Of a stretch of 64,000 nucleotides of DNA, positions 1-64,000 are shown one piece after another. The position numbers and the translations under genes were made by a program. Source of the stretch: Chryseobacterium edaphi (GTDB lineage Bacteria; Bacteroidota; Bacteroidia; Flavobacteriales; Weeksellaceae); assembly GCF_025628985.1 (NCBI RefSeq), contig NZ_JAOTEM010000002.1, forward strand, positions 434,001-498,000, read 5' to 3'. The notes beneath the pieces were generated by a model. That model was not told where the DNA came from, made no database searches, and worked only from the letters and a program-made list of their open reading frames with translations. Positions within the stretch are counted from its first letter, which is position 1, and each line of letters opens with the position of its first letter.

Positions 1-928
1 GAAAACTGTGACTTTCCCCAACGAAAATAATATTGTTTTCCATGTCTCTTGAGACAATAAAACAACTTTCTTTGTGACCACCGATTCCTAAACCTTTACT
101 TTGACCGATCGTGAAAAATTGAGCGCCTTGGTGCTTTCCAATCACTTTTCCGTCAGACTTTTTATAATCTATTTTTTGGGCTAAATATTCTAATTCTTCT
201 TCTTTGGATGAAAAAATTGGTGTTTCCTGAGAAAACAAAGGCGAATCTTTGAAAATTTCTACAATTTCACCTTCTTTTGCGACCAATTGCTGTTGCAAAA
301 ACTGAGGCAAACTTACTTTTCCGATAAAACATAATCCCTGAGAATCTTTTTTATCAGCTGTTACCAAACCGATTTCTTTTGCAATTTCTCTTACCTGTGG
401 TTTTTTCAGTTCGCCAATCGGAAATAGAGCTTTTGAAAGCTGATCCTGATTTAATTGACAAAGAAAATAGGATTGATCTTTATTGTTATCTTTTCCTGCA
501 AGTAGATGGAAGATTTCCTTTCCGTTTTCATCAAAAGTAGAATCTACTCTTGCGTAATGTCCTGTAGCCACTTTATCTGCGCCTAAAGACATTGCGGTCT
601 TCATAAAAACGTCAAATTTTACCTCTCTGTTGCACAAAACATCGGGATTCGGAGTTCTTCCTTTCTGATATTCATCAAACATATAATCGACAATTCGTTC
701 CTTATACAAGTCGCTCATATCGATCACCTGAAACGGAATTCCCAATTTCTGGGCAACCATTAAGGCATCATTACTATCCTCAATCCAGGGACACTCGTCC
801 TCTAAAGTTACGGAAGCATCATTCCAGTTTCTCATAAATAAAGCCACCACTTCGTGACCTTGTTGTTGCAGCAAATACGCTGTAACACTCGAATCTACGC
901 CTCCGGAGAGACCAACTACTACTTTCAT
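1..928 (-). CDS. mnmA: tRNA-specific 2-thiouridylase MnmA (3' end cut by window edge)
   Basis: MnmA thiolates U34 in the wobble position of tRNA-Lys, -Glu and -Gln, using ATP to adenylate the uridine and sulfur from a persulfide relay. The 309 visible residues begin with the PP-loop SGGVDSS (residues 8-14). The two family cysteines are visible: Cys99 in a [12 protein letters not shown] segment and Cys200 in DSQGLCFIG. The ATG complement at 926-928 is the natural start because the PP-loop follows directly. Only the C-terminal beta-barrel end is missing, lost to the window boundary and not to mutation. A TATTTTTG box lies about 50 bp upstream. Identification is very secure. Confidence 0.97.
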
Positions 929-974
929 TTATTCAATTTTACGAAACTCTTAACGGGAGTTCTTAGTTGAGCGG

Positions 975-982
975 CAAAAATA
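975..982 (-). promoter_or_regulatory. -7 box of mnmA promoter
   Basis: On the minus strand this reads TATTTTTG, matching the Bacteroidetes -7 consensus TAnnTTTG. A TTTG lies 15 bp further upstream (complement of 998-1001), slightly close for a -33 element. The inferred transcript would have a leader of about 40 nt before mnmA. Confidence 0.5.
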
Positions 983-1076
983 CAATAATCCTATTCACAA
1001 AAAAAATGATAATTTTAGACATTGATAAAAACGATAAATTAGAGTCATTCTTAGAAACAAACAAAAAACATTTAAT

Positions 1077-1604
1077 ATGAAAAAACTATTTATTTCTTTA
1101 CTCATCCTGATTTCTGGACTGTCATTCTCTCAGTTTTCTGTAGCAACTCCAGCTTCTGATACAAATAAATGGACTTTCGGAGGTGGACTGGGAGTGGGTT
1201 TCGGAAGCAATTCTTATTTTAATCTTCAGGTTTCACCGAGGGTAGGTTATCGACTGACAAATGATTTGGAAGCCGGTTTGATGGGAAGTGTTTCTTGGCA
1301 GACTTCTGATTTTTATAAGTCAACGATGTTTGGTTTTGGGCCGTTTGTCAATTATTACTTTGCAAGATCTTTCTATGTAAGTGGAAATTTGCAACATTAT
1401 TTTGTGAATTATGAAGATAAATTTTATGATTTTAAAAACAATCAGCAGGAGACCGCTTTGTATTTAGGAGGAGGTTATATGCAGCAAATTGGGAATAATT
1501 CTTTTATGCAAATCGGTTTGATGTACAATGTTTTGTATAAAGAAAACAGCAGTGTTTTTTCGGGTGGATTGATTCCGAGCGTAGGTTTTGTTGTTGGTCT
1601 TTAA
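1077..1604 (+). CDS. Small outer-membrane beta-barrel protein
   Basis: A 175-aa secreted protein with a signal peptide (MKKLFISLLILISGLSFSQ) followed by alternating aromatic and glycine-rich strands such as FGGGLGVGFGSNSYFNLQV, ending in a hydrophobic strand with a terminal Leu. This pattern is typical of 8-stranded OmpW/OmpX-like barrels (outer membrane protein beta-barrel domain). The exact function is unknown; small barrels of this type may be porin-like or structural. It is a single-gene unit: mnmA is divergent and clpC convergent. The ATG start directly precedes the signal peptide. Confidence 0.8.
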   Translation: MKKLFISLLILISGLSFSQFSVATPASDTNKWTFGGGLGVGFGSNSYFNLQVSPRVGYRLTNDLEAGLMGSVSWQTSDFYKSTMFGFGPFVNYYFARSFYVSGNLQHYFVNYEDKFYDFKNNQQETALYLGGGYMQQIGNNSFMQIGLMYNVLYKENSSVFSGGLIPSVGFVVGL

Positions 1605-1613
1605 TTTTTTAAT

Positions 1614-1775
1614 CCCACAGATAACACAGATTTTCACAGATGATTGAGAATGAAATTTGTTGACGATTTAATTAAAAAAATTGGCTTATTCTTAAAAATA
1701 TTTTCTTCTCGCAGATTTTGCTGATTACGCAGAATTTTAGAAATATTATCGGTGAAAATCCGTGTTATCTGTGGG
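1614..1775. repeat. 162-bp intergenic element with 26-bp imperfect terminal inverted repeats
   Basis: The left arm at 1614-1639 and right arm at 1750-1775 are reverse complements at 24 of 26 positions (CCCACAGATAACACAG core on the left). Between them lies a second motif rich in CTCGCAGAT and ATTACGCAGA. There is no open reading frame. It fills the gap between the barrel gene and the clpC terminator. I recall similar ATCTGTGTTATCTGTGGG strings scattered between genes in flavobacterial genomes, which suggests a dispersed non-coding repeat, but copy number cannot be counted here. Confidence 0.6.
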
Positions 1776-1787
1776 AGCAATATAAGC

Positions 1788-1820
1788 AAAAAGCATCGAG
1801 AATTTCCCGATGCTTTTGTT
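1788..1820. terminator. Bidirectional terminator between barrel gene and clpC
   Basis: Stem AAAAGCATCG (1789-1798) pairs with CGATGCTTTT (1808-1817) around a 9-nt loop, with T-rich tracts in both directions. It lies 30 bp past the clpC stop and can also end the plus-strand transcript. Confidence 0.75.
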
Positions 1821-1842
1821 ATTTATTTTAAATTGATTATTC

Positions 1843-4371
1843 TTAAGATTTCTCAACAGCCGACTTTTTCGTCTTCTGAGTTTTTCCTTCCAAACCGTCT
1901 TTAGCTTCATTCAAATCCAAAACTACAGTTTCGCCTTCAGTTAATTGTTTGTTGACCAACATTTCTGCCAATAAATCTTCAATATACTTCTGGATTGCTC
2001 TCTTCAATGGTCTTGCACCGAAATCTTTATCCCAACCTTTTTCAGAAATGAAATCTTTGGCTTCAGTAGTTAATTCTACTTTGTATCCTAATTTTTCTAG
2101 TCTTGAATACAGTTTACCTAGTTCGATATCGATAATTCTTGAAATGTCGTTTCTTTCAAGAGAGTTGAAGATCACAATATCATCAATTCTGTTCAAGAAT
2201 TCCGGAGCAAATGCTTTTTTAAGAGCGTTTTCAATCGTACTTCTTGTTCTGGAATCTGTGTTAGTTTTCTTCGCATTAGTTCCAAATCCTACACCATCTC
2301 CAAAGTCTTTGATATCTCTGGTTCCGATGTTTGAAGTAAGGATGATAATTGTATTTCTAAAATCAATTTTTCTTCCCAAGCTGTCGGTAACGTGACCTTC
2401 ATCTAAGATCTGCAACAGAATGTTGAACACATCTGGATGCGCTTTTTCAATTTCATCCAAAAGAACAACTGCGTAAGGTTTTCTTCTAACTGCTTCAGTT
2501 AATTGTCCACCTTCTTCGTATCCAACGTATCCTGGAGGCGCACCAACCAATCTTGAAACAGCGAATTTTTCCATATATTCACTCATGTCAATTCTGATCA
2601 AAGCTTCGTCAGAATCGAAGAGTTCTCTCGCCATTACTTTTGCCAGCTCAGTTTTACCAACACCCGTTGTTCCTAAGAAAATGAATGTTCCAATCGGTCT
2701 GTTCGGATCTTTCAATCCGGCTCTGTTTCTTTGGATAGCTTTTACAACCTTTTTTACAGCGTCTTCTTGACCAATTACCTTTCCGTTTAGATTATTATCC
2801 ATTCCGGCAAGTTTATCCAGCTCATTTTTACCGACTTTCGTTACAGGAACTCCACTCATCATCGATACTACTTCAGCTACACTTTCTTCTGAAACAGTTT
2901 CTTTTTTCTCTTTGACATCTTTATCCCACTGATCCTGAGCAGAATTTAATTCCATCTGTAAACGCTCTTCTTCATCCTTCAGCTTTCTTGCTTCCAGATA
3001 ATCCTGAGCTTTCACAGCTTTTTGCTTCAATTCTTTGATGTCTTCGATTTTCTTTTCAAAATCAATGATTTCAGTAGGAACTTTCATGTTTTTAATATAA
3101 ACACGAGATCCCGCTTCGTCCATTGCATCAATCGCTTTGTCCGGTAAAAATCGGTCGGTAATATATCTTGATGTCAAATTGACACAAGCAAGAATTGCTT
3201 CCTCTGTATACACTACATTGTGATGCTCTTCATATTTATCTTTAATTTGATTCAAGATTTGAATCGTTTCCTCAATATTGGTAGGCTCTACCATTACTTT
3301 CTGGAATCTTCTTTCTAAAGCACCATCTTTTTCGATGTATTGACGATACTCATCAAGAGTTGTAGCACCAATACATTGAATTTCACCTCTTGCCAAAGCT
3401 GGTTTGAACATATTTGAAGCATCTAAACTTCCTGTAGAACTTCCTGCTCCAACAATTGTGTGCAACTCGTCGATGAATAAAATCACATCACGGTTCTTTT
3501 CAAGTTCCGTCATGATTGCTTTCATTCTTTCTTCAAATTGACCACGGTATTTCGTTCCGGCAACTAAACTCGCCAAATCAAGAGTGATGACTCTTTTACC
3601 AAAAAGAACTCTCGAAACTTTCTTCTGTTGAATTCTTAAAGCCAAACCTTCAGCGATGGCAGATTTACCAACTCCTGGCTCACCAATCAACAACGGATTG
3701 TTTTTCTTTCTTCTCGATAAAATTTGAGAAACTCTCTCAATTTCTTTCTCACGACCAATCACTGGATCTAATTTCCCGTCTCTTGCCAAAGAAGTCAAGT
3801 CTCTACCAAAGTTATCCAAAGTCGGAGTTTTACTTTTTGCAGAACCTAAATTTCCTGTAGGCTTTCTCATCTGCTCAAATTCTTCTCTGTCATCATCATC
3901 ATCGTAAGCCGAGTTTTGAGGCGTTTGACCAGAATTTTTAAGCATTGTCTGATATTCTCTTGAAACTCCTTCATAATCAATGTCGTAAGCTCCTAAAATA
4001 CTTGAAGTAGGATCCTCATATTTATATAAAATGCCCAAAAGCAAGTGAACGGTATTGATCTCGTTGCTCTTATATTGTCTGCATTCCAGCTCCGCACGTT
4101 TAATGGAATGATCTGCCATTTTGGTGAAAGAAATATTGGTAACCTCCTCAGAAATAGGATTTAGACTTGCTGTATTTAAAGTTTCAATTTTTCTTCTGAT
4201 TTGTGTTAAATCGGCATTCAGCCCTTGAAGGATTTCTTTTGCAGAGTTTTCTGTTTTTATAATACCTAAAAGTAGATGTTCTGTATTAAGAAATTCACTT
4301 TTCAGCCGCTTAGCTTCATTTTTGCTTTGTTTGAACACTTGGCTCAAACCTTGTGAAAACTTATAATCCAT
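1843..4371 (-). CDS. clpC: ATP-dependent Clp protease ATP-binding subunit ClpC
   Basis: A Hsp100/ClpC unfoldase of 842 aa that threads substrates into ClpP. The order is a double Clp_N domain (about residues 1-145), an acidic linker with five consecutive Asp, the first AAA+ domain with Walker A GEPGVGKS and sensor region, a UVR-like coiled middle segment (KAVKAQDYLEARKLKDEEE), a second AAA+ domain with GTTGVGKT and LLDEIEKAHPD, then the D2-small domain. Length is normal. The frame extends 5 codons upstream to a TTG, but ATG at 4371 (MDYKFSQGLSQVFKQ) matches family N-termini and was chosen. A perfect palindrome sits about 24 bp upstream. It is monocistronic with its own terminator. Confidence 0.95.
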   Translation of the reverse strand: MDYKFSQGLSQVFKQSKNEAKRLKSEFLNTEHLLLGIIKTENSAKEILQGLNADLTQIRRKIETLNTASLNPISEEVTNISFTKMADHSIKRAELECRQYKSNEINTVHLLLGILYKYEDPTSSILGAYDIDYEGVSREYQTMLKNSGQTPQNSAYDDDDDREEFEQMRKPTGNLGSAKSKTPTLDNFGRDLTSLARDGKLDPVIGREKEIERVSQILSRRKKNNPLLIGEPGVGKSAIAEGLALRIQQKKVSRVLFGKRVITLDLASLVAGTKYRGQFEERMKAIMTELEKNRDVILFIDELHTIVGAGSSTGSLDASNMFKPALARGEIQCIGATTLDEYRQYIEKDGALERRFQKVMVEPTNIEETIQILNQIKDKYEEHHNVVYTEEAILACVNLTSRYITDRFLPDKAIDAMDEAGSRVYIKNMKVPTEIIDFEKKIEDIKELKQKAVKAQDYLEARKLKDEEERLQMELNSAQDQWDKDVKEKKETVSEESVAEVVSMMSGVPVTKVGKNELDKLAGMDNNLNGKVIGQEDAVKKVVKAIQRNRAGLKDPNRPIGTFIFLGTTGVGKTELAKVMARELFDSDEALIRIDMSEYMEKFAVSRLVGAPPGYVGYEEGGQLTEAVRRKPYAVVLLDEIEKAHPDVFNILLQILDEGHVTDSLGRKIDFRNTIIILTSNIGTRDIKDFGDGVGFGTNAKKTNTDSRTRSTIENALKKAFAPEFLNRIDDIVIFNSLERNDISRIIDIELGKLYSRLEKLGYKVELTTEAKDFISEKGWDKDFGARPLKRAIQKYIEDLLAEMLVNKQLTEGETVVLDLNEAKDGLEGKTQKTKKSAVEKS

Positions 4372-4394
4372 AATATTGTATCTCAAATTGGAAT

Positions 4395-4413
4395 AACGGT
4401 AACATTTACCGTT
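4395..4413. promoter_or_regulatory. Perfect 8-bp inverted repeat upstream of clpC
   Basis: AACGGTAA-CAT-TTACCGTT lies 24 bp before the clpC start codon, in its probable 5' leader or promoter. It differs from CIRCE (TTAGCACTC-N9-GAGTGCTAA) and from the CtsR heptad repeat. It could be an operator or an RNA hairpin; the role is inferred only from position and symmetry. Confidence 0.4.
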
Positions 4414-4501
4414 TATTCTTTATCTAAATTACAAATATTTTACCAAAAACCAATTAATGACTTTATGGCAGAAAAAAGTTTTTTATCTTACTGAAAATGA
4501 C

Positions 4502-4509
4502 TAAGTTTG
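4502..4509 (+). promoter_or_regulatory. -7 box for the glycosyltransferase block
   Basis: TAAGTTTG matches TAnnTTTG and lies 19 bp before the ATG at 4529, so transcription would begin near 4515. No convincing -33 element was found. Confidence 0.45.
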
Positions 4510-4528
4510 TTATCCTCAAATTTTCCTA

Positions 4529-4753
4529 ATGAGTTCCGAAATTACAAATTACATCGGTTATGCCGCTTCAGTATTCATCGTTTTGAGTTTCATACTTAAA
4601 GATTTAACCAAAATCAGGATTGTCAATTTGGTAGGATGTATCTGTTTTGTTATCTATGGAATTTTCAGCGGTATGCTTTGGCCGGTTATCATTCCGAACG
4701 CAATCATCTGTTTTGTACAGATTTATCATTTACTGACTGCAAAGAAAAAGTAA
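4529..4753 (+). CDS. Small integral membrane protein (YgjV/SemiSWEET-like)
   Basis: A 74-aa protein made almost entirely of three hydrophobic segments (about residues 8-24, 31-49 and 51-68) with a basic KKK end. The segment sequence IGYAASVFIVLSFILKDLTKIR, with its early Gly and basic turn, resembles half-size PQ-loop/SemiSWEET and YgjV-type proteins. Transport of a small solute is possible, but no specific function can be assigned. Its stop codon overlaps the start of the next glycosyltransferase (TAATG), which indicates translational coupling and probably a role linked to envelope glycan synthesis. Confidence 0.65.
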   Translation: MSSEITNYIGYAASVFIVLSFILKDLTKIRIVNLVGCICFVIYGIFSGMLWPVIIPNAIICFVQIYHLLTAKKK

Positions 4754-5850
4754 TGAAGCGAAAAAAAGTTCTTACTTCCGCATTCAGCAACCTTTATACC
4801 GATCAGAGAATTGAAAAAGTCTGCAGAACTTTACATGAAAACGGCTACGAAATCGAATTGATTGGCAACAATTGGGGTGGCGAAGAACAAATGCAGCGTC
4901 CTTATCAATTTTCAAGAATAAATATAGTTTCTAAAACTTTAAAAACTGCTTATTTTGAATTTAACTGGAAATTGTATCATGAGCTAAAGAAAAAAGCTGA
5001 CGAAAATACCATTCTTCACGCGAATGATCTGGATGCTTTACTGCCAAATTATCTAATATCTAAAAAATTAAATATTCCTCTTGTATTCGACAGTCACGAA
5101 ATTTTTTCGGAAATGCCCGCAGTCCAGGGAAAAATGTCTCAGAAATTGTGGCGTTATCTGCAAAATAAAATCGTTCCGAATCTGAAATTTATGATTACCG
5201 CAAGCGGAAGTTATGCAAAATGGTTTCAGAATAAATATGGAATCAAACCTGTCGTAGTTCAAAATGCACCAAGAAAAATTAATTTTTCATTAGAAATTCC
5301 AGAAAACAATCCGAAAATACTTTTATATCAAGGCGCAATCAATCCTTTTCGTGGAATTGATAAGGCCATTTTGGCAATGCATCACCTTGAAAATGTTATT
5401 TTTAAAATTGCCGGAGACGGACCGAGAAAAAGGGAGTATGAAAATTTAGTTTTACAAGAAAATCTTCAGGATAAAGTTCAGTTTTTAGGCAAATTACTTC
5501 CAGACGATTTAAGAAAAATCACTTTGACGGCAGATGTGGGAATGAGCATTGAGGAAAATGGTGGTGAAAGTTATGAATTTTCACTTCCGAATAAAGTTCT
5601 GGACTGTATTCAGGCAAGAGTTCCACTTATTTTATCTCCACTTCCAGAAATGATAAATATTAAAAATCAATTTGATGTTGGAGAAATTATCGAAAATCAT
5701 CAACCTGAAAATATCGCTAAAGCTGTAAATTTACTTTTAAATAAAGGAAGAAAAAACTATCAATTTGAATTGGAAAAAGCATCAAAAATCCTTTGTTGGG
5801 AAAACGAAGAAATAAAATTGTTGGAGATTTTTGAAAATGCTTCAAAATAA
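4753..5850 (+). CDS. Glycosyltransferase family 4 (GT-B fold)
   Basis: A 365-aa glycosyltransferase with the two Rossmann-like lobes of the GT-B fold. The N-terminal lobe has FDSHEIFSEMP. The C-terminal lobe has YQGAINPFRGIDKAILAM, KIAGDGPRKREYENL and FLGKLLPDDL, the nucleotide-sugar binding pattern of GT4. The frame is open further upstream into the previous gene, but ATG 4753 (MKRKKVLTSAFSNLYTDQR) overlaps the preceding stop by one base and gives a normal-length protein. It is probably cytoplasmic or membrane-associated and extends LPS, capsule or other surface glycans. The donor and acceptor sugars cannot be deduced. Confidence 0.88.
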   Translation: MKRKKVLTSAFSNLYTDQRIEKVCRTLHENGYEIELIGNNWGGEEQMQRPYQFSRINIVSKTLKTAYFEFNWKLYHELKKKADENTILHANDLDALLPNYLISKKLNIPLVFDSHEIFSEMPAVQGKMSQKLWRYLQNKIVPNLKFMITASGSYAKWFQNKYGIKPVVVQNAPRKINFSLEIPENNPKILLYQGAINPFRGIDKAILAMHHLENVIFKIAGDGPRKREYENLVLQENLQDKVQFLGKLLPDDLRKITLTADVGMSIEENGGESYEFSLPNKVLDCIQARVPLILSPLPEMINIKNQFDVGEIIENHQPENIAKAVNLLLNKGRKNYQFELEKASKILCWENEEIKLLEIFENASK

Positions 5851-6022
5851 ACCGTTAAGAGAATTAAAAGTACAAGAATTGTTAAGAATAGCTTTGCTTG
5901 AAGAATTCAACTTGTATTTCGAAAATAAGCGAAGCGGCATTGTTTATCTTAAAAATATTTCAAAACCTTTCAAAAAATCTTTATCTAACCTTGCGTTAAA
6001 AAATAAAAATTTAATCATTTAA
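5837..6022 (+). CDS. Possible small basic protein overlapping the GT4 3' end
   Basis: A 61-aa frame starting with ATG 5837, overlapping the GT4 gene by 14 bp, rich in Leu, Lys and Asn (MLQNKPLRELKVQELLRIAL...). It has no signal peptide, cysteines or recognised motif. It fills the gap before the sufE promoter. It may be a real translationally coupled small gene, a remnant, or a chance frame; I do not recognise it. Confidence 0.3.
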   Translation: MLQNKPLRELKVQELLRIALLEEFNLYFENKRSGIVYLKNISKPFKKSLSNLALKNKNLII

Positions 6023-6072
6023 AAAAAGATTTTCATATTAAATCTGTTTTAAATTATCTTTTTTAAATTGGT

Positions 6073-6080
6073 TATCTTTG
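6073..6080 (+). promoter_or_regulatory. -7 box of sufE promoter
   Basis: TATCTTTG matches TAnnTTTG exactly and is 18 bp before the sufE ATG (6099). It falls at the 5' edge of the open frame, which argues against the upstream TTG start at 6078. Confidence 0.6.
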
Positions 6081-6098
6081 CCAAAAGAAAATATAGAA

Positions 6099-6518
6099 AT
6101 GACCATTAAAGAAAATCAGCAGGAAATAATCGACGAATTTGCGTTTCTTGAAGACTGGGAACAAAAATATGAGTATATCATAGATTTGGGTAAAGATCTT
6201 AAAGGTCTTCCGGAGGAAAAGAAAACTGATGACAATCTGATCAAAGGCTGTCAAAGTAAAGTTTGGATTGATGCTGAATTCAAAGATGGAAAACTGTTTT
6301 TCAATGCAGATTCTGACGGAATTCTTCCAAAAGGAATCGTTTCTTTATTGGTAAGCATTTATAGTGGCCATTCTACTCAGGAAATTCTGGATTCTGATTT
6401 TGAATTTATCTCAGAAATAGGATTGCAGGAATTTCTGTCACCTTCCAGAGCCAACGGATTGATGGCAATGACCAAACAAATCAAATTTTATGCTGTTGCG
6501 TATCAACTGAAATCGTAA
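6099..6518 (+). CDS. sufE: Cysteine desulfurase activator SufE
   Basis: SufE accepts persulfide sulfur from the SufS cysteine desulfurase and passes it to the SufBCD scaffold for iron-sulfur cluster assembly. The 139-aa protein carries the acceptor cysteine at position 51 in KGCQSKVW, preceded by the helical EFAFLEDWEQKYEYIIDLG signature. The C-terminal LSPSRANGLMAM segment is also typical. ATG 6099 was chosen over an upstream TTG because it follows the promoter. It sits between glycosyltransferase genes, with no suf operon nearby, and its stop is 2 bp before the GT9 start. Confidence 0.95.
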   Translation: MTIKENQQEIIDEFAFLEDWEQKYEYIIDLGKDLKGLPEEKKTDDNLIKGCQSKVWIDAEFKDGKLFFNADSDGILPKGIVSLLVSIYSGHSTQEILDSDFEFISEIGLQEFLSPSRANGLMAMTKQIKFYAVAYQLKS

Positions 6519-6520
6519 GC

Positions 6521-7486
6521 GTGATCAGGATTTTAGCATATCGTTTTTCCGCTTTTGGTGATGTCGCTATGACAATGCCTGTTTTTCGTGAGTTTTTGGA
6601 ACAAAATCCCAATGTTGAAATTATAATGGTTACCCGTAATAATTTTGAGGACTTATTTGCTGATCTTCCGAGAGTTATATTTAAAGGGATCGACCTTGAT
6701 GATTATAAAGGTTTTTTAGGATTAAGAAAATTGGCAAAAGAACTTCTTGATGAATTTTATCCAACTTATATTGCTGATCTTCATGATGTTATACGTACAA
6801 AAATTTTGGATAAAATTTATGTACGAAAAGGGTACAGGGTTTTTAAAATTAATAAAGGCAAAGAAGAAAAAGAAGAACTTACCGATGTCTGGAATTTAGA
6901 AAAAGTTCAGCTTAAGAAAACGGTAGAACGCTACGCAGATGTTTTTCGGGAAATGGGTTTTAAAGTTGATCTTTCACACAAATTAAGACCAATTTGCAAT
7001 GAAAAGTCAGGAATAGGTTTTGCGCCATTTGCACAGCACAAAGGAAAAATGCTTCCTTTGGAAAAATCGTTTGAGCTTGTAAAAATTTTAGCAAAAAAAC
7101 ACACTATCTATTTTTTCGGGGGAGGAAAAAATGAGACTGAAACTCTTGAAAATTGGGAAAAACAAATTCCAAATACTAAAAGTTTAGCCGGAAAACTTAA
7201 TCTTTCAGAGGAACTCAACAGAATTGCGCAGCTTGAAGTAATGATTTCGATGGATTCGGCTAATATGCATTTAGCAAGTATTGTAGGAACCCGATGTGTT
7301 TCCATTTGGGGTTCAACTCATCCTTATGCCGGATTTTTAGGATTCGGACAAAGTGAAAATGATGTTGTTCAGATCAATGATCTTACCTGCAGACCCTGTT
7401 CAGTTTTTGGGGACAAAGAGTGCTACCGTGGTGATTGGGCTTGTCTGGAAGAAATCAATGTACAGCAAATCATCGATAAAATATAA
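6521..7486 (+). CDS. Glycosyltransferase family 9 (heptosyltransferase-like)
   Basis: A 321-aa ADP-heptose:LPS heptosyltransferase-family protein. The start ILAYRFSAFGDVAMTMPVFREF is the GT9 N-terminal pattern, and the later VMISMDSANMHLASIVG plus SIWGSTHPYAGFLGF form the nucleotide-sugar site. A C-terminal cysteine-rich tail CRPCSVFGDKECYRGDWAC is typical of the flavobacterial branch. The start codon is GTG at 6521, 2 bp after the sufE stop, implying cotranscription. It probably adds a heptose or related sugar to lipid A core. Substrate is inferred from the family only. Confidence 0.88.
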   Translation: MIRILAYRFSAFGDVAMTMPVFREFLEQNPNVEIIMVTRNNFEDLFADLPRVIFKGIDLDDYKGFLGLRKLAKELLDEFYPTYIADLHDVIRTKILDKIYVRKGYRVFKINKGKEEKEELTDVWNLEKVQLKKTVERYADVFREMGFKVDLSHKLRPICNEKSGIGFAPFAQHKGKMLPLEKSFELVKILAKKHTIYFFGGGKNETETLENWEKQIPNTKSLAGKLNLSEELNRIAQLEVMISMDSANMHLASIVGTRCVSIWGSTHPYAGFLGFGQSENDVVQINDLTCRPCSVFGDKECYRGDWACLEEINVQQIIDKI

Positions 7487-7490
7487 ATGA

Positions 7491-8390
7491 ATGAAGCTTT
7501 CTGTATGTATTCCCATTTTTAATTTTGACGTTCGGGAACTTGTTTACGATCTCAAAAAAGAAATAGAGAAGAATAATATATATGCAGAACTTATTTTGAT
7601 TGATGACGGTTCGAATGATCATTTTAAAACAATAAATGAGGAACTTCAAAAAGAAGTAAGTAATTTTATTTTTCTCGAAAAAAATATTGGTAGATCTAAG
7701 ATCAGAAACTTGTTTTTGCAATACGCAGAAGGTGAATATTTGCTTTTTCTTGATTGCGACGGAAAAATAACTGATCCAAATTTTCTTAAAATTTATATTG
7801 AATTTCTTCATCAAAACACAAAATGTAATGTTTTATATGGTGGAAGAACCGTCTTAGAAATACTTTCTGACAAAAAGTACATCTTGAGATGGAAATTTGC
7901 TGTAGAACGAGAAAATCTGTCTGTTTTGCTGCGTAATGAAAAGCCTTATCTTTCATTTCAGACGAATAATTTCCTCATTAGAAAAGAGATTCTCAGCAAG
8001 ATAAAATTCAATCAGGAATTTGAAAATTACGGTTATGAAGATTTACTTTTTGCAATGGATTTGAAATCTGAACAGATTGGAATCAATCATGTAAATAATC
8101 CCATTTTCAATAATGATTTGGAAAGCAATGAGGTTTATTTAGCCAAAGTGGAGGAGTCTGTCGAAAGCTTGGTCAAAATGCTTAAAACGAATTCTTTAAG
8201 GCTCAAAATTTCTGAGATCAAATTAGTGAAAGCCTACAATTTTCTAAAAAAAATACATTTAGAATCTCTATTTCTTTATCTCTTTAAATTTCTTGAGAAA
8301 AGGGTAAAGCAAAATCTTCTTTCAGAACATCCTAATCTGAGAAATCTTGATTTATACAAACTAGGTTTACTACTTAAAAAGATGAAATGA
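7491..8390 (+). CDS. Glycosyltransferase family 2
   Basis: A 299-aa GT-A fold glycosyltransferase. It opens with LSVCIPIFNFDVRELVYDL, followed by ELILIDDGSND and the metal-binding DXD as LLFLDCDGKI (about residues 86-95). FENYGYEDLLFAMDL corresponds to the acceptor-site ED motif of GT2 enzymes. A Lys- and Leu-rich tail may contact the membrane. The chosen ATG 7491 is 4 bp after the GT9 stop; an overlapping ATG at 7487 is out of frame. It closes the GT4-GT9-GT2 block and is followed by a bidirectional terminator. Confidence 0.87.
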   Translation: MKLSVCIPIFNFDVRELVYDLKKEIEKNNIYAELILIDDGSNDHFKTINEELQKEVSNFIFLEKNIGRSKIRNLFLQYAEGEYLLFLDCDGKITDPNFLKIYIEFLHQNTKCNVLYGGRTVLEILSDKKYILRWKFAVERENLSVLLRNEKPYLSFQTNNFLIRKEILSKIKFNQEFENYGYEDLLFAMDLKSEQIGINHVNNPIFNNDLESNEVYLAKVEESVESLVKMLKTNSLRLKISEIKLVKAYNFLKKIHLESLFLYLFKFLEKRVKQNLLSEHPNLRNLDLYKLGLLLKKMK

Positions 8391-8510
8391 AATTGTGATT
8401 GCCTAAAAGTATGCCTCAAAATCCTAAAATCATTGAAAGAAACACTCTTTTCAAGAATTAGCACAAAATTTAAAACCTCTACAAACTCCCATGAATAGGC
8501 ATAAAATAAA

Positions 8511-8536
8511 AAACTCTCAGAATAATCTGAGAGTTT
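8511..8536. terminator. Bidirectional terminator between GT2 and the tRNA-Val pair
   Basis: AAACTCTCAG and CTGAGAGTTT pair perfectly (10 bp) around AATAAT, with A-rich and T-rich flanks, so the hairpin can end both the plus-strand glycosyltransferase transcript and the minus-strand tRNA transcript. Confidence 0.8.
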
Positions 8537-8539
8537 TTG

Positions 8540-8614
8540 TGGGCCCTGAGGGATTCGAACCCCCGACCCTCTGGGTGTAAACCAGATGCTCTGAACCAAC
8601 TGAGCTAAGAGCCC
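8540..8614 (-). tRNA. tRNA-Val(TAC), copy 2 in transcription order
   Basis: The minus strand folds as a 75-nt cloverleaf: acceptor GGGCTCT/AGGGCCC, D-arm GCTC/GAGC, anticodon stem TCTGG/CCAGA with loop TTTACAC (anticodon TAC), T-arm GGGGG TTCGAAT CCCTC, discriminator A. CCA is not encoded. It is identical to the copy at 8648-8722. Confidence 0.96.
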
Positions 8615-8647
8615 TGAATTTTTTTGAAAGGTTTCAGTAAACCTTTG

Positions 8648-8722
8648 TGGGCCCTGAGGGATTCGAACCCCCGACCCTCTGGGTGTAAACCAGATGCTCT
8701 GAACCAACTGAGCTAAGAGCCC
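8648..8722 (-). tRNA. tRNA-Val(TAC), copy 1 in transcription order
   Basis: Same 75-nt sequence and fold as the copy at 8540-8614, separated from it by 33 bp. Both are probably processed from one transcript, which may also include folC upstream. CCA is not encoded, so it must be added by tRNA nucleotidyltransferase. Confidence 0.96.
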
Positions 8723-8761
8723 TAGACGATTTCTCGTTTTGAGTGGTGCAAATATACATAC

Positions 8762-10006
8762 TTATTCCTTATCAGTCAAGTTTTTTTCTAAAAATTCTCC
8801 CACTACAAAGTTACTTCCGCCAATAAAAATCAAATCTTCGTCTGTAGCTTGTTGTTTTGCAGAAACATAGGCTTCTTGTACAGAATCGAAAATTTTATAA
8901 ATTATTTTTTCTTTTAATAATAAATCTTCATATTCTTCAGGATTACGACCTCTATTTATGGATGGTTTTGCAAAATAGAACTTAGAATTTTCAGGAAGTA
9001 AAGCCATTACGTCATCAATCTTCTTGTCATTTACGAACCCCAAAACAATATGCTTATGTTTCGGAATTGAATTTAACTGAGAAAAAACATGTTCTAATCC
9101 TGCCTGATTATGGGCTGTATCACAAATTGTCAGCGGATTTTGTGAAAATTCAAACCACCGACCGATGAAACCGGTATTTTTATGGACGCTTAATAATCCT
9201 TGTTCTAAATTTTCATCAGAAATCTTTAAATTTAATTTTTTTAACTCTTCAACTAAAGCTACGACAACACGAATATTCTTTGCCTGATAGTTTCCTTTTA
9301 AATCTGATTTTAAATCTGATTGTATTTGAGTAGCGTCAATGAAAGCAGTATTTTCTTTTTCAGCTTTAAGTTTAATAATATTTTTTACAACTTCATTCTC
9401 ATCGCCAGAAATAATAGGAACGTTATTTTTAATAATTCCTGCTTTTTCAAAAGCAATTTCCTCAATGGTATTTCCTAAAATATTCTGATGATCAAGTTGA
9501 ACATTTGTAATTGCAGAAATTAATGGTTTAATAATATTTGTAGAGTCTAATCTTCCACCCAAACCGACTTCTATAATGGCAAAGTCTACTTTTTTCTGAT
9601 AAAAATATTCAAATGCCATAATGGTTGTAAATTCAAAAAAAGAAGGTAAAATATCTTCCGGAAGTGTTTTGAGCTTTTTAATAAACTGAAAAACAAATTC
9701 TTTATCACAATTTTCACCATTAATTTTAATTCTTTCAGTAAAATCAATTAAATGAGGTGAGTTGTACAAACCAGTTTTATAACCAGCTTCCTGAAGAACA
9801 GAAGCCAACATATTGCTAGTAGAACCTTTTCCGTTGGTTCCGCCAATATGGATACATTTTATCTTTTCCTGTGGATTTCCAAAAAAATCACAAAGTCTTG
9901 TGATATTTTCAAGACCAGGTTTGTAAGCTTTCTCGCCATCAATCTGATAATTCGGAGCCTGTACGAAAAGCCAATCAACAGCTTCCTGATATTCGTGGTT
10001 TGTCAT
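8762..10006 (-). CDS. folC: Bifunctional folylpolyglutamate / dihydrofolate synthase
   Basis: FolC joins glutamate to dihydropteroate or to folates with ATP. The 414-aa Mur-ligase-family protein has the P-loop HIGGTNGKGSTSNML (about residues 52-66), followed by LYNSPHLIDFTERIKING, IEVGLGGRLDSTN and the TNVQLDHQNILG segment with the metal-binding His. The C-terminal lobe has CDTAHNQAGLEHV. Length is normal. ATG at 10006 gives the usual MTNHEYQEAVDWLF start. It is transcribed towards the two tRNA-Val genes, 39 bp away. Confidence 0.96.
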   Translation of the reverse strand: MTNHEYQEAVDWLFVQAPNYQIDGEKAYKPGLENITRLCDFFGNPQEKIKCIHIGGTNGKGSTSNMLASVLQEAGYKTGLYNSPHLIDFTERIKINGENCDKEFVFQFIKKLKTLPEDILPSFFEFTTIMAFEYFYQKKVDFAIIEVGLGGRLDSTNIIKPLISAITNVQLDHQNILGNTIEEIAFEKAGIIKNNVPIISGDENEVVKNIIKLKAEKENTAFIDATQIQSDLKSDLKGNYQAKNIRVVVALVEELKKLNLKISDENLEQGLLSVHKNTGFIGRWFEFSQNPLTICDTAHNQAGLEHVFSQLNSIPKHKHIVLGFVNDKKIDDVMALLPENSKFYFAKPSINRGRNPEEYEDLLLKEKIIYKIFDSVQEAYVSAKQQATDEDLIFIGGSNFVVGEFLEKNLTDKE

Positions 10007-10114
10007 GATGCAAAATTCCCAAAACTTTCATTAAAATGAAACAATAATTTTTCAAAATTGTAACTTTTTTACTTTCTCTTCGTCTAATGGTAAAAAGCAA
10101 ACAAATATCTACGT

Positions 10115-11461
10115 ATGAAAAAAGTTTTGATGATTATTTTAGGATTGTCTGGTCTTGGTCTAAGTGCCCAGAAAAAGTGGTCTTTGCGCGAATGCGTAGA
10201 CTATGCGGTTGAGCACAATCTTCAGGTGATTCAAAATCAGTATTCAAAACAAATTCAGGATATTAATCTGAAAATTGCTCAGAATAATTATCTTCCGTCT
10301 GTTTCCGCAAATGTGGGGAATAATGTAAGTTTCGGACAGGCTTCTTTAGGAACCGGAAGTATCAGAAATGACAGATTTAGCAATAATGCGAATTTATCAG
10401 CAGATATTTTAATTTATAATAATGGGCGGCTCGAAAAAACGATCAGAAAAACTCAATTTGATGTCGAAGCAAGTCAGTATGATATTGAAACCATAAAAAA
10501 TGATATTTCTCTTCAGATCGCTCAGCAATATCTGACAACTTTACTAAACAAAGAAATTGTAAAAATTTCTCAGAGTGCAACCGAAAATGCCAAAAAACAG
10601 TTTGATCGAGCTAAAATCACCACAGAAGTAGGTACAACAGCTCAAACCATCGTTGCAGAAGCAGAAGCGGCATGGGCGAGAGAAAAACAAAACCTGAAAA
10701 CTGCCGAGATCAATGTTGGAAGAAGTCTTTTTGCATTAGCACAACTATTACAATTACAGGATTACAAAGATTTTGATGTTGAAAATGTAGAAATTGGTGA
10801 GCAACTGAGTCCGCAATTGATTTCTGTTGATGAGGTTTTAAATACTGCTTATGAAAGTCAGCCACAAATAAAAGCAGCGGAAAGCAGAATAAAATCTGCT
10901 GTAGCACAAACGGAAGTTACACGCACCGCATTTTGGCCAACGGTCACAGCAAGTGTAGGGATCGGAAGTTTTTATAACAATTTATTGAATACCAGCTTTT
11001 CAGGATATGATCAGTTTGGAAATGCCACAAATGAGCCTAATTTTTTCCGTCAGTATAAAGATAATTTTGGTCAGCAAGGTGGGGTTTCAGTAAATATTCC
11101 GATTTTCAATAAAGGAATTACAAAACTTCAGGTGGAGCAGTCAAAAATCAATGAAAGCATTGCTAAAAATACATTAGATCAACAAAAACAGGCTGTAAGA
11201 CAAAATGTTCAGAAAGCCCAATTTGATGTAGATGCGAATTATGAAATCTATCTTTCCGCTGTACAAGCTGAAAAAAGCACAAAACTGGCAATGGAATTTG
11301 CAGATAAAAGCTATTCTGCAGGAAGAGGAACAATATATGATCTGAATATTGCACGAAACAATTACGCAAACGCGCAAGGTTCTGTAGAACAGGCAAAATA
11401 TAATTACCTTTTCAGTCTGAAATTATTGAATTTCTATGCAGGAATTCCATTAAGTTTGTAA
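10115..11461 (+). CDS. TolC family outer membrane efflux protein
   Basis: A 448-aa outer-membrane factor. After a signal peptide (MKKVLMIILGLSGLGLSAQ) come SLRECVDYAVEHNLQV and two TolC-type repeats with long alpha-helical coiled segments and beta strands such as VSVNIPIFNKGITKLQVEQS. It forms the trimeric channel of a tripartite efflux or type I export system. No RND pump or membrane-fusion gene is adjacent, so the partners are elsewhere. The stop is 1 bp before the SprT-like gene. Confidence 0.92.
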   Translation: MKKVLMIILGLSGLGLSAQKKWSLRECVDYAVEHNLQVIQNQYSKQIQDINLKIAQNNYLPSVSANVGNNVSFGQASLGTGSIRNDRFSNNANLSADILIYNNGRLEKTIRKTQFDVEASQYDIETIKNDISLQIAQQYLTTLLNKEIVKISQSATENAKKQFDRAKITTEVGTTAQTIVAEAEAAWAREKQNLKTAEINVGRSLFALAQLLQLQDYKDFDVENVEIGEQLSPQLISVDEVLNTAYESQPQIKAAESRIKSAVAQTEVTRTAFWPTVTASVGIGSFYNNLLNTSFSGYDQFGNATNEPNFFRQYKDNFGQQGGVSVNIPIFNKGITKLQVEQSKINESIAKNTLDQQKQAVRQNVQKAQFDVDANYEIYLSAVQAEKSTKLAMEFADKSYSAGRGTIYDLNIARNNYANAQGSVEQAKYNYLFSLKLLNFYAGIPLSL

Positions 11462-11462
11462 A

Positions 11463-12053
11463 ATGTCTATTCAGTCTTTAGAAAAATATTTACCCAAAAA
11501 TACTTTAGATCATTTAAGAAATTGGTTCTCGGATCATTCTATTCATATAAAAATTACAAGAAATAGAAATTCTAAGCTTGGAGATTACAGAAAACTTCGG
11601 GATCTTTCGCATGAAATAACGATTAATTCAACACTACAGCCACAACTTTTTTTCTTTGTATTGACACATGAATTGGCTCATCTGATTGCTTTCGAAAAAT
11701 TCGGTCGCAGAATTTCACCTCACGGAAACGAGTGGAAAGAAACTTTCAGAAATATGCTTTTAGAAAGTATCGAAGTTTACGAAGATGATTTAAAATCGAT
11801 TATCATTAAATTTTCAAAATCACCCAAAGCCAATTTTATGGCGTCTCCTGATTTGGTGAAGTATTTTCATATTGAAAATCACGAAGATGGCGAAGTTTAT
11901 ATTGAGACCCTCACCAAAGGTGATCATTTCATCTACAGAAACGATAAGTATTTATTGGAAGGTCTTATTAAAAAAAACTATCTTTGTCTTAATCTGGTCA
12001 CAGGAAGGAAGTACTCTTTTAAACCTTTGGCTAGAGTGAAAAAATGCAGTTAA
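11463..12053 (+). CDS. SprT-like zinc metallopeptidase domain protein
   Basis: A 196-aa cytoplasmic protein with the SprT zinc site HELAHLIAFEKFG (HExxH, about residues 69-81) and the third ligand in RISPHGNEWK. The C-terminal part lacks the four-cysteine ribbon of full-length SprT but has one conserved cysteine in KNYLCLNL. Family members in eukaryotes cleave DNA-protein crosslinks; the bacterial role is not established. It begins 1 bp after the tolC stop and ends just before the GDP-mannose enzyme, so the three genes are probably cotranscribed. Confidence 0.85.
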   Translation: MSIQSLEKYLPKNTLDHLRNWFSDHSIHIKITRNRNSKLGDYRKLRDLSHEITINSTLQPQLFFFVLTHELAHLIAFEKFGRRISPHGNEWKETFRNMLLESIEVYEDDLKSIIIKFSKSPKANFMASPDLVKYFHIENHEDGEVYIETLTKGDHFIYRNDKYLLEGLIKKNYLCLNLVTGRKYSFKPLARVKKCS

Positions 12054-12055
12054 AT

Positions 12056-13138
12056 ATGTCAAAATCAGATAAATACTGTGTGATTATGGCGGGAGGAATC
12101 GGTAGCAGATTCTGGCCTTTAAGCACACAGAAATTCCCAAAACAGTTTCAGGATATATTAGGAACAGGCAGAACGATGATTCAGCAGACTTATGACAGAA
12201 TAAGTAAAATGATTCCTGATGAAAATATATTTGTAATCACCAACACAGAATACGTAAGCCTTTCTCACCAACAATTACCGGAAATCCCTGAAGATAATGT
12301 TGTGGGAGAACCTTTAATGAAAAATACGGCCGCATGTAATCTTTATATGGCCAACAAAATTGCTGAGATCAATCCAGACGCAACAATGGTGGTTTTGCCG
12401 GCTGATCATTTGATTTTGAAAGAAGATGTCTTTTTAGAAAAATTAGAATTAGCATTTCAGCAGGCTTCAACTCATGATTATCTGGTGACTTTGGGAATTA
12501 CGCCAACTCGCCCCGATACCGGTTACGGTTATATTCAGTTTGTTGACAAAAAAGATTCAGACTATTTTAAAGTTAAAACATTTACCGAAAAACCGATCCT
12601 TGAACTGGCAAAAAGTTTCCTTGAAAGCGGAGATTTTCTTTGGAATGCCGGAATTTTTATCTGGAGCGTCAAATCTATTCACAATGCATTTGAAATGCAC
12701 CTTCCCGAGATGACGCAGCACTTCACAGCGTGTGAATACAATGCGGAGAGTGAAAAAAGCTGTATCGAGCTTATTTATCCTAAAGTTCAGAAGATTTCCA
12801 TTGATAACGGAATTTTAGAAAAAGCTAAAAATGTTTACGTGATTCCTGCAGATTTGGGCTGGAGCGATCTTGGAACATGGACGTCAGTTTTTGAAAACAG
12901 CGAAAAAGACGAAAACAATAATTCGATCAATATAAAAAGCGCTCTTACTTATGATTCTGAGGGGAATATTATTCATGTGAAGAATAATAGCAAAGCGATC
13001 GTTATCGATGGGTTAAAAGATTATATCGTGGTAGATACCGAAAAGGTACTGCTGATTTGTCCAAGAGAGCATGATCAGCTGATCAAGGAATATGTTTTGG
13101 ACCTGAAAAGTTTAAAAAAAGGAGATAAATTCATGTAA
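12056..13138 (+). CDS. Mannose-1-phosphate guanylyltransferase
   Basis: Makes GDP-mannose from mannose-1-phosphate and GTP for surface polysaccharide synthesis. The N-terminal pyrophosphorylase signature VIMAGGIGSRFWPLS is complete, followed by PKQFQDI, VVLPADHLI and TFTEKPILELAKSF. At 360 aa it is a single-domain enzyme without the phosphomannose isomerase half of bifunctional ManC. ATG 12056 (MSKSDKYCVIMAGG) was preferred to ATG 12044, which would overlap the SprT-like gene by 10 bp. It is relevant to the glycosyltransferases at 4753-8390, although not adjacent. Confidence 0.93.
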   Translation: MSKSDKYCVIMAGGIGSRFWPLSTQKFPKQFQDILGTGRTMIQQTYDRISKMIPDENIFVITNTEYVSLSHQQLPEIPEDNVVGEPLMKNTAACNLYMANKIAEINPDATMVVLPADHLILKEDVFLEKLELAFQQASTHDYLVTLGITPTRPDTGYGYIQFVDKKDSDYFKVKTFTEKPILELAKSFLESGDFLWNAGIFIWSVKSIHNAFEMHLPEMTQHFTACEYNAESEKSCIELIYPKVQKISIDNGILEKAKNVYVIPADLGWSDLGTWTSVFENSEKDENNNSINIKSALTYDSEGNIIHVKNNSKAIVIDGLKDYIVVDTEKVLLICPREHDQLIKEYVLDLKSLKKGDKFM

Positions 13139-13171
13139 AATCTTGGCATAATTTCTGCCGCATTTTGGGTT

Positions 13172-13840
13172 ATGATAAAAAGTACAGGAAAGATCAGCTT
13201 TATTTTATTCTTTTTAATCGGAGTTTTTGCTTTTTCACAGGAAAAAAAGAGGTTTTTCAATACCCAAAATGTTCTGACAAGAATTATTCCTAACGATAAA
13301 ATTGATTTTTGGGCACTCATTCAAAACAATTACGGTAAAAATGAAGAGCTGAAAATTTCAGGTACAAAAAAAGATTATGTTCCTCAGTTTTCAGGTTTCA
13401 ACATTACTCCAACAGAAGACAGCTTTTATTATATTGTTTATTCCAAAGGTGGAAAGATTAACTACATCACTGAAATTGCAGGACTTAAGGATTTCATAGG
13501 AAAAATTGACAATGCTGAAGAAGCCGCGCTTTCTGCGGTTTTGGATGGCTATCTTATTGACGAACAGTTTGTAAACGTTGCAGGGAATTACTATGAAGAT
13601 AAAATCAACTACTATTTAGATTTAGGAAAAGTCACTTCAAAAGAATGTCCTTACGAGAAAAAGCACTTTACACTTACTGTAAATAAAGGTACATCGCAGA
13701 TTTCAAATGTGAAAGAAAACGGAACTTACATTGAATTGTATACTAAGAAATGTCCGAACAATCCACGTCTTTTAAAAATCGAAAAGAAAGAAGAACCGAA
13801 AGATGAGCCAAAGAAAAAGCCTGTCAAAAAACGAAAATAA
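13172..13840 (+). CDS. Secreted protein of unknown function with Lys-rich tail
   Basis: A 222-aa protein with a signal peptide (IKSTGKISFILFFLIGVFAFSQ) and a mixed alpha/beta body with two cysteines (KECPYEKK and TKKCPNNPR) that could form a disulfide. The C-terminus is strongly basic (KKKPVKKRK). No known domain is recognised. The last 38 bp overlap the GNAT acetyltransferase gene in another frame, suggesting coupled translation. Periplasmic or outer-membrane location is inferred. Confidence 0.72.
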   Translation: MIKSTGKISFILFFLIGVFAFSQEKKRFFNTQNVLTRIIPNDKIDFWALIQNNYGKNEELKISGTKKDYVPQFSGFNITPTEDSFYYIVYSKGGKINYITEIAGLKDFIGKIDNAEEAALSAVLDGYLIDEQFVNVAGNYYEDKINYYLDLGKVTSKECPYEKKHFTLTVNKGTSQISNVKENGTYIELYTKKCPNNPRLLKIEKKEEPKDEPKKKPVKKRK

Positions 13841-14342
13841 AAGCTACGAAACCGAAAGACTGATCATTCGTCCGATGTCTCTGGATGATGCGGATCTTAT
13901 TCTGGAGCTTTACAATATGCCTAAATTTATTAAGTTTATAGGCGATCGTAATATAAAATCTCTTTCTGATGCTGAAAATTATATTAAGGCTAAATTTCTT
14001 CCACAGTTTGAAAAATCAGGTTTCGGAAATTATCTGATTGTTTTAAAGGAAGGCAACCAAAAAATCGGCGGAGTTGGAATCTTTGAAAGAGAAGGCTTGG
14101 ATATTGTCGATATCGGTTTTTCTGTTCTGGAAAGGTTTGAAGGAAAAGGTTTGATGTTTGAAGCTGCACAGAAAGTGAAATCAATCGGAATGAATGATTT
14201 TGGTTTAAATAAAATTTCAGCGATTACCGTAAAAGACAATTTTTCTTCTCAGAAATTAATCGAAAGATTAGGATTGAAATTCCAAAAGTATGTCACGCTT
14301 CCCAATGAAACTGAGGAATTGATGTATTATGAAACTGAATGA
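13803..14342 (+). CDS. GNAT family N-acetyltransferase (RimJ/RimL-like)
   Basis: A 179-aa acetyl-CoA-dependent N-acetyltransferase. YETERLIIRPMSLDDADLIL is the RimJ/RimL N-terminal pattern, and DIGFSVLERFEGKGLMFEAA contains the acetyl-CoA loop, followed by the ISAITVKDNFSSQKLIERLGL motif. The start ATG at 13803 overlaps the previous gene by 38 bp; no later in-frame ATG keeps the domain intact. The substrate may be a ribosomal protein, a small amine or an amino acid and cannot be predicted. Confidence 0.88.
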   Translation: MSQRKSLSKNENKSYETERLIIRPMSLDDADLILELYNMPKFIKFIGDRNIKSLSDAENYIKAKFLPQFEKSGFGNYLIVLKEGNQKIGGVGIFEREGLDIVDIGFSVLERFEGKGLMFEAAQKVKSIGMNDFGLNKISAITVKDNFSSQKLIERLGLKFQKYVTLPNETEELMYYETE

Positions 14343-14452
14343 TTTTTAGGCTGTCTTTATATATTCTAATTCTTTTAAACATTAAGTTTGTCATGCTGAA
14401 AGCATCTCAACTTAGTATTTTAACCAATATCTTAATGTAAAATTCTTTGTTT

Positions 14453-14504
14453 AGATTCCTCTGGAATGGCAAACAGATAAGCTTAGTTTATTCCGCAGGA
14501 ATCT
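14453..14504. repeat. Imperfect inverted repeat in the GNAT-bcp gap
   Basis: AGATTCCTCTGGAAT (14453-14467) and ATTCCGCAGGAATCT (14490-14504) pair at 13 of 15 positions. The rest of 14343-14537 is AT-rich with no frame or promoter visible. Strings like GTCATGCTGAAAGCATCTCA upstream (from 14391) look like a flavobacterial dispersed intergenic repeat, from memory only. It may also work as a terminator between the convergent genes. Confidence 0.5.
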
Positions 14505-14537
14505 GAACACGCTGTATGTAATTTTTTCTATTTTAAA

Positions 14538-14987
14538 TTAACTTTCCAAAATCTGTTCAGCTGCAGTTTTCGAAGTTACTTTTTCAATTACTCGAATGCA
14601 GATTCCTTTTTCATCAAAAATAAAAGTGGTTCTTACAATTCCCATGTAGGTTTTTCCGAACGTTTTTTTCTCTTGCCAAACCCCGAATTTCTCGATAATA
14701 TCACGATTTTCATCAGCAATCAGATCGTAAGGGAAGGCAAATTTATTGTGAAAATTTTTCTGCTTTTTTACAGAATCTCCGCTGATTCCCAAAAGTTGAA
14801 ATCCCGCTTTTTCCAGCTGCGAATAATTATCGCTTAGATTACACGCTTCAACAGTGCAAGTCGGTGTGTTTGCTTGTGGATAAAAGAAAATAACCAATTT
14901 CTTTCCAATTAATTTTTCCGAATTTACGGTTTCCCCATCTTGATTGATTCCTTCAAAACCGGGTAATTTGTCTCCTACTTTCAGCAT
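14538..14987 (-). CDS. bcp: Thioredoxin-dependent thiol peroxidase (Bcp/PrxQ peroxiredoxin)
   Basis: A 149-aa atypical 2-Cys peroxiredoxin that reduces hydrogen peroxide and organic hydroperoxides with thioredoxin. Peroxidatic Cys44 and resolving Cys49 are visible in NTPTCTVEACNL, the PrxQ spacing of five residues. FFYPQANTP forms the active-site loop, with Pro42 and Thr43 adjacent. The length is normal and there is no signal peptide, so it acts in the cytoplasm. Its start lies 33 bp from the divergent nth start, so the two share one short promoter region; no clear -7 box was found there. Confidence 0.95.
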   Translation of the reverse strand: MLKVGDKLPGFEGINQDGETVNSEKLIGKKLVIFFYPQANTPTCTVEACNLSDNYSQLEKAGFQLLGISGDSVKKQKNFHNKFAFPYDLIADENRDIIEKFGVWQEKKTFGKTYMGIVRTTFIFDEKGICIRVIEKVTSKTAAEQILES

Positions 14988-15020
14988 AATGATTTATTTT
15001 TGTTCAAATTTAATGGTTAC

Positions 15021-15641
15021 ATGACAAAAAAGCAAAGAGCAGCGCTTATTCAGGAAGAATTGGAAAAATTATACCCTACCGTTCCAATTCCTTTGGAACA
15101 TACAGATGCATTTACTTTAATGGTTGCAGTTGCGCTTTCAGCACAGACTACAGATAAAAAGGTGAATCAGGTGACACCAGAACTTTTCGCTGTTGCAGGA
15201 ACACCGCAAAGAATGGCAAAACTTGAAGAGTTTCAGATCAAAGAACTCATTAAAGAAATCGGACTTTCAAATACGAAAGCCAAAAATCTGAAAAGAATGG
15301 CAGAACTTCTTTTGGAAAGACACAACGGAATTGTCCCTCAAACCTATGAAGAACTGGAAGCTTTGCCAGGAGTTGGTCATAAAACAGCCTCTGTAGTGAT
15401 GAGTCAAGGTTTCGGTTTTCCAGCTTTTCCGGTCGATACGCACATTCACAGACTGATGACGCAATGGAAGCTTACATCAGGAAAAAACGTCGTAGAAACA
15501 GAAAGAGACGCAAAAAATATTTGGAAAGAAAGCGTTTGGAACAAACTTCACCTTCAGATTATTTTCTACGGAAGAGAATATTCTCCCGCAAGAGGAAAAG
15601 GTGAGAAAGATTTTTTAACGAAAATGTTGTTTGAGAAATAA
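15021..15641 (+). CDS. nth: Endonuclease III without the [4Fe-4S] cluster loop
   Basis: A base-excision repair DNA glycosylase/AP lyase for oxidised pyrimidines. The 206-aa protein has the helix-hairpin-helix LPGVGHKTASVVMSQ with catalytic Lys121 and the catalytic Asp139 in VDTHIHRL. The C-terminus GREYSPARGKGEKDFLTKMLFEK has none of the four cysteines that bind the cluster in E. coli Nth. The frame opens 7 codons earlier at TTG 15000, but ATG 15021 (MTKKQRAALIQEEL) fits family N-termini. Both catalytic residues remain, so activity is expected. Confidence 0.93.
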   Translation: MTKKQRAALIQEELEKLYPTVPIPLEHTDAFTLMVAVALSAQTTDKKVNQVTPELFAVAGTPQRMAKLEEFQIKELIKEIGLSNTKAKNLKRMAELLLERHNGIVPQTYEELEALPGVGHKTASVVMSQGFGFPAFPVDTHIHRLMTQWKLTSGKNVVETERDAKNIWKESVWNKLHLQIIFYGREYSPARGKGEKDFLTKMLFEK

Positions 15642-15654
15642 AAAAGCCGCAAAA

Positions 15655-15707
15655 TTCCCCTCCTTTGAAGGGGTGGGCAAAAATTCAAAGAATTTTTGCC
15701 GGGGTGG
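15655..15707. repeat. Intergenic double-hairpin repeat, probable bidirectional terminator
   Basis: CCCCT/AGGGG (15657-15661 with 15669-15673) and GGCAAAAATT/AATTTTTGCC (15676-15685 with 15691-15700) form two hairpins between convergent nth and the DinB gene. The CCCCTCC...GGGGTGG pattern is one I recall from many flavobacterial intergenic regions. The repeat abuts the stop codon of the DinB gene at 15708. Confidence 0.55.
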
Positions 15708-16157
15708 TTAGAGAATATCCAACAATCTTCTATGATAATTAATCTGTCCCAAATGATAACTCAAATGCCCAAACAAATGAATCAGAAAATATTCTGTCGT
15801 CATTTTGTAACCTAATGGCTCAATAGGATATTCTTTTGCCAAATCTTCTTCAGCAAGTTGATCAAGTATTGAAATAACAACATTTAAAGTTTCTTCAACT
15901 TGTTGAATCAATTCGGATTTTGGAATGTTTTTTAATGAAAATTCCTCTTCACGATTTCTAACATATCCCGAATTCCCAAGAATTGTTCCGAAGAAATGTT
16001 TAAGATTTCCCACTAAATGAAGACAAAGATTTCCTCCGGAATTTAAAATGTCTTTATCAATTTTCCACAGTGCTTCTTCGTTTTGGTAAGATTCAATTTC
16101 TATTTTTAATTTATTTAAATCTCTTGTGTATAGTGATTTTAAAGATTCTGTTATCAT
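15708..16157 (-). CDS. DinB-superfamily protein (DUF1572-like)
   Basis: A 149-aa four-helix-bundle protein of the DinB/YfiT metalloenzyme group. It has histidines in CLHLVGNLKHFFG (about residues 45-57) and in HLFGHLSYHLGQINYHRRLL near the end, consistent with a metal site. DinB relatives are often thiol transferases using bacillithiol or similar cofactors; the substrate here is unknown. No signal peptide. It is separated by only 3 bp from the preceding minus-strand secreted protein gene, which suggests cotranscription. Confidence 0.82.
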   Translation of the reverse strand: MITESLKSLYTRDLNKLKIEIESYQNEEALWKIDKDILNSGGNLCLHLVGNLKHFFGTILGNSGYVRNREEEFSLKNIPKSELIQQVEETLNVVISILDQLAEEDLAKEYPIEPLGYKMTTEYFLIHLFGHLSYHLGQINYHRRLLDIL

Positions 16158-16160
16158 TTT

Positions 16161-17063
16161 TTATAATTTTGTCCATTGTTGATTTCCTTTCAAATCATCT
16201 AAAATATCATAAAGCTTTCGTAGACCTCGAGTTCCCATTCCGCCAGTATCTCTTATGTTTTTAACTTTAAAATTGTCATAAGTTACTTTTAAATATATAG
16301 TTGCGGCGTCAGAATAACCGACTTCATATTCATCTGCTAAATTTTCAAAATTGATATAATTTAGTAGATCTACAATTTCTTTAAATTTTTCCTTCGAAAG
16401 TTTTGTTGTGTAAACTCCAGTTGTTAAAAATCCATCATTTCGGCTAATCCATGTCACGTCTCTGTTGGAAACTATTTCCATTTTTAAAACGGACTTATTC
16501 CAGTGTGAGCCTGATGTTTCAAATTGTATTTCTAAAATATTGTGTCTTTCAGGAATTTTATTTTCTTCAATAAATTCACCAAACCTGTAAACAAGGTTTT
16601 CAGTTAATCTTTTTGTAAATCCGTAACGGTTAAGTATTTTAACACTGTGGTATTCTATTGTATGATCTTTCACGATGGAAAATGAACATTGCTCAAAAAG
16701 TTGTCCTTTACTAAGATTTTTAGATTCAAAATGATCTCCTTTATCTAAAATATATATTGTTTTCGCTGCGTCTGAAGTCTTTCCTGTAACCAAAAGATCG
16801 GTTAAACCGTTACTGTCAAAATCTGCTTTTTGCCACTTTTGATTTAAATTTAGGCTGTCAGCAATCAGTGTACAATAACGATCGTAATCTATTCTATCTT
16901 CAACGTTTAGGTAGTAATTTATTTTATTTTTATCGTTATCAAGAAATTCCTGAACCTCTTTTGCTGTGTTTAGAGAATCGATTTTATTGAAAACCTTTTT
17001 ATCCTGGCTGTAGAATAAAGAAAGCTGAAAACAGACGATGAGTAAAGAAAAAACTTTTTTCAT
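16161..17063 (-). CDS. Secreted DUF6438-type protein
   Basis: A 300-aa protein with signal peptide MKKVFSLLIVCFQLSLFYSQ. The first half has a DFDSNGLTDLLVTG segment like FG-GAP/VCBS calcium-binding turns. The second half (from about residue 175) matches the DUF6438 pattern: IQFETSGSHWNKSVLKMEI, YTTKLSKEKFKEIVDLLNYINF and LADEYEVGYSDAATIYLKVTYDN. The open frame extends 23 codons upstream from a non-signal start; ATG 17063 fits the signal peptide. Function is unknown. It is probably in the envelope and cotranscribed with the DinB gene downstream. Confidence 0.72.
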   Translation of the reverse strand: MKKVFSLLIVCFQLSLFYSQDKKVFNKIDSLNTAKEVQEFLDNDKNKINYYLNVEDRIDYDRYCTLIADSLNLNQKWQKADFDSNGLTDLLVTGKTSDAAKTIYILDKGDHFESKNLSKGQLFEQCSFSIVKDHTIEYHSVKILNRYGFTKRLTENLVYRFGEFIEENKIPERHNILEIQFETSGSHWNKSVLKMEIVSNRDVTWISRNDGFLTTGVYTTKLSKEKFKEIVDLLNYINFENLADEYEVGYSDAATIYLKVTYDNFKVKNIRDTGGMGTRGLRKLYDILDDLKGNQQWTKL

Positions 17064-17075
17064 ATTTATAAAAAT

Positions 17076-17107
17076 AAAAAAAACGAAGCAATTATTAAAC
17101 TGCTTCG
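17076..17107 (-). terminator. Terminator of the DUF885 lipoprotein gene
   Basis: CGAAGCA and TGCTTCG (17084-17090 with 17101-17107) form a 7-bp stem with a 10-nt loop, followed on the minus strand by a run of seven or more T. It lies 35 bp past the DUF885 stop. Confidence 0.8.
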
Positions 17108-17141
17108 CTAAAAGTAAAGATTTTTTAATCACTCTAGAAAT

Positions 17142-18938
17142 TTATTTCTGCTTCTTCGCCCAAAGTTCCATCTTCCTGTTCAAAACATCCAATGGAAGAC
17201 AACCCTGACTTAAAAGCTCATCATGAAATTTCGCCAAACTGAATTTCTTACCCAATTGTTTCTGATACTGCTCCCTCAGTTCACGGATTCTTAAAGAACC
17301 GATTTTGTAGCCCAAAGCCTGTCCCGGCATTGCCATATATCTTTCAACTTCGGCAGTTGCTCCGGCTTCGTCATAAGCGATATTGCTAAGGAAATAAGTG
17401 ATAGCTTCTTCTCTGCTCATTTGACCGGTGTGAATTCCTGTATCAACAACCAGACGAACGGCTCGCAACATTTGATCGCTCAGATATCCCATTTTTTGAT
17501 AAGGATCAGTATATAAACCGAATTCCGGACCTAAAGTCTCACAATAATGTGCCCAACCTTCACCATAAGCTCCGAACCAGCCAAATCTCATAAACTTTGG
17601 AAGCTTTTCATTTTCCTGCTGCAGAGAAACCTGATAATGATGTCCGGGAATTGCCTCATGTAAGAAAAGAGATTCCATTCCTGAAGTGACGTTGAATTTC
17701 GAAGGGTCGGGAAGTGGCATATAGAAAATTCCCGGTCTTTTTCCGTCAGGAGTTCCCTGAATATACTCTGCACTCGCGCTTGCTTCTCTGAATTTTTCGG
17801 TCTGTCTGATTTCAAATTTCGTTTTTGGTGTTACACTAAACATCGTTTTTAGCTTCGGAGTAATCTTCGCTAAAATTCCGTTAAAACCATCCAAAACTTC
17901 TTTGGAAGTCTTATAGGGCATCGCTTTTTGATCTGTTGTTACAGAAGTGATAAATTCTTCAAGCGTTCCGGTAAAACCAACCTGCTGTTTTACTTTTTCC
18001 ATCTCTGCACGAAGCATTGCAACTTGCTGCAGACCGATTTTGTTGATTTCTTCTGGAGTTTTGTTGGTGGTTGTCCAGCTTTTTGTGTAGAATTTATATA
18101 TTTTGTCTCCTTTAGGAAGGCTGCTGTAACCGTCTGTTTCTCTTGATTTAGGCAAATATTCTTTCTCTAAAAAATCGCCCATTTTTGTATAAGCCGGAAT
18201 GATATTTTTAGCAACCGCGTCCTGATATAGTTTAATGTATTTCTCTTTTTGTTCGGGGGTGAAATTTTTCGGAAATTTCTTTACAGGACCTGAGAATATA
18301 TTCTTTTCAAAATCTGAAGTGATAATTTCTTCAGCTTTCATCTGCGGAATCATTTTTAAAACTAATTTTCTCGGAAGAACCATCTTATTCGTTATTCCCT
18401 CACGGAAATTTTCAGTTGCAGCATTCATCCATTCCGGGAATTTCTCCATTCTTTTTAACCAGTCTTCATAATCTTTTTCAGTATTGAAGGGCTGACTTCC
18501 TTCTCCACTTCCATACAATGGAAAATTCAATGGCAATCCGCCAAATTGTGTGAACGGAATATATTCAGGATGATATCCGTAAGCTTCGATTTTATCTTTT
18601 AAAGTATAATCCAAAACATCATAAACTACTTTGTCTTCATCGGAAAGACTTTTGTAATCTACGTTACCCAGCTGATCCTGAACTGAATGATAAAATGCTA
18701 CTTCACCGGAAATAAAATCTTTATCAATATTGATAGGCAATTGATCGTTATACCTTAAATCTCCCTGTGATGTGGCTTCCAAAGGGTAGAGTTTTAAATA
18801 TTGCTCGTAGTAATTTGCAGCAATAGAATCCAGATTGGTAGGAGTAATTTTGGTCAAAGGTGAATCTGTTTTTCGGCATGAAGCCAAACTTATTACTAAA
18901 CCTAATCCCAATAAGGTTTTCGATATGATGTTTTTCAT
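17142..18938 (-). CDS. DUF885 family lipoprotein, putative metallopeptidase
   Basis: A 598-aa lipoprotein of the DUF885 family. The lipobox LASC follows MKNIISKTLLGLGLVIS, so it should be anchored in the outer or inner membrane. The family signature LFLHEAIPGHHYQVS (about residues 435-449) resembles a zinc site (HEx2GHH), and GWAHYCETLGPEFG follows it. Family members are annotated as probable peptidases; no substrate is proven. The frame opens 7 codons earlier, but ATG 18938 is directly before the lipoprotein signal. A TATTTTTG box lies 19 bp upstream and a strong terminator follows. Confidence 0.88.
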   Translation of the reverse strand: MKNIISKTLLGLGLVISLASCRKTDSPLTKITPTNLDSIAANYYEQYLKLYPLEATSQGDLRYNDQLPINIDKDFISGEVAFYHSVQDQLGNVDYKSLSDEDKVVYDVLDYTLKDKIEAYGYHPEYIPFTQFGGLPLNFPLYGSGEGSQPFNTEKDYEDWLKRMEKFPEWMNAATENFREGITNKMVLPRKLVLKMIPQMKAEEIITSDFEKNIFSGPVKKFPKNFTPEQKEKYIKLYQDAVAKNIIPAYTKMGDFLEKEYLPKSRETDGYSSLPKGDKIYKFYTKSWTTTNKTPEEINKIGLQQVAMLRAEMEKVKQQVGFTGTLEEFITSVTTDQKAMPYKTSKEVLDGFNGILAKITPKLKTMFSVTPKTKFEIRQTEKFREASASAEYIQGTPDGKRPGIFYMPLPDPSKFNVTSGMESLFLHEAIPGHHYQVSLQQENEKLPKFMRFGWFGAYGEGWAHYCETLGPEFGLYTDPYQKMGYLSDQMLRAVRLVVDTGIHTGQMSREEAITYFLSNIAYDEAGATAEVERYMAMPGQALGYKIGSLRIRELREQYQKQLGKKFSLAKFHDELLSQGCLPLDVLNRKMELWAKKQK

Positions 18939-18956
18939 TTTGAAATCTTTAAAACA

Positions 18957-18964
18957 CAAAAATA
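18957..18964 (-). promoter_or_regulatory. -7 box of DUF885 gene promoter
   Basis: The minus strand reads TATTTTTG, matching TAnnTTTG, about 19 bp before the ATG at 18938. The -33 element is not clear. Confidence 0.5.
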
Positions 18965-19050
18965 GAGAATATTACTACATGATAGATTTGAAGAATCGCT
19001 ATTTATAAAAAAATAATTTTGAAAATATTTTAAACATTCGCACAATTTTT

Positions 19051-19058
19051 TATCTTTG
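19051..19058 (+). promoter_or_regulatory. -7 box for the acidic protein gene
   Basis: TATCTTTG matches TAnnTTTG exactly. Transcription would start near 19065, leaving a leader of about 42 nt before ATG 19107. Confidence 0.55.
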
Positions 19059-19106
19059 CCTAAAGCGTTTAACAATCATAGTATTACAGTTCTTTTTTAA
19101 GAGATA

Positions 19107-19568
19107 ATGAAAGGGATTTTAAAAATTTACCATCCGGACGAAACATTGAAGTACAATATAAAAAGCACTTACTGCAAGGCTGTTTATAGTAATCAAAAGC
19201 ATTTTCTAGAAGTAGAAATCATTACGGATGACGGTTTAGATCATGTGGATGACGATTCACTGCAATACAATTTTCCTCAGCTTTCGCTGGAGATCATTGA
19301 GTTTCCTATAGAATCTTCCGAGATTGAGGGAAAAACTTTTGAAATTAATGATTCTGATGATGAAATATATACAGAAGTAAATTTGTACGATGATGAAGAT
19401 GCTTTCCTGTATGACAATGAACTTTGTTTTGACAAAAATGAAGACGACGAACTTCAGGTAATCTGGAAAGGAAACATCGACGACTTCTACACAGGATCAG
19501 ACAATCCGCTTCCTTTCAGATTGAAGTGCGAATTTACGCCAGACGAAATTATTGTAGACGAAGACTAA
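19107..19568 (+). CDS. Conserved-looking acidic cytoplasmic protein, unknown function
   Basis: A 153-aa protein rich in Asp and Glu (for example DDGLDHVDDDSLQYNF and FDKNEDDELQVIW), with a predicted isoelectric point far below neutral. It has three cysteines and no signal peptide. I do not recognise a domain; it looks like a beta-rich fold, judging from alternating hydrophobic residues. It stands alone between the divergent DUF885 gene and the exbB operon, with its own promoter, and base composition matches its neighbours, so it is unlikely to be recent import. Confidence 0.75.
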   Translation: MKGILKIYHPDETLKYNIKSTYCKAVYSNQKHFLEVEIITDDGLDHVDDDSLQYNFPQLSLEIIEFPIESSEIEGKTFEINDSDDEIYTEVNLYDDEDAFLYDNELCFDKNEDDELQVIWKGNIDDFYTGSDNPLPFRLKCEFTPDEIIVDED

Positions 19569-19701
19569 TTTTCGTTCAGATATTAACCGTAAATTTCTTT
19601 TCAAATATATTTTGGAAAGAAATTTGCTGTTTTTAGGCGGAATATTTATCTGAAACACATATTTTAAGCTTATTTTAAGATAAGTATTGATAATATTCCA
19701 T

Positions 19702-19709
19702 TATTTTTG
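19702..19709 (+). promoter_or_regulatory. -7 box of the exbB-exbD-tonB operon
   Basis: TATTTTTG matches TAnnTTTG, 30 bp before the exbB ATG at 19740. Expected start of transcription is near 19716. Confidence 0.6.
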
Positions 19710-19739
19710 TCGTTCAAACCATTATAAATAAACAAATTA

Positions 19740-20444
19740 ATGCTGCTAACGGAACTTACTCAGATTTTATTTGCACAGGTCGCTGTACCGACTGTGCCTG
19801 TTGAAAAACTTGAATTTTCATTTTGGGACATCCTTTTTCATGGTGGTGCCTTTGCTAAAATAGTAATGGCAATCGTTTTGACTCTTGGTGTGTTATCAAT
19901 ATATCTTTTCTTTGAAAGATTTTTCTACATCAGAAGAATGACAACAAAGACAGATTCAAACTTTATGAATAATATCGAAGACTTCATCAGAGACGGTAAA
20001 ATAGAGGCAGCAGCAGATTATTGCAAAACTCAAAACTCTCCGGAATCAAGAATTTTAGAAAAAGGAATTTCAAGATTGGGAAGACCGGTTTCAGATATTG
20101 TAAGCGCGATGGAATCTCAGGCTCAGATTGAAGTTGCTAATATGGAAAAAAACCTGAATCTTTTGGCGGTTGTACCAAGTATTGCACCGATGCTCGGACT
20201 TTTGGGAACCGTTATCGGGATGATCATTGCTTTCTTTGATTTATCACATGCTGAAGGAGCTTTTTCTCCGAAAACATTATCTGAAGGTATTTATACAGCA
20301 TTGGGACAAACAGCTGTCGGTTTGGCAGTGGCAATTCCGGCAAACTTTTTCTACAATATTTTGCTAACAAGAATTGATAAGTTCGTTTTGAGAACACAAA
20401 ATGTTTCAGGAGAATTTTTAGATTTAATTAATAAACCTTTGTAA
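19740..20444 (+). CDS. exbB: MotA/TolQ/ExbB proton channel family protein
   Basis: Forms, with ExbD, the proton-driven motor that energises TonB-dependent outer-membrane transporters. The 234-aa protein has a first transmembrane segment (about residues 37-58), a cytoplasmic domain with RLGRPVSDIVSAMESQ, and the channel-forming pair in VVPSIAPMLGLLGTVIGMIIAF and GIYTALGQTAVGLAVAIPANF, which is the family core. It is the first gene of a three-gene operon (exbB, exbD, tonB-like) with gaps of 9 and 5 bp. Confidence 0.93.
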   Translation: MLLTELTQILFAQVAVPTVPVEKLEFSFWDILFHGGAFAKIVMAIVLTLGVLSIYLFFERFFYIRRMTTKTDSNFMNNIEDFIRDGKIEAAADYCKTQNSPESRILEKGISRLGRPVSDIVSAMESQAQIEVANMEKNLNLLAVVPSIAPMLGLLGTVIGMIIAFFDLSHAEGAFSPKTLSEGIYTALGQTAVGLAVAIPANFFYNILLTRIDKFVLRTQNVSGEFLDLINKPL

Positions 20445-20453
20445 TATTCGATT

Positions 20454-20849
20454 ATGAAAATTCAAAGAAGAAATAAAGCGCATCCGGAATTTAGCTTAGC
20501 GGCGATGACCGACGTTATTTTGTTGATGTTGATCTTTTTTATGATTACCTCTTCAGCAGCAAATCAAAGTGCGATTGATGTAAAACTTCCTCAAACGGGA
20601 AATGTAGAAGATAATATTCCGAATCCGATGACGGTAAGCGTAAAACCGGACGGCTCGTACTATGTAGACGATAAACCTATAGCGAGAGAATTAGTAGAAC
20701 AGACAATTGTGAGTGATCTTACAAGTAAATCTGCAAAGTCATTTACGATAAGAGCAGACGAAAATACTATGCACAAAGACGTGGTTTTCTTAATGGAAAT
20801 TGCAGAAAAGCATAAACTGAATATTGCGATTGCAACGGTAAAAGAATAA
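20454..20849 (+). CDS. exbD: ExbD/TolR biopolymer transport protein
   Basis: A 131-aa partner of ExbB. After a short basic cytoplasmic start (MKIQRRNKAHPEF) it has one transmembrane helix beginning LAAMTDVILLMLIFFMIT; the Asp in this helix (about residue 22) is the proton-carrying residue of the family. The rest is a periplasmic domain with TVSVKPDGSYYVDDKPI and FTIRADENTMHKDVVFLMEIA. Length is normal. Confidence 0.94.
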   Translation: MKIQRRNKAHPEFSLAAMTDVILLMLIFFMITSSAANQSAIDVKLPQTGNVEDNIPNPMTVSVKPDGSYYVDDKPIARELVEQTIVSDLTSKSAKSFTIRADENTMHKDVVFLMEIAEKHKLNIAIATVKE

Positions 20850-20854
20850 AAAAA

Positions 20855-21736
20855 ATGAGAGGTTACACGATAAATAGAGGCGAAGAAAATAAAGATAAGG
20901 TAAAAAGTGCGGTGCTTTCTATCTTGATTTGGTCTGCTATCTTATTATTCGTTTTCATTTATAAAATGAAACCTTCAGAGCGCCCGAAAGAAGCAGAGGT
21001 TGTAACAACAATGCTCGTAAATTTTGGAGATAACAGAAACGGAGCAGGAATAGAAGAACCCGCCAATCAGGAAGGAAGTTTGGCCGCAAAAGCTGAAGAA
21101 AATGTACCTGAGCCTGTAGAAAATGTGGTTTCTGAACCGAAAACAGTCATTACTCCGGAACCAAAACCCGAAACTAAAAAAACTGAGGTAAAAGATAAAA
21201 TTATAACTGGAACTAATTCTAAAGTTACCGCTCCTAAGACGGAAGATTCAAAAACAAATAAAAAATCAACGGCAAGTTCGACTACAAAAACTAAAGCTAA
21301 AAGTTCTGCCACAACAGCCAATTCAAAAACAGGAAATGGTGACGGAAAAGGAACTGCAGCAATCGGAAACTTAATTAAAGGTCGTGGAACAAAAGCAGGA
21401 AGTCAGGGAACGGGTGACGGAATCGGAAATGACGGTGATCCTTTAGGTGGAGACGGAAACGGTGACAGCAAAGTGGGAATCGACAGACGATTGGTTGGCT
21501 ACATTCCAGGAACGATGGGTAGAGGTGGAGCGCAACCAAGTCACAGTTGTTCTGCAGGGGGATCAATTACGATTTCTTATACGGTTGATAAAGCCGGAAA
21601 TGTGGTTTCTGCAAGACGGTCAGGAGGAGTTTCGGATCCTTGTGTGGTTTCAACTTCGGTTTCTTGGGTTAAAAAATACGTGAAAGCTGAGAAAGCCACT
21701 GTTTCTTCCACCGGAAGTTATAAAATTTCATTCTAA
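20855..21736 (+). CDS. TonB-like energy transducer protein
   Basis: A 293-aa protein with a single N-terminal membrane anchor (AVLSILIWSAILLFVFIYK, about residues 19-37), a long Pro/Glu/Lys/Thr/Ser-rich linker (EPKPETKKTEVKDK, repeated TKTKAKSS), a Gly-rich stretch and a C-terminal domain (GGSITISYTVDKAGNVVSA to SYKISF) resembling TonB-C. It lacks the usual VPP motif, and the extra Gly-rich block is unusual, so it could serve a gliding or other envelope-energising role and not iron uptake. It is third in the exbB-exbD operon; a terminator follows. Confidence 0.82.
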   Translation: MRGYTINRGEENKDKVKSAVLSILIWSAILLFVFIYKMKPSERPKEAEVVTTMLVNFGDNRNGAGIEEPANQEGSLAAKAEENVPEPVENVVSEPKTVITPEPKPETKKTEVKDKIITGTNSKVTAPKTEDSKTNKKSTASSTTKTKAKSSATTANSKTGNGDGKGTAAIGNLIKGRGTKAGSQGTGDGIGNDGDPLGGDGNGDSKVGIDRRLVGYIPGTMGRGGAQPSHSCSAGGSITISYTVDKAGNVVSARRSGGVSDPCVVSTSVSWVKKYVKAEKATVSSTGSYKISF

Positions 21737-21742
21737 AAATAC

Positions 21743-21770
21743 AAAAGCACTTTATTCAAGTGCTTTTTTT
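21743..21770 (+). terminator. Terminator of the exbB operon
   Basis: AAAAGCACTT and AAGTGCTTTT (21743-21752 with 21758-21767) form a 10-bp stem with a 5-nt loop and a T run. It also works for the opposite strand. Confidence 0.85.
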
Positions 21771-21844
21771 ATTTTATATGTAAATATTTATTCTTTTTAT
21801 TTGCCATACATAATCGCCTAATCTTTATTGGTTTTGTTCGAACG

Positions 21845-22231
21845 TTATTTTTTGGCGATTTCATTGATTCTATTGATAATGGGAAGGGAGAATATTCCGC
21901 TGGTTTGAAGATATATTTGGTAAAAGACGATTGCTTTTTCTGAAAAATCTTTGTTGTCAGTTTCCTTTGCTTTCGCATAAAAAAGATGACCTAAAAGTTC
22001 AAAATACGGAACATGATGATTGCTTTCTTTTTCATGAATTGATTGAGTAATTTCTTCTGCAGATTTAGAAGAAAGTTCATCAAAACTCATCTTAAAAGTG
22101 TCATTCATATTGGTGTCAAAAATTCTTTGTTGATCGGAAATTGTCTCTTCATTTTCACCTAAGATTCTTTTAGTAAGAAATTCAGAAAATTGCTTTACAA
22201 TGCGAAGAATGTAGTCTTTATCGTGTATCAT
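21845..22231 (-). CDS. Small cytoplasmic helical protein, unknown function (DUF6483-like N-terminus)
   Basis: A 128-aa mostly alpha-helical protein, beginning MIHDKDYILRIVKQFSEFLTKRILG. This start resembles DUF6483 proteins of Gram-positive bacteria, a weak similarity recalled without a search. The second half (YFELLGHLFYAKAKE to FYQIYLQTSG) looks like TPR-type helical pairs. It is encoded 19 bp downstream of the SpmAB fusion gene and probably cotranscribed with it. No function can be assigned. Confidence 0.68.
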   Translation of the reverse strand: MIHDKDYILRIVKQFSEFLTKRILGENEETISDQQRIFDTNMNDTFKMSFDELSSKSAEEITQSIHEKESNHHVPYFELLGHLFYAKAKETDNKDFSEKAIVFYQIYLQTSGIFSLPIINRINEIAKK

Positions 22232-22250
22232 ATTCTTTTATTTTTTAAAT

Positions 22251-23654
22251 TTAAGCAAAAAACAAATATGCTAATCCAATTGCAGTGATCACCCCTACTA
22301 AATCAGCCAAAAGCATGGCAATTACCGTATATCTTGTATTCTTTACCGCAACCGCTCCAAAATACACAGCAATGACATAAAACGTCGTATCTGAACTTCC
22401 CTGAAGAACAGCCGCCAACTTCCCTTGGAAACTATCTGCTCCAAAAGTCGCCATCGTGTCAACCATCATTCCGCGAGCTCCGGATCCGGATAAAGGTTTA
22501 ATTAATGCCGTTGGAAGTCCGTCAACAAATCTTGCGTCTAAATTTGCCGAATAAGCAACCCATTTCATTCCGTCAATAATGACGTCAAAAACTCCAGAAG
22601 TTCTTAAAAGAGAAATTGCAATCAGCATTCCGACTAAATAAGGAATGATTTTCACGCAAGTCCAGAAACCTTCTTTAGCACCTTCAATAAAGGCATCAAA
22701 AACATTGATTTTTTTATAAACAGCACCTAAAACTATTGCAATGAAAATAAATAAGATCAATCCGTTACTTAAAACTTTGCTGAAAATATCTAATTCATCT
22801 TTGCTTAATTGAACCAAGTAGATAACTAAAAGCGCAATCACTGCTGAAATTCCACCAACGTACGCTATAACGACAGGTTTCAGTAAATTAATTTTTTGAT
22901 ATAAAGAAACAACAATCATAGCTGCTAAAGTTGCCGCAAAAGTTGCAATCATACAAGGAAGAAAAATATCCGTAGGAGTTACAGACTTCATCGAAGCTCT
23001 TATTGCAATGATAGAAACGGGGATCAAAGTCATTCCACCTGCATGAAGGCAAAGAAACATAATCTGAGAATTACTTGCAGTATCTTTATTTGGATTTAAA
23101 GTCTGCAAACTTTCCATTGCTTTTAAACCGAAAGGAGTTGCTGCATTATCTAAACCTAAAAGATTAGCGCTGAAATTCATTAGCATATGTCCGAAAGCTG
23201 GATGGTTTTTGGGAATTTCAGGGAATAATTTTGAGAAAAAAGGTTGAATTAATCTACTCAATAAATTAATTCCGCCAGCTTTTTCGGCAATGCTCATGAA
23301 TCCCATGAAGAGTGTCATAATTCCAACTAAACCAATGCAAATATCCACCGCGGTTTTAGAAGTATTGATCACTCCATCTGCTTCCTGAACTCGATAAATT
23401 TTTACATTTTGTTTTAAAGAATCGGTTTTATAATGAATTCTACCATCTTCAAAATCATTTTTCTTCATCAGGCTGTCTTTTATTACGGGAGAAAGCGTGA
23501 TCATTTTCTGAGTTGCAATTTGTACGCTGTCACCACCTTTTCCAACAACCATATCATTAAAAATAGTTTTGTAGTGGCTTGACGAAATGTATTTTATACT
23601 TGCAATGGCGATGGCAATAATAATGAAGGCCGACCAAATTCTGCTGAGAACCAT
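22251..23654 (-). CDS. SpmA-SpmB fusion (nucleoside recognition domain membrane protein)
   Basis: A 467-aa inner-membrane protein in which the SpmA-like half (with LLGLDNAATPFGLKAME and FLCLHAGGMTLIPVSIIAIR) is fused to a SpmB-like half (EGAKEGFWTCVKIIPYLVGMLIAIS, LIKPLSGSGARGMMVDTM and GSSDTTFYVIAVYFGAVAVKN). In Bacillus these are separate spore-maturation genes; here, in a non-sporulating bacterium, the fused form is the known Bacteroidetes arrangement and probably acts in solute transport or cell-envelope dehydration. Eight or more transmembrane segments are visible. An insert at about residues 25-90 is soluble and probably periplasmic. Confidence 0.9.
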   Translation of the reverse strand: MVLSRIWSAFIIIAIAIASIKYISSSHYKTIFNDMVVGKGGDSVQIATQKMITLSPVIKDSLMKKNDFEDGRIHYKTDSLKQNVKIYRVQEADGVINTSKTAVDICIGLVGIMTLFMGFMSIAEKAGGINLLSRLIQPFFSKLFPEIPKNHPAFGHMLMNFSANLLGLDNAATPFGLKAMESLQTLNPNKDTASNSQIMFLCLHAGGMTLIPVSIIAIRASMKSVTPTDIFLPCMIATFAATLAAMIVVSLYQKINLLKPVVIAYVGGISAVIALLVIYLVQLSKDELDIFSKVLSNGLILFIFIAIVLGAVYKKINVFDAFIEGAKEGFWTCVKIIPYLVGMLIAISLLRTSGVFDVIIDGMKWVAYSANLDARFVDGLPTALIKPLSGSGARGMMVDTMATFGADSFQGKLAAVLQGSSDTTFYVIAVYFGAVAVKNTRYTVIAMLLADLVGVITAIGLAYLFFA

Positions 23655-23723
23655 TTATGTGAAATTTAATTTTTAGAAAAGATAATAAAATTAATAAGAT
23701 AAAACTGTAACTTTTAATTTTAG

Positions 23724-23824
23724 ACCATTAAGTTTGGATAAGGCGTTAAAAATTTTAAGACAGAACTTAAAAATCAGAATGATTTATCATAATGAAACTT
23801 AATAACTTCATTCTTCTTAATGGT
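23724..23824. repeat. 101-bp intergenic element with 9-bp terminal inverted repeats
   Basis: ACCATTAAG (23724-23732) and CTTAATGGT (23816-23824) are perfect inverted repeats at the ends of an AT-rich segment with no frame. It lies between two minus-strand genes. The structure recalls miniature inverted-repeat elements in Chryseobacterium, but target-site duplication and copy number were not tested. Confidence 0.4.
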
Positions 23825-23835
23825 TTAAAATAAAA

Positions 23836-24348
23836 TTATTTATCATCCAAATAAACCAACTCTCCCGCAAAATCGTCATCCAGATTTTTCAAAACTTTTG
23901 CATTGGCTGTTTTCTTTTTTAATTCTTCAATAAAGAAATTTTTCTCAAAAAACTGACGGTGAATTCCTGGCAAAAGCTCCATGAAATAATCCATGCCGAT
24001 TTTGTTGTTGTGGAGATCCATTTTTGTTTCCAAAGGTTTATTGGGAAATAATTCTTCGTGAAGATATGTAATTTTCTTGCAAAAATCCAATGCTTTTTCG
24101 GGCGAAGAAACTTTGCTGCAATACATCATGATAAGACAACACCAAAGCGAATGTCTGAAAGCATTTCCTTCTCCGTTTTTAGATGCCGTTTTAGGATATA
24201 ATTTTTGTGCAATAGAAAAAGCTTTTACCGTTGCATAAAAACTCAAAATAGAAAATAGGGGATGAGGTAGAACGGCAGACAAGAGCTTAAGAATTTTCTT
24301 AAAACTCATGCTTTTTATCGTGTTGAAAATTACTTTGAAAGTCCTCAT
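23836..24348 (-). CDS. DUF6973 domain protein
   Basis: A 170-aa protein whose core NGEGNAFRHSLWCCLIMMYCS and MDLHNNKIGMDYFMELL form the DUF6973 pattern: an N-A-F-R-H segment and a M-D-x-H-N-N segment with conserved polar residues likely at an active or metal site. The first 50 residues are basic and hydrophobic (KILKLLSAVLPHPLFSILSFYA), possibly membrane-associating. Biochemical function is unknown. It is single-gene, 130 bp upstream of the accD terminator region on the same strand. Confidence 0.78.
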   Translation of the reverse strand: MRTFKVIFNTIKSMSFKKILKLLSAVLPHPLFSILSFYATVKAFSIAQKLYPKTASKNGEGNAFRHSLWCCLIMMYCSKVSSPEKALDFCKKITYLHEELFPNKPLETKMDLHNNKIGMDYFMELLPGIHRQFFEKNFFIEELKKKTANAKVLKNLDDDFAGELVYLDDK

Positions 24349-24431
24349 AAGTTCGCTTTTGGCAAATGGCTAATTGCTTATGGCTATGAATCAAGCCGTA
24401 TTTATTTTAAAATAATCCTATTTATCTAAAC

Positions 24432-24459
24432 AAAAATCTCTCCCGAATAGAGAGAGATT
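24432..24459 (-). terminator. Terminator of accD
   Basis: AATCTCTC and GAGAGATT (24435-24442 with 24452-24459) pair around CCGAATAGA-like loop sequence, with an A tract at 24432-24436 that becomes the T run on the minus strand, 22 bp past the accD stop. Confidence 0.65.
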
Positions 24460-24480
24460 GTATGATTTTCAGTTTAAATA

Positions 24481-25335
24481 TTAAGCTTTTACCGCTAATA
24501 AATTTACTGTTTTTGAAACTACTTCTTTGATTTCTGTTCTTTTTACAATGAAATCTACGAAACCTTTTTCCTGCAAAAATTCTGAAGTCTGGAAACCTTC
24601 CGGTAAGTCTCTACCAATGGTTTCACGGATCACTCTTGGTCCGGCAAATCCGATCAATGCTTTTGGTTCAGCCATGATGATGTCTGCAGTCATTGCAAAA
24701 GATGCGGTAATTCCACCGAAAGTAGGGTCACAAAGGTAAGCGATGTATAAAAGTCCGGCTTCTGAAAGCTGAGCCAGTTTCGCCTGAACCTTCGCCAACT
24801 GCATTAGTGAATACGTTGCTTCCTGCATTCTCGCGCCACCAGACTGACAGATAATCATGTACGGAAGTCTTTTTTCGATACAATAATCAATCGCTCTTCT
24901 GATTTTTTCACCCATCACAGAACCTAAAGATCCTCCGATGAACGCGAAATCCATACATGAAACTACCATTTCAGTTCCATTTACGGTTCCTACGCCATTT
25001 CTGATAGAGTCGGTAAGCTTGGTTTTCGCTTTTACTTCTTTCAGACGATCGGTGTATGATTTTGTATCTTTAAAGCTGAGGATGTCAATACTTTCAACAT
25101 TTGCATCCAGCTCAGTGAATTTTCCTTCGTCAAAAAGAATGCTGAAAAACTCGGCACTTCCTATTCTTACGTGAAATCCGTCTTCAGGAGAAACATAATT
25201 GTTTTTCTTTAACTCGTCGTGTTCCACTACTTTTCCTGACGGAGTCTGATGCCAAAGACCTTTCGGTACATCTTTTTTCTCGTCGGTAGAAGTGGTAATA
25301 TTTTGTGCTTTTCTTTTAAACCAGTCGAATGCCAT
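24481..25335 (-). CDS. accD: Acetyl-CoA carboxylase carboxyltransferase beta subunit, zinc ribbon lost
   Basis: The beta subunit of the carboxyltransferase that makes malonyl-CoA for fatty-acid synthesis. The 284-aa protein has the crotonase-like core with [51 protein letters not shown] and [13 protein letters not shown]. In the N-terminal region (about residues 27-56), where E. coli AccD has a four-cysteine zinc ribbon, this protein reads [17 protein letters not shown] and [13 protein letters not shown] with no cysteine. I recall the same loss in other Flavobacteriia. The accA partner is not in the window. Confidence 0.95.
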
Positions 25336-25355
25336 ATTATTGATTTGAAATTATT

Positions 25356-25430
25356 GATTTGAAGTTTGAAATTCAGGTTTGCCGATAAAAATTTTCATCT
25401 CAGACAATCTCAAATTTTAAACCTCAAATC
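25356..25430. repeat. 18-bp imperfect inverted repeat between accD and fba
   Basis: GATTTGAAGTTTGAAATT (25356-25373) pairs with AATTTTAAACCTCAAATC (25413-25430) at 16 of 18 positions. Shorter direct repeats of ATTATTGATTTGAA and CTCAAAT lie around it. It is not coding and could be an RNA hairpin within the fba-accD transcript. Confidence 0.45.
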
Positions 25431-25440
25431 TCAAATTAAT

Positions 25441-26511
25441 TTATTTTAAAGTATTTACGTTATTTAAATCTTCAAATGCTCTTACCAATCTTTTAGAGAA
25501 CGTTTCTTCGCCTTTTCTGATCCAAACTCTTGGGTCATAGAATTTTTTGTTCGGCTTATCGTCTCCGTCAGGATTACCAATTTGAGTTTTCAGATATTCT
25601 ACATTATCTACCATGTAATCTCTGATTCCCTCTGTATAAGCGAACTGAAGATCGGTATCAATATTCATCTTAATCACCCCGTAATCAATCGCTTCTCTGA
25701 TTTCTTCTAAAGTAGAACCTGAACCACCGTGGAATACGAAATTAATCGGCTTCTCAGCAGTTCCGAATTTCTCCTGAACGAATTTCTGAGAATTGTCTAA
25801 GATTTTCGGAGTCAAAACTACATTTCCTGATTTGTAAACACCGTGTACATTTCCGAAAGCTGCTGCAATCGTGAAGTTATCAGAAATTGCTTTCAGTTTT
25901 TCGTAAGTGTAAGCTACGTCTTCAGGCTGCGTATATAATTTTGAATTGTCGATATCAGAATTGTCTACGCCATCTTCTTCACCTCCTGTTACACCGATTT
26001 CAACTTCCAAAGTCATCTGCATTTTTGCCATTCTTTCGAAATATTCAGCAGAGATCTCAAGGTTTTCTTCCAAAGATTCTTCAGAAAGATCAAGCATGTG
26101 AGAAGAGTAAAGCGATTTTCCAGTCTGCTTGAAGAATTCTTCGTTAGCTTCCATCAAACCGTCGATCCAAGGCAATAATTTCTTTGCAGCGTGATCGGTA
26201 TGTAAAATTACTGTTGCTCCGTAAGCTTCAGCTAAAGTGTGAATATGTTTTGCTCCAGCGACACCACCTAAAATAGCTGATTTCTGAGCGTCATTGCTCA
26301 ATCCTTTTCCAGCGTTGAAAGATGCTCCACCGTTAGAAAACTGAATGATAACAGGTGAGTTTAATTTTGCTGCAGTTTCCATTACTGCGTTCACGTTGCT
26401 CGAACCGATTACGTTCACTGCAGGCAATGCAAATTTGTTTTCTTTAGCATACTGAAAAATATCTGTAACTAACTGACCTGTGGCAACTCCTGCCGGAAAA
26501 ATTCTGCTCAT
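25441..26511 (-). CDS. fbaA: Class II fructose-bisphosphate aldolase
   Basis: Zinc-dependent aldolase that interconverts fructose-1,6-bisphosphate with glyceraldehyde-3-phosphate and dihydroxyacetone phosphate. The 356-aa protein has VILHTDHAAKKLLPWIDG with the metal His and catalytic Asp, the ligand EVEIGVTGGEEDGVD, and NFVFHGGSGSTLEEIREAIDYGV, which binds zinc and phosphate. Length matches the E. coli FbaA type. ATG 26511 gives MSRIFPAGVATGQLV. Neighbours nadK upstream and accD downstream suggest a constitutive primary-metabolism cluster. Confidence 0.96.
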   Translation of the reverse strand: MSRIFPAGVATGQLVTDIFQYAKENKFALPAVNVIGSSNVNAVMETAAKLNSPVIIQFSNGGASFNAGKGLSNDAQKSAILGGVAGAKHIHTLAEAYGATVILHTDHAAKKLLPWIDGLMEANEEFFKQTGKSLYSSHMLDLSEESLEENLEISAEYFERMAKMQMTLEVEIGVTGGEEDGVDNSDIDNSKLYTQPEDVAYTYEKLKAISDNFTIAAAFGNVHGVYKSGNVVLTPKILDNSQKFVQEKFGTAEKPINFVFHGGSGSTLEEIREAIDYGVIKMNIDTDLQFAYTEGIRDYMVDNVEYLKTQIGNPDGDDKPNKKFYDPRVWIRKGEETFSKRLVRAFEDLNNVNTLK

Positions 26512-26581
26512 GTTTACTTTTTATATAAAATTAGGGTATGTTTGAAAAATTCTTGTAAAGGTAATAATTTTTAAGAAATGA

Positions 26582-27448
26582 TTAATTTCTTTTATCCCGT
26601 CCCCAAAGTAGCTTCTGGCGGATGGTTTCATAGAAACTTAAATTATTCGGCTGTACCAGTAACAGCTGGAAACTCGCCTTTCTGATCACAATTTCCTTAT
26701 CGGTTTCAATATGAATTAATCTTGAATCTAAAGAAAGAGAATATTGTGGAACACGGCTTTCAACTTTAAATTTAATTTCAACTTTATCATTGACAACCAA
26801 AGGTCTTACATTCAAGTTATGCGGAGCAATTGGAGTAATGACAAAGTTTTCGTTGTTCGGAGAAATAATCGGTCCGCCGCAACTTAAAGAATAAGCGGTA
26901 GAACCAGTCGGCGTAGAAACAATAACTCCGTCGCCCCAGAAAACATTAAGAAATTCGTTATTGATATAAGAATCTACCGTGACCATTGATGTGGTTTCTT
27001 TTCTGGAAATCGTCACATCATTTAAAGCATACGGAAAAAATTCGTCAGATTTTGGCGAAACTACTTCGATTACTGATCTTCGGCTGGTTTTCACATCACC
27101 TTTTAAAATTGAATCCAGTTCTTTGAAGGCCTCTTCTTTGGTAAAACTTGCCAAAAATCCAAGTCTTCCGGTGTTTACACCCACAACAGGAATTTCGAGA
27201 TCTTCGATGAAAGTTAATGAATTTACAATTGTTCCGTCGCCACCAAATGTGAAGAACAGATCAACTTTTTTGTCGATGAGATCCTGTTTGTTGCCAAAAG
27301 TCTCAAATATTTTTGAAAATTGAAGCGCTTCAGCCATTTCGTCAAACAAAACAGATTTTACGCCTCTGCTTTCCAGTTCAGAAATAAATTTGCTTAAATA
27401 TAAAAAAGTATCAAGATCTTTTTTCTGAGAATATATGGCTGCCTTCAT
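26582..27448 (-). CDS. nadK: NAD kinase
   Basis: Phosphorylates NAD to NADP with ATP. The 288-aa enzyme has the GGDGT motif in FFTFGGDGTIVNSLTFIED (about residues 67-85), then GVNTGRLGFLASF, VSTPTGSTAYSLSCGGPI with the glycine-rich binding loop, and ITPIAPHNLNVRPLV. Length is normal. It begins 1 bp after the stop of the CBS-domain gene, an arrangement that I recall as common in Flavobacteriia. Whether fba 70 bp downstream is in the same transcript is unclear. Confidence 0.97.
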   Translation of the reverse strand: MKAAIYSQKKDLDTFLYLSKFISELESRGVKSVLFDEMAEALQFSKIFETFGNKQDLIDKKVDLFFTFGGDGTIVNSLTFIEDLEIPVVGVNTGRLGFLASFTKEEAFKELDSILKGDVKTSRRSVIEVVSPKSDEFFPYALNDVTISRKETTSMVTVDSYINNEFLNVFWGDGVIVSTPTGSTAYSLSCGGPIISPNNENFVITPIAPHNLNVRPLVVNDKVEIKFKVESRVPQYSLSLDSRLIHIETDKEIVIRKASFQLLLVQPNNLSFYETIRQKLLWGRDKRN

Positions 27449-27449
27449 A

Positions 27450-28100
27450 TTATATTTCGATAAATTTTTGTAAAAAACCTAAACGGTCTTTGAAAAGATC
27501 TGTTTTCTCATCAGAATAATATTTTTCAACAATTCTGTAATCATAACGGTCGAAAGTAGCGTCGATGGAAGCTAAATTTTCGTTGCTGATCTTGATGGTG
27601 ATGTGAATAAATTCGTCTGACATGAAGCTGATAAATCCGCCGTAGAACTTAGAATTGTTGCTCTCAACGATGTTGGCAATTTCTGTCATAGAATATTTTC
27701 TTGCCGGAGTTTCTATCGTTAAGGTAGCACCGGTTTCCGAAAACAGAGGGTATTTTGAAAAGGTCTGGAAAACATCATCACAGCAGATGTAGCCCAGATA
27801 TTTTTCGTTTTTATTGATCACAGGAATCACGTTGGCATTGAATGTATAAAAAAGACGGATGCTGTCCATGATATTATTATCCTCCAAAATGGCGAAGCGC
27901 TCGATCTGATGTTCGAGGTTCTTCAAAGTTCCTTCTTCTTCATAAAGAAAGTCTTTGGCGATGGCTCCGTAAAAGTGGTGTGATTTTTTGATGAAAATAT
28001 GCGTATATCCAAATGCTTCTAGGGTTTCCCTAGCCGATTCGATGGAGTCAGTCAGATGAAAACACGGAAAATCTTTTGAGATATAGTCCTTGATAAACAT
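27450..28100 (-). CDS. CBS-domain protein upstream of nadK
   Basis: A 216-aa cytoplasmic protein with two CBS motifs (about residues 5-60 and 65-125, the second with ILEDNNIMDSIRLFYTFNANVIPVINKNEKYLGYI). CBS pairs usually bind adenosine nucleotides and regulate a partner. The C-terminal third (ETPARKYSMTEIANIVESNNSKFYG to ISNENLASIDATFDRYDYRIV) has an ACT-like order, suggesting ligand binding as well. Because it is translated 1 bp before nadK, it could sense nucleotide state for NADP synthesis; this link is inference. Confidence 0.83.
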   Translation of the reverse strand: MFIKDYISKDFPCFHLTDSIESARETLEAFGYTHIFIKKSHHFYGAIAKDFLYEEEGTLKNLEHQIERFAILEDNNIMDSIRLFYTFNANVIPVINKNEKYLGYICCDDVFQTFSKYPLFSETGATLTIETPARKYSMTEIANIVESNNSKFYGGFISFMSDEFIHITIKISNENLASIDATFDRYDYRIVEKYYSDEKTDLFKDRLGFLQKFIEI

Positions 28101-28184
28101 TGTGCTAATTTATAAAATTAAAAACGAAACCTTCCTGCTTTATTGCAGTTTTTTTTCATAAAAATAAAAAAAGTGAAATAAAAA

Positions 28185-28215
28185 TTTGCCCGTAAAGAAA
28201 TTTGAAGTATCTTTG
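28185..28215 (+). promoter_or_regulatory. Textbook Bacteroidetes promoter in the 28101-28440 gap
   Basis: TTTG (28185-28188) and TATCTTTG (28208-28215) are separated by 19 bp, which is the consensus architecture TTTG-N19-TAnnTTTG. It points to the plus strand, where no coding gene follows; both flanking genes are on the minus strand. Confidence 0.75.
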
Positions 28216-28221
28216 TCGCCT

Positions 28222-28286
28222 TTCATTTTTACTTTTTATTAGATTTATTTCAAACTGCACTGTCTTTTGACAGACGCAGTTTTTTT
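28222..28286 (+). ncRNA. Candidate small RNA, about 65 nt
   Basis: The transcript would start near 28222 and end in the T run at about 28286. It has an unstructured U/A-rich 5' half and a 3' intrinsic terminator. No reading frame of useful length and no known RNA family was recognised. The rest of the 28101-28440 gap holds only AT-rich sequence. Confidence 0.5.
28252..28286 (+). terminator. Intrinsic terminator of the candidate small RNA
   Basis: AAACTGC (28252-28258) pairs with GCAGTTT (28276-28282), with an inner stem CTGTC/GACAG (28260-28264 with 28269-28273) around TTTT, followed by a run of T. Confidence 0.75.
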
Positions 28287-28440
28287 ATTTTAGGGCATAT
28301 TCTGATTTTCGAAAACTGAATTTTGCTGTTTTTATTTAAACGCAAAGTCCGCTAAGATTTTTTTGAACTTCCCCATGCTTTTAAGATATACGAAGGCGTT
28401 CTACTCAGCGAAGACTTCAAAAAATTAATTTAAACAATTA

Positions 28441-28977
28441 TTATTTAATTCCTAAAGCTTTCGCAAATTCCCACATCACGATTCCGCCGCAAACGCTTAC
28501 ATTTAAAGAATGCTTTGTTCCCAGTTGCGGAATTTCAATAAAAGAATCGATATTCTGAAGCGCTTCATCGCTGATTCCTTCCACTTCATTACCTAAAATC
28601 ATCGCGTATTTTTTTGTTTTGTCAATGGTAAAGTCAGTAATCATCATGCTGTTGGTTGTCTGCTCAATTCCCACAACTTCAAATCCCTGACTTTTTAAGT
28701 CATTAATCGTGACATTAATATCTGCTTCATGCGACCAATCCACGCTTTCAGTTGCTCCTAACGCTGCTTTGTGAATTTCACGGTGTGGCGGTTGCGGCGT
28801 GATTCCACACAAAATAATTTGCTGAACCAAAAACGCATCCGCCGTTCTGAATGTCGCACCCACATTGTGCATACTTCTTATATTATCTAAAACAACTACT
28901 AATGGAATTTTCTCAACCTTTTTAAAAGTTTCTACATCAATTCTGTTGAGTTCTTCTAGTTTTAATTTATTTACCAA
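28441..28977 (-). CDS. SpoU/TrmH family RNA 2'-O-methyltransferase
   Basis: A 178-aa SPOUT-fold methyltransferase. The three motifs are present: LDNIRSMHNVGATFRTADAF (motif 1), AMILGNEVEGISDEAL (motif 2) and IEIPQLGTKHSLNVSVCGGIVMWE (motif 3). These bind S-adenosylmethionine through the trefoil knot. There is no N-terminal substrate domain, so the target could be tRNA or rRNA. The start is TTG (28975-28977) because no ATG lies upstream of motif 1 in frame. Confidence 0.9.
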   Translation of the reverse strand: MVNKLKLEELNRIDVETFKKVEKIPLVVVLDNIRSMHNVGATFRTADAFLVQQIILCGITPQPPHREIHKAALGATESVDWSHEADINVTINDLKSQGFEVVGIEQTTNSMMITDFTIDKTKKYAMILGNEVEGISDEALQNIDSFIEIPQLGTKHSLNVSVCGGIVMWEFAKALGIK

Positions 28978-29170
28978 AATAATTTTATTTCTTATTACAA
29001 TTTACGAATTCTTCTTTACGAATGGATTCTTAACTTTATTATTTCTCACCTTAATTTTCTTAACCAAAATAAACTTGTTTATTCCTTATCACTCTGAGGA
29101 AATTAATTTTGAACAACAATTCACTTAAAAGCTTAATTTTCTTACTGTTTAAAATCCAAACAAAATCTAA

Positions 29171-30052
29171 TTAATTTTTCGCACCCATTATCTGATGCAC
29201 ATTTTTCTCAATATTCTGAGCAATCGTCTCCATCGGAATATCGTTTTCATCATTATTAAATGGATCTTCGATTTCTTCAGCGATCAATTCCAGACTCATC
29301 AGTACGTAATATACGAAAACCGTCAGCGGGATCATAAATAATCCGAGATTGATAACGTAAGCAATCGGAAGTGCTACAACATACAGAATAATGAATTTCT
29401 TTATAAATGAGGAGTATGAATAAGGAATCGGGGTGTTTTTGATTCTCTCACAACCACCGCAGACATCCAGAAAACCTGTTAACTGTGTATCGAGGTACAA
29501 CATTTCAACGTCAGAAATTTTTCCTTCTTTTTTTAACTGATATAATTTGTGTGTCAAAAGAACAACCAAATCTGTTGGTCCGTGATGCTTCAGAGATTTT
29601 TCAATTTCTGAATAATCTTCATCCAAAGCCAATCTTGTAGATTCCTGCGAAAGATGTTTGGCTAAGAAATGCGGGAAATATTTTAGATATCTTGCAATCT
29701 GATCAGCTGATTTTCTGTCGTCTTTAAGAATAATATTGATTTTTACTGCGAAATTTCTCGTATCATTCACAAGTTTTCCCCAAAGTTTTCTTCCTTCCCA
29801 CCATCTGTCGTAAGCTGTATTCGTTCTGAAAACCAAAAGCAAAGACAAAACAAAACCTAATAGAGAATGTATCAATCCGACATTGCTGATTTTTGATCTA
29901 GCGGTTAAATGCAAGTATTCAATTTCCAAATATTGAATTCCGTAAGAATAAATCGCCATCAAAACCATCGTAGGAAAGAGGATTTTCATGGTGTCGCTTT
30001 TGTGTAAGCTGACCAATATCTTCAGGAAATTTTTCGTGTTGTAAACTCTCAT
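29171..30052 (-). CDS. Bestrophin family ion channel protein
   Basis: A 293-aa membrane protein of the bestrophin/UPF0187 family. It starts MRVYNTKNFLKIL and has transmembrane segments at about 21-43, 55-77 and two more near 210-255. The family motifs FRTNTAYDRWWEGRKLWGKLVN and the IPYSYSSFIKKFIILYVVALP segment are clear. Bacterial homologues form pentameric channels, often cation-permeable. It is divergent from the JmjC-like gene and has a TATCTTTG promoter box 18 bp upstream. Confidence 0.93.
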   Translation of the reverse strand: MRVYNTKNFLKILVSLHKSDTMKILFPTMVLMAIYSYGIQYLEIEYLHLTARSKISNVGLIHSLLGFVLSLLLVFRTNTAYDRWWEGRKLWGKLVNDTRNFAVKINIILKDDRKSADQIARYLKYFPHFLAKHLSQESTRLALDEDYSEIEKSLKHHGPTDLVVLLTHKLYQLKKEGKISDVEMLYLDTQLTGFLDVCGGCERIKNTPIPYSYSSFIKKFIILYVVALPIAYVINLGLFMIPLTVFVYYVLMSLELIAEEIEDPFNNDENDIPMETIAQNIEKNVHQIMGAKN

Positions 30053-30069
30053 GATTGATGTCTGTATTG

Positions 30070-30077
30070 CAAAGATA
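30070..30077 (-). promoter_or_regulatory. -7 box of bestrophin promoter
   Basis: The minus strand reads TATCTTTG, an exact TAnnTTTG match, 18 bp from the ATG at 30052. Confidence 0.6.
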
Positions 30078-30133
30078 AATTTTTATAAATTTCAAAAAAA
30101 CACTATTTTTATTTCGCATTAAATTACAAACTC

Positions 30134-31024
30134 ATGATTCTCGAAAACGTAGATGTTGTAAATGACATAACCAAAGAAGATTTTCAGGAAAATTATTTCA
30201 AAAAAAAGAAGCCTCTTCTGATCAAAAACTACGCAAGCCGTTGGGAAGCTTTCGATAAATGGAATTTTGATTTCATTAAAGAAAAAGCGGGCGAACAGGA
30301 AGTTCCGCTGTATGACAACAAGCCTGCAGATTCCAAAAAAAGTTCAGGTGCGCCCGTTGCAAAAATGAAAATGAAAGATTATATCGACACGATAAAATCT
30401 AAACCTTCTGATCTGCGTATTTTCTTTTACATCATCACCGACAGGCTTCCTGAACTGTTGAAAAACTTTACGTATCCTGATTTGGGAATTAAATTTTTCA
30501 AGCGGCTTCCAACTTTATTTTTTGGAGGAAGTGATTCGCATGTTCTGATGCATTATGACGTTGATTTGGGAGATTTTATGCATTTTCATTTTGAAGGGAA
30601 GAAAAGAATTTTGCTCTTTGACCAGAAACAGTCGAAATTTTTATATAAAGTTCCGCTTTCAGTTCACACGGTTTACGAAATCGATTACGAAAACCCGGAT
30701 TACGAGAAATTTCCGGCGTTGAAATACGCCAAAGGCATTGAAATCTTTATGGATCATGGCGATGCACTTTTTATTCCCGGAGCATTCTGGCATTTCAACA
30801 GATACTTGGAACCGGGCTTTTCAATGTCGCTTAGAGCTTTACCGAATAAACCGAAAGTTTTTGCCAATATGCTGTATCATGTTTTTATTATGCGCTATAC
30901 CGATAAGATTTTACGCAAATTATTTAAAGCTGAATGGGTTGATTACAAGCAGAAATGGGCGTATGAGAAAGCAAATGAAGCTTTAGAAAAACATATAAAA
31001 AATAAGAGTGAAACAATAAAATAA
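30134..31024 (+). CDS. Cupin-like JmjC-domain oxygenase
   Basis: A 296-aa double-stranded beta-helix protein of the cupin_8/JmjC family. The iron ligands are probably the His and Asp in SHVLMHYDVDLGDFMHFHF (about residues 136-154) and the distal His in FIPGAFWHFNRYLEPGFSM. Relatives are 2-oxoglutarate-dependent hydroxylases of proteins or tRNA; no substrate is known here. There is no signal peptide, so it is cytoplasmic. The gene is monocistronic and divergent from the bestrophin. Confidence 0.85.
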   Translation: MILENVDVVNDITKEDFQENYFKKKKPLLIKNYASRWEAFDKWNFDFIKEKAGEQEVPLYDNKPADSKKSSGAPVAKMKMKDYIDTIKSKPSDLRIFFYIITDRLPELLKNFTYPDLGIKFFKRLPTLFFGGSDSHVLMHYDVDLGDFMHFHFEGKKRILLFDQKQSKFLYKVPLSVHTVYEIDYENPDYEKFPALKYAKGIEIFMDHGDALFIPGAFWHFNRYLEPGFSMSLRALPNKPKVFANMLYHVFIMRYTDKILRKLFKAEWVDYKQKWAYEKANEALEKHIKNKSETIK

Positions 31025-31057
31025 TTGAATTTGCAATTTTTCTGTTTCACTTATCAG

Positions 31058-31600
31058 CTATTTTGTAGAAATCAGTTTTCCATTTTTATATAAATTTGTT
31101 TCTTCTAAGCTCCCGTTTTCTTTATATGAAAACTGTTCTCCTTCTCTGATTCCGTTTACGAAATTAGATTCATACTTTAGTTTTCCGTTTTCGTAGAAAA
31201 ATTTCCATTTGCCTTCTTCTTTTCCGTTTACAAATTTTCCTTGGCTAGTTATTTTTTCATTTTTAAAATAAGTATTTTCAGATTCGTCATAATAAACATC
31301 ACCTTTCCAGCCTTTGTATTTTTCTATGCCGGTTTTTGATCCGCTTTCATCATAATAGACCCATTCACCAACTTTTTTGTCTTTTTTATAAAAGCCTTTT
31401 GCTTTTTCTTTTCCATTTTCGAAATAAGCAATATAATTTCCTTCCAACTTTCCCTTTTTCCAATTCTGGTCCCATTTTTTCTGACCATTATCATAAAAGA
31501 AAATGCAATTTCCTTCCTGAAGACCATTCACAAAGCCACATTGTTTCTGTGCCTGTAGAAAAACGTTTGAAAACAGAAGAAAGAATAATATTTTTTTCAT
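31058..31600 (-). CDS. Secreted MORN-repeat protein (YwqK-type)
   Basis: A 180-aa protein with signal peptide (MKKILFFLLFSNVFLQAQ) and about six degenerate repeats of the type G-x-W-x-x-Y-Y-E-N-G-x, for example CIFFYDNGQKKWDQ, WVYYDESGSKTG, WKFFYENGKLKYES and FSYKENGSLEET. Such MORN/YwqK repeats form beta hairpins in cell-surface proteins; the annotation as antitoxin is a database convention that is not supported here. ATG 31600 was used because the first codon of the longer frame is GTG. Function unknown. Confidence 0.8.
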   Translation of the reverse strand: MKKILFFLLFSNVFLQAQKQCGFVNGLQEGNCIFFYDNGQKKWDQNWKKGKLEGNYIAYFENGKEKAKGFYKKDKKVGEWVYYDESGSKTGIEKYKGWKGDVYYDESENTYFKNEKITSQGKFVNGKEEGKWKFFYENGKLKYESNFVNGIREGEQFSYKENGSLEETNLYKNGKLISTK

Positions 31601-31620
31601 CACAATTTATATTTTACTGA

Positions 31621-31650
31621 CAAATGTATTATTTTTGTTACAATCACAAA
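31621..31650 (-). promoter_or_regulatory. Promoter of the MORN gene (-33 and -7)
   Basis: On the minus strand TTTG (complement of 31647-31650) and TACATTTG (complement of 31621-31628) are spaced by 18 bp, close to the consensus. It overlaps the -7 box of the divergent gene. Confidence 0.55.
31630..31637 (+). promoter_or_regulatory. -7 box for the gene at 31661
   Basis: TATTTTTG matches TAnnTTTG, 24 bp before ATG 31661. It lies inside the spacer of the opposing MORN-gene promoter. Confidence 0.5.
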
Positions 31651-31660
31651 TTTAATCAAG

Positions 31661-32263
31661 ATGAAAACACAACTTTTTTTAATTATTTCGCTATTTACAG
31701 GAATTTTTTCTTTTGCACAGAAAGATACTTTTTATCCGCAGGCTTTTTTCGACAAAAAACAAGCACAGGAAATGATTTCTTACGGAAAATCTACAATCGA
31801 AGGCGTAGCTTCCACCAAACAAAAAAACGCATATGGTTTTAAGGCACCTTTAGCTAAAAAACAATATGCTAAAGAAGGTACTGTTGTTATGCTTTTCCCC
31901 TGTACAGATTATTTTAATGAATGGTATAAACTGAGAAGTAAAAAGGAGAATAAAAAAACACAGATTTTGATGTCTGAAGATGCTTTTAAATACAGAATAG
32001 AAGCAACAACCGATGCTTACGGAAGATTTAAATTTGAAAAAATGAAACCGGGAAAATATTATTTAGAAGCAATTGTTGATTTTACGGCAACCTCTTCTTA
32101 TCGACAGCAAACAGCTACAGAAACAGGCTATAACGTTTACGGACAAGCAATTTATTCTACACCAGTTTACAGTACATTTTTCTACAACTATGATTCTGCA
32201 AACAGAGAAAGTAAGTTTGTGGAAATCAAGGAAGACGGTCAACTTTTAGAAATAAAACTTTAA
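31661..32263 (+). CDS. Secreted protein with carboxypeptidase-regulatory-like beta sandwich
   Basis: A 200-aa protein with signal peptide (MKTQLFLIISLFTGIFSFAQ). The segment TDAYGRFKFEKMKPGKYYLEAIVDF is the typical pattern of carboxypeptidase-regulatory/Cna-B-like beta sandwiches, here in the second half. The rest has Tyr-rich strands (STPVYSTFFYNYDSA). It may be an envelope protein, exported by Sec. Function is unknown. Signal peptide and start are clear from ATG 31661. Confidence 0.75.
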   Translation: MKTQLFLIISLFTGIFSFAQKDTFYPQAFFDKKQAQEMISYGKSTIEGVASTKQKNAYGFKAPLAKKQYAKEGTVVMLFPCTDYFNEWYKLRSKKENKKTQILMSEDAFKYRIEATTDAYGRFKFEKMKPGKYYLEAIVDFTATSSYRQQTATETGYNVYGQAIYSTPVYSTFFYNYDSANRESKFVEIKEDGQLLEIKL

Positions 32264-32324
32264 GAGATTCCTCAAAACTTTGAAACCCTAAATTTAATAC
32301 ATAAATTTGGGCTTTAATTTTTAT

Positions 32325-34913
32325 ATGGCAAAGGCGACGAAGAAAGAAACCCCGTTAATGACGCAGTACAATACCATCAAGGCGAAATATCCTGATGCGC
32401 TTTTGCTTTTCAGAGTGGGCGATTTTTATGAAACTTTCGGTCAGGATGCTGTTAGAACTTCTCAGATTTTGGGGATTGTTCTGACGAAAAGAGCGAACGG
32501 TGACGGTCATATCGAACTGGCGGGATTTCCGCATCATTCGGTAGATTCCTATTTGCCTAAATTGGTCAGAGCCGGAATTCGTGTTGCAATTTGCGATCAG
32601 CTGGAGGATCCAAAAACCGTCAAAGGAATTGTAAAACGTGGTGTGACAGAACTGGTTACGCCCGGAGTTACTTTCAACGATCAGGTTTTAACTTCCAAAA
32701 AGAACAATTTCCTGCTTTCTCTTCATAAAGAAAAAGAAAAATACGGAATTGCGATGGTGGATGTTTCTACCGGAGAATTTTTGGTGAGCGAAGGAAATTT
32801 AGATAAAATTTTACACATCATCAACACGTTTGACCCAAGTGAAATTATTTACCAACGAAGTGTACAGATTCCCGATCAGTTGAAAAACAGAAACGTTTTC
32901 AAACTGGAAGACTGGGCATATCAATATAACTTTGCCTACGAAAAACTGACGAATCAGTTTAAAACCAATTCGTTAAAAGGTTATGGAGTCGAAGGTTTAC
33001 CTTTGGCAATTACAGCGGCAGGAGCCATCTTCGCTTATCTGGTTGAAGATACGCATCACAAATTACTGGCGCACATCACCAAAATTCAGATTATTCCGCA
33101 GGAAGATTATCTGATGATGGATCATTTTACGCTGAGAAATCTCGAAATCGTTTATCCAAGCCATCCGAAAGGAAAATCTTTGTTGGATATTATCGATAAA
33201 ACGTCTACACCAATGGGCGGAAGATTATTGAGAAGAAGAATTATTCTACCATTAAAATCTGTCGAAGAAATTGCAAGACGGCTTTCGTTAATTGACTTTT
33301 TAAACGAAAATGATCATTTAAAATATGAAATTTCACAATTACTGAGAGCGATCTCAGATCTAGACCGATTGATGGGAAAACTTGCCGCGGAAAAAATTTC
33401 ACCTAAAGAATTAGGTTATCTCCGTCAGAGTCTGATCAATATTCAGAAAATTAAAGGCTTGCTTCATCCTCACGCCGATGTCTTAGCCTGGTTGGAGCCT
33501 TTAAATTCATTAGATGATTTGATTCAACTGCTGGAAAATCATTTGAATGAAGAACTTCCTGTCAATTTAGCGAAAGGAAATGTGATCAAACAGAATATTT
33601 CCGAAGAACTCGATCATCTGAGAGGTCTGCAAAATAAAGGAAGAGGTTTTCTGGACGAAATGTGTCAGCGTGAAGTGGAACGCACCGGAATTACCAGTCT
33701 GAAAATCGATTTTAATAATGTTTTCGGGTATTTTATTGAAGTAAGAAACACCCACAAAGATAAAGTTCCTAGTGATTGGATCAGAAAACAGACGCTTGTA
33801 AATGCAGAAAGATACATCACAGAAGAACTGAAAGAATACGAAAGTCAGATTCTGGGCGCTGAAGAAAAGATCAGTGTTCTGGAAAATCAACTGTACCGAA
33901 AAGTATGTTCGGATACGATGATTTACATGGACAGAATTCAGGAAAATTCAAATATTATTGCGCAGCTTGATGTTGCAGTTGGTCTGTCTGAACTCGCGGT
34001 TTCTGAAAGTTATACCAAACCTGTTTTGAATGACGGTTTTAAAATTGATTTAAAGGAAGCGAGACATCCAATCATTGAAAACGCACTTCCATTAGGCGAA
34101 AAATACATTCCGAATGATATTTTTTTAGATAAAGATTCACAACAGATCATTATGGTGACCGGTCCCAACATGGCGGGTAAATCTGCGATTCTACGTCAGA
34201 CGGCAATCGTTTGTCTGATGGCACAAATCGGAAGTTTTGTTCCTGCAAAACACGCTGAAATTGGAGTTTTAGATAAGATTTTTACAAGAGTTGGAGCTTC
34301 AGATAATATTTCTGCCGGTGAATCAACTTTCATGGTGGAGATGAATGAGGCAGCTTATATTTTGAACAATATCTCAGACCGAAGTTTGATTTTATTAGAC
34401 GAAATCGGTCGTGGAACTTCCACTTATGACGGAGTTTCCATTGCATGGGCCATTGCGGAATATCTTCATCAGCATCCTTCGCAGGCAAAAACTTTATTTG
34501 CAACCCATTATCACGAGTTGAATGAAATGACGGTGAATTTTGAGCGGGTGAAAAACTTTCACGTTTCCATTCAGGAGAACAAAGGAAATATTATTTTCTT
34601 AAGAAAATTAATTCCGGGGGGAAGTGAGCATAGTTTCGGTATTCATGTGGCAAAACTGGCGGGAATGCCTTCAAAAGTAGTGAACAGAGCTAATGAAATT
34701 CTGAAAACTCTGGAAGCCAGCCGTTCTCAAGGTGGTTCGTCAGAAGGCGTAAAAAGGGTGACCGAAGAAAATATGCAGTTATCTTTTTTCCAATTAGATG
34801 ATCCTGTTTTAGAAAATATAAGAGAAGAACTGACGAAAATAGACATTAATACTTTGACACCGATTGAAGCTTTGATGAAGCTGAATTCAATTAAAAAGAT
34901 GATCGGGAAATAA
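32325..34913 (+). CDS. mutS: DNA mismatch repair protein MutS
   Basis: Recognises mismatches and recruits MutL. The 862-aa MutS1 has the mismatch-contact motif FRVGDFYETFG (Phe-x-Glu, about residues 30-40), connector and lever domains, and the ABC-type ATPase with Walker A GPNMAGKSAILRQ and Walker B LILLDEIGRGTSTYDG, followed by the FATHYHELNEM switch and the helix-turn-helix C-terminus. Length is typical. The frame opens 6 codons earlier at TTG, but ATG 32325 (MAKATKKETPLMTQY) fits the family. Its stop directly abuts the stop of the convergent gene. Confidence 0.97.
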   Translation: MAKATKKETPLMTQYNTIKAKYPDALLLFRVGDFYETFGQDAVRTSQILGIVLTKRANGDGHIELAGFPHHSVDSYLPKLVRAGIRVAICDQLEDPKTVKGIVKRGVTELVTPGVTFNDQVLTSKKNNFLLSLHKEKEKYGIAMVDVSTGEFLVSEGNLDKILHIINTFDPSEIIYQRSVQIPDQLKNRNVFKLEDWAYQYNFAYEKLTNQFKTNSLKGYGVEGLPLAITAAGAIFAYLVEDTHHKLLAHITKIQIIPQEDYLMMDHFTLRNLEIVYPSHPKGKSLLDIIDKTSTPMGGRLLRRRIILPLKSVEEIARRLSLIDFLNENDHLKYEISQLLRAISDLDRLMGKLAAEKISPKELGYLRQSLINIQKIKGLLHPHADVLAWLEPLNSLDDLIQLLENHLNEELPVNLAKGNVIKQNISEELDHLRGLQNKGRGFLDEMCQREVERTGITSLKIDFNNVFGYFIEVRNTHKDKVPSDWIRKQTLVNAERYITEELKEYESQILGAEEKISVLENQLYRKVCSDTMIYMDRIQENSNIIAQLDVAVGLSELAVSESYTKPVLNDGFKIDLKEARHPIIENALPLGEKYIPNDIFLDKDSQQIIMVTGPNMAGKSAILRQTAIVCLMAQIGSFVPAKHAEIGVLDKIFTRVGASDNISAGESTFMVEMNEAAYILNNISDRSLILLDEIGRGTSTYDGVSIAWAIAEYLHQHPSQAKTLFATHYHELNEMTVNFERVKNFHVSIQENKGNIIFLRKLIPGGSEHSFGIHVAKLAGMPSKVVNRANEILKTLEASRSQGGSSEGVKRVTEENMQLSFFQLDDPVLENIREELTKIDINTLTPIEALMKLNSIKKMIGK

Positions 34914-35363
34914 TCAAAATTCTTTACTCGTCAAAGGAAAATACATCAGATAACGTACTGGTTCGCCATTGATTGTCGCAGGTTTCCATCGTGCAAAAAT
35001 TCTTCTTAGTCCTAATTCAGCAGCTTCCGCGTGTTTTTTATTGGTTCCGATCGCTGTTATATTTCTTACATAACCGCTTTTTTCGACAATAAAATAAAGG
35101 CGTGTATCTACTTTTTCTATGATTTTTACATCTAAAGTTTCTATGCTTTCAAAGTATTTTCTTTTAAAAACCTTAAGTCCGCCGGGAAATTCTGGAACCG
35201 TATCTGCGTTGGTAACGACATCTTTTAAACTCATTTTCGTAGTCAAAACTGAATAATCAGGATAGGTAGTTGCCTGTTTTTGAACCATAGGTTTTGTTCC
35301 TGAATCCTGAGCAGAAAGGAGCGTTATGAAAAACAGACCAATCAAAAAAACTGCTTTTTTCAT
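34914..35363 (-). CDS. Secreted protein with TonB-C-like domain
   Basis: A 149-aa protein with signal peptide (MKKAVFLIGLFFITLLSAQ). The C-terminal half (LYFIVEKSGYVRNITAIG, EAAELGLRRIFARWKPATINGEPVRYLMYFPL) follows the TonB C-terminal pattern (R-W-x-P-A-x-x-x-G-x-P-V), but no membrane anchor or Pro-rich linker is present, so it cannot act as a standard energy transducer. The segment PEFPGGLKVFKRKYFES is shared with other flavobacterial TonB-C-like secreted proteins. It ends at the mutS stop with no gap. Confidence 0.78.
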   Translation of the reverse strand: MKKAVFLIGLFFITLLSAQDSGTKPMVQKQATTYPDYSVLTTKMSLKDVVTNADTVPEFPGGLKVFKRKYFESIETLDVKIIEKVDTRLYFIVEKSGYVRNITAIGTNKKHAEAAELGLRRIFARWKPATINGEPVRYLMYFPLTSKEF

Positions 35364-35558
35364 TAAATTTAATTTTAATACTGATTCTGAAAATGATTTC
35401 AGATGTATAGTTGATATAAAAAATCATCAAATAAGATACCACAAATTAATATTGGTAAACACTGTTTTAATTTAAACAAAAAGTAAACTTATTGATGATT
35501 AACAAAGTTTAACAAATTGTTTCTCATTAAGTTGTCAATGCTTTTGCTAAATTTGAGA

Positions 35559-36047
35559 ATGAAGAATTTTTTAGGATTTTTGGCTTTAATATTTGCATCG
35601 TCTATGTATCAAGGGCAAGTACAAAAAGAAGTGAAACTGGTGAATTATGAAGAGCTTGAAAGGCAAATTCAAAATGATAAGGATAAAATTTTAGTAGTAA
35701 ATTTCTGGTCGACAACTTGTGCGCCTTGTGTAAAAGAGCTTCCGGATTTTATGAAAATCAACGAAAAATTTAAAAATAATCCGAAATATAAAATGCTTCT
35801 GGTTTCGTTGGATCGTGCAAAGGATAAAGAAAAGGTAATTCAGTTTATTAAAAAGAAAAAACTGACCGCCGAAGTGGTGTTGCTGGATGATATTAAAAGA
35901 ATGAACACATGGATTCCCAGATTTGATGAAAGTTGGGAAGGGAATATTCCGGTCACGATTTTCTATAAAAGTGGTAAAAAAATACATTTCAATGAAGGCG
36001 AAATGAGTAAAGATGAACTCGAAAATACAATCAACAAAAATTTATAA
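35559..36047 (+). CDS. TlpA-like thioredoxin-fold protein
   Basis: A 162-aa exported thioredoxin-fold protein. The signal-like MKNFLGFLALIFASSMYQGQ is followed by VVNFWSTTCAPCVKELPDF, with the redox CxxC. LLVSLDRAKDKEKVIQFIKKK and NIPVTIFYKSGKK (cis-Pro at GNIPV) complete the fold. It probably maintains thiol redox state or delivers electrons in the periplasm. The open frame begins at TTG 35517; ATG 35559 gives a clean signal peptide. It is 1 bp before the next thioredoxin-fold gene. Confidence 0.82.
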   Translation: MKNFLGFLALIFASSMYQGQVQKEVKLVNYEELERQIQNDKDKILVVNFWSTTCAPCVKELPDFMKINEKFKNNPKYKMLLVSLDRAKDKEKVIQFIKKKKLTAEVVLLDDIKRMNTWIPRFDESWEGNIPVTIFYKSGKKIHFNEGEMSKDELENTINKNL

Positions 36048-36048
36048 T

Positions 36049-36702
36049 ATGAAAAAATTAAAAGCAATATTTACTGCACTTCTTATCGGATTCAGTATAT
36101 TTAATTTAAATGCTCAAAATACATCTCAACAAGAATCTGTAAAAAGTTCGGCTGAATCTAAAGGTTATAAAGTTGGAGATGCTGCAACGGATTTCCGGCT
36201 CAAAAATATTGACGGTAAAATAGTTTCGCTGAAAGATTTTGGCGATGCAAAGGGTTTTATTGTTGTTTTTACCTGCAATCATTGTCCTTACGCAAAAAGT
36301 TACGAAGATAGAATTGTAGAATTAGATAAGATTTTTAAAAGTCAGGGTTATCCTGTAATCGCGATTAATCCGAATGATCCCAAAATTCAGCCTCAAGATG
36401 GTTTTAAAGAAATGATTGAAAGAGCTGGAGAGAAAGGCTTTACATTTCCTTATTTATTTGATGAAGGGCAGAAAATCTATCCTCAATACGGAGCGACAAA
36501 AACGCCTCATGTTTTTGTGTTACAAAAAGAAGGCGATAAAAATATTGTAAAATACATTGGAGCTATCGATAATAACTACGAAAATGCTGCTGAAGCAACT
36601 GAGCATTATGTAAAAGATGCCGTAAATTCTTTAATCAAAGGAGAACCAATAGAAACCACAAAAACTGTAGCAATAGGATGTACAATTAAAGTAAAAAAAT
36701 AG
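36049..36702 (+). CDS. Thioredoxin-family protein of AhpC/TSA type
   Basis: A 217-aa exported protein, signal peptide MKKLKAIFTALLIGFSIFNLNAQ, then a redoxin domain: AATDFRLKNIDGKIVSLKDF, VVFTCNHCPYAKSYEDRIVELD with a CxxC, NPNDPKIQPQDGFKEMIERA and ATKTPHVFVLQKEGD. The CNHCPYAKS signature belongs to the thioredoxin-like [CxxC]-[PY] family seen in Bacteroidetes. It is translated 1 bp after the preceding thioredoxin-fold gene, so both act together on periplasmic disulfides or peroxides; the exact reaction is not known. ATG 36049 was chosen over an upstream in-frame ATG inside the previous gene. Confidence 0.83.
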   Translation: MKKLKAIFTALLIGFSIFNLNAQNTSQQESVKSSAESKGYKVGDAATDFRLKNIDGKIVSLKDFGDAKGFIVVFTCNHCPYAKSYEDRIVELDKIFKSQGYPVIAINPNDPKIQPQDGFKEMIERAGEKGFTFPYLFDEGQKIYPQYGATKTPHVFVLQKEGDKNIVKYIGAIDNNYENAAEATEHYVKDAVNSLIKGEPIETTKTVAIGCTIKVKK

Positions 36703-36789
36703 TAAAAATTCTATATATTCGAATACTCAATTAAGCGGATTTTTGTCCTTTTTTTTAACACAAATAAAGATGTTTTCCAAATTAGTAAG

Positions 36790-37161
36790 ATGAAATTTAA
36801 ATTTAGCCTGAAATATCTTCTCTTAACGATATTTATTTTCCTTATTGAAGTTTTAATCGCCACTGTTTTAAAGGATCAATTTTTCGTAAGAGCCTATCTC
36901 GGAGACGTCATTGTTGTGATGCTGTTGTATACTTTTGTGAAAAGCTTTTTGATCATGAATGACACAAAACTTATTCTTGGAATTTTTGCTTTTTCATGTT
37001 TGATAGAGTTTGCACAGTTTTTTAATATTGCAGAAAAATTAGGCTTCAAGCCGGGAAGTCTGATGTACATTGTAATCGGAAATTCTTTCTCGTGGATCGA
37101 TATTCTGTGTTATGGAGTTGGATGTTTCTTATTATATATTTTTGTAAAAATTAAAAAATAG
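36790..37161 (+). CDS. DUF2809 small membrane protein
   Basis: A 123-aa integral membrane protein with about four transmembrane helices, starting MKFKFSLKYLLLTIFIFLIEVL. The pattern VRAYLGDVIVVMLLYTFVKSF and FAFSCLIEFAQFFNIAEKLGF plus SWIDILCYGVGCFLLYI is the DUF2809 signature, with charged Arg, Asp and Glu inside membrane segments. Function unknown. It is followed 6 bp later by a small lipoprotein gene. Confidence 0.85.
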   Translation: MKFKFSLKYLLLTIFIFLIEVLIATVLKDQFFVRAYLGDVIVVMLLYTFVKSFLIMNDTKLILGIFAFSCLIEFAQFFNIAEKLGFKPGSLMYIVIGNSFSWIDILCYGVGCFLLYIFVKIKK

Positions 37162-37167
37162 CATTTT

Positions 37168-37572
37168 ATGAAGTCGTTATTTATGATTTTTATTCTGCTT
37201 TTATCTTGCTCACCAGAAAAAACTGAGCAAATATTTGGCGTTTATACGTCTCCTGAAGTTAGTTATTTGAATAAGTTAAAGCATGGGAATTTTTTTATTA
37301 AGCTCAAGCTCAATTTAAGAGAGGATTATACTTATGAATATTCAACTTGTGCTCAAAAAGAATCAGGAAAGTGGAAAATTGTTAATGATCAATTAGAATT
37401 ATATTGTGAGAAGAAAAGATTTATTATTGATAGTTTTAACCATTTAGAAAAATACAAAAGAGGAAAAATTTGCAATCCTGTACAAATTTTCTCTTATGAA
37501 AAAGGAAAATTACAACAAAATATAAAGGTTCAAAACAAAGATTATAAAATGCTGTTGCTAAAGCAAAAATAG
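37168..37572 (+). CDS. Small lipoprotein, unknown function
   Basis: A 134-aa protein with lipobox LLLSC after MKSLFMIFI, then a beta-rich body with DYTYEYSTCAQKESGKWKI and three further cysteines. The pattern of a short G-x-Y strand, then W-x-I-x-x-D-Q-L-x-L, resembles lipocalin-like or DUF4488-type beta structures, but no domain is confidently recognised. It follows the DUF2809 gene and ends 15 bp before the convergent YARHG gene. Confidence 0.68.
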   Translation: MKSLFMIFILLLSCSPEKTEQIFGVYTSPEVSYLNKLKHGNFFIKLKLNLREDYTYEYSTCAQKESGKWKIVNDQLELYCEKKRFIIDSFNHLEKYKRGKICNPVQIFSYEKGKLQQNIKVQNKDYKMLLLKQK

Positions 37573-37587
37573 CAGCATTTCAGCAAA

Positions 37588-38505
37588 TTATCTTCCAAAC
37601 TGATCATATTTATCCTCCGCATATTTGATAAAACGATTGAGTAAAGCAACATTTTCTTTTTCCATTGGAGAAAGCTCACTATCAACATTATTGGAAACAG
37701 GAATATACCAATCGGTCTGCTCAAAGAAATGTCTGTAAGTAGCTTTTTTGAAAGAATATCCGTGTCTTGCAAAAACCGAATTTTTAATGATTTCCATATC
37801 CAGTTTTCGAAGGTTTTTCAGATCTTTTTCTGTTAATTTCTGTTTAGATGCATTGATTTTGAAAACGGCATCAGAAGCAACTCTGTTTTTAGAAGTGGTA
37901 TAAGTTTCTGTTTTTCCGGTTTCTTCATCGGTGTATTTTTCAACAAAATCTTTAGGATTTTCCCAGTCGATCAGATCGTTATTTTCATTTAGCATAAAGT
38001 TCGGGTTGTAAACAAACTCTTTTTTGATCAGTTTTAAAGTCTTATTAGGAGCTTTTACTGCTGATTTGTTGAATGCATTCCAGTTTCCGGTAAGACTGTC
38101 GCTATTTAATTTAACCTCAAATCTTCCATCAGTTTTATCATTTCCGGGTTCATCAAGGATAAATGATTTTCCTGCTTCATTAAAAATTCCGCGAAAAGGC
38201 CTTTGGTTTCCGTCAACAATGCTTTGTCCGTACACGCTGTCTTTTGTAATTCTGTTGATTTTCAGAGCGATTCTTTTGTAAATATTACCTTCATATTCTT
38301 CGCCGTCTTCAGAAGTGATCATTCCTTTTCCTGCAAAATCTCCCATATAAATTCCATAAAATTCTTTGTGAACTTCTGGGGCAACCACAGAATCATTTTT
38401 GGTAGTTAAAGAATCTTTTGATGTTTGGGTGATTTTTCCATCTTTTTTACAAGCTGAAAGCGAAATAATCAGCAAAGAAGTGAAAGTAAATTTTAAAAAT
38501 TTCAT
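37588..38505 (-). CDS. YARHG-domain lipoprotein
   Basis: A 305-aa lipoprotein with lipobox LSAC at about residue 19 (MKFLKFTFTSLLIISLSACKK). The C-terminal YARHG extracellular domain is recognised by EIIKNSVFARHGYSFKKATYRHFFEQTDWYIP. The central part has repeated beta segments (FYGIYMGDFAGKG, KGMITSEDGEEYEGN). It is probably exposed at the cell surface or periplasm; ligand unknown. It is the last gene of a four-gene minus-strand operon (40770 to 37588) with gaps of 8, 2 and 2 bp. Confidence 0.85.
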   Translation of the reverse strand: MKFLKFTFTSLLIISLSACKKDGKITQTSKDSLTTKNDSVVAPEVHKEFYGIYMGDFAGKGMITSEDGEEYEGNIYKRIALKINRITKDSVYGQSIVDGNQRPFRGIFNEAGKSFILDEPGNDKTDGRFEVKLNSDSLTGNWNAFNKSAVKAPNKTLKLIKKEFVYNPNFMLNENNDLIDWENPKDFVEKYTDEETGKTETYTTSKNRVASDAVFKINASKQKLTEKDLKNLRKLDMEIIKNSVFARHGYSFKKATYRHFFEQTDWYIPVSNNVDSELSPMEKENVALLNRFIKYAEDKYDQFGR

Positions 38506-38507
38506 AT

Positions 38508-39146
38508 TTATAAGTGTTTTTTGGTGATTAAATATTCAATTAAAATGATGTTCGGAATCCAACCGAGCCAGGCAATAATCTGATAAACATCCATCGGATT
38601 CGGGTGGAATAAATATACAATAAAAACTTTCCACATTCTCAAAGTGATGGCAGAAAGTGTGAATGCAAAACTTCGCCACATCCAATGTTTGTGTTCTTTG
38701 AATTTCTTTTGCCGCGCTAATTGATAGGCTTTAAAGGTTGAAAACCACCAAAGGCAGCCTAAAATAACGAAAGAAATTTTAGATAAAAAACCGCCATTCG
38801 CAAAAATTCCCATGTAAATTCCTGATGGTGCTGCGAGAAATAGAATAAGAAAGATGTAAATTTTCCCTGCATTTTTGTGAAAGTTTTTAATGCCAAAATC
38901 TTTTCTCAGAATGGCTAAAAATCCTGCAAGCAAAACGACAATACTCGTGTATACATGAGAGTAGAAAAACCAAAGATATTCTGGTCTTTCGACAACTTCG
39001 GTTTGTTTAATCATTAAAAAACTGACATTGGTATTTAAAGGAATGTATTCTAAAGTGATATTCAGCATTAACCAAAAGAAATACCCGAACCCGATAAGTA
39101 AAATGGTTCTTAAGGTTTTCAGAATATTTCTTTTGGATATAAGCAT
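38508..39146 (-). CDS. DUF2306 membrane protein
   Basis: A 212-aa protein with six or so transmembrane segments. The DUF2306 features are HVYTSIVVLLAGFLAILRKDFG, NFHKNAGKIYIFLILFLAAPSG and KEHKHWMWRSFAFTLSAITLR, with His and Arg at helix ends typical of this family; such residues may bind heme or quinone but this is not demonstrated. Third gene in the operon with the FAD oxidoreductase. Confidence 0.85.
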   Translation of the reverse strand: MLISKRNILKTLRTILLIGFGYFFWLMLNITLEYIPLNTNVSFLMIKQTEVVERPEYLWFFYSHVYTSIVVLLAGFLAILRKDFGIKNFHKNAGKIYIFLILFLAAPSGIYMGIFANGGFLSKISFVILGCLWWFSTFKAYQLARQKKFKEHKHWMWRSFAFTLSAITLRMWKVFIVYLFHPNPMDVYQIIAWLGWIPNIILIEYLITKKHL

Positions 39147-39148
39147 AT

Positions 39149-39556
39149 TTAATGAAACTCCATTGTAATGGGAAGTCTAAATCTAAATTTGATAGGTTTT
39201 CCATCAAGTTCAGCGGGTTTCCATTTTGCTTTTGATAATGTTTTTATGGCACGCTCCATTGCCTTATTCATTGATTTGTTATCACCACTAATTATAATAT
39301 CACTTACGGTTCCTTCTTCAGAAATAACAAACTGAGCTTCAGATTTTATTACTCCTTTAGAATTTATATTACTAGAATTAAAAGTTTGAGTAAATTTTTG
39401 TCTAAAAGCATCTATTCCTCCAGGATAGATTGCCATTATAAATCCTCTTTCTTTAAGTTCTTCCTCAGAAATCATTGTTTTTCCTTCTGGAAGAATCACT
39501 TGTGAGAAAATGTTAATAGAATTAATGAGTAAGATAATAAGTAATAACTTTTTCAT
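39149..39556 (-). CDS. Secreted TonB-C-like protein
   Basis: A 135-aa protein with signal peptide (MKKLLLIILLINSINIFSQ). The body (FIMAIYPGGIDAFRQKFTQTF, EAQFVISEEGTVSDIIISG, KAKWKPAELDGKPIKFRFRLPI) follows the same TonB-C-like pattern as the gene at 34914-35363, including the W-x-P-A-x-x-D-G-x-P motif, again without a membrane anchor. Second gene in the operon. Confidence 0.78.
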   Translation of the reverse strand: MKKLLLIILLINSINIFSQVILPEGKTMISEEELKERGFIMAIYPGGIDAFRQKFTQTFNSSNINSKGVIKSEAQFVISEEGTVSDIIISGDNKSMNKAMERAIKTLSKAKWKPAELDGKPIKFRFRLPITMEFH

Positions 39557-39564
39557 TTTATGTT

Positions 39565-40770
39565 TTAGTTTAAATTATTCAAATCTTGCGCAATCAGCCA
39601 AGCCTCACTCCAGCAAGCTTGGAAATTAAATCCTCCGGTCACTGCATCAATATTTAAAACTTCTCCAGCCACGTAAAAGTTAGGCAAAATTTTCGAAGAC
39701 ATATTTTTAAAATTAATTTCTTTTAAATCTATACCTCCCGCGGTAACAAATTCATCTTTATACGTCGATTTTCCGGTTACCTGAAATTTCTTTTTGCATA
39801 AATTCTCCAAAATCGTCTGCATTTCTTTTCCTGAAACATTGGCGATCTGTTTATTCAAATCAATTTTTGAAACTTCCAAAATTCTCTGCCAAAAACGATT
39901 GGTCACATCAAAAATCTTTGATGAACCAATTGATTTTTTCGGATTTGAAATTTTAAAATTCTGAAATAATTCTTCTGCCTCGTCCATATCTTTAGAAATA
40001 AAATTCACCTGAACTTCAAAATTGTATTTTACTTTTGCCAGATTAATCGCTTCCCAAGCCGAAATTTTCAAAATTGCAGGCCCGGAAAGTCCCCAATGCG
40101 TAATCAATAAAGGTCCGCTTTCCTCAGTTTTTAATTTTGGAATTGATGTTTCTGCCATTTCAAAACTTGTTCCCAAAAGATCTTTCAGCAAGTCATCTTT
40201 TATATTAAATGTGAAAAGCGAAGGAACCAAATCAATGATTTTATGACCTAAACTCTCAATCAGTTTCAATGATTTCGGAGAACTTCCTGTCGTGTAAATC
40301 ACAAAATCGGCTTCAAAATCTCCCAAACTTGTTTTTACAATATAACTTTCATCAAGCTTTTCAATTTCTTTTACCGAACATTTTGTTTTTACTTCAACAT
40401 TTTTCTGCTGAATTTCGTTCTGAAAAGAATTGATAATCGTCTGCGAAGAATTGCTTTCCGGGAAAATTCTGTTGTCATTTTCTATCTTCAACGAAACTTT
40501 TCGTTTTTCAAACCAATCCATGGTGTCACCCGGTTGAAATTTGGTGAAAACACTAAGCAATTCCTTATTTCCACGAGGATAAAACTGAACCAATTCTTTT
40601 GGGTCAAAACATGCATGCGAAACATTGCATCTTCCGCCTCCCGAAATTTTTACTTTCTGAAGAACGTCTGAATTCTGCTCAAGAATGGTGATTTTATATT
40701 TCTTTTCGTCAAGATTTGCCGCGCAGAAAAATCCTGCTGCGCCTCCTCCGATAATGATAATTTGCTTCAT
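39565..40770 (-). CDS. FAD-dependent oxidoreductase, HI0933/aminoacetone oxidase family
   Basis: A 401-aa flavoprotein. The N-terminal dinucleotide fold is IIIGGGAAGFFCAANL, followed by KVKISGGGRCNVSHACFDPK, and the C-terminal FYVAGEVLNIDAVTGGFNFQACWSE is the family flavin motif. The mid-region contains LLITHWGLSGPAILKISA. Similar proteins are annotated as aminoacetone oxidase or YhiN, but the substrate in Bacteroidetes is not established. It is first in the operon, with a TAGTTTTG box at the promoter. Confidence 0.9.
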   Translation of the reverse strand: MKQIIIIGGGAAGFFCAANLDEKKYKITILEQNSDVLQKVKISGGGRCNVSHACFDPKELVQFYPRGNKELLSVFTKFQPGDTMDWFEKRKVSLKIENDNRIFPESNSSQTIINSFQNEIQQKNVEVKTKCSVKEIEKLDESYIVKTSLGDFEADFVIYTTGSSPKSLKLIESLGHKIIDLVPSLFTFNIKDDLLKDLLGTSFEMAETSIPKLKTEESGPLLITHWGLSGPAILKISAWEAINLAKVKYNFEVQVNFISKDMDEAEELFQNFKISNPKKSIGSSKIFDVTNRFWQRILEVSKIDLNKQIANVSGKEMQTILENLCKKKFQVTGKSTYKDEFVTAGGIDLKEINFKNMSSKILPNFYVAGEVLNIDAVTGGFNFQACWSEAWLIAQDLNNLN

Positions 40771-40803
40771 AACTATGTAATCTTATGCTGAAGATTATTT
40801 TTA

Positions 40804-40811
40804 CAAAACTA
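40804..40811 (-). promoter_or_regulatory. -7 box of the oxidoreductase operon
   Basis: The minus strand reads TAGTTTTG, an exact TAnnTTTG match, 33 bp upstream of the ATG at 40770. Confidence 0.5.
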
Positions 40812-40883
40812 CAATTTTTATAAACCATCTTATTTGAGTAATTTTGAGGATTGTAATTTTTGAACTTTTAGCCTAATATTATA

Positions 40884-41053
40884 ACCACAAAAGTCACAAA
40901 AGCTTTTGAAACACATTAGTTATTTAAGTTGCCTTTCAACAATTTATAGAAGAACACATTAGTTTTTAAAAATCTTTGATTTTTGCTTATGTGGACTTTA
41001 AATTTATTTAGACTTTTAAAAAACTGAGATATTTCTTTTGTGACTTTTGTGGT
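40884..41053. repeat. 170-bp element with perfect 19-bp terminal inverted repeats
   Basis: ACCACAAAAGTCACAAAAG at 40884-40902 is matched exactly in reverse complement at 41035-41053. Inside, ACACATTAGTT occurs twice in direct orientation (40911 and about 40955). There is no gene; the element fills most of the 315-bp gap 40771-41085, the rest of which holds only the oxidoreductase promoter. Confidence 0.65.
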
Positions 41054-41085
41054 AAACAAAAGTTCAATTTTAAAACTATTATTAA

Positions 41086-41580
41086 ATGACATTCTATCAT
41101 ACATTTGAAGTGCGTTGGAGCGATCTAGACGCCAATAAACATCTCGCTAACTCATCATACGTGCAGTATTGCGCGCAAACGAGAATGGCTTTTATGAAAA
41201 AAGAAAAAATGGGAGTTACCCAAATGAGCCGATGGGGAATTGGTCCGGTGATTATGCATGAGAGATTTTCGTTTTTTAAAGAAATTTTTGCTGACCAAAA
41301 AGTCATCGTAAGTCTTGAAATTGACGGATGTGCAGATGATGCAGCGATTTACCGTTTTGTGCATAAGTTTTATCTTCCTGACGGTTCGCACTGTGCGACT
41401 TCAGAAGCGACAGGTGTTTGGATTGATACGATGTTAAGAAAAATGACTTCACCGCCGGATGATGTTGTTGAAGCGATGAATAAATACAAAACTGCTGAAA
41501 CCATTTTAATGACAAGAGAAGATTTCAAAAAACTTCCTTTCCGCCCTGAAAATATTGATCCGGCAATTTTTAATAAATAA
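41086..41580 (+). CDS. Hotdog-fold acyl-CoA thioesterase
   Basis: A 164-aa thioesterase of the 4HBT/YbgC group. FEVRWSDLDANKHLANSSYVQYC contains the family Asp (about residue 15) and the helix-capping HLANSSY; TGVWIDTMLRKMTSPPDD completes the fold. It probably hydrolyses acyl-CoA or acyl-ACP; substrate not determinable. No partner genes are adjacent, and thiL is next on the same strand, separated by an 81-bp palindromic gap. Confidence 0.88.
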   Translation: MTFYHTFEVRWSDLDANKHLANSSYVQYCAQTRMAFMKKEKMGVTQMSRWGIGPVIMHERFSFFKEIFADQKVIVSLEIDGCADDAAIYRFVHKFYLPDGSHCATSEATGVWIDTMLRKMTSPPDDVVEAMNKYKTAETILMTREDFKKLPFRPENIDPAIFNK

Positions 41581-41590
41581 ATGATAAGAG

Positions 41591-41652
41591 ATAAAAGATG
41601 ATTGATAGATTTAAAATTCAGCATCATTTATCATTTATCAATCATCACTTAT
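41591..41652. repeat. Imperfect 17-bp inverted repeat before thiL
   Basis: ATAAAAGATGATTGATA (41591-41607) pairs with TATCAATCATCACTTAT (41636-41652) at 15 of 17 positions. It lies between the thioesterase stop and the thiL start and may form a leader hairpin in the thiL mRNA. No TPP riboswitch is seen. Confidence 0.45.
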
Positions 41653-41661
41653 AAAATAGAT

Positions 41662-42726
41662 ATGTTTGAAGATAAAGAACCAGAATTAACACCCATCTCT
41701 AAATTGGGAGAATTTGGACTGATAAAACACTTAACGGAATTTTTCCCTCTGTCCAACGAATCTTCGGAGGTTGGAGTAGGAGACGATGCCGCGGTCATTA
41801 ATCCAGGAAATAAAAGAGTTGTTTTAACGACTGATGTTTTGGCGGAAGGAGTTCATTTCAATTTGGGATATGTTCCGTTGAAGCATTTAGGTTACAAAGC
41901 GGTTGTTGTGAACCTTAGTGATATAGCTGCGATGAATGCAACACCTACGCAAATTTTGGTTTCGCTGGCGGTTTCGAACCGTTTTCCGGTAGAAGCTTTG
42001 GAGGAACTATATTCAGGAATTCAGGCAGCTTGTGGAAGATATAAAGTGGATTTGATTGGCGGAGATACCACAAGTTCAAACGCAGGTTTGGTGATGAGTA
42101 TTACAGCAGTCGGAATTGAAGACGAAGAAAATATTGTCAAAAGAAGCGGCGCAAGGCCAAACGATTTGCTTGTTGTTTCAGGAGATTTAGGTGGCGCTTA
42201 TATGGGACTTCAGATTTTGGAAAGAGAACATGCCGTTTTCTTAGCGGATCCAAATATGCAGCCTGAAATGGAAGGTTTTGACTATATTTTGGAAAGACAA
42301 TTGAAACCGGAAGCAAGAACTGATGTCAAAGGAATTTTAGAGCAGTTGGATATCAAACCAACGTCTATGATTGATATTTCAGACGGTTTGGCTTCGGAAA
42401 TTCTGCATCTTTCTGACCAATCAAAAGTAGGTTTCAGATTGTATGAAGAGAAAATCCCGATGGATAATCTGACGATTACTACGGCTGATGATTTGAATTT
42501 AAATCCTGTCATGACGGCTTTAAGCGGTGGTGAAGATTACGAATTACTGTTCACGATTTCGCCGAATGATTTTGAAAAAATGAGAAATCATCCGGATTTT
42601 ACGATTATCGGTCATGCGGTTGAAAAAGAAGAAGGTAATTTTATGGTGGCAAGAGGTTCTAACCAATTGGTTACGTTGACGGCGCAAGGTTGGGATGCTT
42701 TCTTAGGAAATAAACAGAATGACTAA
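41662..42726 (+). CDS. thiL: Thiamine-monophosphate kinase
   Basis: Converts thiamine monophosphate to thiamine diphosphate with ATP. The 354-aa ThiL has VGVGDDAAVINPGNKRVVLTTDVLAEGVHF with the magnesium aspartates, SDIAAMNATPTQILVSLAV, LIGGDTTSS, VSGDLGGAYMGLQ and MIDISDGLASEI, all family signatures. The frame opens at ATG 41602, but ATG 41662 (MFEDKEPELTPISKLGEFGLI) is the usual start and follows the hairpin. It is the only thiamine gene here. Confidence 0.95.
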   Translation: MFEDKEPELTPISKLGEFGLIKHLTEFFPLSNESSEVGVGDDAAVINPGNKRVVLTTDVLAEGVHFNLGYVPLKHLGYKAVVVNLSDIAAMNATPTQILVSLAVSNRFPVEALEELYSGIQAACGRYKVDLIGGDTTSSNAGLVMSITAVGIEDEENIVKRSGARPNDLLVVSGDLGGAYMGLQILEREHAVFLADPNMQPEMEGFDYILERQLKPEARTDVKGILEQLDIKPTSMIDISDGLASEILHLSDQSKVGFRLYEEKIPMDNLTITTADDLNLNPVMTALSGGEDYELLFTISPNDFEKMRNHPDFTIIGHAVEKEEGNFMVARGSNQLVTLTAQGWDAFLGNKQND

Positions 42727-42750
42727 AATTTAATTTTAAATATTGTGAAG

Positions 42751-42777
42751 CCACTGCATTTTTTGTAGTGGTTTTTT
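42751..42777 (+). terminator. Terminator of thiL
   Basis: CCACTGCA and TGTAGTGG (42751-42758 with 42764-42771) form a stem (one G-T pair) followed by TTTTTT, 24 bp past the thiL stop. Confidence 0.8.
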
Positions 42778-42793
42778 AGTTAATTTTAAATTA

Positions 42794-43057
42794 ATGGATG
42801 AAAATAATAATGATAAAAAGTTCCAATGCGTTTGTTGTGGATTTTTTTCTCTTGAAGAAATGGGAGTTGCTGAAATTTGTCTTGTTTGTTTTTGGGAAGA
42901 AGATGGAGAAACTGATTTAGATGTAATAAGTAATCCAAATCGGATGACATTAAGAAAAGGACGAGAAAATTTCTCGAAATTTGGAGCCTGTGAAAGACAA
43001 TTTATTAAAGATGTTGTAAAAAATCCTGAAACTAAATTTAGAAAAGAAAATTTTTAA
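42794..43057 (+). CDS. Small CPCC-type cysteine-rich protein
   Basis: An 87-aa protein with FQCVCCGFFSLEEMG and EICLVCFWEEDGETDLDV, which closely resembles the CPCC family (CPCCG...EICPVCFWEDD), predicted to bind a metal through its cysteines. Both first prolines are replaced (CVCC, CLVC). No signal peptide. Such proteins are often found near polymorphic-toxin loci, but no toxin gene is visible here. Function is unknown. Confidence 0.78.
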   Translation: MDENNNDKKFQCVCCGFFSLEEMGVAEICLVCFWEEDGETDLDVISNPNRMTLRKGRENFSKFGACERQFIKDVVKNPETKFRKENF

Positions 43058-43075
43058 AAATAAGCAAAAACGAAT

Positions 43076-43525
43076 ATGAAAAATTGGATCAAATTTCCTA
43101 TTTTAATTTGTTTATTTATTGTAATGATTATTTATAGCAATAAAATTGAAGCAGAAAATGCTGAAAAAAGAGACAGCGTTTTAAATAATGATGTCCAATT
43201 TAAAGGTTGCGTAGTTGATTTTAGAACTTCAAACAATCATGCTTTTGGGCTTATCAGATTAAAATTAACAGAGAGTTCTGTAGATACATTTAATGATAGT
43301 CTTACAACAGGTATTTATCCATACAGAATTAATGGCGATATTGCAGAGATATACACTACAATATCAGATGGTCTTGATTATAATGATACTATAAGCGTGA
43401 ATTCAAAATCTCATGAAATTGAATTTAAAGAAACAAAAAATCATAAAAAGTTTGTTTCTGAGCTATATGTAATCGAAGACTTTGACAATATAAAATTTGT
43501 AAAGAAGAAAACTGAATTTCAATAA
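43076..43525 (+). CDS. Membrane-anchored hypothetical protein
   Basis: A 149-aa protein with one N-terminal transmembrane helix (MKNWIKFPILICLFIVMIIYS) and a soluble domain of about 120 aa with a single cysteine. It has a beta-rich look (FGLIRLKLTESSVDTFND, IAEIYTTISDGLDY). No domain recognised. It follows the CPCC gene after 18 bp, so both may be cotranscribed. A terminator follows. Confidence 0.65.
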   Translation: MKNWIKFPILICLFIVMIIYSNKIEAENAEKRDSVLNNDVQFKGCVVDFRTSNNHAFGLIRLKLTESSVDTFNDSLTTGIYPYRINGDIAEIYTTISDGLDYNDTISVNSKSHEIEFKETKNHKKFVSELYVIEDFDNIKFVKKKTEFQ

Positions 43526-43560
43526 AAAAATCCTGCTCAATTTTCGAACAGGATTTCAAT
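43526..43560. terminator. Bidirectional terminator between 43525 and pepT
   Basis: AAATCCTG and CAGGATTT (43528-43535 with 43549-43556) pair around a 13-nt loop, with A-rich and T-rich sides; the genes on both sides converge here. Confidence 0.75.
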
Positions 43561-43576
43561 TTTATATGAAAAATTA

Positions 43577-44824
43577 TTAAGCTTTCACAATATTCACAAT
43601 CACCTCAAGCGCTTTCTCCATGCTTTCCAAAGCAACATACTCATAAGGTCCGTGGAAATTCATTCCGCCTGCAAAAATATTCGGACAAGGTAGTCCCATA
43701 TACGATAACTGCGCTCCATCTGTTCCACCTCTTATGGCTTTGATTTTTGGTTCAATATTCGCTTCTTTCATCGCTTTTGCTGCAAGATCAACGATATGCA
43801 TTTTGCCTTCAAACTGCTGTTTCATGTTACGATACTGCTCTTTAATCTCAACTTCAGCGGTTTTTTCGCCATGTTTCTGATTAAATTCTGCCACTTTTTC
43901 TTGCAAGAATTTTTTTCTAGCCTCAAATTTCTCTTCGTCATGATCACGAATGATGTATTGAAGTTTACATTCTGAAACATCAGAAGTTACATCCATCAAA
44001 TGATAAAAACCGTCAAAACCTTTTGTGGTTGAAGGAGTTTCATTCGAAGGTAAAGACTGAATAAATTCTGCTGCCAAAAGACTTGCATTCATCATTTTTC
44101 CGAATGCGTAACCTGGGTGTACACTCAAGCCGTGGATTTTTACGACAGCTCCTGCTGCGTTGAAGTTTTCATATTCCAATTCTCCAACTTCACTTCCATC
44201 CATTGTGTAAGCAAATTCAGCCCCGAATTTAGCAACGTCAAATTTGTGCGCTCCTCGTCCGATTTCCTCATCTGGAGTGAAACCGAGCGCCATTCTCCCG
44301 TGTTTGATTTCTGGATGAGCGATTAAGTATTCTGCTGCGGTTACAATTTCTGCACAACCGGCTTTATCATCAGCTCCGAGAAGCGTATTTCCGTCTGTTG
44401 TAATTAAAGTCTGGCCGATATGCTTTTTTAAACTTTCAAATTTTGAAGGAGATAAAGTGAAATTACTTTCTTTATTTAGTATTAAATCTTCTCCCTGATA
44501 ATTTTTCCAAACCTGTGGTTTTACATTTTCACCGCTAAAATCCGGTGAAGTATCATAATGAGAGATAAATCCGATTGTTGGCTGACTGTCATTGTCCAAA
44601 TTTGAAGGAACATAAGCCATAATGTAGCCATGCTCGTCAATAGAAACGTCTTCCAAACCGATTGTTTTAAGTTCTTCTACGATGTAATTGGCGATATCCC
44701 ATTGTCTTTCTGTAGAGGGTGTCGTCTCGCTTTCTGCGTCACTTGTTGAAAATATTTTTACATAGCTGAGAAAACGGTTCAGTAGTTTTTCTCTCCACAT
44801 TTCGTTGAATTCGATTGTACTCAT
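43577..44824 (-). CDS. pepT: Peptidase T (tripeptide aminopeptidase)
   Basis: A 415-aa M20 zinc aminopeptidase that removes the N-terminal residue from tripeptides. The zinc and catalytic residues are visible in GFISHYDTSPDFSG (His, Asp), LLGADDKAGCAEIVT (bridging Asp), GFTPDEEIGRGAHKF (catalytic Glu), TMDGSEVGELEYENF and the terminal MNFHGPYEYV (His). The frame extends 10 codons earlier, but ATG 44824 (MSTIEFNEMWREKLLNRFL) is the best start, 20 bp from its promoter box. Confidence 0.95.
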   Translation of the reverse strand: MSTIEFNEMWREKLLNRFLSYVKIFSTSDAESETTPSTERQWDIANYIVEELKTIGLEDVSIDEHGYIMAYVPSNLDNDSQPTIGFISHYDTSPDFSGENVKPQVWKNYQGEDLILNKESNFTLSPSKFESLKKHIGQTLITTDGNTLLGADDKAGCAEIVTAAEYLIAHPEIKHGRMALGFTPDEEIGRGAHKFDVAKFGAEFAYTMDGSEVGELEYENFNAAGAVVKIHGLSVHPGYAFGKMMNASLLAAEFIQSLPSNETPSTTKGFDGFYHLMDVTSDVSECKLQYIIRDHDEEKFEARKKFLQEKVAEFNQKHGEKTAEVEIKEQYRNMKQQFEGKMHIVDLAAKAMKEANIEPKIKAIRGGTDGAQLSYMGLPCPNIFAGGMNFHGPYEYVALESMEKALEVIVNIVKA

Positions 44825-44843
44825 TTTTGATTTTATATTTTTA

Positions 44844-44851
44844 CAAATATA
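44844..44851 (-). promoter_or_regulatory. -7 box of pepT promoter
   Basis: The minus strand reads TATATTTG, an exact TAnnTTTG match; transcription would begin near 44838 and pepT starts at 44824. Confidence 0.55.
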
Positions 44852-44874
44852 CAATGCTATATCCTAATAAAGAA

Positions 44875-44897
44875 AAAACCTTCGATTTGAAGGTTTT
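44875..44897 (-). terminator. Terminator of the GLPGLI gene
   Basis: AAAACCTTC and GAAGGTTTT (44875-44883 with 44889-44897) form a 9-bp stem with a 5-nt loop and a T tract on the minus strand. Confidence 0.75.
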
Positions 44898-44908
44898 ATA
44901 AGTTAATT

Positions 44909-45697
44909 TTAATCCAGATAATTATTAATACTTCTTATATTTTTAATCATTGTTTCCTGGTGTGCTTTAGAAGGCGTTTTGCCAAATATTCCTATAAAGG
45001 CTCCTATAGGATCATTAAAAATCTGTGCTCTTTTCTTCGCAAACTTTTCGTAGTCAGTATTTACAGTTCTCTCTAAAGGAAGAATAGGTTTTGAAACTCT
45101 TTTCAGACTTTCTAATGTAAAATGAAAATGTTCTTTTGAATCATAAGCCTCTAAAACCAATCCCGGCAAATTTTTAAAAGTATAAGGTCCTTCAGAAATA
45201 GGGATTTCTTTGGTGTACCAGGCAATAATGGTTTTGTGATGATATTTTCCAACCGCTTTTTTGCAGGTATAACCTTGAATAATTTTGGTCTCATTTACAA
45301 AATCCCATTTGGCTTTTTCTTGGGCTTCATAATTGTATGTAACATTAAGAATTTTGTCATATATAATTGCCATACCACTCATATAATAAACTTCAGGAAT
45401 ATATTTTGCGTGTACTAAATTGCCTGTATTAATGACTGCAATTCCATTAGTCGGGTTAGAAATGCTTTTATCAATTTCTGCATTAGCAAGTGAATCAGCT
45501 TTTTCTTTAATATCGCTACGAAATAAAGAATAGTTTTTACCTATCTTAAGAGAGACTAACTCTTTTTTAAGCGTGTTAATATTTGCTGTATCAATTAAAA
45601 ATGTAGTTAAATACTTACATTCAATAAATGAACTATCTACTTTTTGTGCAGAAAGTAAACCTGAACAACAGAGCAATAATAAATAAAGAAATTTCAT
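44909..45697 (-). CDS. GLPGLI family secreted protein
   Basis: A 262-aa protein with signal peptide (MKFLYLLLLCCSGLLSAQ) and the family motif GPYTFKNLPGLVLEAYD (about residues 170-186), where the name-giving GLPGLI is varied to NLPGLV. ITAWYTKEIPISEGPYTF-like sequence (IIAWYTKEIPISEG) precedes it. The family is found almost only in Bacteroidetes, often near TonB-dependent transporters, and its function is unknown. A short secreted protein gene lies upstream. Confidence 0.9.
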   Translation of the reverse strand: MKFLYLLLLCCSGLLSAQKVDSSFIECKYLTTFLIDTANINTLKKELVSLKIGKNYSLFRSDIKEKADSLANAEIDKSISNPTNGIAVINTGNLVHAKYIPEVYYMSGMAIIYDKILNVTYNYEAQEKAKWDFVNETKIIQGYTCKKAVGKYHHKTIIAWYTKEIPISEGPYTFKNLPGLVLEAYDSKEHFHFTLESLKRVSKPILPLERTVNTDYEKFAKKRAQIFNDPIGAFIGIFGKTPSKAHQETMIKNIRSINNYLD

Positions 45698-45731
45698 TTC
45701 AAATAAAAATAAAAATTAAAAAAATTGGTTT

Positions 45732-46052
45732 TTAGTAAATACTTTGTGTAAGACCTGCGTAATCACTACTTCCACACATGAAAATATTATATAGTTGACC
45801 GTTTTCTCTAATACATGCTCTTGACTGTTCGTAACTTCCAGAAACTGAGTCATCCCAACATACTGTATCTAAAACCATGTCGTTGGGTTTGCACCATGCA
45901 ACCATCCCATACTGAGTACACCTTTGTGCTTTAGCTTTTTCTGCTTTTTCTTGAGTTTCTTTCTTTGTCTCTGATTTTTTTTCCATCTTTAAATCATTTG
46001 CGCTTGCAATACCTGCTGTAGCCAATAAAGCTACTAAAAAAATCTTTTTCAT
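45732..46052 (-). CDS. Small secreted cysteine-containing protein
   Basis: A 106-aa protein with a signal peptide (MKKIFLVALLATAGIASA), a Lys/Glu-rich linker (KSETKKETQEKAEKAKAQ) and a tail with five cysteines: RCTQYGMVAWCKPND, DTVCWDD, RACIREN and IFMCGSSDYAG. The tail may be disulfide-bonded or bind metal. I recall short secreted peptides with such layout in Chryseobacterium, but cannot name a family. It has its own TATTTTTG promoter box. Confidence 0.7.
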   Translation of the reverse strand: MKKIFLVALLATAGIASANDLKMEKKSETKKETQEKAEKAKAQRCTQYGMVAWCKPNDMVLDTVCWDDSVSGSYEQSRACIRENGQLYNIFMCGSSDYAGLTQSIY

Positions 46053-46071
46053 TGTATTTTAATTTTAATTA

Positions 46072-46079
46072 CAAAAATA
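46072..46079 (-). promoter_or_regulatory. -7 box of the small secreted protein gene
   Basis: The minus strand reads TATTTTTG, matching TAnnTTTG, 20 bp from the ATG at 46052. Confidence 0.5.
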
Positions 46080-46150
46080 AAAATGATAAGAATTTTATAT
46101 TTAGAGATAATATTCTGCCGATGAAATCAATCGGATTTACGATATTTTTA

Positions 46151-46158
46151 TAAATTTG
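46151..46158 (+). promoter_or_regulatory. -7 box of the frameshifted XRE gene
   Basis: TAAATTTG matches TAnnTTTG and lies 18 bp before the XRE ATG at 46177, which suggests that the disrupted gene still has its promoter. Confidence 0.5.
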
Positions 46159-46176
46159 CTTAAATAAATCACAAAT

Positions 46177-46495
46177 ATGAAAATAAAAATTGGTAAAAAA
46201 TTACTGGAATATCGTTATCAAGATAATTTTTCTCAACAAAAGATTGCAGAACTCTTGGAAATTTCACAAAGTACTTACTGTGATTGGGAAAGTGATAAAA
46301 CATTTTTCTAAATTTGAAAACTTATCTAAAATCGCTAAACTTTATAATATTGATATTAATGATTTGATTTCAGCAGATAAAATAAATAATACAGATTTAG
46401 TTAAAGGAACTGAAGCAACAGAGATATTACTTGAAGTGTCGGAAAAACTAAATAAGTTGGTTGTGGTTCTTGAAAAATTAATTGAAAAAAAATAG
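46177..46495 (+). pseudogene. Frameshifted XRE-family helix-turn-helix regulator
   Basis: From ATG 46177 the frame gives an HTH_3 start, IGKKLLEYRYQDNFSQQKIA and ELLEISQSTYCDWESDKT, then stops at 46309-46311. The continuation KFENLSKIAKLYNIDINDLI is open in the next frame to 46495. Removing one T from the run of five at 46303-46307 joins both parts into a normal 105-aa XRE repressor (DKTFSKFENLSKIA). It is a pseudogene, a sequencing error in a homopolymer, or a programmed +1 shift. The promoter box and a C-terminal coiled helix (ILLEVSEKLNKLVVVLEKL) remain. Confidence 0.85.
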
Positions 46496-46617
46496 AATTC
46501 TAATTTACAACTGATTTATCTCAAATATTTATAATCGAAAATAGAGAAATTAAAAGTTAGAATAGGTTATTTGTTGCTTAATGTATCGTATCGAAATTTT
46601 AAATCGAAAATAAATTA

Positions 46618-46644
46618 TTGATAATCAATTTAATATTAGCTTTG
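46618..46644 (+). promoter_or_regulatory. Promoter of the HMG-CoA-lyase-type gene
   Basis: TTG (46618-46620) and TAGCTTTG (46637-46644) are separated by 16 bp. It would give a leader of about 50 nt before ATG 46703. Confidence 0.5.
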
Positions 46645-46702
46645 TTTGAAATCAGAGCTAAATAGTTTAGTTTTATTATATTTGAGAAAATCAAAAGTGA
46701 AA

Positions 46703-47551
46703 ATGTTTCTTACAGAATGTCCTAGAGATGCCATGCAGGGTTGGGGAGAATTTATTCCGACTGCAAAAAAAATCGATTATATCAACTCACTGATGGAAGT
46801 GGGGTTTGATGTTTTAGATTGTCTGAGTTTTGTTTCTCCAAAAGCAATTCCGCAAATGGCTGATTCTGCTGAGGTTGCCGAAAATATTGATAAGTCTTTA
46901 TCTAATACAAAAGTTTCAGCAATCATTGGAAATTATCGTGGAGCTGAGAAAGCATTGGCGCATCCGTCGGTAGATATTTTAGGTTTTCCTTTTTCTATTT
47001 CTGAGACTTTTCAGCACAGAAATACCAACAAAAATCAGGAAGAAGCTTTCAATGATGTAGTTAAAATGCTTGAATTGACGAAAAGTGAAAGCAAAGAATT
47101 CAATCTTTATTTCTCGATGGCATTTGGAAATCCTTACGGCGAAATGTGGAAATGGGAAGATGTAGATTTTTGGGCAAACCGTTTTTCTGAAATTGGAATT
47201 AAAAATATCTTATTGTCTGATACTACGGGAGTTGCAACAGCGGAAACGATCTCTATTTTGTTAGATAAAATTCCTTCAAAATATCCGAATATTGATTTCG
47301 GAGCGCATTTTCATAACCGTTACGAAGATTCTTATTCTAAATTAAAGTCTGCTTATGATAAAGGATGTAGAAGATTTGATTCTGCCATCAAAGGAATTGG
47401 TGGCTGCCCGATGGCAAAAGATGATTTGGTGGGAAATATGCCGACCGAACAGGTCATCAACTTTATGAGCGTAGAAAAAGCGGAACACAAATTGAATTTA
47501 CTAAATTTCGAAAGTTCTTATAACAGAGCAAAGGATATTTTTCATTTCTGA
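46703..47551 (+). CDS. Hydroxymethylglutaryl-CoA lyase family enzyme
   Basis: A 282-aa TIM-barrel enzyme of the HMGL-like/DRE-TIM group. It begins MFLTECPRDAMQGWGEFIPTAKKIDYI with the catalytic Arg-Asp pair (ECPRDAMQ), and has DTTGVATAETIS, FGAHFHNRYEDSYSKL with metal His residues, and the lyase signature AIKGIGGCPMAKDDLVGNMPTE with the catalytic Cys. This fits HMG-CoA lyase, the last step of leucine breakdown. The open frame extends upstream to 46646, but ATG 46703 directly precedes the active-site strand. Confidence 0.9.
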   Translation: MFLTECPRDAMQGWGEFIPTAKKIDYINSLMEVGFDVLDCLSFVSPKAIPQMADSAEVAENIDKSLSNTKVSAIIGNYRGAEKALAHPSVDILGFPFSISETFQHRNTNKNQEEAFNDVVKMLELTKSESKEFNLYFSMAFGNPYGEMWKWEDVDFWANRFSEIGIKNILLSDTTGVATAETISILLDKIPSKYPNIDFGAHFHNRYEDSYSKLKSAYDKGCRRFDSAIKGIGGCPMAKDDLVGNMPTEQVINFMSVEKAEHKLNLLNFESSYNRAKDIFHF

Positions 47552-47566
47552 GACATCGTCTCTTTT
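47550..47566 (+). terminator. Possible short terminator at the HMGL stop codon
   Basis: GAGAC-ATC-GTCTC (47550-47562) is a perfect short hairpin overlapping the stop codon and followed by TTTT. Strength is uncertain because the stem is 5 bp and the loop 3 nt. Confidence 0.4.
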
Positions 47567-47583
47567 AGTTTAATTTAAAAATT

Positions 47584-47985
47584 ATGACATCAAAAGTAAC
47601 ATACATCGGCGGACTAAGATGTTCAGCAGAACATTTACAATCAGGAACCATTATCGAAAGTGATGCACCAACCGACAACCACGGAAAAGGAGAAAAGTTT
47701 TCACCAACTGATCTTTGTGCGACTTCTTTAGCAGAATGTGCTTTGACAACCATTGCCATTTTAGGAAAAGACAAAGGGATCAATATCGACGGAGCGTATT
47801 GTACCCTTCAGAAAATTATGAAAACGGAGCCAAGAAGGATCGGGGAAATCGTTTGTAATTTTGTTTTTTCTGATACTTATTCGGATAAAGAAAAAGCGTT
47901 CATCGAAGAGACCGCTCATAACTGTCCGGTAGCCAGAAGCCTTCATCCGGAATTGGTACAGACCATGATATTTATTTATCAATAA
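47584..47985 (+). CDS. OsmC family peroxiredoxin-like protein
   Basis: A 133-aa OsmC/Ohr-type protein. The two redox cysteines are in CATSLAECALTTIAIL (about residue 59) and HNCPVARSLHPEL (about residue 118), as in peroxidases acting on organic hydroperoxides. The FSPTDLCATSLAEC motif is family-typical. The substrate is not known. No signal peptide. It lies between the HMGL gene and the rhodanese, with a terminator after it. Confidence 0.88.
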   Translation: MTSKVTYIGGLRCSAEHLQSGTIIESDAPTDNHGKGEKFSPTDLCATSLAECALTTIAILGKDKGINIDGAYCTLQKIMKTEPRRIGEIVCNFVFSDTYSDKEKAFIEETAHNCPVARSLHPELVQTMIFIYQ

Positions 47986-47990
47986 ATCAG

Positions 47991-48017
47991 ACCGCAGAAA
48001 TTTCTGCGGTTTTATTT
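47991..48017 (+). terminator. Terminator of the osmC gene
   Basis: ACCGCAGAAA and TTTCTGCGGT (47991-48000 with 48001-48010) form a perfect palindrome followed by a T-rich run; the actual loop will open the central AAATTT. Confidence 0.8.
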
Positions 48018-48093
48018 TTACCTTACAATGATTTTTCGGATTTGAGAGATTTAAGTAAATTAGAATCATCTGCTGCAAAAAATTATTTTAAAT

Positions 48094-48930
48094 ATGCTTT
48101 CCATCATATCATCATACCAATTAAAAAATCTCACCTCTGAAAATCTCATCATTCTTGATGCAAGAGCAGGAAAAGATGCTCATCAAAATTATCTCGAAAG
48201 TCATATCAAAGGTGCACGATTCATTGATTTAGATAAAGATTTAGCTGAAATTGGTGAAAATGCTGCATTTGGAGGAAGACATCCGCTTCCAATAATAAGA
48301 AAATTTATTGAAACAATTTTTCGGTTAGGAATTTCAGATGATTCTAATGTCATTATTTACGATGATAAAAACGGATCAAATGCTGCGGCGAGAGCTTGGT
48401 GGATGTTGAAATCTTCTGGATTGGAATATGTACAAGTGTTGGATGGAGGAATTCAGGCGGCTGAAAAAGCTGGATTGGAATTTGCTACGGGTGAAGAATT
48501 TTTTGAAAAGAAAAATTTAATTAAAAAACATCAATGGCTTCATCCTGTTTCAGATTTAGAAGATGTTGAAAATGAATTAACAAACAATTCTGCGACGGTG
48601 ATTGATGTGCGAGATTCTTATCGTTATAATGGAGAGTCTGAACCAATTGATTTAGTTGCGGGGCATATTCCCGGAGCAATCAACATTCCTTTTTCTGAAA
48701 ATTTAGATGAAAATGGATTTTTCCTGAAACCTGAAATTTTAAGAGAGAAGTATTCAAAATTACTAGAAAGTAAACCTGAAAAACTAATCATTCACTGCGG
48801 TTCCGGAGTTACCGCATGTCATACGATTTTAGCTCCTCACTTTGCAGGTTTTGAAATCCCGAATTTATACGTCGGCTCATGGAGTGACTGGAGCAGAAGA
48901 GAAGGAAAAGAAATTGCCAAAGAGTTCTGA
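48094..48930 (+). CDS. Sulfurtransferase with two rhodanese domains
   Basis: A 278-aa thiosulfate or 3-mercaptopyruvate sulfurtransferase. The N-terminal domain (ENLIILDARAGKDA, FIDLDKDLAE, YDDKNGSNAAARAWWML) has Asp and not Cys at the active-site loop, so it is inactive. The C-terminal domain has the loop IIHCGSGVTACHTI with the catalytic Cys; CGSGVTA is the SseA-type loop favouring mercaptopyruvate. It is cytoplasmic. Monocistronic after a terminator. Confidence 0.92.
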   Translation: MLSIISSYQLKNLTSENLIILDARAGKDAHQNYLESHIKGARFIDLDKDLAEIGENAAFGGRHPLPIIRKFIETIFRLGISDDSNVIIYDDKNGSNAAARAWWMLKSSGLEYVQVLDGGIQAAEKAGLEFATGEEFFEKKNLIKKHQWLHPVSDLEDVENELTNNSATVIDVRDSYRYNGESEPIDLVAGHIPGAINIPFSENLDENGFFLKPEILREKYSKLLESKPEKLIIHCGSGVTACHTILAPHFAGFEIPNLYVGSWSDWSRREGKEIAKEF

Positions 48931-49023
48931 ATAAATGTCATACGATAATCTTAGGATAAAATCAAACTTAATATTTCTTATCAATTTAATTACCTTAATA
49001 GTTCAAAATTAATTTATTAAAAA

Positions 49024-49047
49024 AGGCTGCCAAAAAATTGACAGCCT
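49024..49047 (-). terminator. Terminator of the MIP18-type gene operon
   Basis: AGGCTG and CAGCCT (49024-49029 with 49042-49047) pair around an A-rich loop, with one inner mismatch and an outer A tract that becomes T on the minus strand. Confidence 0.7.
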
Positions 49048-49066
49048 CATTTATTTTTATCAAAAT

Positions 49067-49393
49067 TTAAAGCATTCCCAGCTCAAATTTTGCCTCTTCA
49101 CTCATCATATCTTTGTTCCAAGTTGGTTCAAAAGTAAGTTCTAACTCAACTTCGTTCACATTTTCTACTTCTTTTACTTTGTCCTTCACCTCTTGTGGAA
49201 GGCTTTCTGCAACAGGACAGTTTGGACTTGTTAAGGTCATGATTATTTTCACGTCGGCTTCTTCCGAAATCTGAACGTCATAAATCAATCCCAATTCGTA
49301 AATATCTACCGGGATTTCCGGGTCATAAACGGTTTTCAGTACTCTTATAATTTCTTCACCGATGTCGGCAATCTGATCGTCTGTAAAGTTCAT
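49067..49393 (-). CDS. MIP18/DUF59 family iron-sulfur assembly protein (SufT-like)
   Basis: A 108-aa protein with ALL-type MIP18/PaaD fold: EIIRVLKTVYDPEIPVDIYELGLIYDVQ and MTLTSPNCPVAESLPQEVKDKV, where the Cys of SPNCPVAES binds or transfers iron-sulfur clusters. LELTFEPTWNKDMMSEEAKFELGML completes the family. Such proteins mature [4Fe-4S] targets. It is encoded 3 bp from the exonuclease gene upstream and both run on the minus strand. Confidence 0.93.
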   Translation of the reverse strand: MNFTDDQIADIGEEIIRVLKTVYDPEIPVDIYELGLIYDVQISEEADVKIIMTLTSPNCPVAESLPQEVKDKVKEVENVNEVELELTFEPTWNKDMMSEEAKFELGML

Positions 49394-49396
49394 TTG

Positions 49397-50098
49397 TTAA
49401 TCTAAATTGATATTTCTCTGCAATAAATCTTCCTGACGCATACGTCGGAAAATGTTTGCCAAAGTTAAGACATCTTTTTCACAATAGTCAACAATTCGCT
49501 GCAAGTCTTTTTCTATGTAGTAAATTGATGAAACCATTGAGCCGTCGATGTCGTCTTTCGGGGTTGGAATTCCAAAAACGTGAGCCAATAATTCTAGTGA
49601 AACATAGCTTTTGTAATCTCCGAATTTCCAAAGTTCCATGGTATCAATATGCGGAATTTCCCAGGGTTTTTTCCCAAACATCTGAAATGAAGTAGGAGGC
49701 TGCAGTCCGTTGATGAGGAATCGTCTCGCAATCCATGGAAAATCAAATTCTTTTCCGTTGTGAGCACATAAGATGACATCTCTTAATCTCGGACTGTTAA
49801 AAAGTTCACCAAATTCCAACAACAATTTTTTCTCGTCGTGACCGGCATAGCTTTTTATTCTTAAAGTTTCATTTTTTTCTAGCATTCCGATGGTGATGCA
49901 GATGATTTTTCCGAATTCTGCCATGATTCCTGCCCGATCATAAAAATCTTCTGCCGAAATTTCGTCTTTTCGTTGAAATCTCGTTTTTTTATCCCAAAGT
50001 TTTTGTTCGGTTTCAGATAACTCTTCCCAAGAACCGGAATTAGGAACTGTTTCAATATCAATGAATAAAACTTTATCTAAAGAAATATTTTGTATCAT
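49397..50098 (-). CDS. 3'-5' exonuclease of the RNase H-like (DnaQ/PolB) type
   Basis: A 233-aa DEDDy exonuclease. The motifs are LFIDIETVPN (Exo I), ILCAHNGKEFDFPWIARRF (Exo II) and RIVDYCEKDVLTLANIF (Exo III). PHIDTMELWKFGDYKSYVSLELL matches the family of predicted PolB-like 3'-5' exonucleases. It may trim or repair DNA ends, but physiological role is unknown. It is between the CsaA gene and the MIP18-type gene, all minus strand. Confidence 0.85.
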   Translation of the reverse strand: MIQNISLDKVLFIDIETVPNSGSWEELSETEQKLWDKKTRFQRKDEISAEDFYDRAGIMAEFGKIICITIGMLEKNETLRIKSYAGHDEKKLLLEFGELFNSPRLRDVILCAHNGKEFDFPWIARRFLINGLQPPTSFQMFGKKPWEIPHIDTMELWKFGDYKSYVSLELLAHVFGIPTPKDDIDGSMVSSIYYIEKDLQRIVDYCEKDVLTLANIFRRMRQEDLLQRNINLD

Positions 50099-50148
50099 TT
50101 TTGTTTTTAATTAATTTAAATTGAAAGTCATTATCTTGACATTAAATA

Positions 50149-50496
50149 TTATCCAACCTGTAAACCGTTTTTTGTTGGAAAAGATGTTGATAAAAGCGTT
50201 ACGTCTTTTTCATTTTCACCATAAACTCCCAAAACAAGACATTCGCTGAAAAAATTGGCAATTTGCTTTTTAGGAAAATTGACAACTGCTAAAATTTGTT
50301 TGCCGACTAATTCTTCTTTTTTATAGAGTGTAGTGATTTGTGCAGAAGATTTTTTGATTCCTAAATCTCCGAAATCAATTTGGAGTTGATAAGATGGGTT
50401 TCTAGCTTTTTCAAAATCATTTACGGAAATGATTGTCCCGCATCGGATGTCAATTTTTTCAAAATCTGCCCAGGATATTTCAGGTTTGATATTCAT
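50149..50496 (-). CDS. csaA: tRNA-binding chaperone CsaA
   Basis: A 115-aa OB-fold protein with the tRNA-binding domain order of CsaA: EISWADFEKIDIRCGTIISV, PSYQLQIDFGDLGIKKSSAQIT, LVGKQILAVVNFPKKQIANF and SECLVLGVYGENEKDVTLLS. In Bacillus CsaA is a secretion-related chaperone and tRNA binder. A TACTTTTG promoter box is 39 bp upstream, and the exonuclease follows after 50 bp. Confidence 0.9.
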   Translation of the reverse strand: MNIKPEISWADFEKIDIRCGTIISVNDFEKARNPSYQLQIDFGDLGIKKSSAQITTLYKKEELVGKQILAVVNFPKKQIANFFSECLVLGVYGENEKDVTLLSTSFPTKNGLQVG

Positions 50497-50534
50497 TAAA
50501 AACGGATTTGATTTAAGAAATTAATAGCTTTAAA

Positions 50535-50542
50535 CAAAAGTA
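50535..50542 (-). promoter_or_regulatory. -7 box for csaA
   Basis: The minus strand reads TACTTTTG, an exact TAnnTTTG match, leaving a leader of about 33 nt before ATG 50496. Confidence 0.45.
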
Positions 50543-50621
50543 TTAAAATTTTAAAATAAAATTCCTGCAAAAATGGTTAGTAAATTCTGAATTTTTTTTA
50601 ATTTTACTCAAAACACAACTG

Positions 50622-52157
50622 ATGCTGATAAAAATTTACGGTAGCGCTATTCATGGCGTTTCAGCCCAAACAATTACTATTGAAGTCAATATAGACACAG
50701 GCGGAGTAGGATATCATCTTGTTGGTCTTCCCGATAACGCCATTAAAGAAAGCAGTTATAGAATTTCTGCCGCGCTCAAAAATGTTGGCTACAAAATCCC
50801 CGGAAAGAAAATTACGATCAATATGGCTCCTGCCGATTTGCGTAAAGAAGGAGCCGCTTATGATCTGAGCATTGCTATCGGAATTTTGGTCGCTTCGGAT
50901 CAGATTATTGCAGAAGACGTTAAAGATTATATTATCATGGGAGAACTTTCCCTAGATGGAAGTCTGCAGCCGATCCGTGGAGTTTTACCGATTGCAATTC
51001 AGGCTCGTGAAGAAGGTTTTAAAGGAATTATTTTACCAAAACAAAATACAAGAGAAGCGGCTATTGTCAATAATCTTGATGTATACGGTGTTGAAAACAT
51101 CAAAGAAGTCATTGATTTTTTTAATGAAGGAAAACCTCTTGAGAAAGTAGTTTTAGACACCCGAAAAGAATTTCAGGAAAAAATAAATAATTTCCCGTTT
51201 GATTTTTCTGAAGTGAAAGGTCAGGAAACGGCAAAAAGAGCAATGGAAGTTGCCGCTGCAGGAGGACATAATATTATTCTCATCGGACCTCCCGGAAGCG
51301 GAAAAACGATGCTGGCAAAAAGAGTTCCCAGTATTTTGCCGCCGCTTACTTTAAAGGAAGCTTTAGAAACCACAAAAATACATTCTGTTGCCGGGAAAAT
51401 GGGAACGGAAACTTCTTTGATGACTGTTCGTCCTTTTCGTTCACCTCATCACACGATTTCTGATGTTGCACTCGTCGGTGGCGGAAGTTATCCTCAACCG
51501 GGAGAAATTTCTCTCGCTCACAACGGAGTTTTATTTTTGGATGAAATGCCTGAGTTTAAAAGAACGGTTCTGGAAGTGATGCGTCAACCTTTGGAAGATC
51601 GTGAAGTAACGATTTCCAGAGCGAGGTTTACCGTCAATTATCCTTCGAGCTTTATGTTGGTTGCTTCAATGAATCCAAGTCCGAGCGGATATTTTCCGGA
51701 CGACCCGAATAATACTTCTTCTGTTTTTGAGATGCAACGATACATGAATAAACTTTCGGGACCGCTTTTAGACAGGATTGATATTCATGTTGAAGTACAA
51801 AAAGTAGAGTTTGAGCAATTGGCTGAAAAAAGAAAAGGCGAGAAAAGTGAAGACATCAGAAAGCGTGTTTTGATTGCGCGTGAAATTCAGAATGAACGAT
51901 ATAAAGATTTGTCAATCAGTTACAACGCTCAAATTGGTTCTCGTGAGTTGGAACAGTTTTGTGAATTAGATGATGCATCTTTTAACCTCATCAAAATGGC
52001 AATGGAAAAACTAAATCTTTCAGCCAGAGCTTATGACAGGATTTTAAAAGTAGCCAGAACAATTGCTGATCTTGAAGAATCTGAAAATATTCTTTCAAAC
52101 CATATTTCTGAAGCGATACAGTATAGAAGTTTAGATCGGGAGTTTTGGAATGTTTAA
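50622..52157 (+). CDS. YifB/ComM family AAA+ ATPase (Mg-chelatase-like)
   Basis: A 511-aa AAA+ protein. The N-terminal ChlI/Lon-like fold is seen in KIYGSAIHGVSAQTITIEV and GLPDNAIKESSYRISAAL, followed by the Walker A IGPPGSGKTMLAKR, Walker B LFLDEMPEFKRTVLEVMRQPL, and MLVASMNPSPSGYFPDDP, then the Mg_chelatase_C region (LSARAYDRILKVARTIADLE). ComM is a helicase acting in natural transformation recombination in proteobacteria; in Bacteroidetes the same function is inferred. Confidence 0.93.
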   Translation: MLIKIYGSAIHGVSAQTITIEVNIDTGGVGYHLVGLPDNAIKESSYRISAALKNVGYKIPGKKITINMAPADLRKEGAAYDLSIAIGILVASDQIIAEDVKDYIIMGELSLDGSLQPIRGVLPIAIQAREEGFKGIILPKQNTREAAIVNNLDVYGVENIKEVIDFFNEGKPLEKVVLDTRKEFQEKINNFPFDFSEVKGQETAKRAMEVAAAGGHNIILIGPPGSGKTMLAKRVPSILPPLTLKEALETTKIHSVAGKMGTETSLMTVRPFRSPHHTISDVALVGGGSYPQPGEISLAHNGVLFLDEMPEFKRTVLEVMRQPLEDREVTISRARFTVNYPSSFMLVASMNPSPSGYFPDDPNNTSSVFEMQRYMNKLSGPLLDRIDIHVEVQKVEFEQLAEKRKGEKSEDIRKRVLIAREIQNERYKDLSISYNAQIGSRELEQFCELDDASFNLIKMAMEKLNLSARAYDRILKVARTIADLEESENILSNHISEAIQYRSLDREFWNV

Positions 52158-52162
52158 TAATG

Positions 52163-52192
52163 AAAACCTCTGAAACAATCTAATTCAGAGGT
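52163..52192. terminator. Bidirectional terminator between comM and the YdeI gene
   Basis: ACCTCTGAA and TTCAGAGGT (52166-52174 with 52184-52192) form a 9-bp stem with an A tract on the left; the two genes converge here. Confidence 0.7.
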
Positions 52193-52205
52193 GTTTATAG
52201 AATAT

Positions 52206-52682
52206 TTAAATACCTTTTTTAACATCCAGAATCATCTGGATCATTTTTATTTTTCTGTTTTCTCTTGTTTCAGATTTTTTGGCTTTCTCAAACCATCGGA
52301 TATATTCTTTTTTGTGCGTATAACTCATTTTGTCGAATATCTCTTTGGCCGATTTATTTTCATTAAAAACTTCAAGAATATCATCTGAAATTTCCACAGT
52401 TCTTTCTTCTTTATCTTCTATGAGCGAAACAAAAACCTCATCACCAAAAGTTTTCCCAAGCTTGGTTCGGATTTCCTGAGTTAATCCTAAAATGTGACAA
52501 TCGGATTTCATTTTAGTCAAACTTCCACGATATTCAATTTGATCGTCGAATAAAGCTTTTATTTTCACCTGACCTTTTTTCCCATAAAGTTTTTCTACAG
52601 AAAATGGAAATTCTACAAAGGCAGCATTCATCGTTCCGTTTTGTTGGATGATAGCTTTAAATTTAATCTTTTGTGTTTTCAT
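52206..52682 (-). CDS. YdeI/OmpD-associated family protein with DUF1905
   Basis: A 158-aa protein combining an N-terminal DUF1905 (KFKAIIQQNGTMNAAFVEFPFSV, VKIKALFDDQIEYRGSLTK) and a C-terminal YdeI/OmdA region (KSAKEIFDKMSYTHKKEYIRWFEKAKKSETRENRKIKMIQM). Such proteins are annotated as bacteriocin-protection proteins; role in this lineage is not shown. No signal peptide. TATTTTTG box upstream. Confidence 0.88.
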   Translation of the reverse strand: MKTQKIKFKAIIQQNGTMNAAFVEFPFSVEKLYGKKGQVKIKALFDDQIEYRGSLTKMKSDCHILGLTQEIRTKLGKTFGDEVFVSLIEDKEERTVEISDDILEVFNENKSAKEIFDKMSYTHKKEYIRWFEKAKKSETRENRKIKMIQMILDVKKGI

Positions 52683-52702
52683 TTTAATTAAAATTGAATC
52701 AT

Positions 52703-52710
52703 CAAAAATA
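52703..52710 (-). promoter_or_regulatory. -7 box of the YdeI-family gene
   Basis: The minus strand reads TATTTTTG, matching TAnnTTTG, 21 bp from the ATG at 52682. The upstream part of the promoter would overlap the neighbouring terminator hairpin. Confidence 0.45.
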
Positions 52711-52712
52711 AA

Positions 52713-52740
52713 AAAACCGTGAAATAAATTCCACGGTTTT
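52713..52740 (-). terminator. Terminator of the S46 peptidase gene
   Basis: AAAACCGTG and CACGGTTTT (52713-52721 with 52732-52740) form a 9-bp stem with an AT-rich loop and A/T tracts on both sides. Confidence 0.75.
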
Positions 52741-52761
52741 TAAAATATGATTTAGAAAAAA

Positions 52762-54963
52762 TTATTTCTTTTTCTTTTTTGCAGGAGCTGCGGTTTTGAT
52801 TTTTGATGCACCTGTATCAGCCGGAGTATTTTCGTCTCTTACTAATTTCAATTCATCTACCAATCTTCTTGCACCGGCATATTTATCAATCGTCCAAAGA
52901 ACGAAACGAATATCTACACTGATTGTTTTCTGCCATTTGTCTTCGAAAACGATGTCACCACTAAGAGCTTCACTGTTTCCGTCGAATGCGATACCGATAA
53001 GGTTACCATCACCATCGATTACCGGAGAACCAGAGTTTCCACCTGTAATATCGTTGTTTGAAAGAAAGTTTACAGGCAAGTAACCAGCTTTATCAGCATA
53101 TTGACCGTAATCTTTCGCATTCTGAAGAGCAATTACTCTTTGAGGAAGATCAAATTCTTCATCTCCCGCTTTATATTTCCCTACTAAACCTTCCATTGTT
53201 GTGTAGTAGTTATCTGTAACACCGAAATAGTTTCTGTCTTCTCTAATTGGCAAAGTATCGATTTGTCCGTAAGTAAGTCTCATTGTAGAGTTTGCATCCG
53301 GATAGAATTTTTTCTCAGGCATAGCTTTCATCAAACCGGCTAAGAAAAGACGGTTGTTTTTAGCAAAATTATCATCGATTTTTACAAATCTTTCACCAGA
53401 AACTCTCTGATCTTCTGCAATACCTTTTGCGATTTTCAATAATGGATCTGCATCTAATTTCAAACGGTCTGGGTTTAAAACATAATTGGTTACAGATGTT
53501 TTGTTTGCAAATAATGAAGAGAATGCAACCGTAGATAAATTGTTAGCATCCAAAGCCATAATCGTTGGTGAAGCAACATCAGCTTTTACTCTTGTTTTGT
53601 AAAGGTTTACCAAAGAATTCAGCATTTCACCTTCTAATTCAGGATTGATGTTGTCGTAAGCATCTTTGATAGCTGCTTCTACTTTAGGTTTCATAGCCAG
53701 TCTTCCTGCCATATCCTGTTTTGCGTAAGCATCAAGAGTTGGAGCCAATTGATAAGCTAAAGCAATATATTTAGCATTTCTTGTCAGTAAAGAAGCGTAA
53801 TTTCTTTCTACATTTCTGTCAGTAACCTGCTTGTAATAGGTGGAGATCTGCTCAAGAACACCATCGTACATTTCGTTACCAGGCTGTGAAGCCCATGTTC
53901 TGAAAGTTCTTTCGATATTTTGTTTGTCAGCAATTGTTCCGTTTTTCTCAACAGCGTCAATTGTTCCTTGTCTGTTTTTCCAATAGTTGGCTACAGAAGC
54001 ATATTGAGAGGCATAACTTAACTGAGTAGTTTTGTCTTTATCCATGTACTTCTTCATCACATCCATTGCCATTTTAGACGTTTCTACCCAAGCCGGATAA
54101 TCTTTAGAAACCATTTGATTGATTCCATAAGAAGTAAGGTAACGGTTTGTTCTTCCCGGGTAACCTAAGATCATTGAGAAATCTCCAGGCTTAATTCCTT
54201 TAAGAGAAACCGGTAAAAAATGTTTAGGCTTCAAAGGAACGTTGGTTGGCTTAAATTCTGCAGGATTTCCCGCTGCATCTGCATATACTCTGAAAACCGT
54301 AAAGTCTGCAGTATGTCTTGGCCATTCCCAGTTGTCTGTATCTCCACCGTATTTTCCTAAAGCTGATGGTGGTGCACCTACTAATCTGATATCTTTATAA
54401 TCCTGATAAACGAAGAAATAAAATTCGTTTCCGTTGAAGAAATCTCTTACAACAACAGTATATTTTCCGTTTTCAGAATTTTCTGTCTGAATTGCTTTTG
54501 TCTCGGCATCGATCACAGCTTTTCTTTCAGCTGCAGTCATATTGTTGTTTAATTTAGAATTGATTCTCTGCGTAGCATCATCCATTCTTACCAAAAATCT
54601 TACATAAAGATCTTTTGCATTAAACTCATCTTTTTCTTTGGCTGCCCAGAAACCGTTTTTCAGGTAATCTTTTGACGGTGTAGAAGCTGCTGCAACAGCA
54701 CCGTAACCACAATGGTGATTGGTGAAGATCAACCCTTTGTCTGAAACGATTTCTCCTGTACAAAATCCTCCGAAGCTTACGATAGCATCTTTCAGACTTG
54801 AGTTGTTTACAGAATAGATCTCTTCGGGAGTAAGGTGCAGACCTTCTTTCTGCATATCAACACCGTTAAGTCTTTTGATGAGCATCAAGAGCCACATCCC
54901 TTCGTCTGCTCTCATTTGAGCAAAACCTAACAAGAAAGTGAATAGTAAAAATATTCTTTTCAT
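52762..54963 (-). CDS. S46 family serine dipeptidyl-peptidase, DPP7-like
   Basis: A 733-aa exported dipeptidyl-peptidase that removes dipeptides from protein N-termini. A signal peptide ends near residue 19 (ADEGMWLL). The catalytic His84 is in IFTNHHCGYGAVAA and Ser644 in NDITGGNSGSPVIDGDG. Eighteen residues after the serine the sequence is FDGN (Gly662), the residue type of DPP7, which favours hydrophobic or aliphatic P1, whereas DPP11 has Arg there for acidic P1. Length is normal. The C-terminus is Lys-rich (PAKKKKK). Likely located in the periplasm or outer membrane and used for protein feeding. Confidence 0.93.
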   Translation of the reverse strand: MKRIFLLFTFLLGFAQMRADEGMWLLMLIKRLNGVDMQKEGLHLTPEEIYSVNNSSLKDAIVSFGGFCTGEIVSDKGLIFTNHHCGYGAVAAASTPSKDYLKNGFWAAKEKDEFNAKDLYVRFLVRMDDATQRINSKLNNNMTAAERKAVIDAETKAIQTENSENGKYTVVVRDFFNGNEFYFFVYQDYKDIRLVGAPPSALGKYGGDTDNWEWPRHTADFTVFRVYADAAGNPAEFKPTNVPLKPKHFLPVSLKGIKPGDFSMILGYPGRTNRYLTSYGINQMVSKDYPAWVETSKMAMDVMKKYMDKDKTTQLSYASQYASVANYWKNRQGTIDAVEKNGTIADKQNIERTFRTWASQPGNEMYDGVLEQISTYYKQVTDRNVERNYASLLTRNAKYIALAYQLAPTLDAYAKQDMAGRLAMKPKVEAAIKDAYDNINPELEGEMLNSLVNLYKTRVKADVASPTIMALDANNLSTVAFSSLFANKTSVTNYVLNPDRLKLDADPLLKIAKGIAEDQRVSGERFVKIDDNFAKNNRLFLAGLMKAMPEKKFYPDANSTMRLTYGQIDTLPIREDRNYFGVTDNYYTTMEGLVGKYKAGDEEFDLPQRVIALQNAKDYGQYADKAGYLPVNFLSNNDITGGNSGSPVIDGDGNLIGIAFDGNSEALSGDIVFEDKWQKTISVDIRFVLWTIDKYAGARRLVDELKLVRDENTPADTGASKIKTAAPAKKKKK

Positions 54964-55048
54964 TTTTAAAATAATTATTGTGGGGCTAATTTACTAATTT
55001 TTACGATAATCCATCCGTAATTGGTATGAAAATGGGTGACTGAGTGGT

Positions 55049-55483
55049 ATGAAAAACATTTTTTTAGCTCTTTTTTCTGTTTTCATTTTAACAATGGTTT
55101 TAAATTGTTCAGCAACTAAAGTCAATAACCAACATTATCAGAGAGAATGGATGATGATTTCGTTTGATCAATTTTCTAAACAACATCTGATCGAAAATAA
55201 TGCGAAAATCAATTTGACTGGAGAAAAAACAGGTAATCGGATAAAAGGTTCTGCGACAATGGGGTGTAACCGGATTTTCTTTTTAGCTGAATTAAGAAAT
55301 AACGGGAAGGTTAAAATTTCAGAAATTGGAAGTACAAAAATGGCTTGCCAAAACATGGAACTCGAAAATGTTTTCATCAAAAAATTTAGCAATATGAAAA
55401 AATATTTGATTGAAGGTCATCGTTTGACGCTTTCTGACGACAATGGAAATCAAATGAAATTTATCGCAGCCGATTGGGATTAA
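55049..55483 (+). CDS. META/HslJ-domain lipoprotein
   Basis: A 144-aa lipoprotein with lipobox LNCS (MVLNCSATK) and the META-domain pattern: QREWMMISFDQFSKQHL, INLTGEKTGNRIKGSATMGCNRIFFLAEL, STKMACQNMELENVFIKKF and GHRLTLSDDNGNQMKFIA. META proteins such as HslJ are beta-sandwich envelope proteins linked to stress or motility in other bacteria; function here is unknown. It is a single gene with a terminator after it. Confidence 0.85.
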   Translation: MKNIFLALFSVFILTMVLNCSATKVNNQHYQREWMMISFDQFSKQHLIENNAKINLTGEKTGNRIKGSATMGCNRIFFLAELRNNGKVKISEIGSTKMACQNMELENVFIKKFSNMKKYLIEGHRLTLSDDNGNQMKFIAADWD

Positions 55484-55501
55484 ATTTAAAAATAAAACCA
55501 A

Positions 55502-55533
55502 GAAGTCCGCAAAAACTATTTGCGGACTTCTTT
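55502..55533. terminator. Bidirectional terminator after the META gene
   Basis: GAAGTCCGCAAA and TTTGCGGACTTC (55502-55513 with 55519-55530) form a strong 12-bp stem with a 5-nt loop and a T tract; it also ends the minus-strand 133-aa protein transcript. Confidence 0.88.
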
Positions 55534-55549
55534 AAAAATGGTTATCAGT

Positions 55550-55951
55550 TTAATTTTTAGGAATCGTTTTTTTTATTTCTTCTAAAGTTGCGGTATTGGG
55601 TAAACCCTGAACTTTAGTGCTACTCGATGAAACAATTGCTTTACGAGAATTTTTTCTGTTGGGAATTGAAGCTAAAACTTCTTCAAAACTCGCCGTATTG
55701 GGCAATAATTTTCCCTGACTATTTTCCTTCTGCACTGTTTGAGCTTCCTTTTTTATTTCTTGTCCCTGTTCAGAGGCTAAAACATTTTCTTTTTTAGGCG
55801 ATTTTGCTTCGGTCTGCTTTTGAATTTCCTTTTCAAATTTCTTCGCATCTTTTAGAATCTGTTCCTGATCCTGAAGTTCTGCAGATTTTTTTTCCTGTGC
55901 ATAAAAAGTTACACTTAGTAGTAATAAAGGGATGATATATAATGTTTTCAT
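55550..55951 (-). CDS. Secreted protein with duplicated LPNTA motif
   Basis: A 133-aa protein with signal peptide (MKTLYIIPLLLLSVTFYAQ), a charged helical middle (QDQEQILKDAKKFEKEIQKQ) and two similar repeats near the end: KLLPNTASFEEVLASIPN and QGLPNTATLEEIKKTIPK. I do not recognise a domain. It lies 7 bp downstream of the 848-aa surface protein gene on the same strand and probably belongs to its operon. The frame extends 14 codons further, but ATG 55951 precedes the signal peptide. Confidence 0.7.
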   Translation of the reverse strand: MKTLYIIPLLLLSVTFYAQEKKSAELQDQEQILKDAKKFEKEIQKQTEAKSPKKENVLASEQGQEIKKEAQTVQKENSQGKLLPNTASFEEVLASIPNRKNSRKAIVSSSSTKVQGLPNTATLEEIKKTIPKN

Positions 55952-55958
55952 GGTAATT

Positions 55959-58505
55959 TTATTTAATGTTAACAAATACTTGTATTTTTCCAATTGAGTT
56001 TTGGTCGTAATCCTGAAGAGCTTTTCCGAGAACCTGTCCGATTTTTACTTTTTTAGGATTGGCTTTCATGGCAACTCCGGGTTTTGATGAAGTTACCAAA
56101 AGATCACCTCTTTTGATTTTTCCTCCTTCAAGGCAAACTTTGGTAGGGATCACTCCAATGACACCCATCGGAACTTTTCCTGATAAATCGGCATCTACAT
56201 TTTCTTCAGTCAATAAAACTCCGGGTTTTGTAGCGTAAACTCCGGAAACTAAAGTAGAATATGGTTGTGATGATTTTTCTACCGCTCTGTCACTTGAAGT
56301 GGAAATTACCAAAACATCACCCATTTCGTATTCAGAAATATTTCCTTCGACATCAAATGCTTCTGCTAAATCGGCACCGCTGTTTTGAGTTCCTCCATTA
56401 AAAAATCCTGTTCCTGTCTTATTGATTCTGGCAACATTGGTTGATCCGCTTTGAAAAACTGCAAGATTTCCTGAAGCTCCGGTGTGATTGACAAAAATTC
56501 CTGTTCCTGTTCCTACATTGGTTACAGATACTACCGCCTGAGAATTTGCTGTATTAAAGTTTCTGAAATAAGCTGCACGACCCGTTCCGAAATTAGGAAC
56601 CCAACCGTAGATTGCACTTCCTGTTCCGTCAACCGTTGCTTCTACACCGTCACCGGAATTTTTTGCATTGGCTGTGATCCCGTTCCCGTTTCCATTAGCT
56701 AAAGCCATTAATGCGGGTCCGTTTCCTGTAGCGTTACTTGCATAAAATAAACCTGCGAAACCACCTGTTCCGGCAGATTCACCATAGACTCCTGCAGTGC
56801 CGAAGTTGGCAAACTGAGAATTTACTTTTCCTTTCACTGCTGGTGAAGTTCCATTCGTATTATCTACGAAGAATTCTCCTGCAATACCATTTCCTAAGGT
56901 CGTTGCAGAAAGAGCTGTCGATGTATTTGCAGTGTTGAAATTTTTAAATTCTGCTGCTTTTCCTGTACTGAATGTGGGAACCCAACCATAGATTGCACGT
57001 CCTGCTCCGTCAACGTTTGCCTCAATTGCGTCGCCGTCTTTTCCTGCATTGGCTCTGACTGCATCACCATTTCCGTCTGTTAATGCAACTAATGCATTAC
57101 CATTTCCTGTTGGGTTTGAAGAATAAAATAATCCGCCAGAACCGCCAGTTCCTGAAGAGACTCCAAAAATCCCGGCTGCTCCGAAGTTTCCGAAGATAGT
57201 TTTCACTTCACCTCGCACTGCTGCACTTACGCTGTTTGTATTATTAGAAAGAAATGATGCAACATTTCCTAAAGTATTATCAGGAATGTTTCCTGTACCG
57301 TTTGACTCAACTTCAAAAGTATTTTTGTCGTTTGCAGTATTTGTATTTTCAAATCTTCCGGCTCTTCCTTTACCTGAGTTAAGACCCACCTGACCGAATA
57401 CTCCAATGCTTGTTCCTGTAGTATTTCCCGAAACAAAACCTCTTACGCCATAACCTGCACCATTATTTCTTCCTACAACGGCTCCGGCAATACCGCTGTT
57501 GGCAATTCCGACTACAGCTTCTCCGCTTCCTGTATTTTCACCGTAAATTCCCGCAGAAGTCTGTTGGTTTGTAGTTCCTTGTACGGCAAATCCGGCTCCT
57601 GTAGAACTTACCACACCTGCTCCCGATCCTGTACTCGAAACGTTTACCACCGTCCCATTTCCTAAAGTGTTTGCGGTAAGAACAGTACTGTTATTTGCAT
57701 TATTTGAAATTGAAATGTTCGCAGCAGAACCATTTGTACTTGTTGCATTTAATCCTGTTCCTGTATTACTGTTTGCATAAACTCCATATCCTGATCCTGA
57801 TGAATTACCGTAAACTCCCAATCCACTAGGTGTTACACCATAAACTCCCCATCCGCTTCCGGCTTGAGATCCCCACATTCCTATTCCTAATCCTCCTGTT
57901 CCGTTATTAATTCCGCGAACGGCAGACGAAAATCCACCTGGAGCAACATTCGATACTGTTCCTCTTACCGCTGCAACACTTGAGGTTGTGGTATTGTTGG
58001 TTCCATCAAGAGAAGTTCCGTCTCCGTCGTTTGTTATCGAAAAAAGATTATTGGCATTATTTACTGTCGCAGTATAAGGTAAAGTAAATCCGCCTCCCGA
58101 ACTGCCCGAAGTTTTGGCATACATTGCATAAGGCACACTTAATAACTGACTTGTTCCTGTAATGGTATAAGAAGTTCCACCTGTAGGATCTGTTTCTGTT
58201 TTCAAATAAAAGTTTCCTGAAGGCCAGTTGATTGTAGCATATGTTCCTGAAAGCACGGTTCCGGTTCCGATTTCCAGACTAATGAGTCCGTTTACATTAG
58301 TTATTCCCGTTAGTCTTTCAGAATAAACAACTGTTCCGGCAGGTGAACCTTGAAGTACACTTACTTTCACTCCGATATTCTGATTGGCAAGCAATTGTCC
58401 GGATGTATTTCTCATTACAGCCTGATAACTCATTTTTTCCGGAGCTTGGGCTGAAACTAAGTGAAAGCCAAGCAACATTCCTACGGTGAGTAAAATTTTT
58501 TTCAT
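55959..58505 (-). CDS. Large repetitive surface protein (beta-roll/phage-tail-spike-like)
   Basis: An 848-aa exported protein. A signal peptide (MKKILLTVGMLLGFHLVSA) is followed by a conserved head MSYQAVMRNTSGQLLANQNI with NVNGLISLEIGTGTVL, the start type of a Bacteroidetes family. Then come many short Gly-rich repeats such as GVYGVTPSGLGVYGNSSG and two tandem copies of a roughly 110-aa unit. The C-terminus SGADLAEAFDVEGNISEYEMGDVLVIS with GVYATKPGVLL and GKIKRGDLLVTSSKPGVAMKA resembles Peptidase_G2-type domains of phage tail proteins. There is no T9SS CTD. It probably forms a fibrous adhesin or structure. Confidence 0.8.
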   Translation of the reverse strand: MKKILLTVGMLLGFHLVSAQAPEKMSYQAVMRNTSGQLLANQNIGVKVSVLQGSPAGTVVYSERLTGITNVNGLISLEIGTGTVLSGTYATINWPSGNFYLKTETDPTGGTSYTITGTSQLLSVPYAMYAKTSGSSGGGFTLPYTATVNNANNLFSITNDGDGTSLDGTNNTTTSSVAAVRGTVSNVAPGGFSSAVRGINNGTGGLGIGMWGSQAGSGWGVYGVTPSGLGVYGNSSGSGYGVYANSNTGTGLNATSTNGSAANISISNNANNSTVLTANTLGNGTVVNVSSTGSGAGVVSSTGAGFAVQGTTNQQTSAGIYGENTGSGEAVVGIANSGIAGAVVGRNNGAGYGVRGFVSGNTTGTSIGVFGQVGLNSGKGRAGRFENTNTANDKNTFEVESNGTGNIPDNTLGNVASFLSNNTNSVSAAVRGEVKTIFGNFGAAGIFGVSSGTGGSGGLFYSSNPTGNGNALVALTDGNGDAVRANAGKDGDAIEANVDGAGRAIYGWVPTFSTGKAAEFKNFNTANTSTALSATTLGNGIAGEFFVDNTNGTSPAVKGKVNSQFANFGTAGVYGESAGTGGFAGLFYASNATGNGPALMALANGNGNGITANAKNSGDGVEATVDGTGSAIYGWVPNFGTGRAAYFRNFNTANSQAVVSVTNVGTGTGIFVNHTGASGNLAVFQSGSTNVARINKTGTGFFNGGTQNSGADLAEAFDVEGNISEYEMGDVLVISTSSDRAVEKSSQPYSTLVSGVYATKPGVLLTEENVDADLSGKVPMGVIGVIPTKVCLEGGKIKRGDLLVTSSKPGVAMKANPKKVKIGQVLGKALQDYDQNSIGKIQVFVNIK
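56555..56868 (-). repeat. Internal repeat copy 2 in the surface protein
   Basis: Encodes the second copy (NGTSPAVKGKVNSQFANFG to IYGWVPNFGTGRAAYFRNFN) of a unit also found at about 56935-57240. Boundaries are approximate and set by aligning the translated copies. Confidence 0.6.
56935..57240 (-). repeat. Internal repeat copy 1 in the surface protein
   Basis: Encodes NSVSAAVRGEVKTIFGNFG to IYGWVPTFSTGKAAEFKNFN, matching copy 2 at most positions. The shared blocks include GESAGTGGFAGLFY/GVSSGTGGSGGLFY and AIYGWVP. Confidence 0.6.
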
Positions 58506-58510
58506 GATGA

Positions 58511-58990
58511 TTATTTTTTAATGATTTTAAATGTTTTAATGTTTTTTCCGTTCTGATTGATTCTGAAGATGTACATCGCAGATGGAAGCTCTGAAAAATT
58601 AAATTCTGATTTTGATTCTTTTATCTTGTCTTGTTTTAAAAGTTTTCCGGAAGAATCGAAGAGTTGAAATTCAGAATTTCGGTAGTCGTTTGTAGTAAAA
58701 TCCACAAACAAAAAATCTTTGAATGGATTCGGATACAATAAAATGTCTTTCTTGTCTGTGCCTGCAGTTTCTGTGGTGGAGAGAGTCATGATTTCGTAGG
58801 CTTGTTGTACGCCTTCCATGATTTGATTGTTGGTACCTTTGCTGGTAAAATCAATCTGTCCTACACTATAAGAAACAGAGCCGTTGCCTCCTGTTGCGTT
58901 TGATCCTGTTGCAAGAAGTGCTTTTTGAGCATTGACTTCAGACAGCGAGGAGAAAATCAAAAAGAAACTGTAGATAAAAATTCTTTTCAT
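58511..58990 (-). CDS. T9SS type A sorting-domain protein
   Basis: A 159-aa protein with signal peptide (MKRIFIYSFFLIFSSLSEVNAQ), a short cargo (LLATGSNATGGNGSVSYSVGQ) and a C-terminal T9SS sorting domain: ILLYPNPFKDFLFVDFT, QLFDSSGKLLKQDKI and LPSAMYIFRINQNGKNIKTFKIIKK. The CTD directs export across the outer membrane by the type IX system. Mature cargo is only about 60 aa, so it may be a small surface-attached protein. It is the first gene of the operon with the 848-aa surface protein and the 133-aa protein (gaps 5 and 7 bp). Confidence 0.9.
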   Translation of the reverse strand: MKRIFIYSFFLIFSSLSEVNAQKALLATGSNATGGNGSVSYSVGQIDFTSKGTNNQIMEGVQQAYEIMTLSTTETAGTDKKDILLYPNPFKDFLFVDFTTNDYRNSEFQLFDSSGKLLKQDKIKESKSEFNFSELPSAMYIFRINQNGKNIKTFKIIKK

Positions 58991-59195
58991 ATTAAGATAA
59001 TTTCTGGTTAATAAATGTTTTTATGTTATGATCTGTTATTGAGATTTTTACGGTGTAAAGGTAACTGCAGACAGAGGAGGTAAACCAGAGGAAAAGAACT
59101 AGATTAAAAAGGGGAAAACACCTGTTTTAAGAGCGGGGTTGCATTTATAAATTAAAAATGTTATCTTGTAAATCTTATAAATTATACAGAATTTA

Positions 59196-60428
59196 ATGTT
59201 AGAAAAGAAACAACATAGTTACGAAAAGGCAGTTTTGGTGGGCGTTGTTACCCAAAATCAAGATGCTGATAAGTTACAGGAATATATGGACGAGTTAGAG
59301 TTTTTGGCTTTAACGGCGGGTGCTACAATAGACAGACGTTTTACTCAGAATTTAACTCAGCCGGATTCCAAGACTTTTGTAGGAAGCGGAAAAGCTCAGG
59401 AAATAAAAGAATATGTGAAGGAGAACGAGATAGGAACAATCATTTTTGATGATGAATTGTCTCCTTCGCAATTAAAAAATCTTGAAAAAGAAATTGAAGT
59501 AAAAATTCTCGACAGAACCAATCTTATCCTTGATATTTTCGCACAAAGAGCACAGACTTCTTACGCAAGAACTCAGGTAGAATTAGCGCAATACCAATAT
59601 TTGTTACCCAGACTGAGCAAAATGTGGTCTCACTTAGATAAACAGAAGGGGGGAATCGGAATGCGTGGTCCGGGTGAAACGGAGATTGAAACCGACAGAA
59701 GGATCATCCGTGACAGAATTTCATTATTAAAAGATAAACTGAAAGTCATTGACAAACAAATGGCGACTCAGCGAAACAACCGCGGAAAAGTTGTTCGTGT
59801 GGCTTTGGTAGGCTATACCAACGTAGGAAAGTCTACATTGATGAATGCGATCTCTAAATCTGACGTTTTTGCCGAAAATAAACTTTTTGCAACGCTTGAT
59901 ACAACTGTAAGAAAAGTAGTGATCGGAAATTTACCTTTCCTTTTAACAGATACGGTTGGTTTTATCAGAAAATTGCCAACTCAGTTGGTAGAGTCTTTCA
60001 AATCTACTTTGGATGAGGTAAGAGAAGCGGATCTTTTGATTCATGTGGTTGATATTTCTCATGAAAGTTTTGAAGATCATATCGAATCTGTGAATCAGAT
60101 TTTAATGGAAATCAATGCTCATCAGAAACCAATGATCATGGTTTTCAACAAAATTGATGATTTCAGTTATGAGAAAAAAGACGAAGACGATCTTACACCA
60201 GGCTCAAACAAAAATGTTTCTCTTGAAGAATGGAAAAGAACGTGGATGAATAAATCTAAACATCCCGCAGTTTTCATTTCAGCTTTAAAGAAAGAAAATT
60301 TCCCTGAAATGAAAAGGCTGATCTACGATGAGGTGATGAAAATTCATATCTCAAGATTCCCGTACAATGATTTTCTTTTCGAATATTTTGATAACGACGA
60401 AGACGATGCATCAGAAAAAGAAGATTAA
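59196..60428 (+). CDS. hflX: GTPase HflX
   Basis: A 410-aa ribosome-associated GTPase that splits stalled ribosomes under stress. The N-terminal HflX domain (ALTAGATIDRRFTQNLTQ, FVGSGKAQEIKEYV) and the GMRGPGETEIETDRR linker are followed by the G domain with GYTNVGKSTLMN (G1), DTVGFIRKLP (G3) and FNKID (G4). The final part EEWKRTWMNKSKHPAVFISALKK is the G5 region. Start is ATG 59196. The stop overlaps the start of the DUF4919 gene by one base (TAATG). Confidence 0.95.
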   Translation: MLEKKQHSYEKAVLVGVVTQNQDADKLQEYMDELEFLALTAGATIDRRFTQNLTQPDSKTFVGSGKAQEIKEYVKENEIGTIIFDDELSPSQLKNLEKEIEVKILDRTNLILDIFAQRAQTSYARTQVELAQYQYLLPRLSKMWSHLDKQKGGIGMRGPGETEIETDRRIIRDRISLLKDKLKVIDKQMATQRNNRGKVVRVALVGYTNVGKSTLMNAISKSDVFAENKLFATLDTTVRKVVIGNLPFLLTDTVGFIRKLPTQLVESFKSTLDEVREADLLIHVVDISHESFEDHIESVNQILMEINAHQKPMIMVFNKIDDFSYEKKDEDDLTPGSNKNVSLEEWKRTWMNKSKHPAVFISALKKENFPEMKRLIYDEVMKIHISRFPYNDFLFEYFDNDEDDASEKED

Positions 60429-61063
60429 TGAATTACAGATTATTGATTTTTCTGCTTCTTATTCCGTTTTTTGCACTTAGCCAAAAGACTAAATTAGACC
60501 TGAAAAGTATTGAGAAAAATCTCAGCAATTCGGGCTCGCCATACAATTATGGAAAGCTTATTTTTAAATTTAAAGGTTTACCAAAATCTCTCGACAGTAT
60601 AGAAGCACAGCATTTATACTATGGCAGAAATTTCATAAAAGATAAAGTTTCCCAGACTGGCGAAGAGTTCAAAAGTCTGGCTGAAGCTTTCAAAAATAAT
60701 AATTTTGCAGACTGCATCAGACTCGGAAAGATTCTTTACAATAAAGATCCTACCAATCTTGATGTTATTCTTATTCTGCTTCGTGCTTACGATCAGACCA
60801 AAGACGTCAGCAATTTTTCGCATCACATCTCCCAGTTGAGACTTCTCACAGATGCCATCAAAAATTCAGGTGACGGGAAATCTGAAAAAACTGCTTTTAA
60901 GGTAAATAACGTTGGAGACGAATACATTTTTCTGAATGTAATGAATATCGGACAGGATTACACAAGAGGTTCAAGGCCTCTGAAGGACGGCGTGATCGAC
61001 GTTTGGGCGAAAGGTGACGACAAAATTTATATCAAAGTACTTTATTTAGACTTAATTTTTTAA
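60428..61063 (+). CDS. DUF4919 protein (copy 1)
   Basis: A 211-aa protein with signal peptide (MNYRLLIFLLLIPFFALSQ) and TPR-like helical core (NFADCIRLGKILYNKDPTNLDVILILLRAYDQTKD). The C-terminal strand segment DGVIDVWAKGDDKIYIKVLYL is shared with the paralogue at 62397. It is coupled to hflX by a one-base overlap and followed by the antiporter gene. Function unknown; periplasmic. Confidence 0.82.
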   Translation: MNYRLLIFLLLIPFFALSQKTKLDLKSIEKNLSNSGSPYNYGKLIFKFKGLPKSLDSIEAQHLYYGRNFIKDKVSQTGEEFKSLAEAFKNNNFADCIRLGKILYNKDPTNLDVILILLRAYDQTKDVSNFSHHISQLRLLTDAIKNSGDGKSEKTAFKVNNVGDEYIFLNVMNIGQDYTRGSRPLKDGVIDVWAKGDDKIYIKVLYLDLIF

Positions 61064-61076
61064 AAAAAACAATTCA

Positions 61077-62363
61077 TTGGAATTATATTATTCATTTTCA
61101 GCGCTTATCGTATTAGCATCCATTTTTGCATATATCAACTACAGATTTTTAAAACTTCCGAGCACCATCGGAATTATGGTCATTGCCATTGTGATCTCTA
61201 TCATTTTGGTTTTATTTGGTGAAAATTCTTTTCCAAAAACATTCGGACATTTGAGTAGTTTGATGAACAGTATCGACTTTACAGAAGTTCTGATGGGAGC
61301 TATGCTTAATTTCCTTCTTTTTGCGGGAGGAATTCATATTAATATTAATGATCTGAAAGAACAGTTTCGTCCTGTTCTCATATTCTCAACTGCAGGTGTG
61401 ATTATTTCGACATTTATTGTAGGATTTGGAATGTTTTATCTTTTACCTTTTGTTGGCTTACAGATTCCGTTTATTTATTGTCTTGTTTTTGGAGCATTGA
61501 TTTCTCCAACAGATCCGGTTGCGGTTTTAAGTGTTTTAAAACAAGCTAGTATCTCAAAATCATTAGAAACGAAAATTGCCGGAGAATCATTATTCAACGA
61601 TGGTATGGCGGTTGTGGTTTTTACAGTTGTATTGCAACTTGCAATTGGGAGGGAAGTTGATTTGGGTGTGGAAAATATTATGATTTTATTAATGAAAGAA
61701 GCAGGTGGAGGATTGCTTTTAGGAGTTCTTTTAGGTTGGGTTACTTCAAGATTAATGCGTGAAGTTGATGATTATATTATCTCCGTTTTGGTGACACTTG
61801 CCGTTGTGATGGGTGGTTATCTCGTTGCAAGACAGATGCACGTTTCCGGACCGTTGACGATGGTTGCGGCAGGATTATTTATGGGTAACTTCAATGTTAA
61901 ATTTAAAATGAAATCAATCACTCAGGATTATTTAATTAAATTCTGGGAACTCATCGATGAAATTCTGAATGCCGTTTTATTCCTTTTCATTGGGTTTGAA
62001 TTATTGATGATTAAAGACTTAAACCATTACTTTATTCCTGGACTTTTGGCGATTGTTGTGGTTTTAGTGGCGAGATTTATTTCCATTTGGGGACCTACAA
62101 AATTTATGTCTTTCAGAACGAGATTTAGTCCGCAAACTATAAAGGTTCTTTTTTGGGGCGGAATTCGTGGTGGAGTTTCCATCGCTTTGGCTATGTCAAT
62201 TCCGAAAAATGAGTACAGCAATGCCATTTTAAGTATTACTTATTGTGTAGTTGTGTTTTCAATTATTGTTCAGGGACTTACCATTGCTAAAGTTGCCAAT
62301 CCTAAGAAAATTGCTGATGAAGAAAAAAAGCTGGAAAGTATAGCTTTAGAAGAGAGTCATTAA
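61077..62363 (+). CDS. CPA1-type Na+/H+ antiporter
   Basis: A 428-aa membrane antiporter with about 12 transmembrane segments. Family motifs are GALISPTDPVAVLSVLKQASISK (with the ion-binding Asp pair), ETKIAGESLFNDGMAVVVFTVV, and LFWGGIRGGVSIALAMSIP. CPA1 exchangers export Na+ or K+ for H+ for pH and salt balance. The frame starts with TTG 61077 (MELYYSFSALIVLASIFAYI); no ATG occurs before residue 34, so TTG is accepted. It lies between two DUF4919 genes. Confidence 0.9.
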   Translation: MELYYSFSALIVLASIFAYINYRFLKLPSTIGIMVIAIVISIILVLFGENSFPKTFGHLSSLMNSIDFTEVLMGAMLNFLLFAGGIHININDLKEQFRPVLIFSTAGVIISTFIVGFGMFYLLPFVGLQIPFIYCLVFGALISPTDPVAVLSVLKQASISKSLETKIAGESLFNDGMAVVVFTVVLQLAIGREVDLGVENIMILLMKEAGGGLLLGVLLGWVTSRLMREVDDYIISVLVTLAVVMGGYLVARQMHVSGPLTMVAAGLFMGNFNVKFKMKSITQDYLIKFWELIDEILNAVLFLFIGFELLMIKDLNHYFIPGLLAIVVVLVARFISIWGPTKFMSFRTRFSPQTIKVLFWGGIRGGVSIALAMSIPKNEYSNAILSITYCVVVFSIIVQGLTIAKVANPKKIADEEKKLESIALEESH

Positions 62364-62396
62364 TAGTTTGTAATTCAAGTTTTTAAAATATCAGAG

Positions 62397-63044
62397 ATGA
62401 AAAAAATATTGTCTTTTTTCCTTTTAATAATTTTTGGAATATGTTTCGGCCAAATCAATGTTGAGGAAATCAAAAAAAATGTCACCGAAAATCCTCAAAA
62501 ATATTTCTTTGATTATTTGGAAATTTTTAAAAAAGATCCGTCAAAGTTGTCCCAGGAAGAAATGAACCAACTGTATTATGGAAGTCGGTTTGTTGATACG
62601 GGTTACAGTTTATCTGCGTACAATAAAGATTATGATGAAGTTTGGAAACTTGCGTCAAAAAGAATTGCTAAAAGCAAAGCTCAAAAAATTCTTAGTAAAG
62701 CAGAAAATGCATATAATAAAGCCCCATTGAATATGGAGATATTGAGTTCAATGGCAAATATATATGATGCGATTGGAGAAACTGCAAAAAGTGATATTTG
62801 TATTTCTCAGTATAAATTAATTGAGGAAACCATTACAAAAAGCGGAAGCGGAAACTCGGAAGATTCTCCGATTTGTGTCATTCGTGCAGGAGATGTCATT
62901 AGTCAAATTGATAATTTGCGAGGTTACGGAATGGCAAGAGATTTTAAACAAGATATAAAAACTTTGCCCGATGGAAGTATGTTGACAAAATACGAAATGG
63001 GGAAAAAGCAGATTTATGTAAAATTGGTTGGTGGTTATAGATGA
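62397..63044 (+). CDS. DUF4919 protein (copy 2)
   Basis: A 215-aa paralogue of the gene at 60428, with signal peptide (MKKILSFFLLIIFGICFGQ). It shares EEMNQLYYGSRFVDTG (copy 1: SIEAQHLYYGRNFIKDK), helical repeats (AENAYNKAPLNMEILSSMANIYDA) and the end strand YEMGKKQIYVKLVGG. Its stop overlaps the AlkD start by 4 bp (ATGA), so AlkD is coupled to it. Function unknown. Confidence 0.82.
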   Translation: MKKILSFFLLIIFGICFGQINVEEIKKNVTENPQKYFFDYLEIFKKDPSKLSQEEMNQLYYGSRFVDTGYSLSAYNKDYDEVWKLASKRIAKSKAQKILSKAENAYNKAPLNMEILSSMANIYDAIGETAKSDICISQYKLIEETITKSGSGNSEDSPICVIRAGDVISQIDNLRGYGMARDFKQDIKTLPDGSMLTKYEMGKKQIYVKLVGGYR

Positions 63045-63760
63045 ATAATTTAATAAAAGAAATTAAAGAATCATTAGCTATTTTATCCATTCCGGAAAAG
63101 GCAGCTTTTTTTCCAAGATTTTTCAAAACAGGAAAAGGAGAATACGGTGAAGGCGACCAATTTATCGGAGTTATAGTTCCTGATCAAAGAAAAGTAGCAA
63201 AAGAATATTTCTCAAAAATTTCTTTGGAAGAATTGAGCAAATTGCTTTCGTCACCAATCCACGAACATCATTTAACTGCTTTGTTTATGCTCATTTCAAA
63301 ATTTGAAAAAGCAAAAGAGCAGAGTGTAAAAGATGAGATTGTAGAATTTTATTTAAATCATCTTCAGTACGTCAACAATTGGGATTTGGTTGATACAAGC
63401 TGTTACAAGATTTTGGGTCGGTATGCTTTTGAAAATCAGGAAGAAAGCCTGTTGAAGAAACTTGCGGGTTCTGATCAGATGTGGCACAAAAGAATTGCCG
63501 TTGTTGGAACGATGCATTTTATAAAAAAAGGTTCGTTTGAGCTTACTAAAGAATTTGTGACTCAAAATTTACTTCATCCACATGATCTCATGCACAAAGC
63601 AAACGGCTGGCTTTTGCGAGAAATGGGAAACAAAAACGAAGCTGAATTGATCGATTATCTCAATCAACATTACCAAAAAATGCCGAGAACATGTCTTCGT
63701 TATGCCATTGAGAAGTTAGATGAAGAGTTAAGACAAGATTATCTTAAAGGTAGAATTTAG
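63041..63760 (+). CDS. DNA alkylation repair enzyme (AlkD-type HEAT-repeat glycosylase)
   Basis: A 239-aa all-helical AlkD-type protein. It has HEAT-like repeats and conserved aromatic and acidic residues in KYFSKISLEELSKLLSSPIHEHHLTALFML, YVNNWDLVDTSCYKILGRYAF and MWHKRIAVVGTMHFIKKG, with LLREMGNKNEAELIDYL at the end. AlkD excises cationic alkylated bases such as 7-methylguanine. Translation is coupled to the DUF4919 gene by overlap. Confidence 0.87.
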   Translation: MNNLIKEIKESLAILSIPEKAAFFPRFFKTGKGEYGEGDQFIGVIVPDQRKVAKEYFSKISLEELSKLLSSPIHEHHLTALFMLISKFEKAKEQSVKDEIVEFYLNHLQYVNNWDLVDTSCYKILGRYAFENQEESLLKKLAGSDQMWHKRIAVVGTMHFIKKGSFELTKEFVTQNLLHPHDLMHKANGWLLREMGNKNEAELIDYLNQHYQKMPRTCLRYAIEKLDEELRQDYLKGRI

Positions 63761-63829
63761 TTGAGGAATATCTTTACAATGTGATTATTACAACTAAATT
63801 TCAGTAAATTAGCAGTCTAAACCTAAATC

Positions 63830-64000
63830 ATGAAAATGTTCATCAAGCGCCTTTTGGTGGTGCTTCCCTTACTATTTCTCACAAGTTGTTTTGATATTTT
63901 AGATAAAGTCAATGTAAAAGCTGACGGAAGCGGAGAATATTCGCTGATTCTCAATGCCAGCAAAAGCAAAACAAGATTGGCTTCCATCTCAAAAATGGAA
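63830..64000 (+). CDS. Lipoprotein of unknown function (3' end cut by window edge)
   Basis: Fifty-seven codons are visible from ATG 63830. They encode a lipoprotein signal with lipobox LTSC (RLLVVLPLLFLTSCFDI), then DKVNVKADGSGEYSLILNAS, a segment with GSGEYSL repeated in related flavobacterial lipoproteins. An alternative ATG lies at 63836. The rest is outside the window. Confidence 0.7.
   Translation, partial: MKMFIKRLLVVLPLLFLTSCFDILDKVNVKADGSGEYSLILNASKSKTRLASISKME

Follow-up and report, generated by a model that had tools for sequence, protein, structure and literature searches.

A conserved candidate small RNA gene of the Weeksellaceae with predicted antisense sites at the starts of purine and PRPP synthesis genes

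Layout of the locus

The stretch of Chryseobacterium edaphi DNA analyzed here (64,000 nucleotides in all; hereafter the window) carries, at 28185-28286 on the plus strand, a TTTG-N19-TATCTTTG promoter, a frame-free stretch and a hairpin with a T run; this arrangement was proposed by a sequence-only reading and is confirmed in the sequence (Table 1). The same reading placed both neighbors on the opposite strand, and the ORF calls indeed assign both to the minus strand. The elements follow one another in the order TTTG, 19 bases, TATCTTTG, GCCTTTCATTTTTACTTTTTATTAGATTTATTTC, the hairpin AAACTGCACTGTC-TTTT-GACAGACGCAGTTT, and the T run.

Table 1. Positions of the features of the candidate RNA locus, its neighbors and one weak candidate target within the window.
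Feature	Position	Strand	Basis or remark
-33 promoter element TTTG (Bacteroidetes type)	28185-28188	+	Sequence; kept upstream in relatives
-7 promoter element TATCTTTG	28208-28215	+	Sequence; TAnnTTTG kept in relatives
Predicted small RNA, ~69 nt	28218-28286	+	5' end from promoter spacing, +/- ~3 nt; no transcript data
Invariant 30-nt core, predicted unpaired and predicted to pair with mRNA	28220-28249	+	Identical in 43/43 aligned copies
Intrinsic terminator hairpin, stem AAACTGC/GCAGTTT plus inner stem CTGTC/GACAG	28252-28282	+	Fold, pair counts
Terminator T run, its first bases also paired in the stem	28280-28286	+	Sequence; kept in relatives
Neighbor ORF, CBS according to the sequence-only reading	27450-28100	-	No NCBIfam match
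Neighbor, SpoU-type RNA methyltransferase	28441-28977	-	NCBIfam matches, all below curated cut-offs
fba, class II fructose-bisphosphate aldolase (weak candidate target)	25441-26511	-	Score rank tied 8-12 of 1418; RNAduplex rank 87 of 744

The exact promoter string occurs once in the window (0.01 expected from shuffles) and the looser TTTG-N18-20-TAnnTTTG five times (2.65 expected); as chance nearly accounts for the matches to the looser consensus, the promoter string by itself is weak evidence. A generic promoter scan (13 sigma-70-like sites vs. 6.4 expected) was given no weight. The 74-nt strand from 28216 folds with -14.7 kcal/mol (z -4.8; 0 of 200 shuffles equally stable), forming the terminator hairpin only and leaving the 5' part open. 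A simple terminator scanner reported none in 27400-29200 (1.0 expected), perhaps because of the bulges in the stem. There is no ATG on the plus strand between promoter and hairpin, and on the minus strand a GTG-start ORF of 34 codons spans the element.

Just 5' of the promoter lies a second small hairpin, CTGC-TTTATT-GCAG-T8 (28136-28158, plus strand), present in only some of 49 aligned relatives. In the gap separating the RNA gene from the SpoU gene, the stretch 28323-28414 has matches elsewhere in genus genomes (G136 and G102) and is perhaps a dispersed repeat; genus matches to the locus mostly end before it. Elsewhere in the window, two tandem tRNA-Val genes with the same anticodon (TAC) and equal Rfam score occupy 8539-8722 on the minus strand.

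Conservation and inferred RNA character of the element

Lack of conservation of promoter and hairpin in close relatives had been named as an outcome that would refute the small-RNA proposal; the comparison was made and did not refute it, and we judge the element real because it is conserved. It was matched in all 148 genomes of the genus. Across 50 sequences (the window and 49 relatives, the latter chosen among those whose match stops just past the terminator), GCCTTTCATTTTTACTTTTTATTAGATTTATTTCAAACTGCA is identical throughout, with variation in the promoter spacer, the loop, and the right stem arm; in most relatives listed, the match breaks off shortly after the terminator, 28292 and 28296 being the typical end points in the window. 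Of the 197 genomes of the family, 159 have a match at E <= 0.01; 20 of these matches are weak (E 2.9e-6 or worse), which by our own count leaves 139 genomes, from 14 of 33 genera, with a match at E <= 1e-9. Neither in 296 genomes of the order nor in 296 sampled across the phylum does a match at the latter threshold fall outside this family, and the best match outside the family is 29 nt long (E 1.4e-6). The three weak extra-family matches inspected, among those listed, were rejected as copies (L121, L122, and L123): all fall within ORFs or at ORF starts, and no promoter-core-hairpin unit was seen.

In 43 aligned copies from 14 genera, the 30 consecutive columns of the core are invariant and hardly any other column is; the last 26 nt of the core are exact in 71 of 71 loci. 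The aligned copies were drawn from 67 rows picked by the exact 26-nt core plus a nearby TTTG, a selection by which no locus was lost (71 loci, 71 matches, none without TTTG, four duplicates); the 71 loci derive from BLAST matches and do not cover all 139 carriers. The exact 30-nt core is present in at least 119 stretches of named genomes (one genome per species). Carriers among the matches listed belong to Chryseobacterium, Kaistella, Epilithonimonas, Riemerella, Cloacibacterium, Bergeyella, Soonwooa, and an Elizabethkingia, together with a few MAGs or strains labeled only Weeksellaceae, Flavobacteriaceae, Flavobacteriales, or Bacteroidetes. TAnnTTTG directly precedes the core in all 117 listed copies that have at least 45 nt upstream; a TTG lies 17-21 nt 5' of TAnnTTTG in 115 of the 117 listed copies, and 116 of 117 have a run of at least four T downstream. 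In other genera (40 loci), the element has a CBS homologue next to it in 31 cases and a SpoU homologue in 16; the neighbors otherwise differ between loci, and thus the RNA gene is not tied to one neighbor. Extra matches in 5 of the 40 loci are fragments of 16-26 nt, and no second full copy was seen among the loci inspected (not every genome was searched).

One genome of carrier genus g26 (G258) has a weak match only. When 30 Weeksellaceae genomes lacking a strong BLAST match were searched with a covariance model, with only 150 candidates scored per genome, 3 of the 30 gave matches at E <= 0.1 (five matches, in G156, G179, and G182). None was accepted as a copy: L515 and L517 each consist of a hairpin immediately following a CDS, inspection of L516 and L518 by eye revealed no promoter-core-hairpin unit, and L519 is a hairpin with a T run from which the core is absent. 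Near position 1500 of L515 (G156), TTATTAGATCAATTTCAA and the hairpin after it are similar to part of the RNA (model E 0.003); this stretch lies directly behind a CDS and faces a folP-like gene (identified by eye), and no promoter was seen.

In the terminator stem, changes on both sides are seen at 7 of 11 pairs (24 cells; shuffles gave 7.7, and none of 500 matched the real count); such counts are inflated by the relatedness of the genomes, as the tool itself warns. Only 67.7% of cells are paired in the inner helix. Four Riemerella copies and the g6 copy have a wholly different stem, with the hairpin still formed. By these comparisons the terminator stem appears to vary with pairing largely kept. 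The invariant 5' part, the kept promoter, and the compensating stem lend strong comparative support to the proposal of a small-RNA gene.

As far as sequence can tell, the element would be an RNA, not a protein or a DNA site. The contrary reading, of a conserved DNA element, a leader of the downstream gene, or a small peptide gene, could appeal to the minus-strand GTG-start ORF, but we consider it scarcely credible: the plus strand lacks an ATG, the 30 invariant core positions leave no free codon position in any frame, and promoter and T run are retained. Both a small protein gene, given the missing ATG and the absence of codon-like variation in the core, and coding on either strand were rejected. 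A leader is opposed by the downstream ORF, which differs among genera and lies on the minus strand in 39 of 40 other-genus loci (the sole exception being L130); as both window neighbors are also on the minus strand, a cis-acting purine riboswitch or attenuator was rejected likewise. With Rfam 15 at gathering score, the whole window yielded two tRNAs only and no family at the element, where the one sub-threshold match (E <= 1) is a 19-bit Plasmodium RNase P on the other strand.

Predicted target sites

The reverse complement of the core, AATAAATCTAATAAAAAGTAAAAATGAAAG, resembles the start of a Bacteroidetes gene, and the start regions it resembles include those of prs, rpe, rpiB, purK, purE, purH, and purC. 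Similarity searching gave 42 matches in the window's own genome at E <= 10, of which 25 loci, the element itself included, were inspected, together with a selection of about 20 matches in other genomes. Antisense sites over or just before start codons were found at rpe (6 genomes), purK (9 genomes), prs, rpiB, purL, purC, purH, and folD, and also at several genes without a purine link; own-genome matches L002, L005, L199, and L204 were discarded, as they lie within genes and not at starts. NCBIfam models identify rpe, purK, purE, purH, prs, rpiB, purC, gcvT, and fba above curated cut-offs; purL is named only in part, and folD falls below the cut-offs of the 25 models listed, all of which name FolD activities.

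Genes of the window's own genome were ranked in 80 stretches totaling 1.58 Mb (1.64 Mb with the window, ~40% of the genome), using a simple longest-ORF caller without annotation. RNA positions 1-47 were compared with the region -50 to +21 of the ATG in 1418 ORFs of at least 100 codons by an antisense score of our own (A-U 1, G-C 1.6, G-U -0.2, mismatch -1.6, gap -3), with RNAduplex as a check. The highest ranks were taken by prs (1), genes for an NAD-dependent epimerase-like protein (2), a nucleoside-deaminase-like protein (3), and a BshB/PIG-L-like deacetylase (4), rpiB (5), purK (6), and purE (7), followed by fba (Table 1), gcvT (20), and folD (37). The proteins at ranks 2-4 reach no NCBIfam cut-off, and three genes among the first seven cannot be linked clearly to purines. 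Within the region scored, purH (373) and purN (525) rank low; a better purH match sits ~126-160 nt upstream. For prs, rpiB, purK, purE, purH, purN, and folD, the mean log10 rank is 1.31, compared with 2.45 (sd 0.22) for 100 dinucleotide-shuffled RNAs, none of which did as well; four of these seven genes enter the top 20 with the real RNA vs. at most two of seven with shuffles. This list was compiled after matches had been seen (prs, rpiB, and purK before the ranking, purE not). By RNAduplex, in a first sample of 744 genes, the deaminase ranks 1, purE 4, rpiB 19, purK 41, and folD 78; the lower places of rpiB and purK indicate that the own-genome ranking is partly dependent on our score, which penalizes G-U pairs. 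For a 22-nt piece of the core with up to three mismatches, 60 genus genomes gave 233 matches, or 173 after subtraction of one own copy each, vs. 120 for a reversed-pattern control, a modest excess.

Across genera, the comparison was limited to five gene families (purK, prs, purE, purH, and rpe), the orthologues of which were scored in 21 carriers and in nine relatives without a BLAST copy; for prs and purH, one non-carrier each was dropped for want of a usable start. The five genes were picked from matches in a Kaistella-type genome, the first own-genome sample, or this genus; the genus supplied 2 of the 21 genomes, and its rows are therefore not independent of how the genes were selected. Thresholds of 15.9 and 13.2 correspond to the 99th and 95th percentiles of the first own-genome sample (744 genes). 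Scores of at least 15.9 were reached by purK in 10 of 21 carriers vs. 0 of 9 non-carriers, by prs in 12 of 21 vs. 0 of 8, by purE in 4 of 21 vs. 0 of 9, by purH in 14 of 21 vs. 1 of 8, and by rpe in 7 of 21 vs. 0 of 9. Median scores in carriers and non-carriers were 15.4 and 11.4 for purK (p = 0.014), 16.6 and 10.0 for prs (p = 5e-5), 18.2 and 9.1 for purH (p = 2e-4), and 13.6 and 8.8 for rpe (p = 2e-4); the purE medians (12.4 and 10.4) did not differ significantly (p = 0.12). Neighboring genes in carriers had a median of 9.4, and only 4 of 197 reached 15.9, three of them being purK itself.

Shuffled RNAs gave a four-gene mean of 10.4 (sd 0.68) in carriers, vs. 15.6 for the real RNA (0 of 200); for single genes, the real score was reached by 0 of 200 shuffles for purK, prs, and purH, and by 1 of 200 for purE. 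In non-carriers the four-gene mean was 10.2 vs. 9.5 for shuffled RNAs, and was matched by 10 of 200. RNAduplex energies were in agreement: set against 240 background genes from which neighbors matching target genes had been removed, they gave p = 7e-7 for purK, 2e-13 for prs, 3e-4 for purE, 2e-10 for purH, and 2e-6 for rpe; purE energies did not differ significantly between carriers and non-carriers (p = 0.13). All these p-values overstate independence, since carriers and non-carriers are related by descent, and start regions are A-rich in general in these AT-rich genomes, for which shuffles and background correct only partly. With these reservations, the computed complementarity to prs, purK, purH, and rpe exceeds chance, that to purE is weaker, and in relatives without the RNA such complementarity is scarce. 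The suggestion that an A/U-rich 5' half pairs with target mRNAs thereby gains computational support, with purine, PRPP, and pentose-phosphate genes as the candidate targets.

The predicted target sites are not frozen strings. At purH, the sites begin between -70 and -14 and pair with differing lengths of the arm; the purH score rises to 27.8 in G290, and in G155 the purH pairing extends through RNA position 40. In the 72 sites scoring at least 13.2, pairing is densest at RNA nt ~7-29 and drops beyond 33, the invariant block being nt 3-32; 49 of the 72 cover the ATG, and 57 lie within -35 to +10. A fixed arm with drifting target sites is what would be expected if the RNA must fit many targets. 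Some sites include the non-simple part AAUCUAAUAA. Sites at individual genes are missing from several carriers; both g5 genomes, for example, score 7.8 at purK. One genome in which the RNA was found neither by BLAST nor by the covariance model (G170, of g24; L429 and L488) scores 17.8 at purH and 15.2 at prs; recent loss of the RNA, an assembly gap, or chance could account for these sites.

Complementary stretches of other kinds were also noted. In L234 (~1500-1540; G214, inferred to belong to the Cloacibacterium group), ~40 nt directly behind a CDS are nearly complementary to the RNA and part of its terminator arm, possibly as a decoy for the small RNA. In L214 (G058), near 1501-1522, a site with one mismatch in 24 lies over a seven-codon ATG frame, and no longer gene was called there.

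Proposed mechanism, alternatives and known systems

A trans-acting base-pairing small RNA typically has its own transcription unit, is encoded apart from its targets, and exposes a conserved single-stranded stretch that can pair with several mRNAs, as a rule at the ribosome binding site; it is produced as a discrete RNA that alters the expression of its targets, and many such RNAs, though not all, depend on Hfq or another chaperone. On sequence evidence alone, the element satisfies the first three of these: it has a promoter, an intrinsic terminator, and no coding frame, its predicted targets lie elsewhere in the genome, and such a stretch is present. We infer, with a probability of about 0.8, a free-standing trans-acting antisense small RNA that represses purine and PRPP synthesis at translation initiation; the conservation, promoter, and terminator of the predicted gene are supported by computation, and transcription, pairing in the cell, repression, and a purine signal are inferred. 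Transcription would start near 28218 from a housekeeping-type promoter and stop behind the hairpin, giving an RNA of ~69 nt with an unstructured, U-rich 5' arm that holds the invariant 30-nt core, followed by the terminator hairpin. The arm is predicted to form ~15-30 base pairs in trans, most of them A-U, with the A-rich surroundings of the start codons of prs, rpe, rpiB, purK, purE, purH, and purC (ribose-phosphate supply and de novo purine synthesis) and, less surely, of folD and gcvT. Pairing most likely would block ribosome loading and so lower pathway output as a group: RpiB and Rpe, which carry out isomerization of ribose-5-phosphate and epimerization, Prs, which makes PRPP, and several purine steps would be reduced jointly, with one-carbon supply (FolD and GcvT) perhaps lowered too. 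Purine status as the signal, and the direction of the effect, are inferences.

The same RNA and targets could be combined with a different outcome, in which pairing alters mRNA stability or opens a structured leader and so activates translation. Pairing this long could recruit an RNase or unfold a leader; 23 of the 72 sites miss the ATG, and a few lie as far up as -70. Deletion of the small RNA Rfp18 in Flavobacterium psychrophilum lowered two metalloprotease mRNAs (PMC9723704), which indicates that an RNA of this group can support its targets. We nevertheless regard altered stability or activation as unlikely, since most sites cover the start codon or fall within -35 to +10 (counts above), the usual place of an initiation block. 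It is also conceivable that a real small RNA acts by another route, for instance by holding an RNA-binding protein on its U-rich arm, and that the purine complementarity is a by-product of A-rich starts. Several sites are simple A-rich strings (such as that of prs in the non-carrier G170), and the RNAduplex ranks of purK and rpiB are modest. This possibility appears more remote than that of altered stability or activation: shuffled RNAs fail in the cross-genome comparison for purK, prs, purH, purE, and the four-gene mean, as well as in the genome ranking, neighboring genes other than purK hardly score, some sites contain the non-simple part noted above, and sites are mostly absent from non-carriers.

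In GcvB of enterobacteria, one conserved single-stranded, U-containing stretch pairs with many mRNAs near ribosome binding sites, and the targets belong to one metabolic area, that of amino-acid genes. The Chryseobacterium RNA resembles GcvB in the predicted use of one single-stranded stretch for many mRNAs of one metabolic area, but differs in lacking an Rfam match, in its lineage, in its predicted purine targets, in an arm invariant over 30 nt, and in a predicted pairing that is mainly A-U. Bacteroides thetaiotaomicron belongs to another class of the phylum. Small RNA regulation of metabolism in Bacteroidetes is represented by that species (PMC7366714), whereas the core described here was found, in the 296 genomes sampled across the phylum, at E <= 1e-9 only in the window's own family. 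Rfp18, like the RNA proposed here, is a small RNA conserved across species, with several predicted mRNA targets that share one function; it comes from a related bacterial group (PMC9723704). It differs from the RNA proposed here in that the predicted pairing part lies within the third stem-loop, metalloproteases and an adhesin are the predicted targets, and two target mRNAs fall when it is lost; the same study describes 85 new RNAs in F. psychrophilum, and the word "purine" is absent from its main text (PMC9723704). In the open-licence literature, we found no description of this RNA, and none of purine synthesis being controlled by a small RNA in Chryseobacterium, Elizabethkingia, Riemerella, or Weeksellaceae.

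The element is thus probably an undescribed regulatory switch for purine synthesis. For a base-pairing RNA, 30 nt is a long stretch to remain invariant in 14 genera, which would be explained if the arm served a whole pathway. On a broader hypothesis, which we put forward at even odds, de novo purine and PRPP synthesis in this family would be governed mainly by one ultraconserved small RNA, acting by translation-level antisense in the role that a PurR repressor or a purine riboswitch has elsewhere, with the 30-nt arm frozen by the need to fit at least half a dozen start regions at once. The case illustrates how pairing could find start regions in A-rich leaders, and with the predicted target set, an orphan intergenic element becomes the basis of a testable claim about the balance of ribose phosphate, PRPP, and purines.
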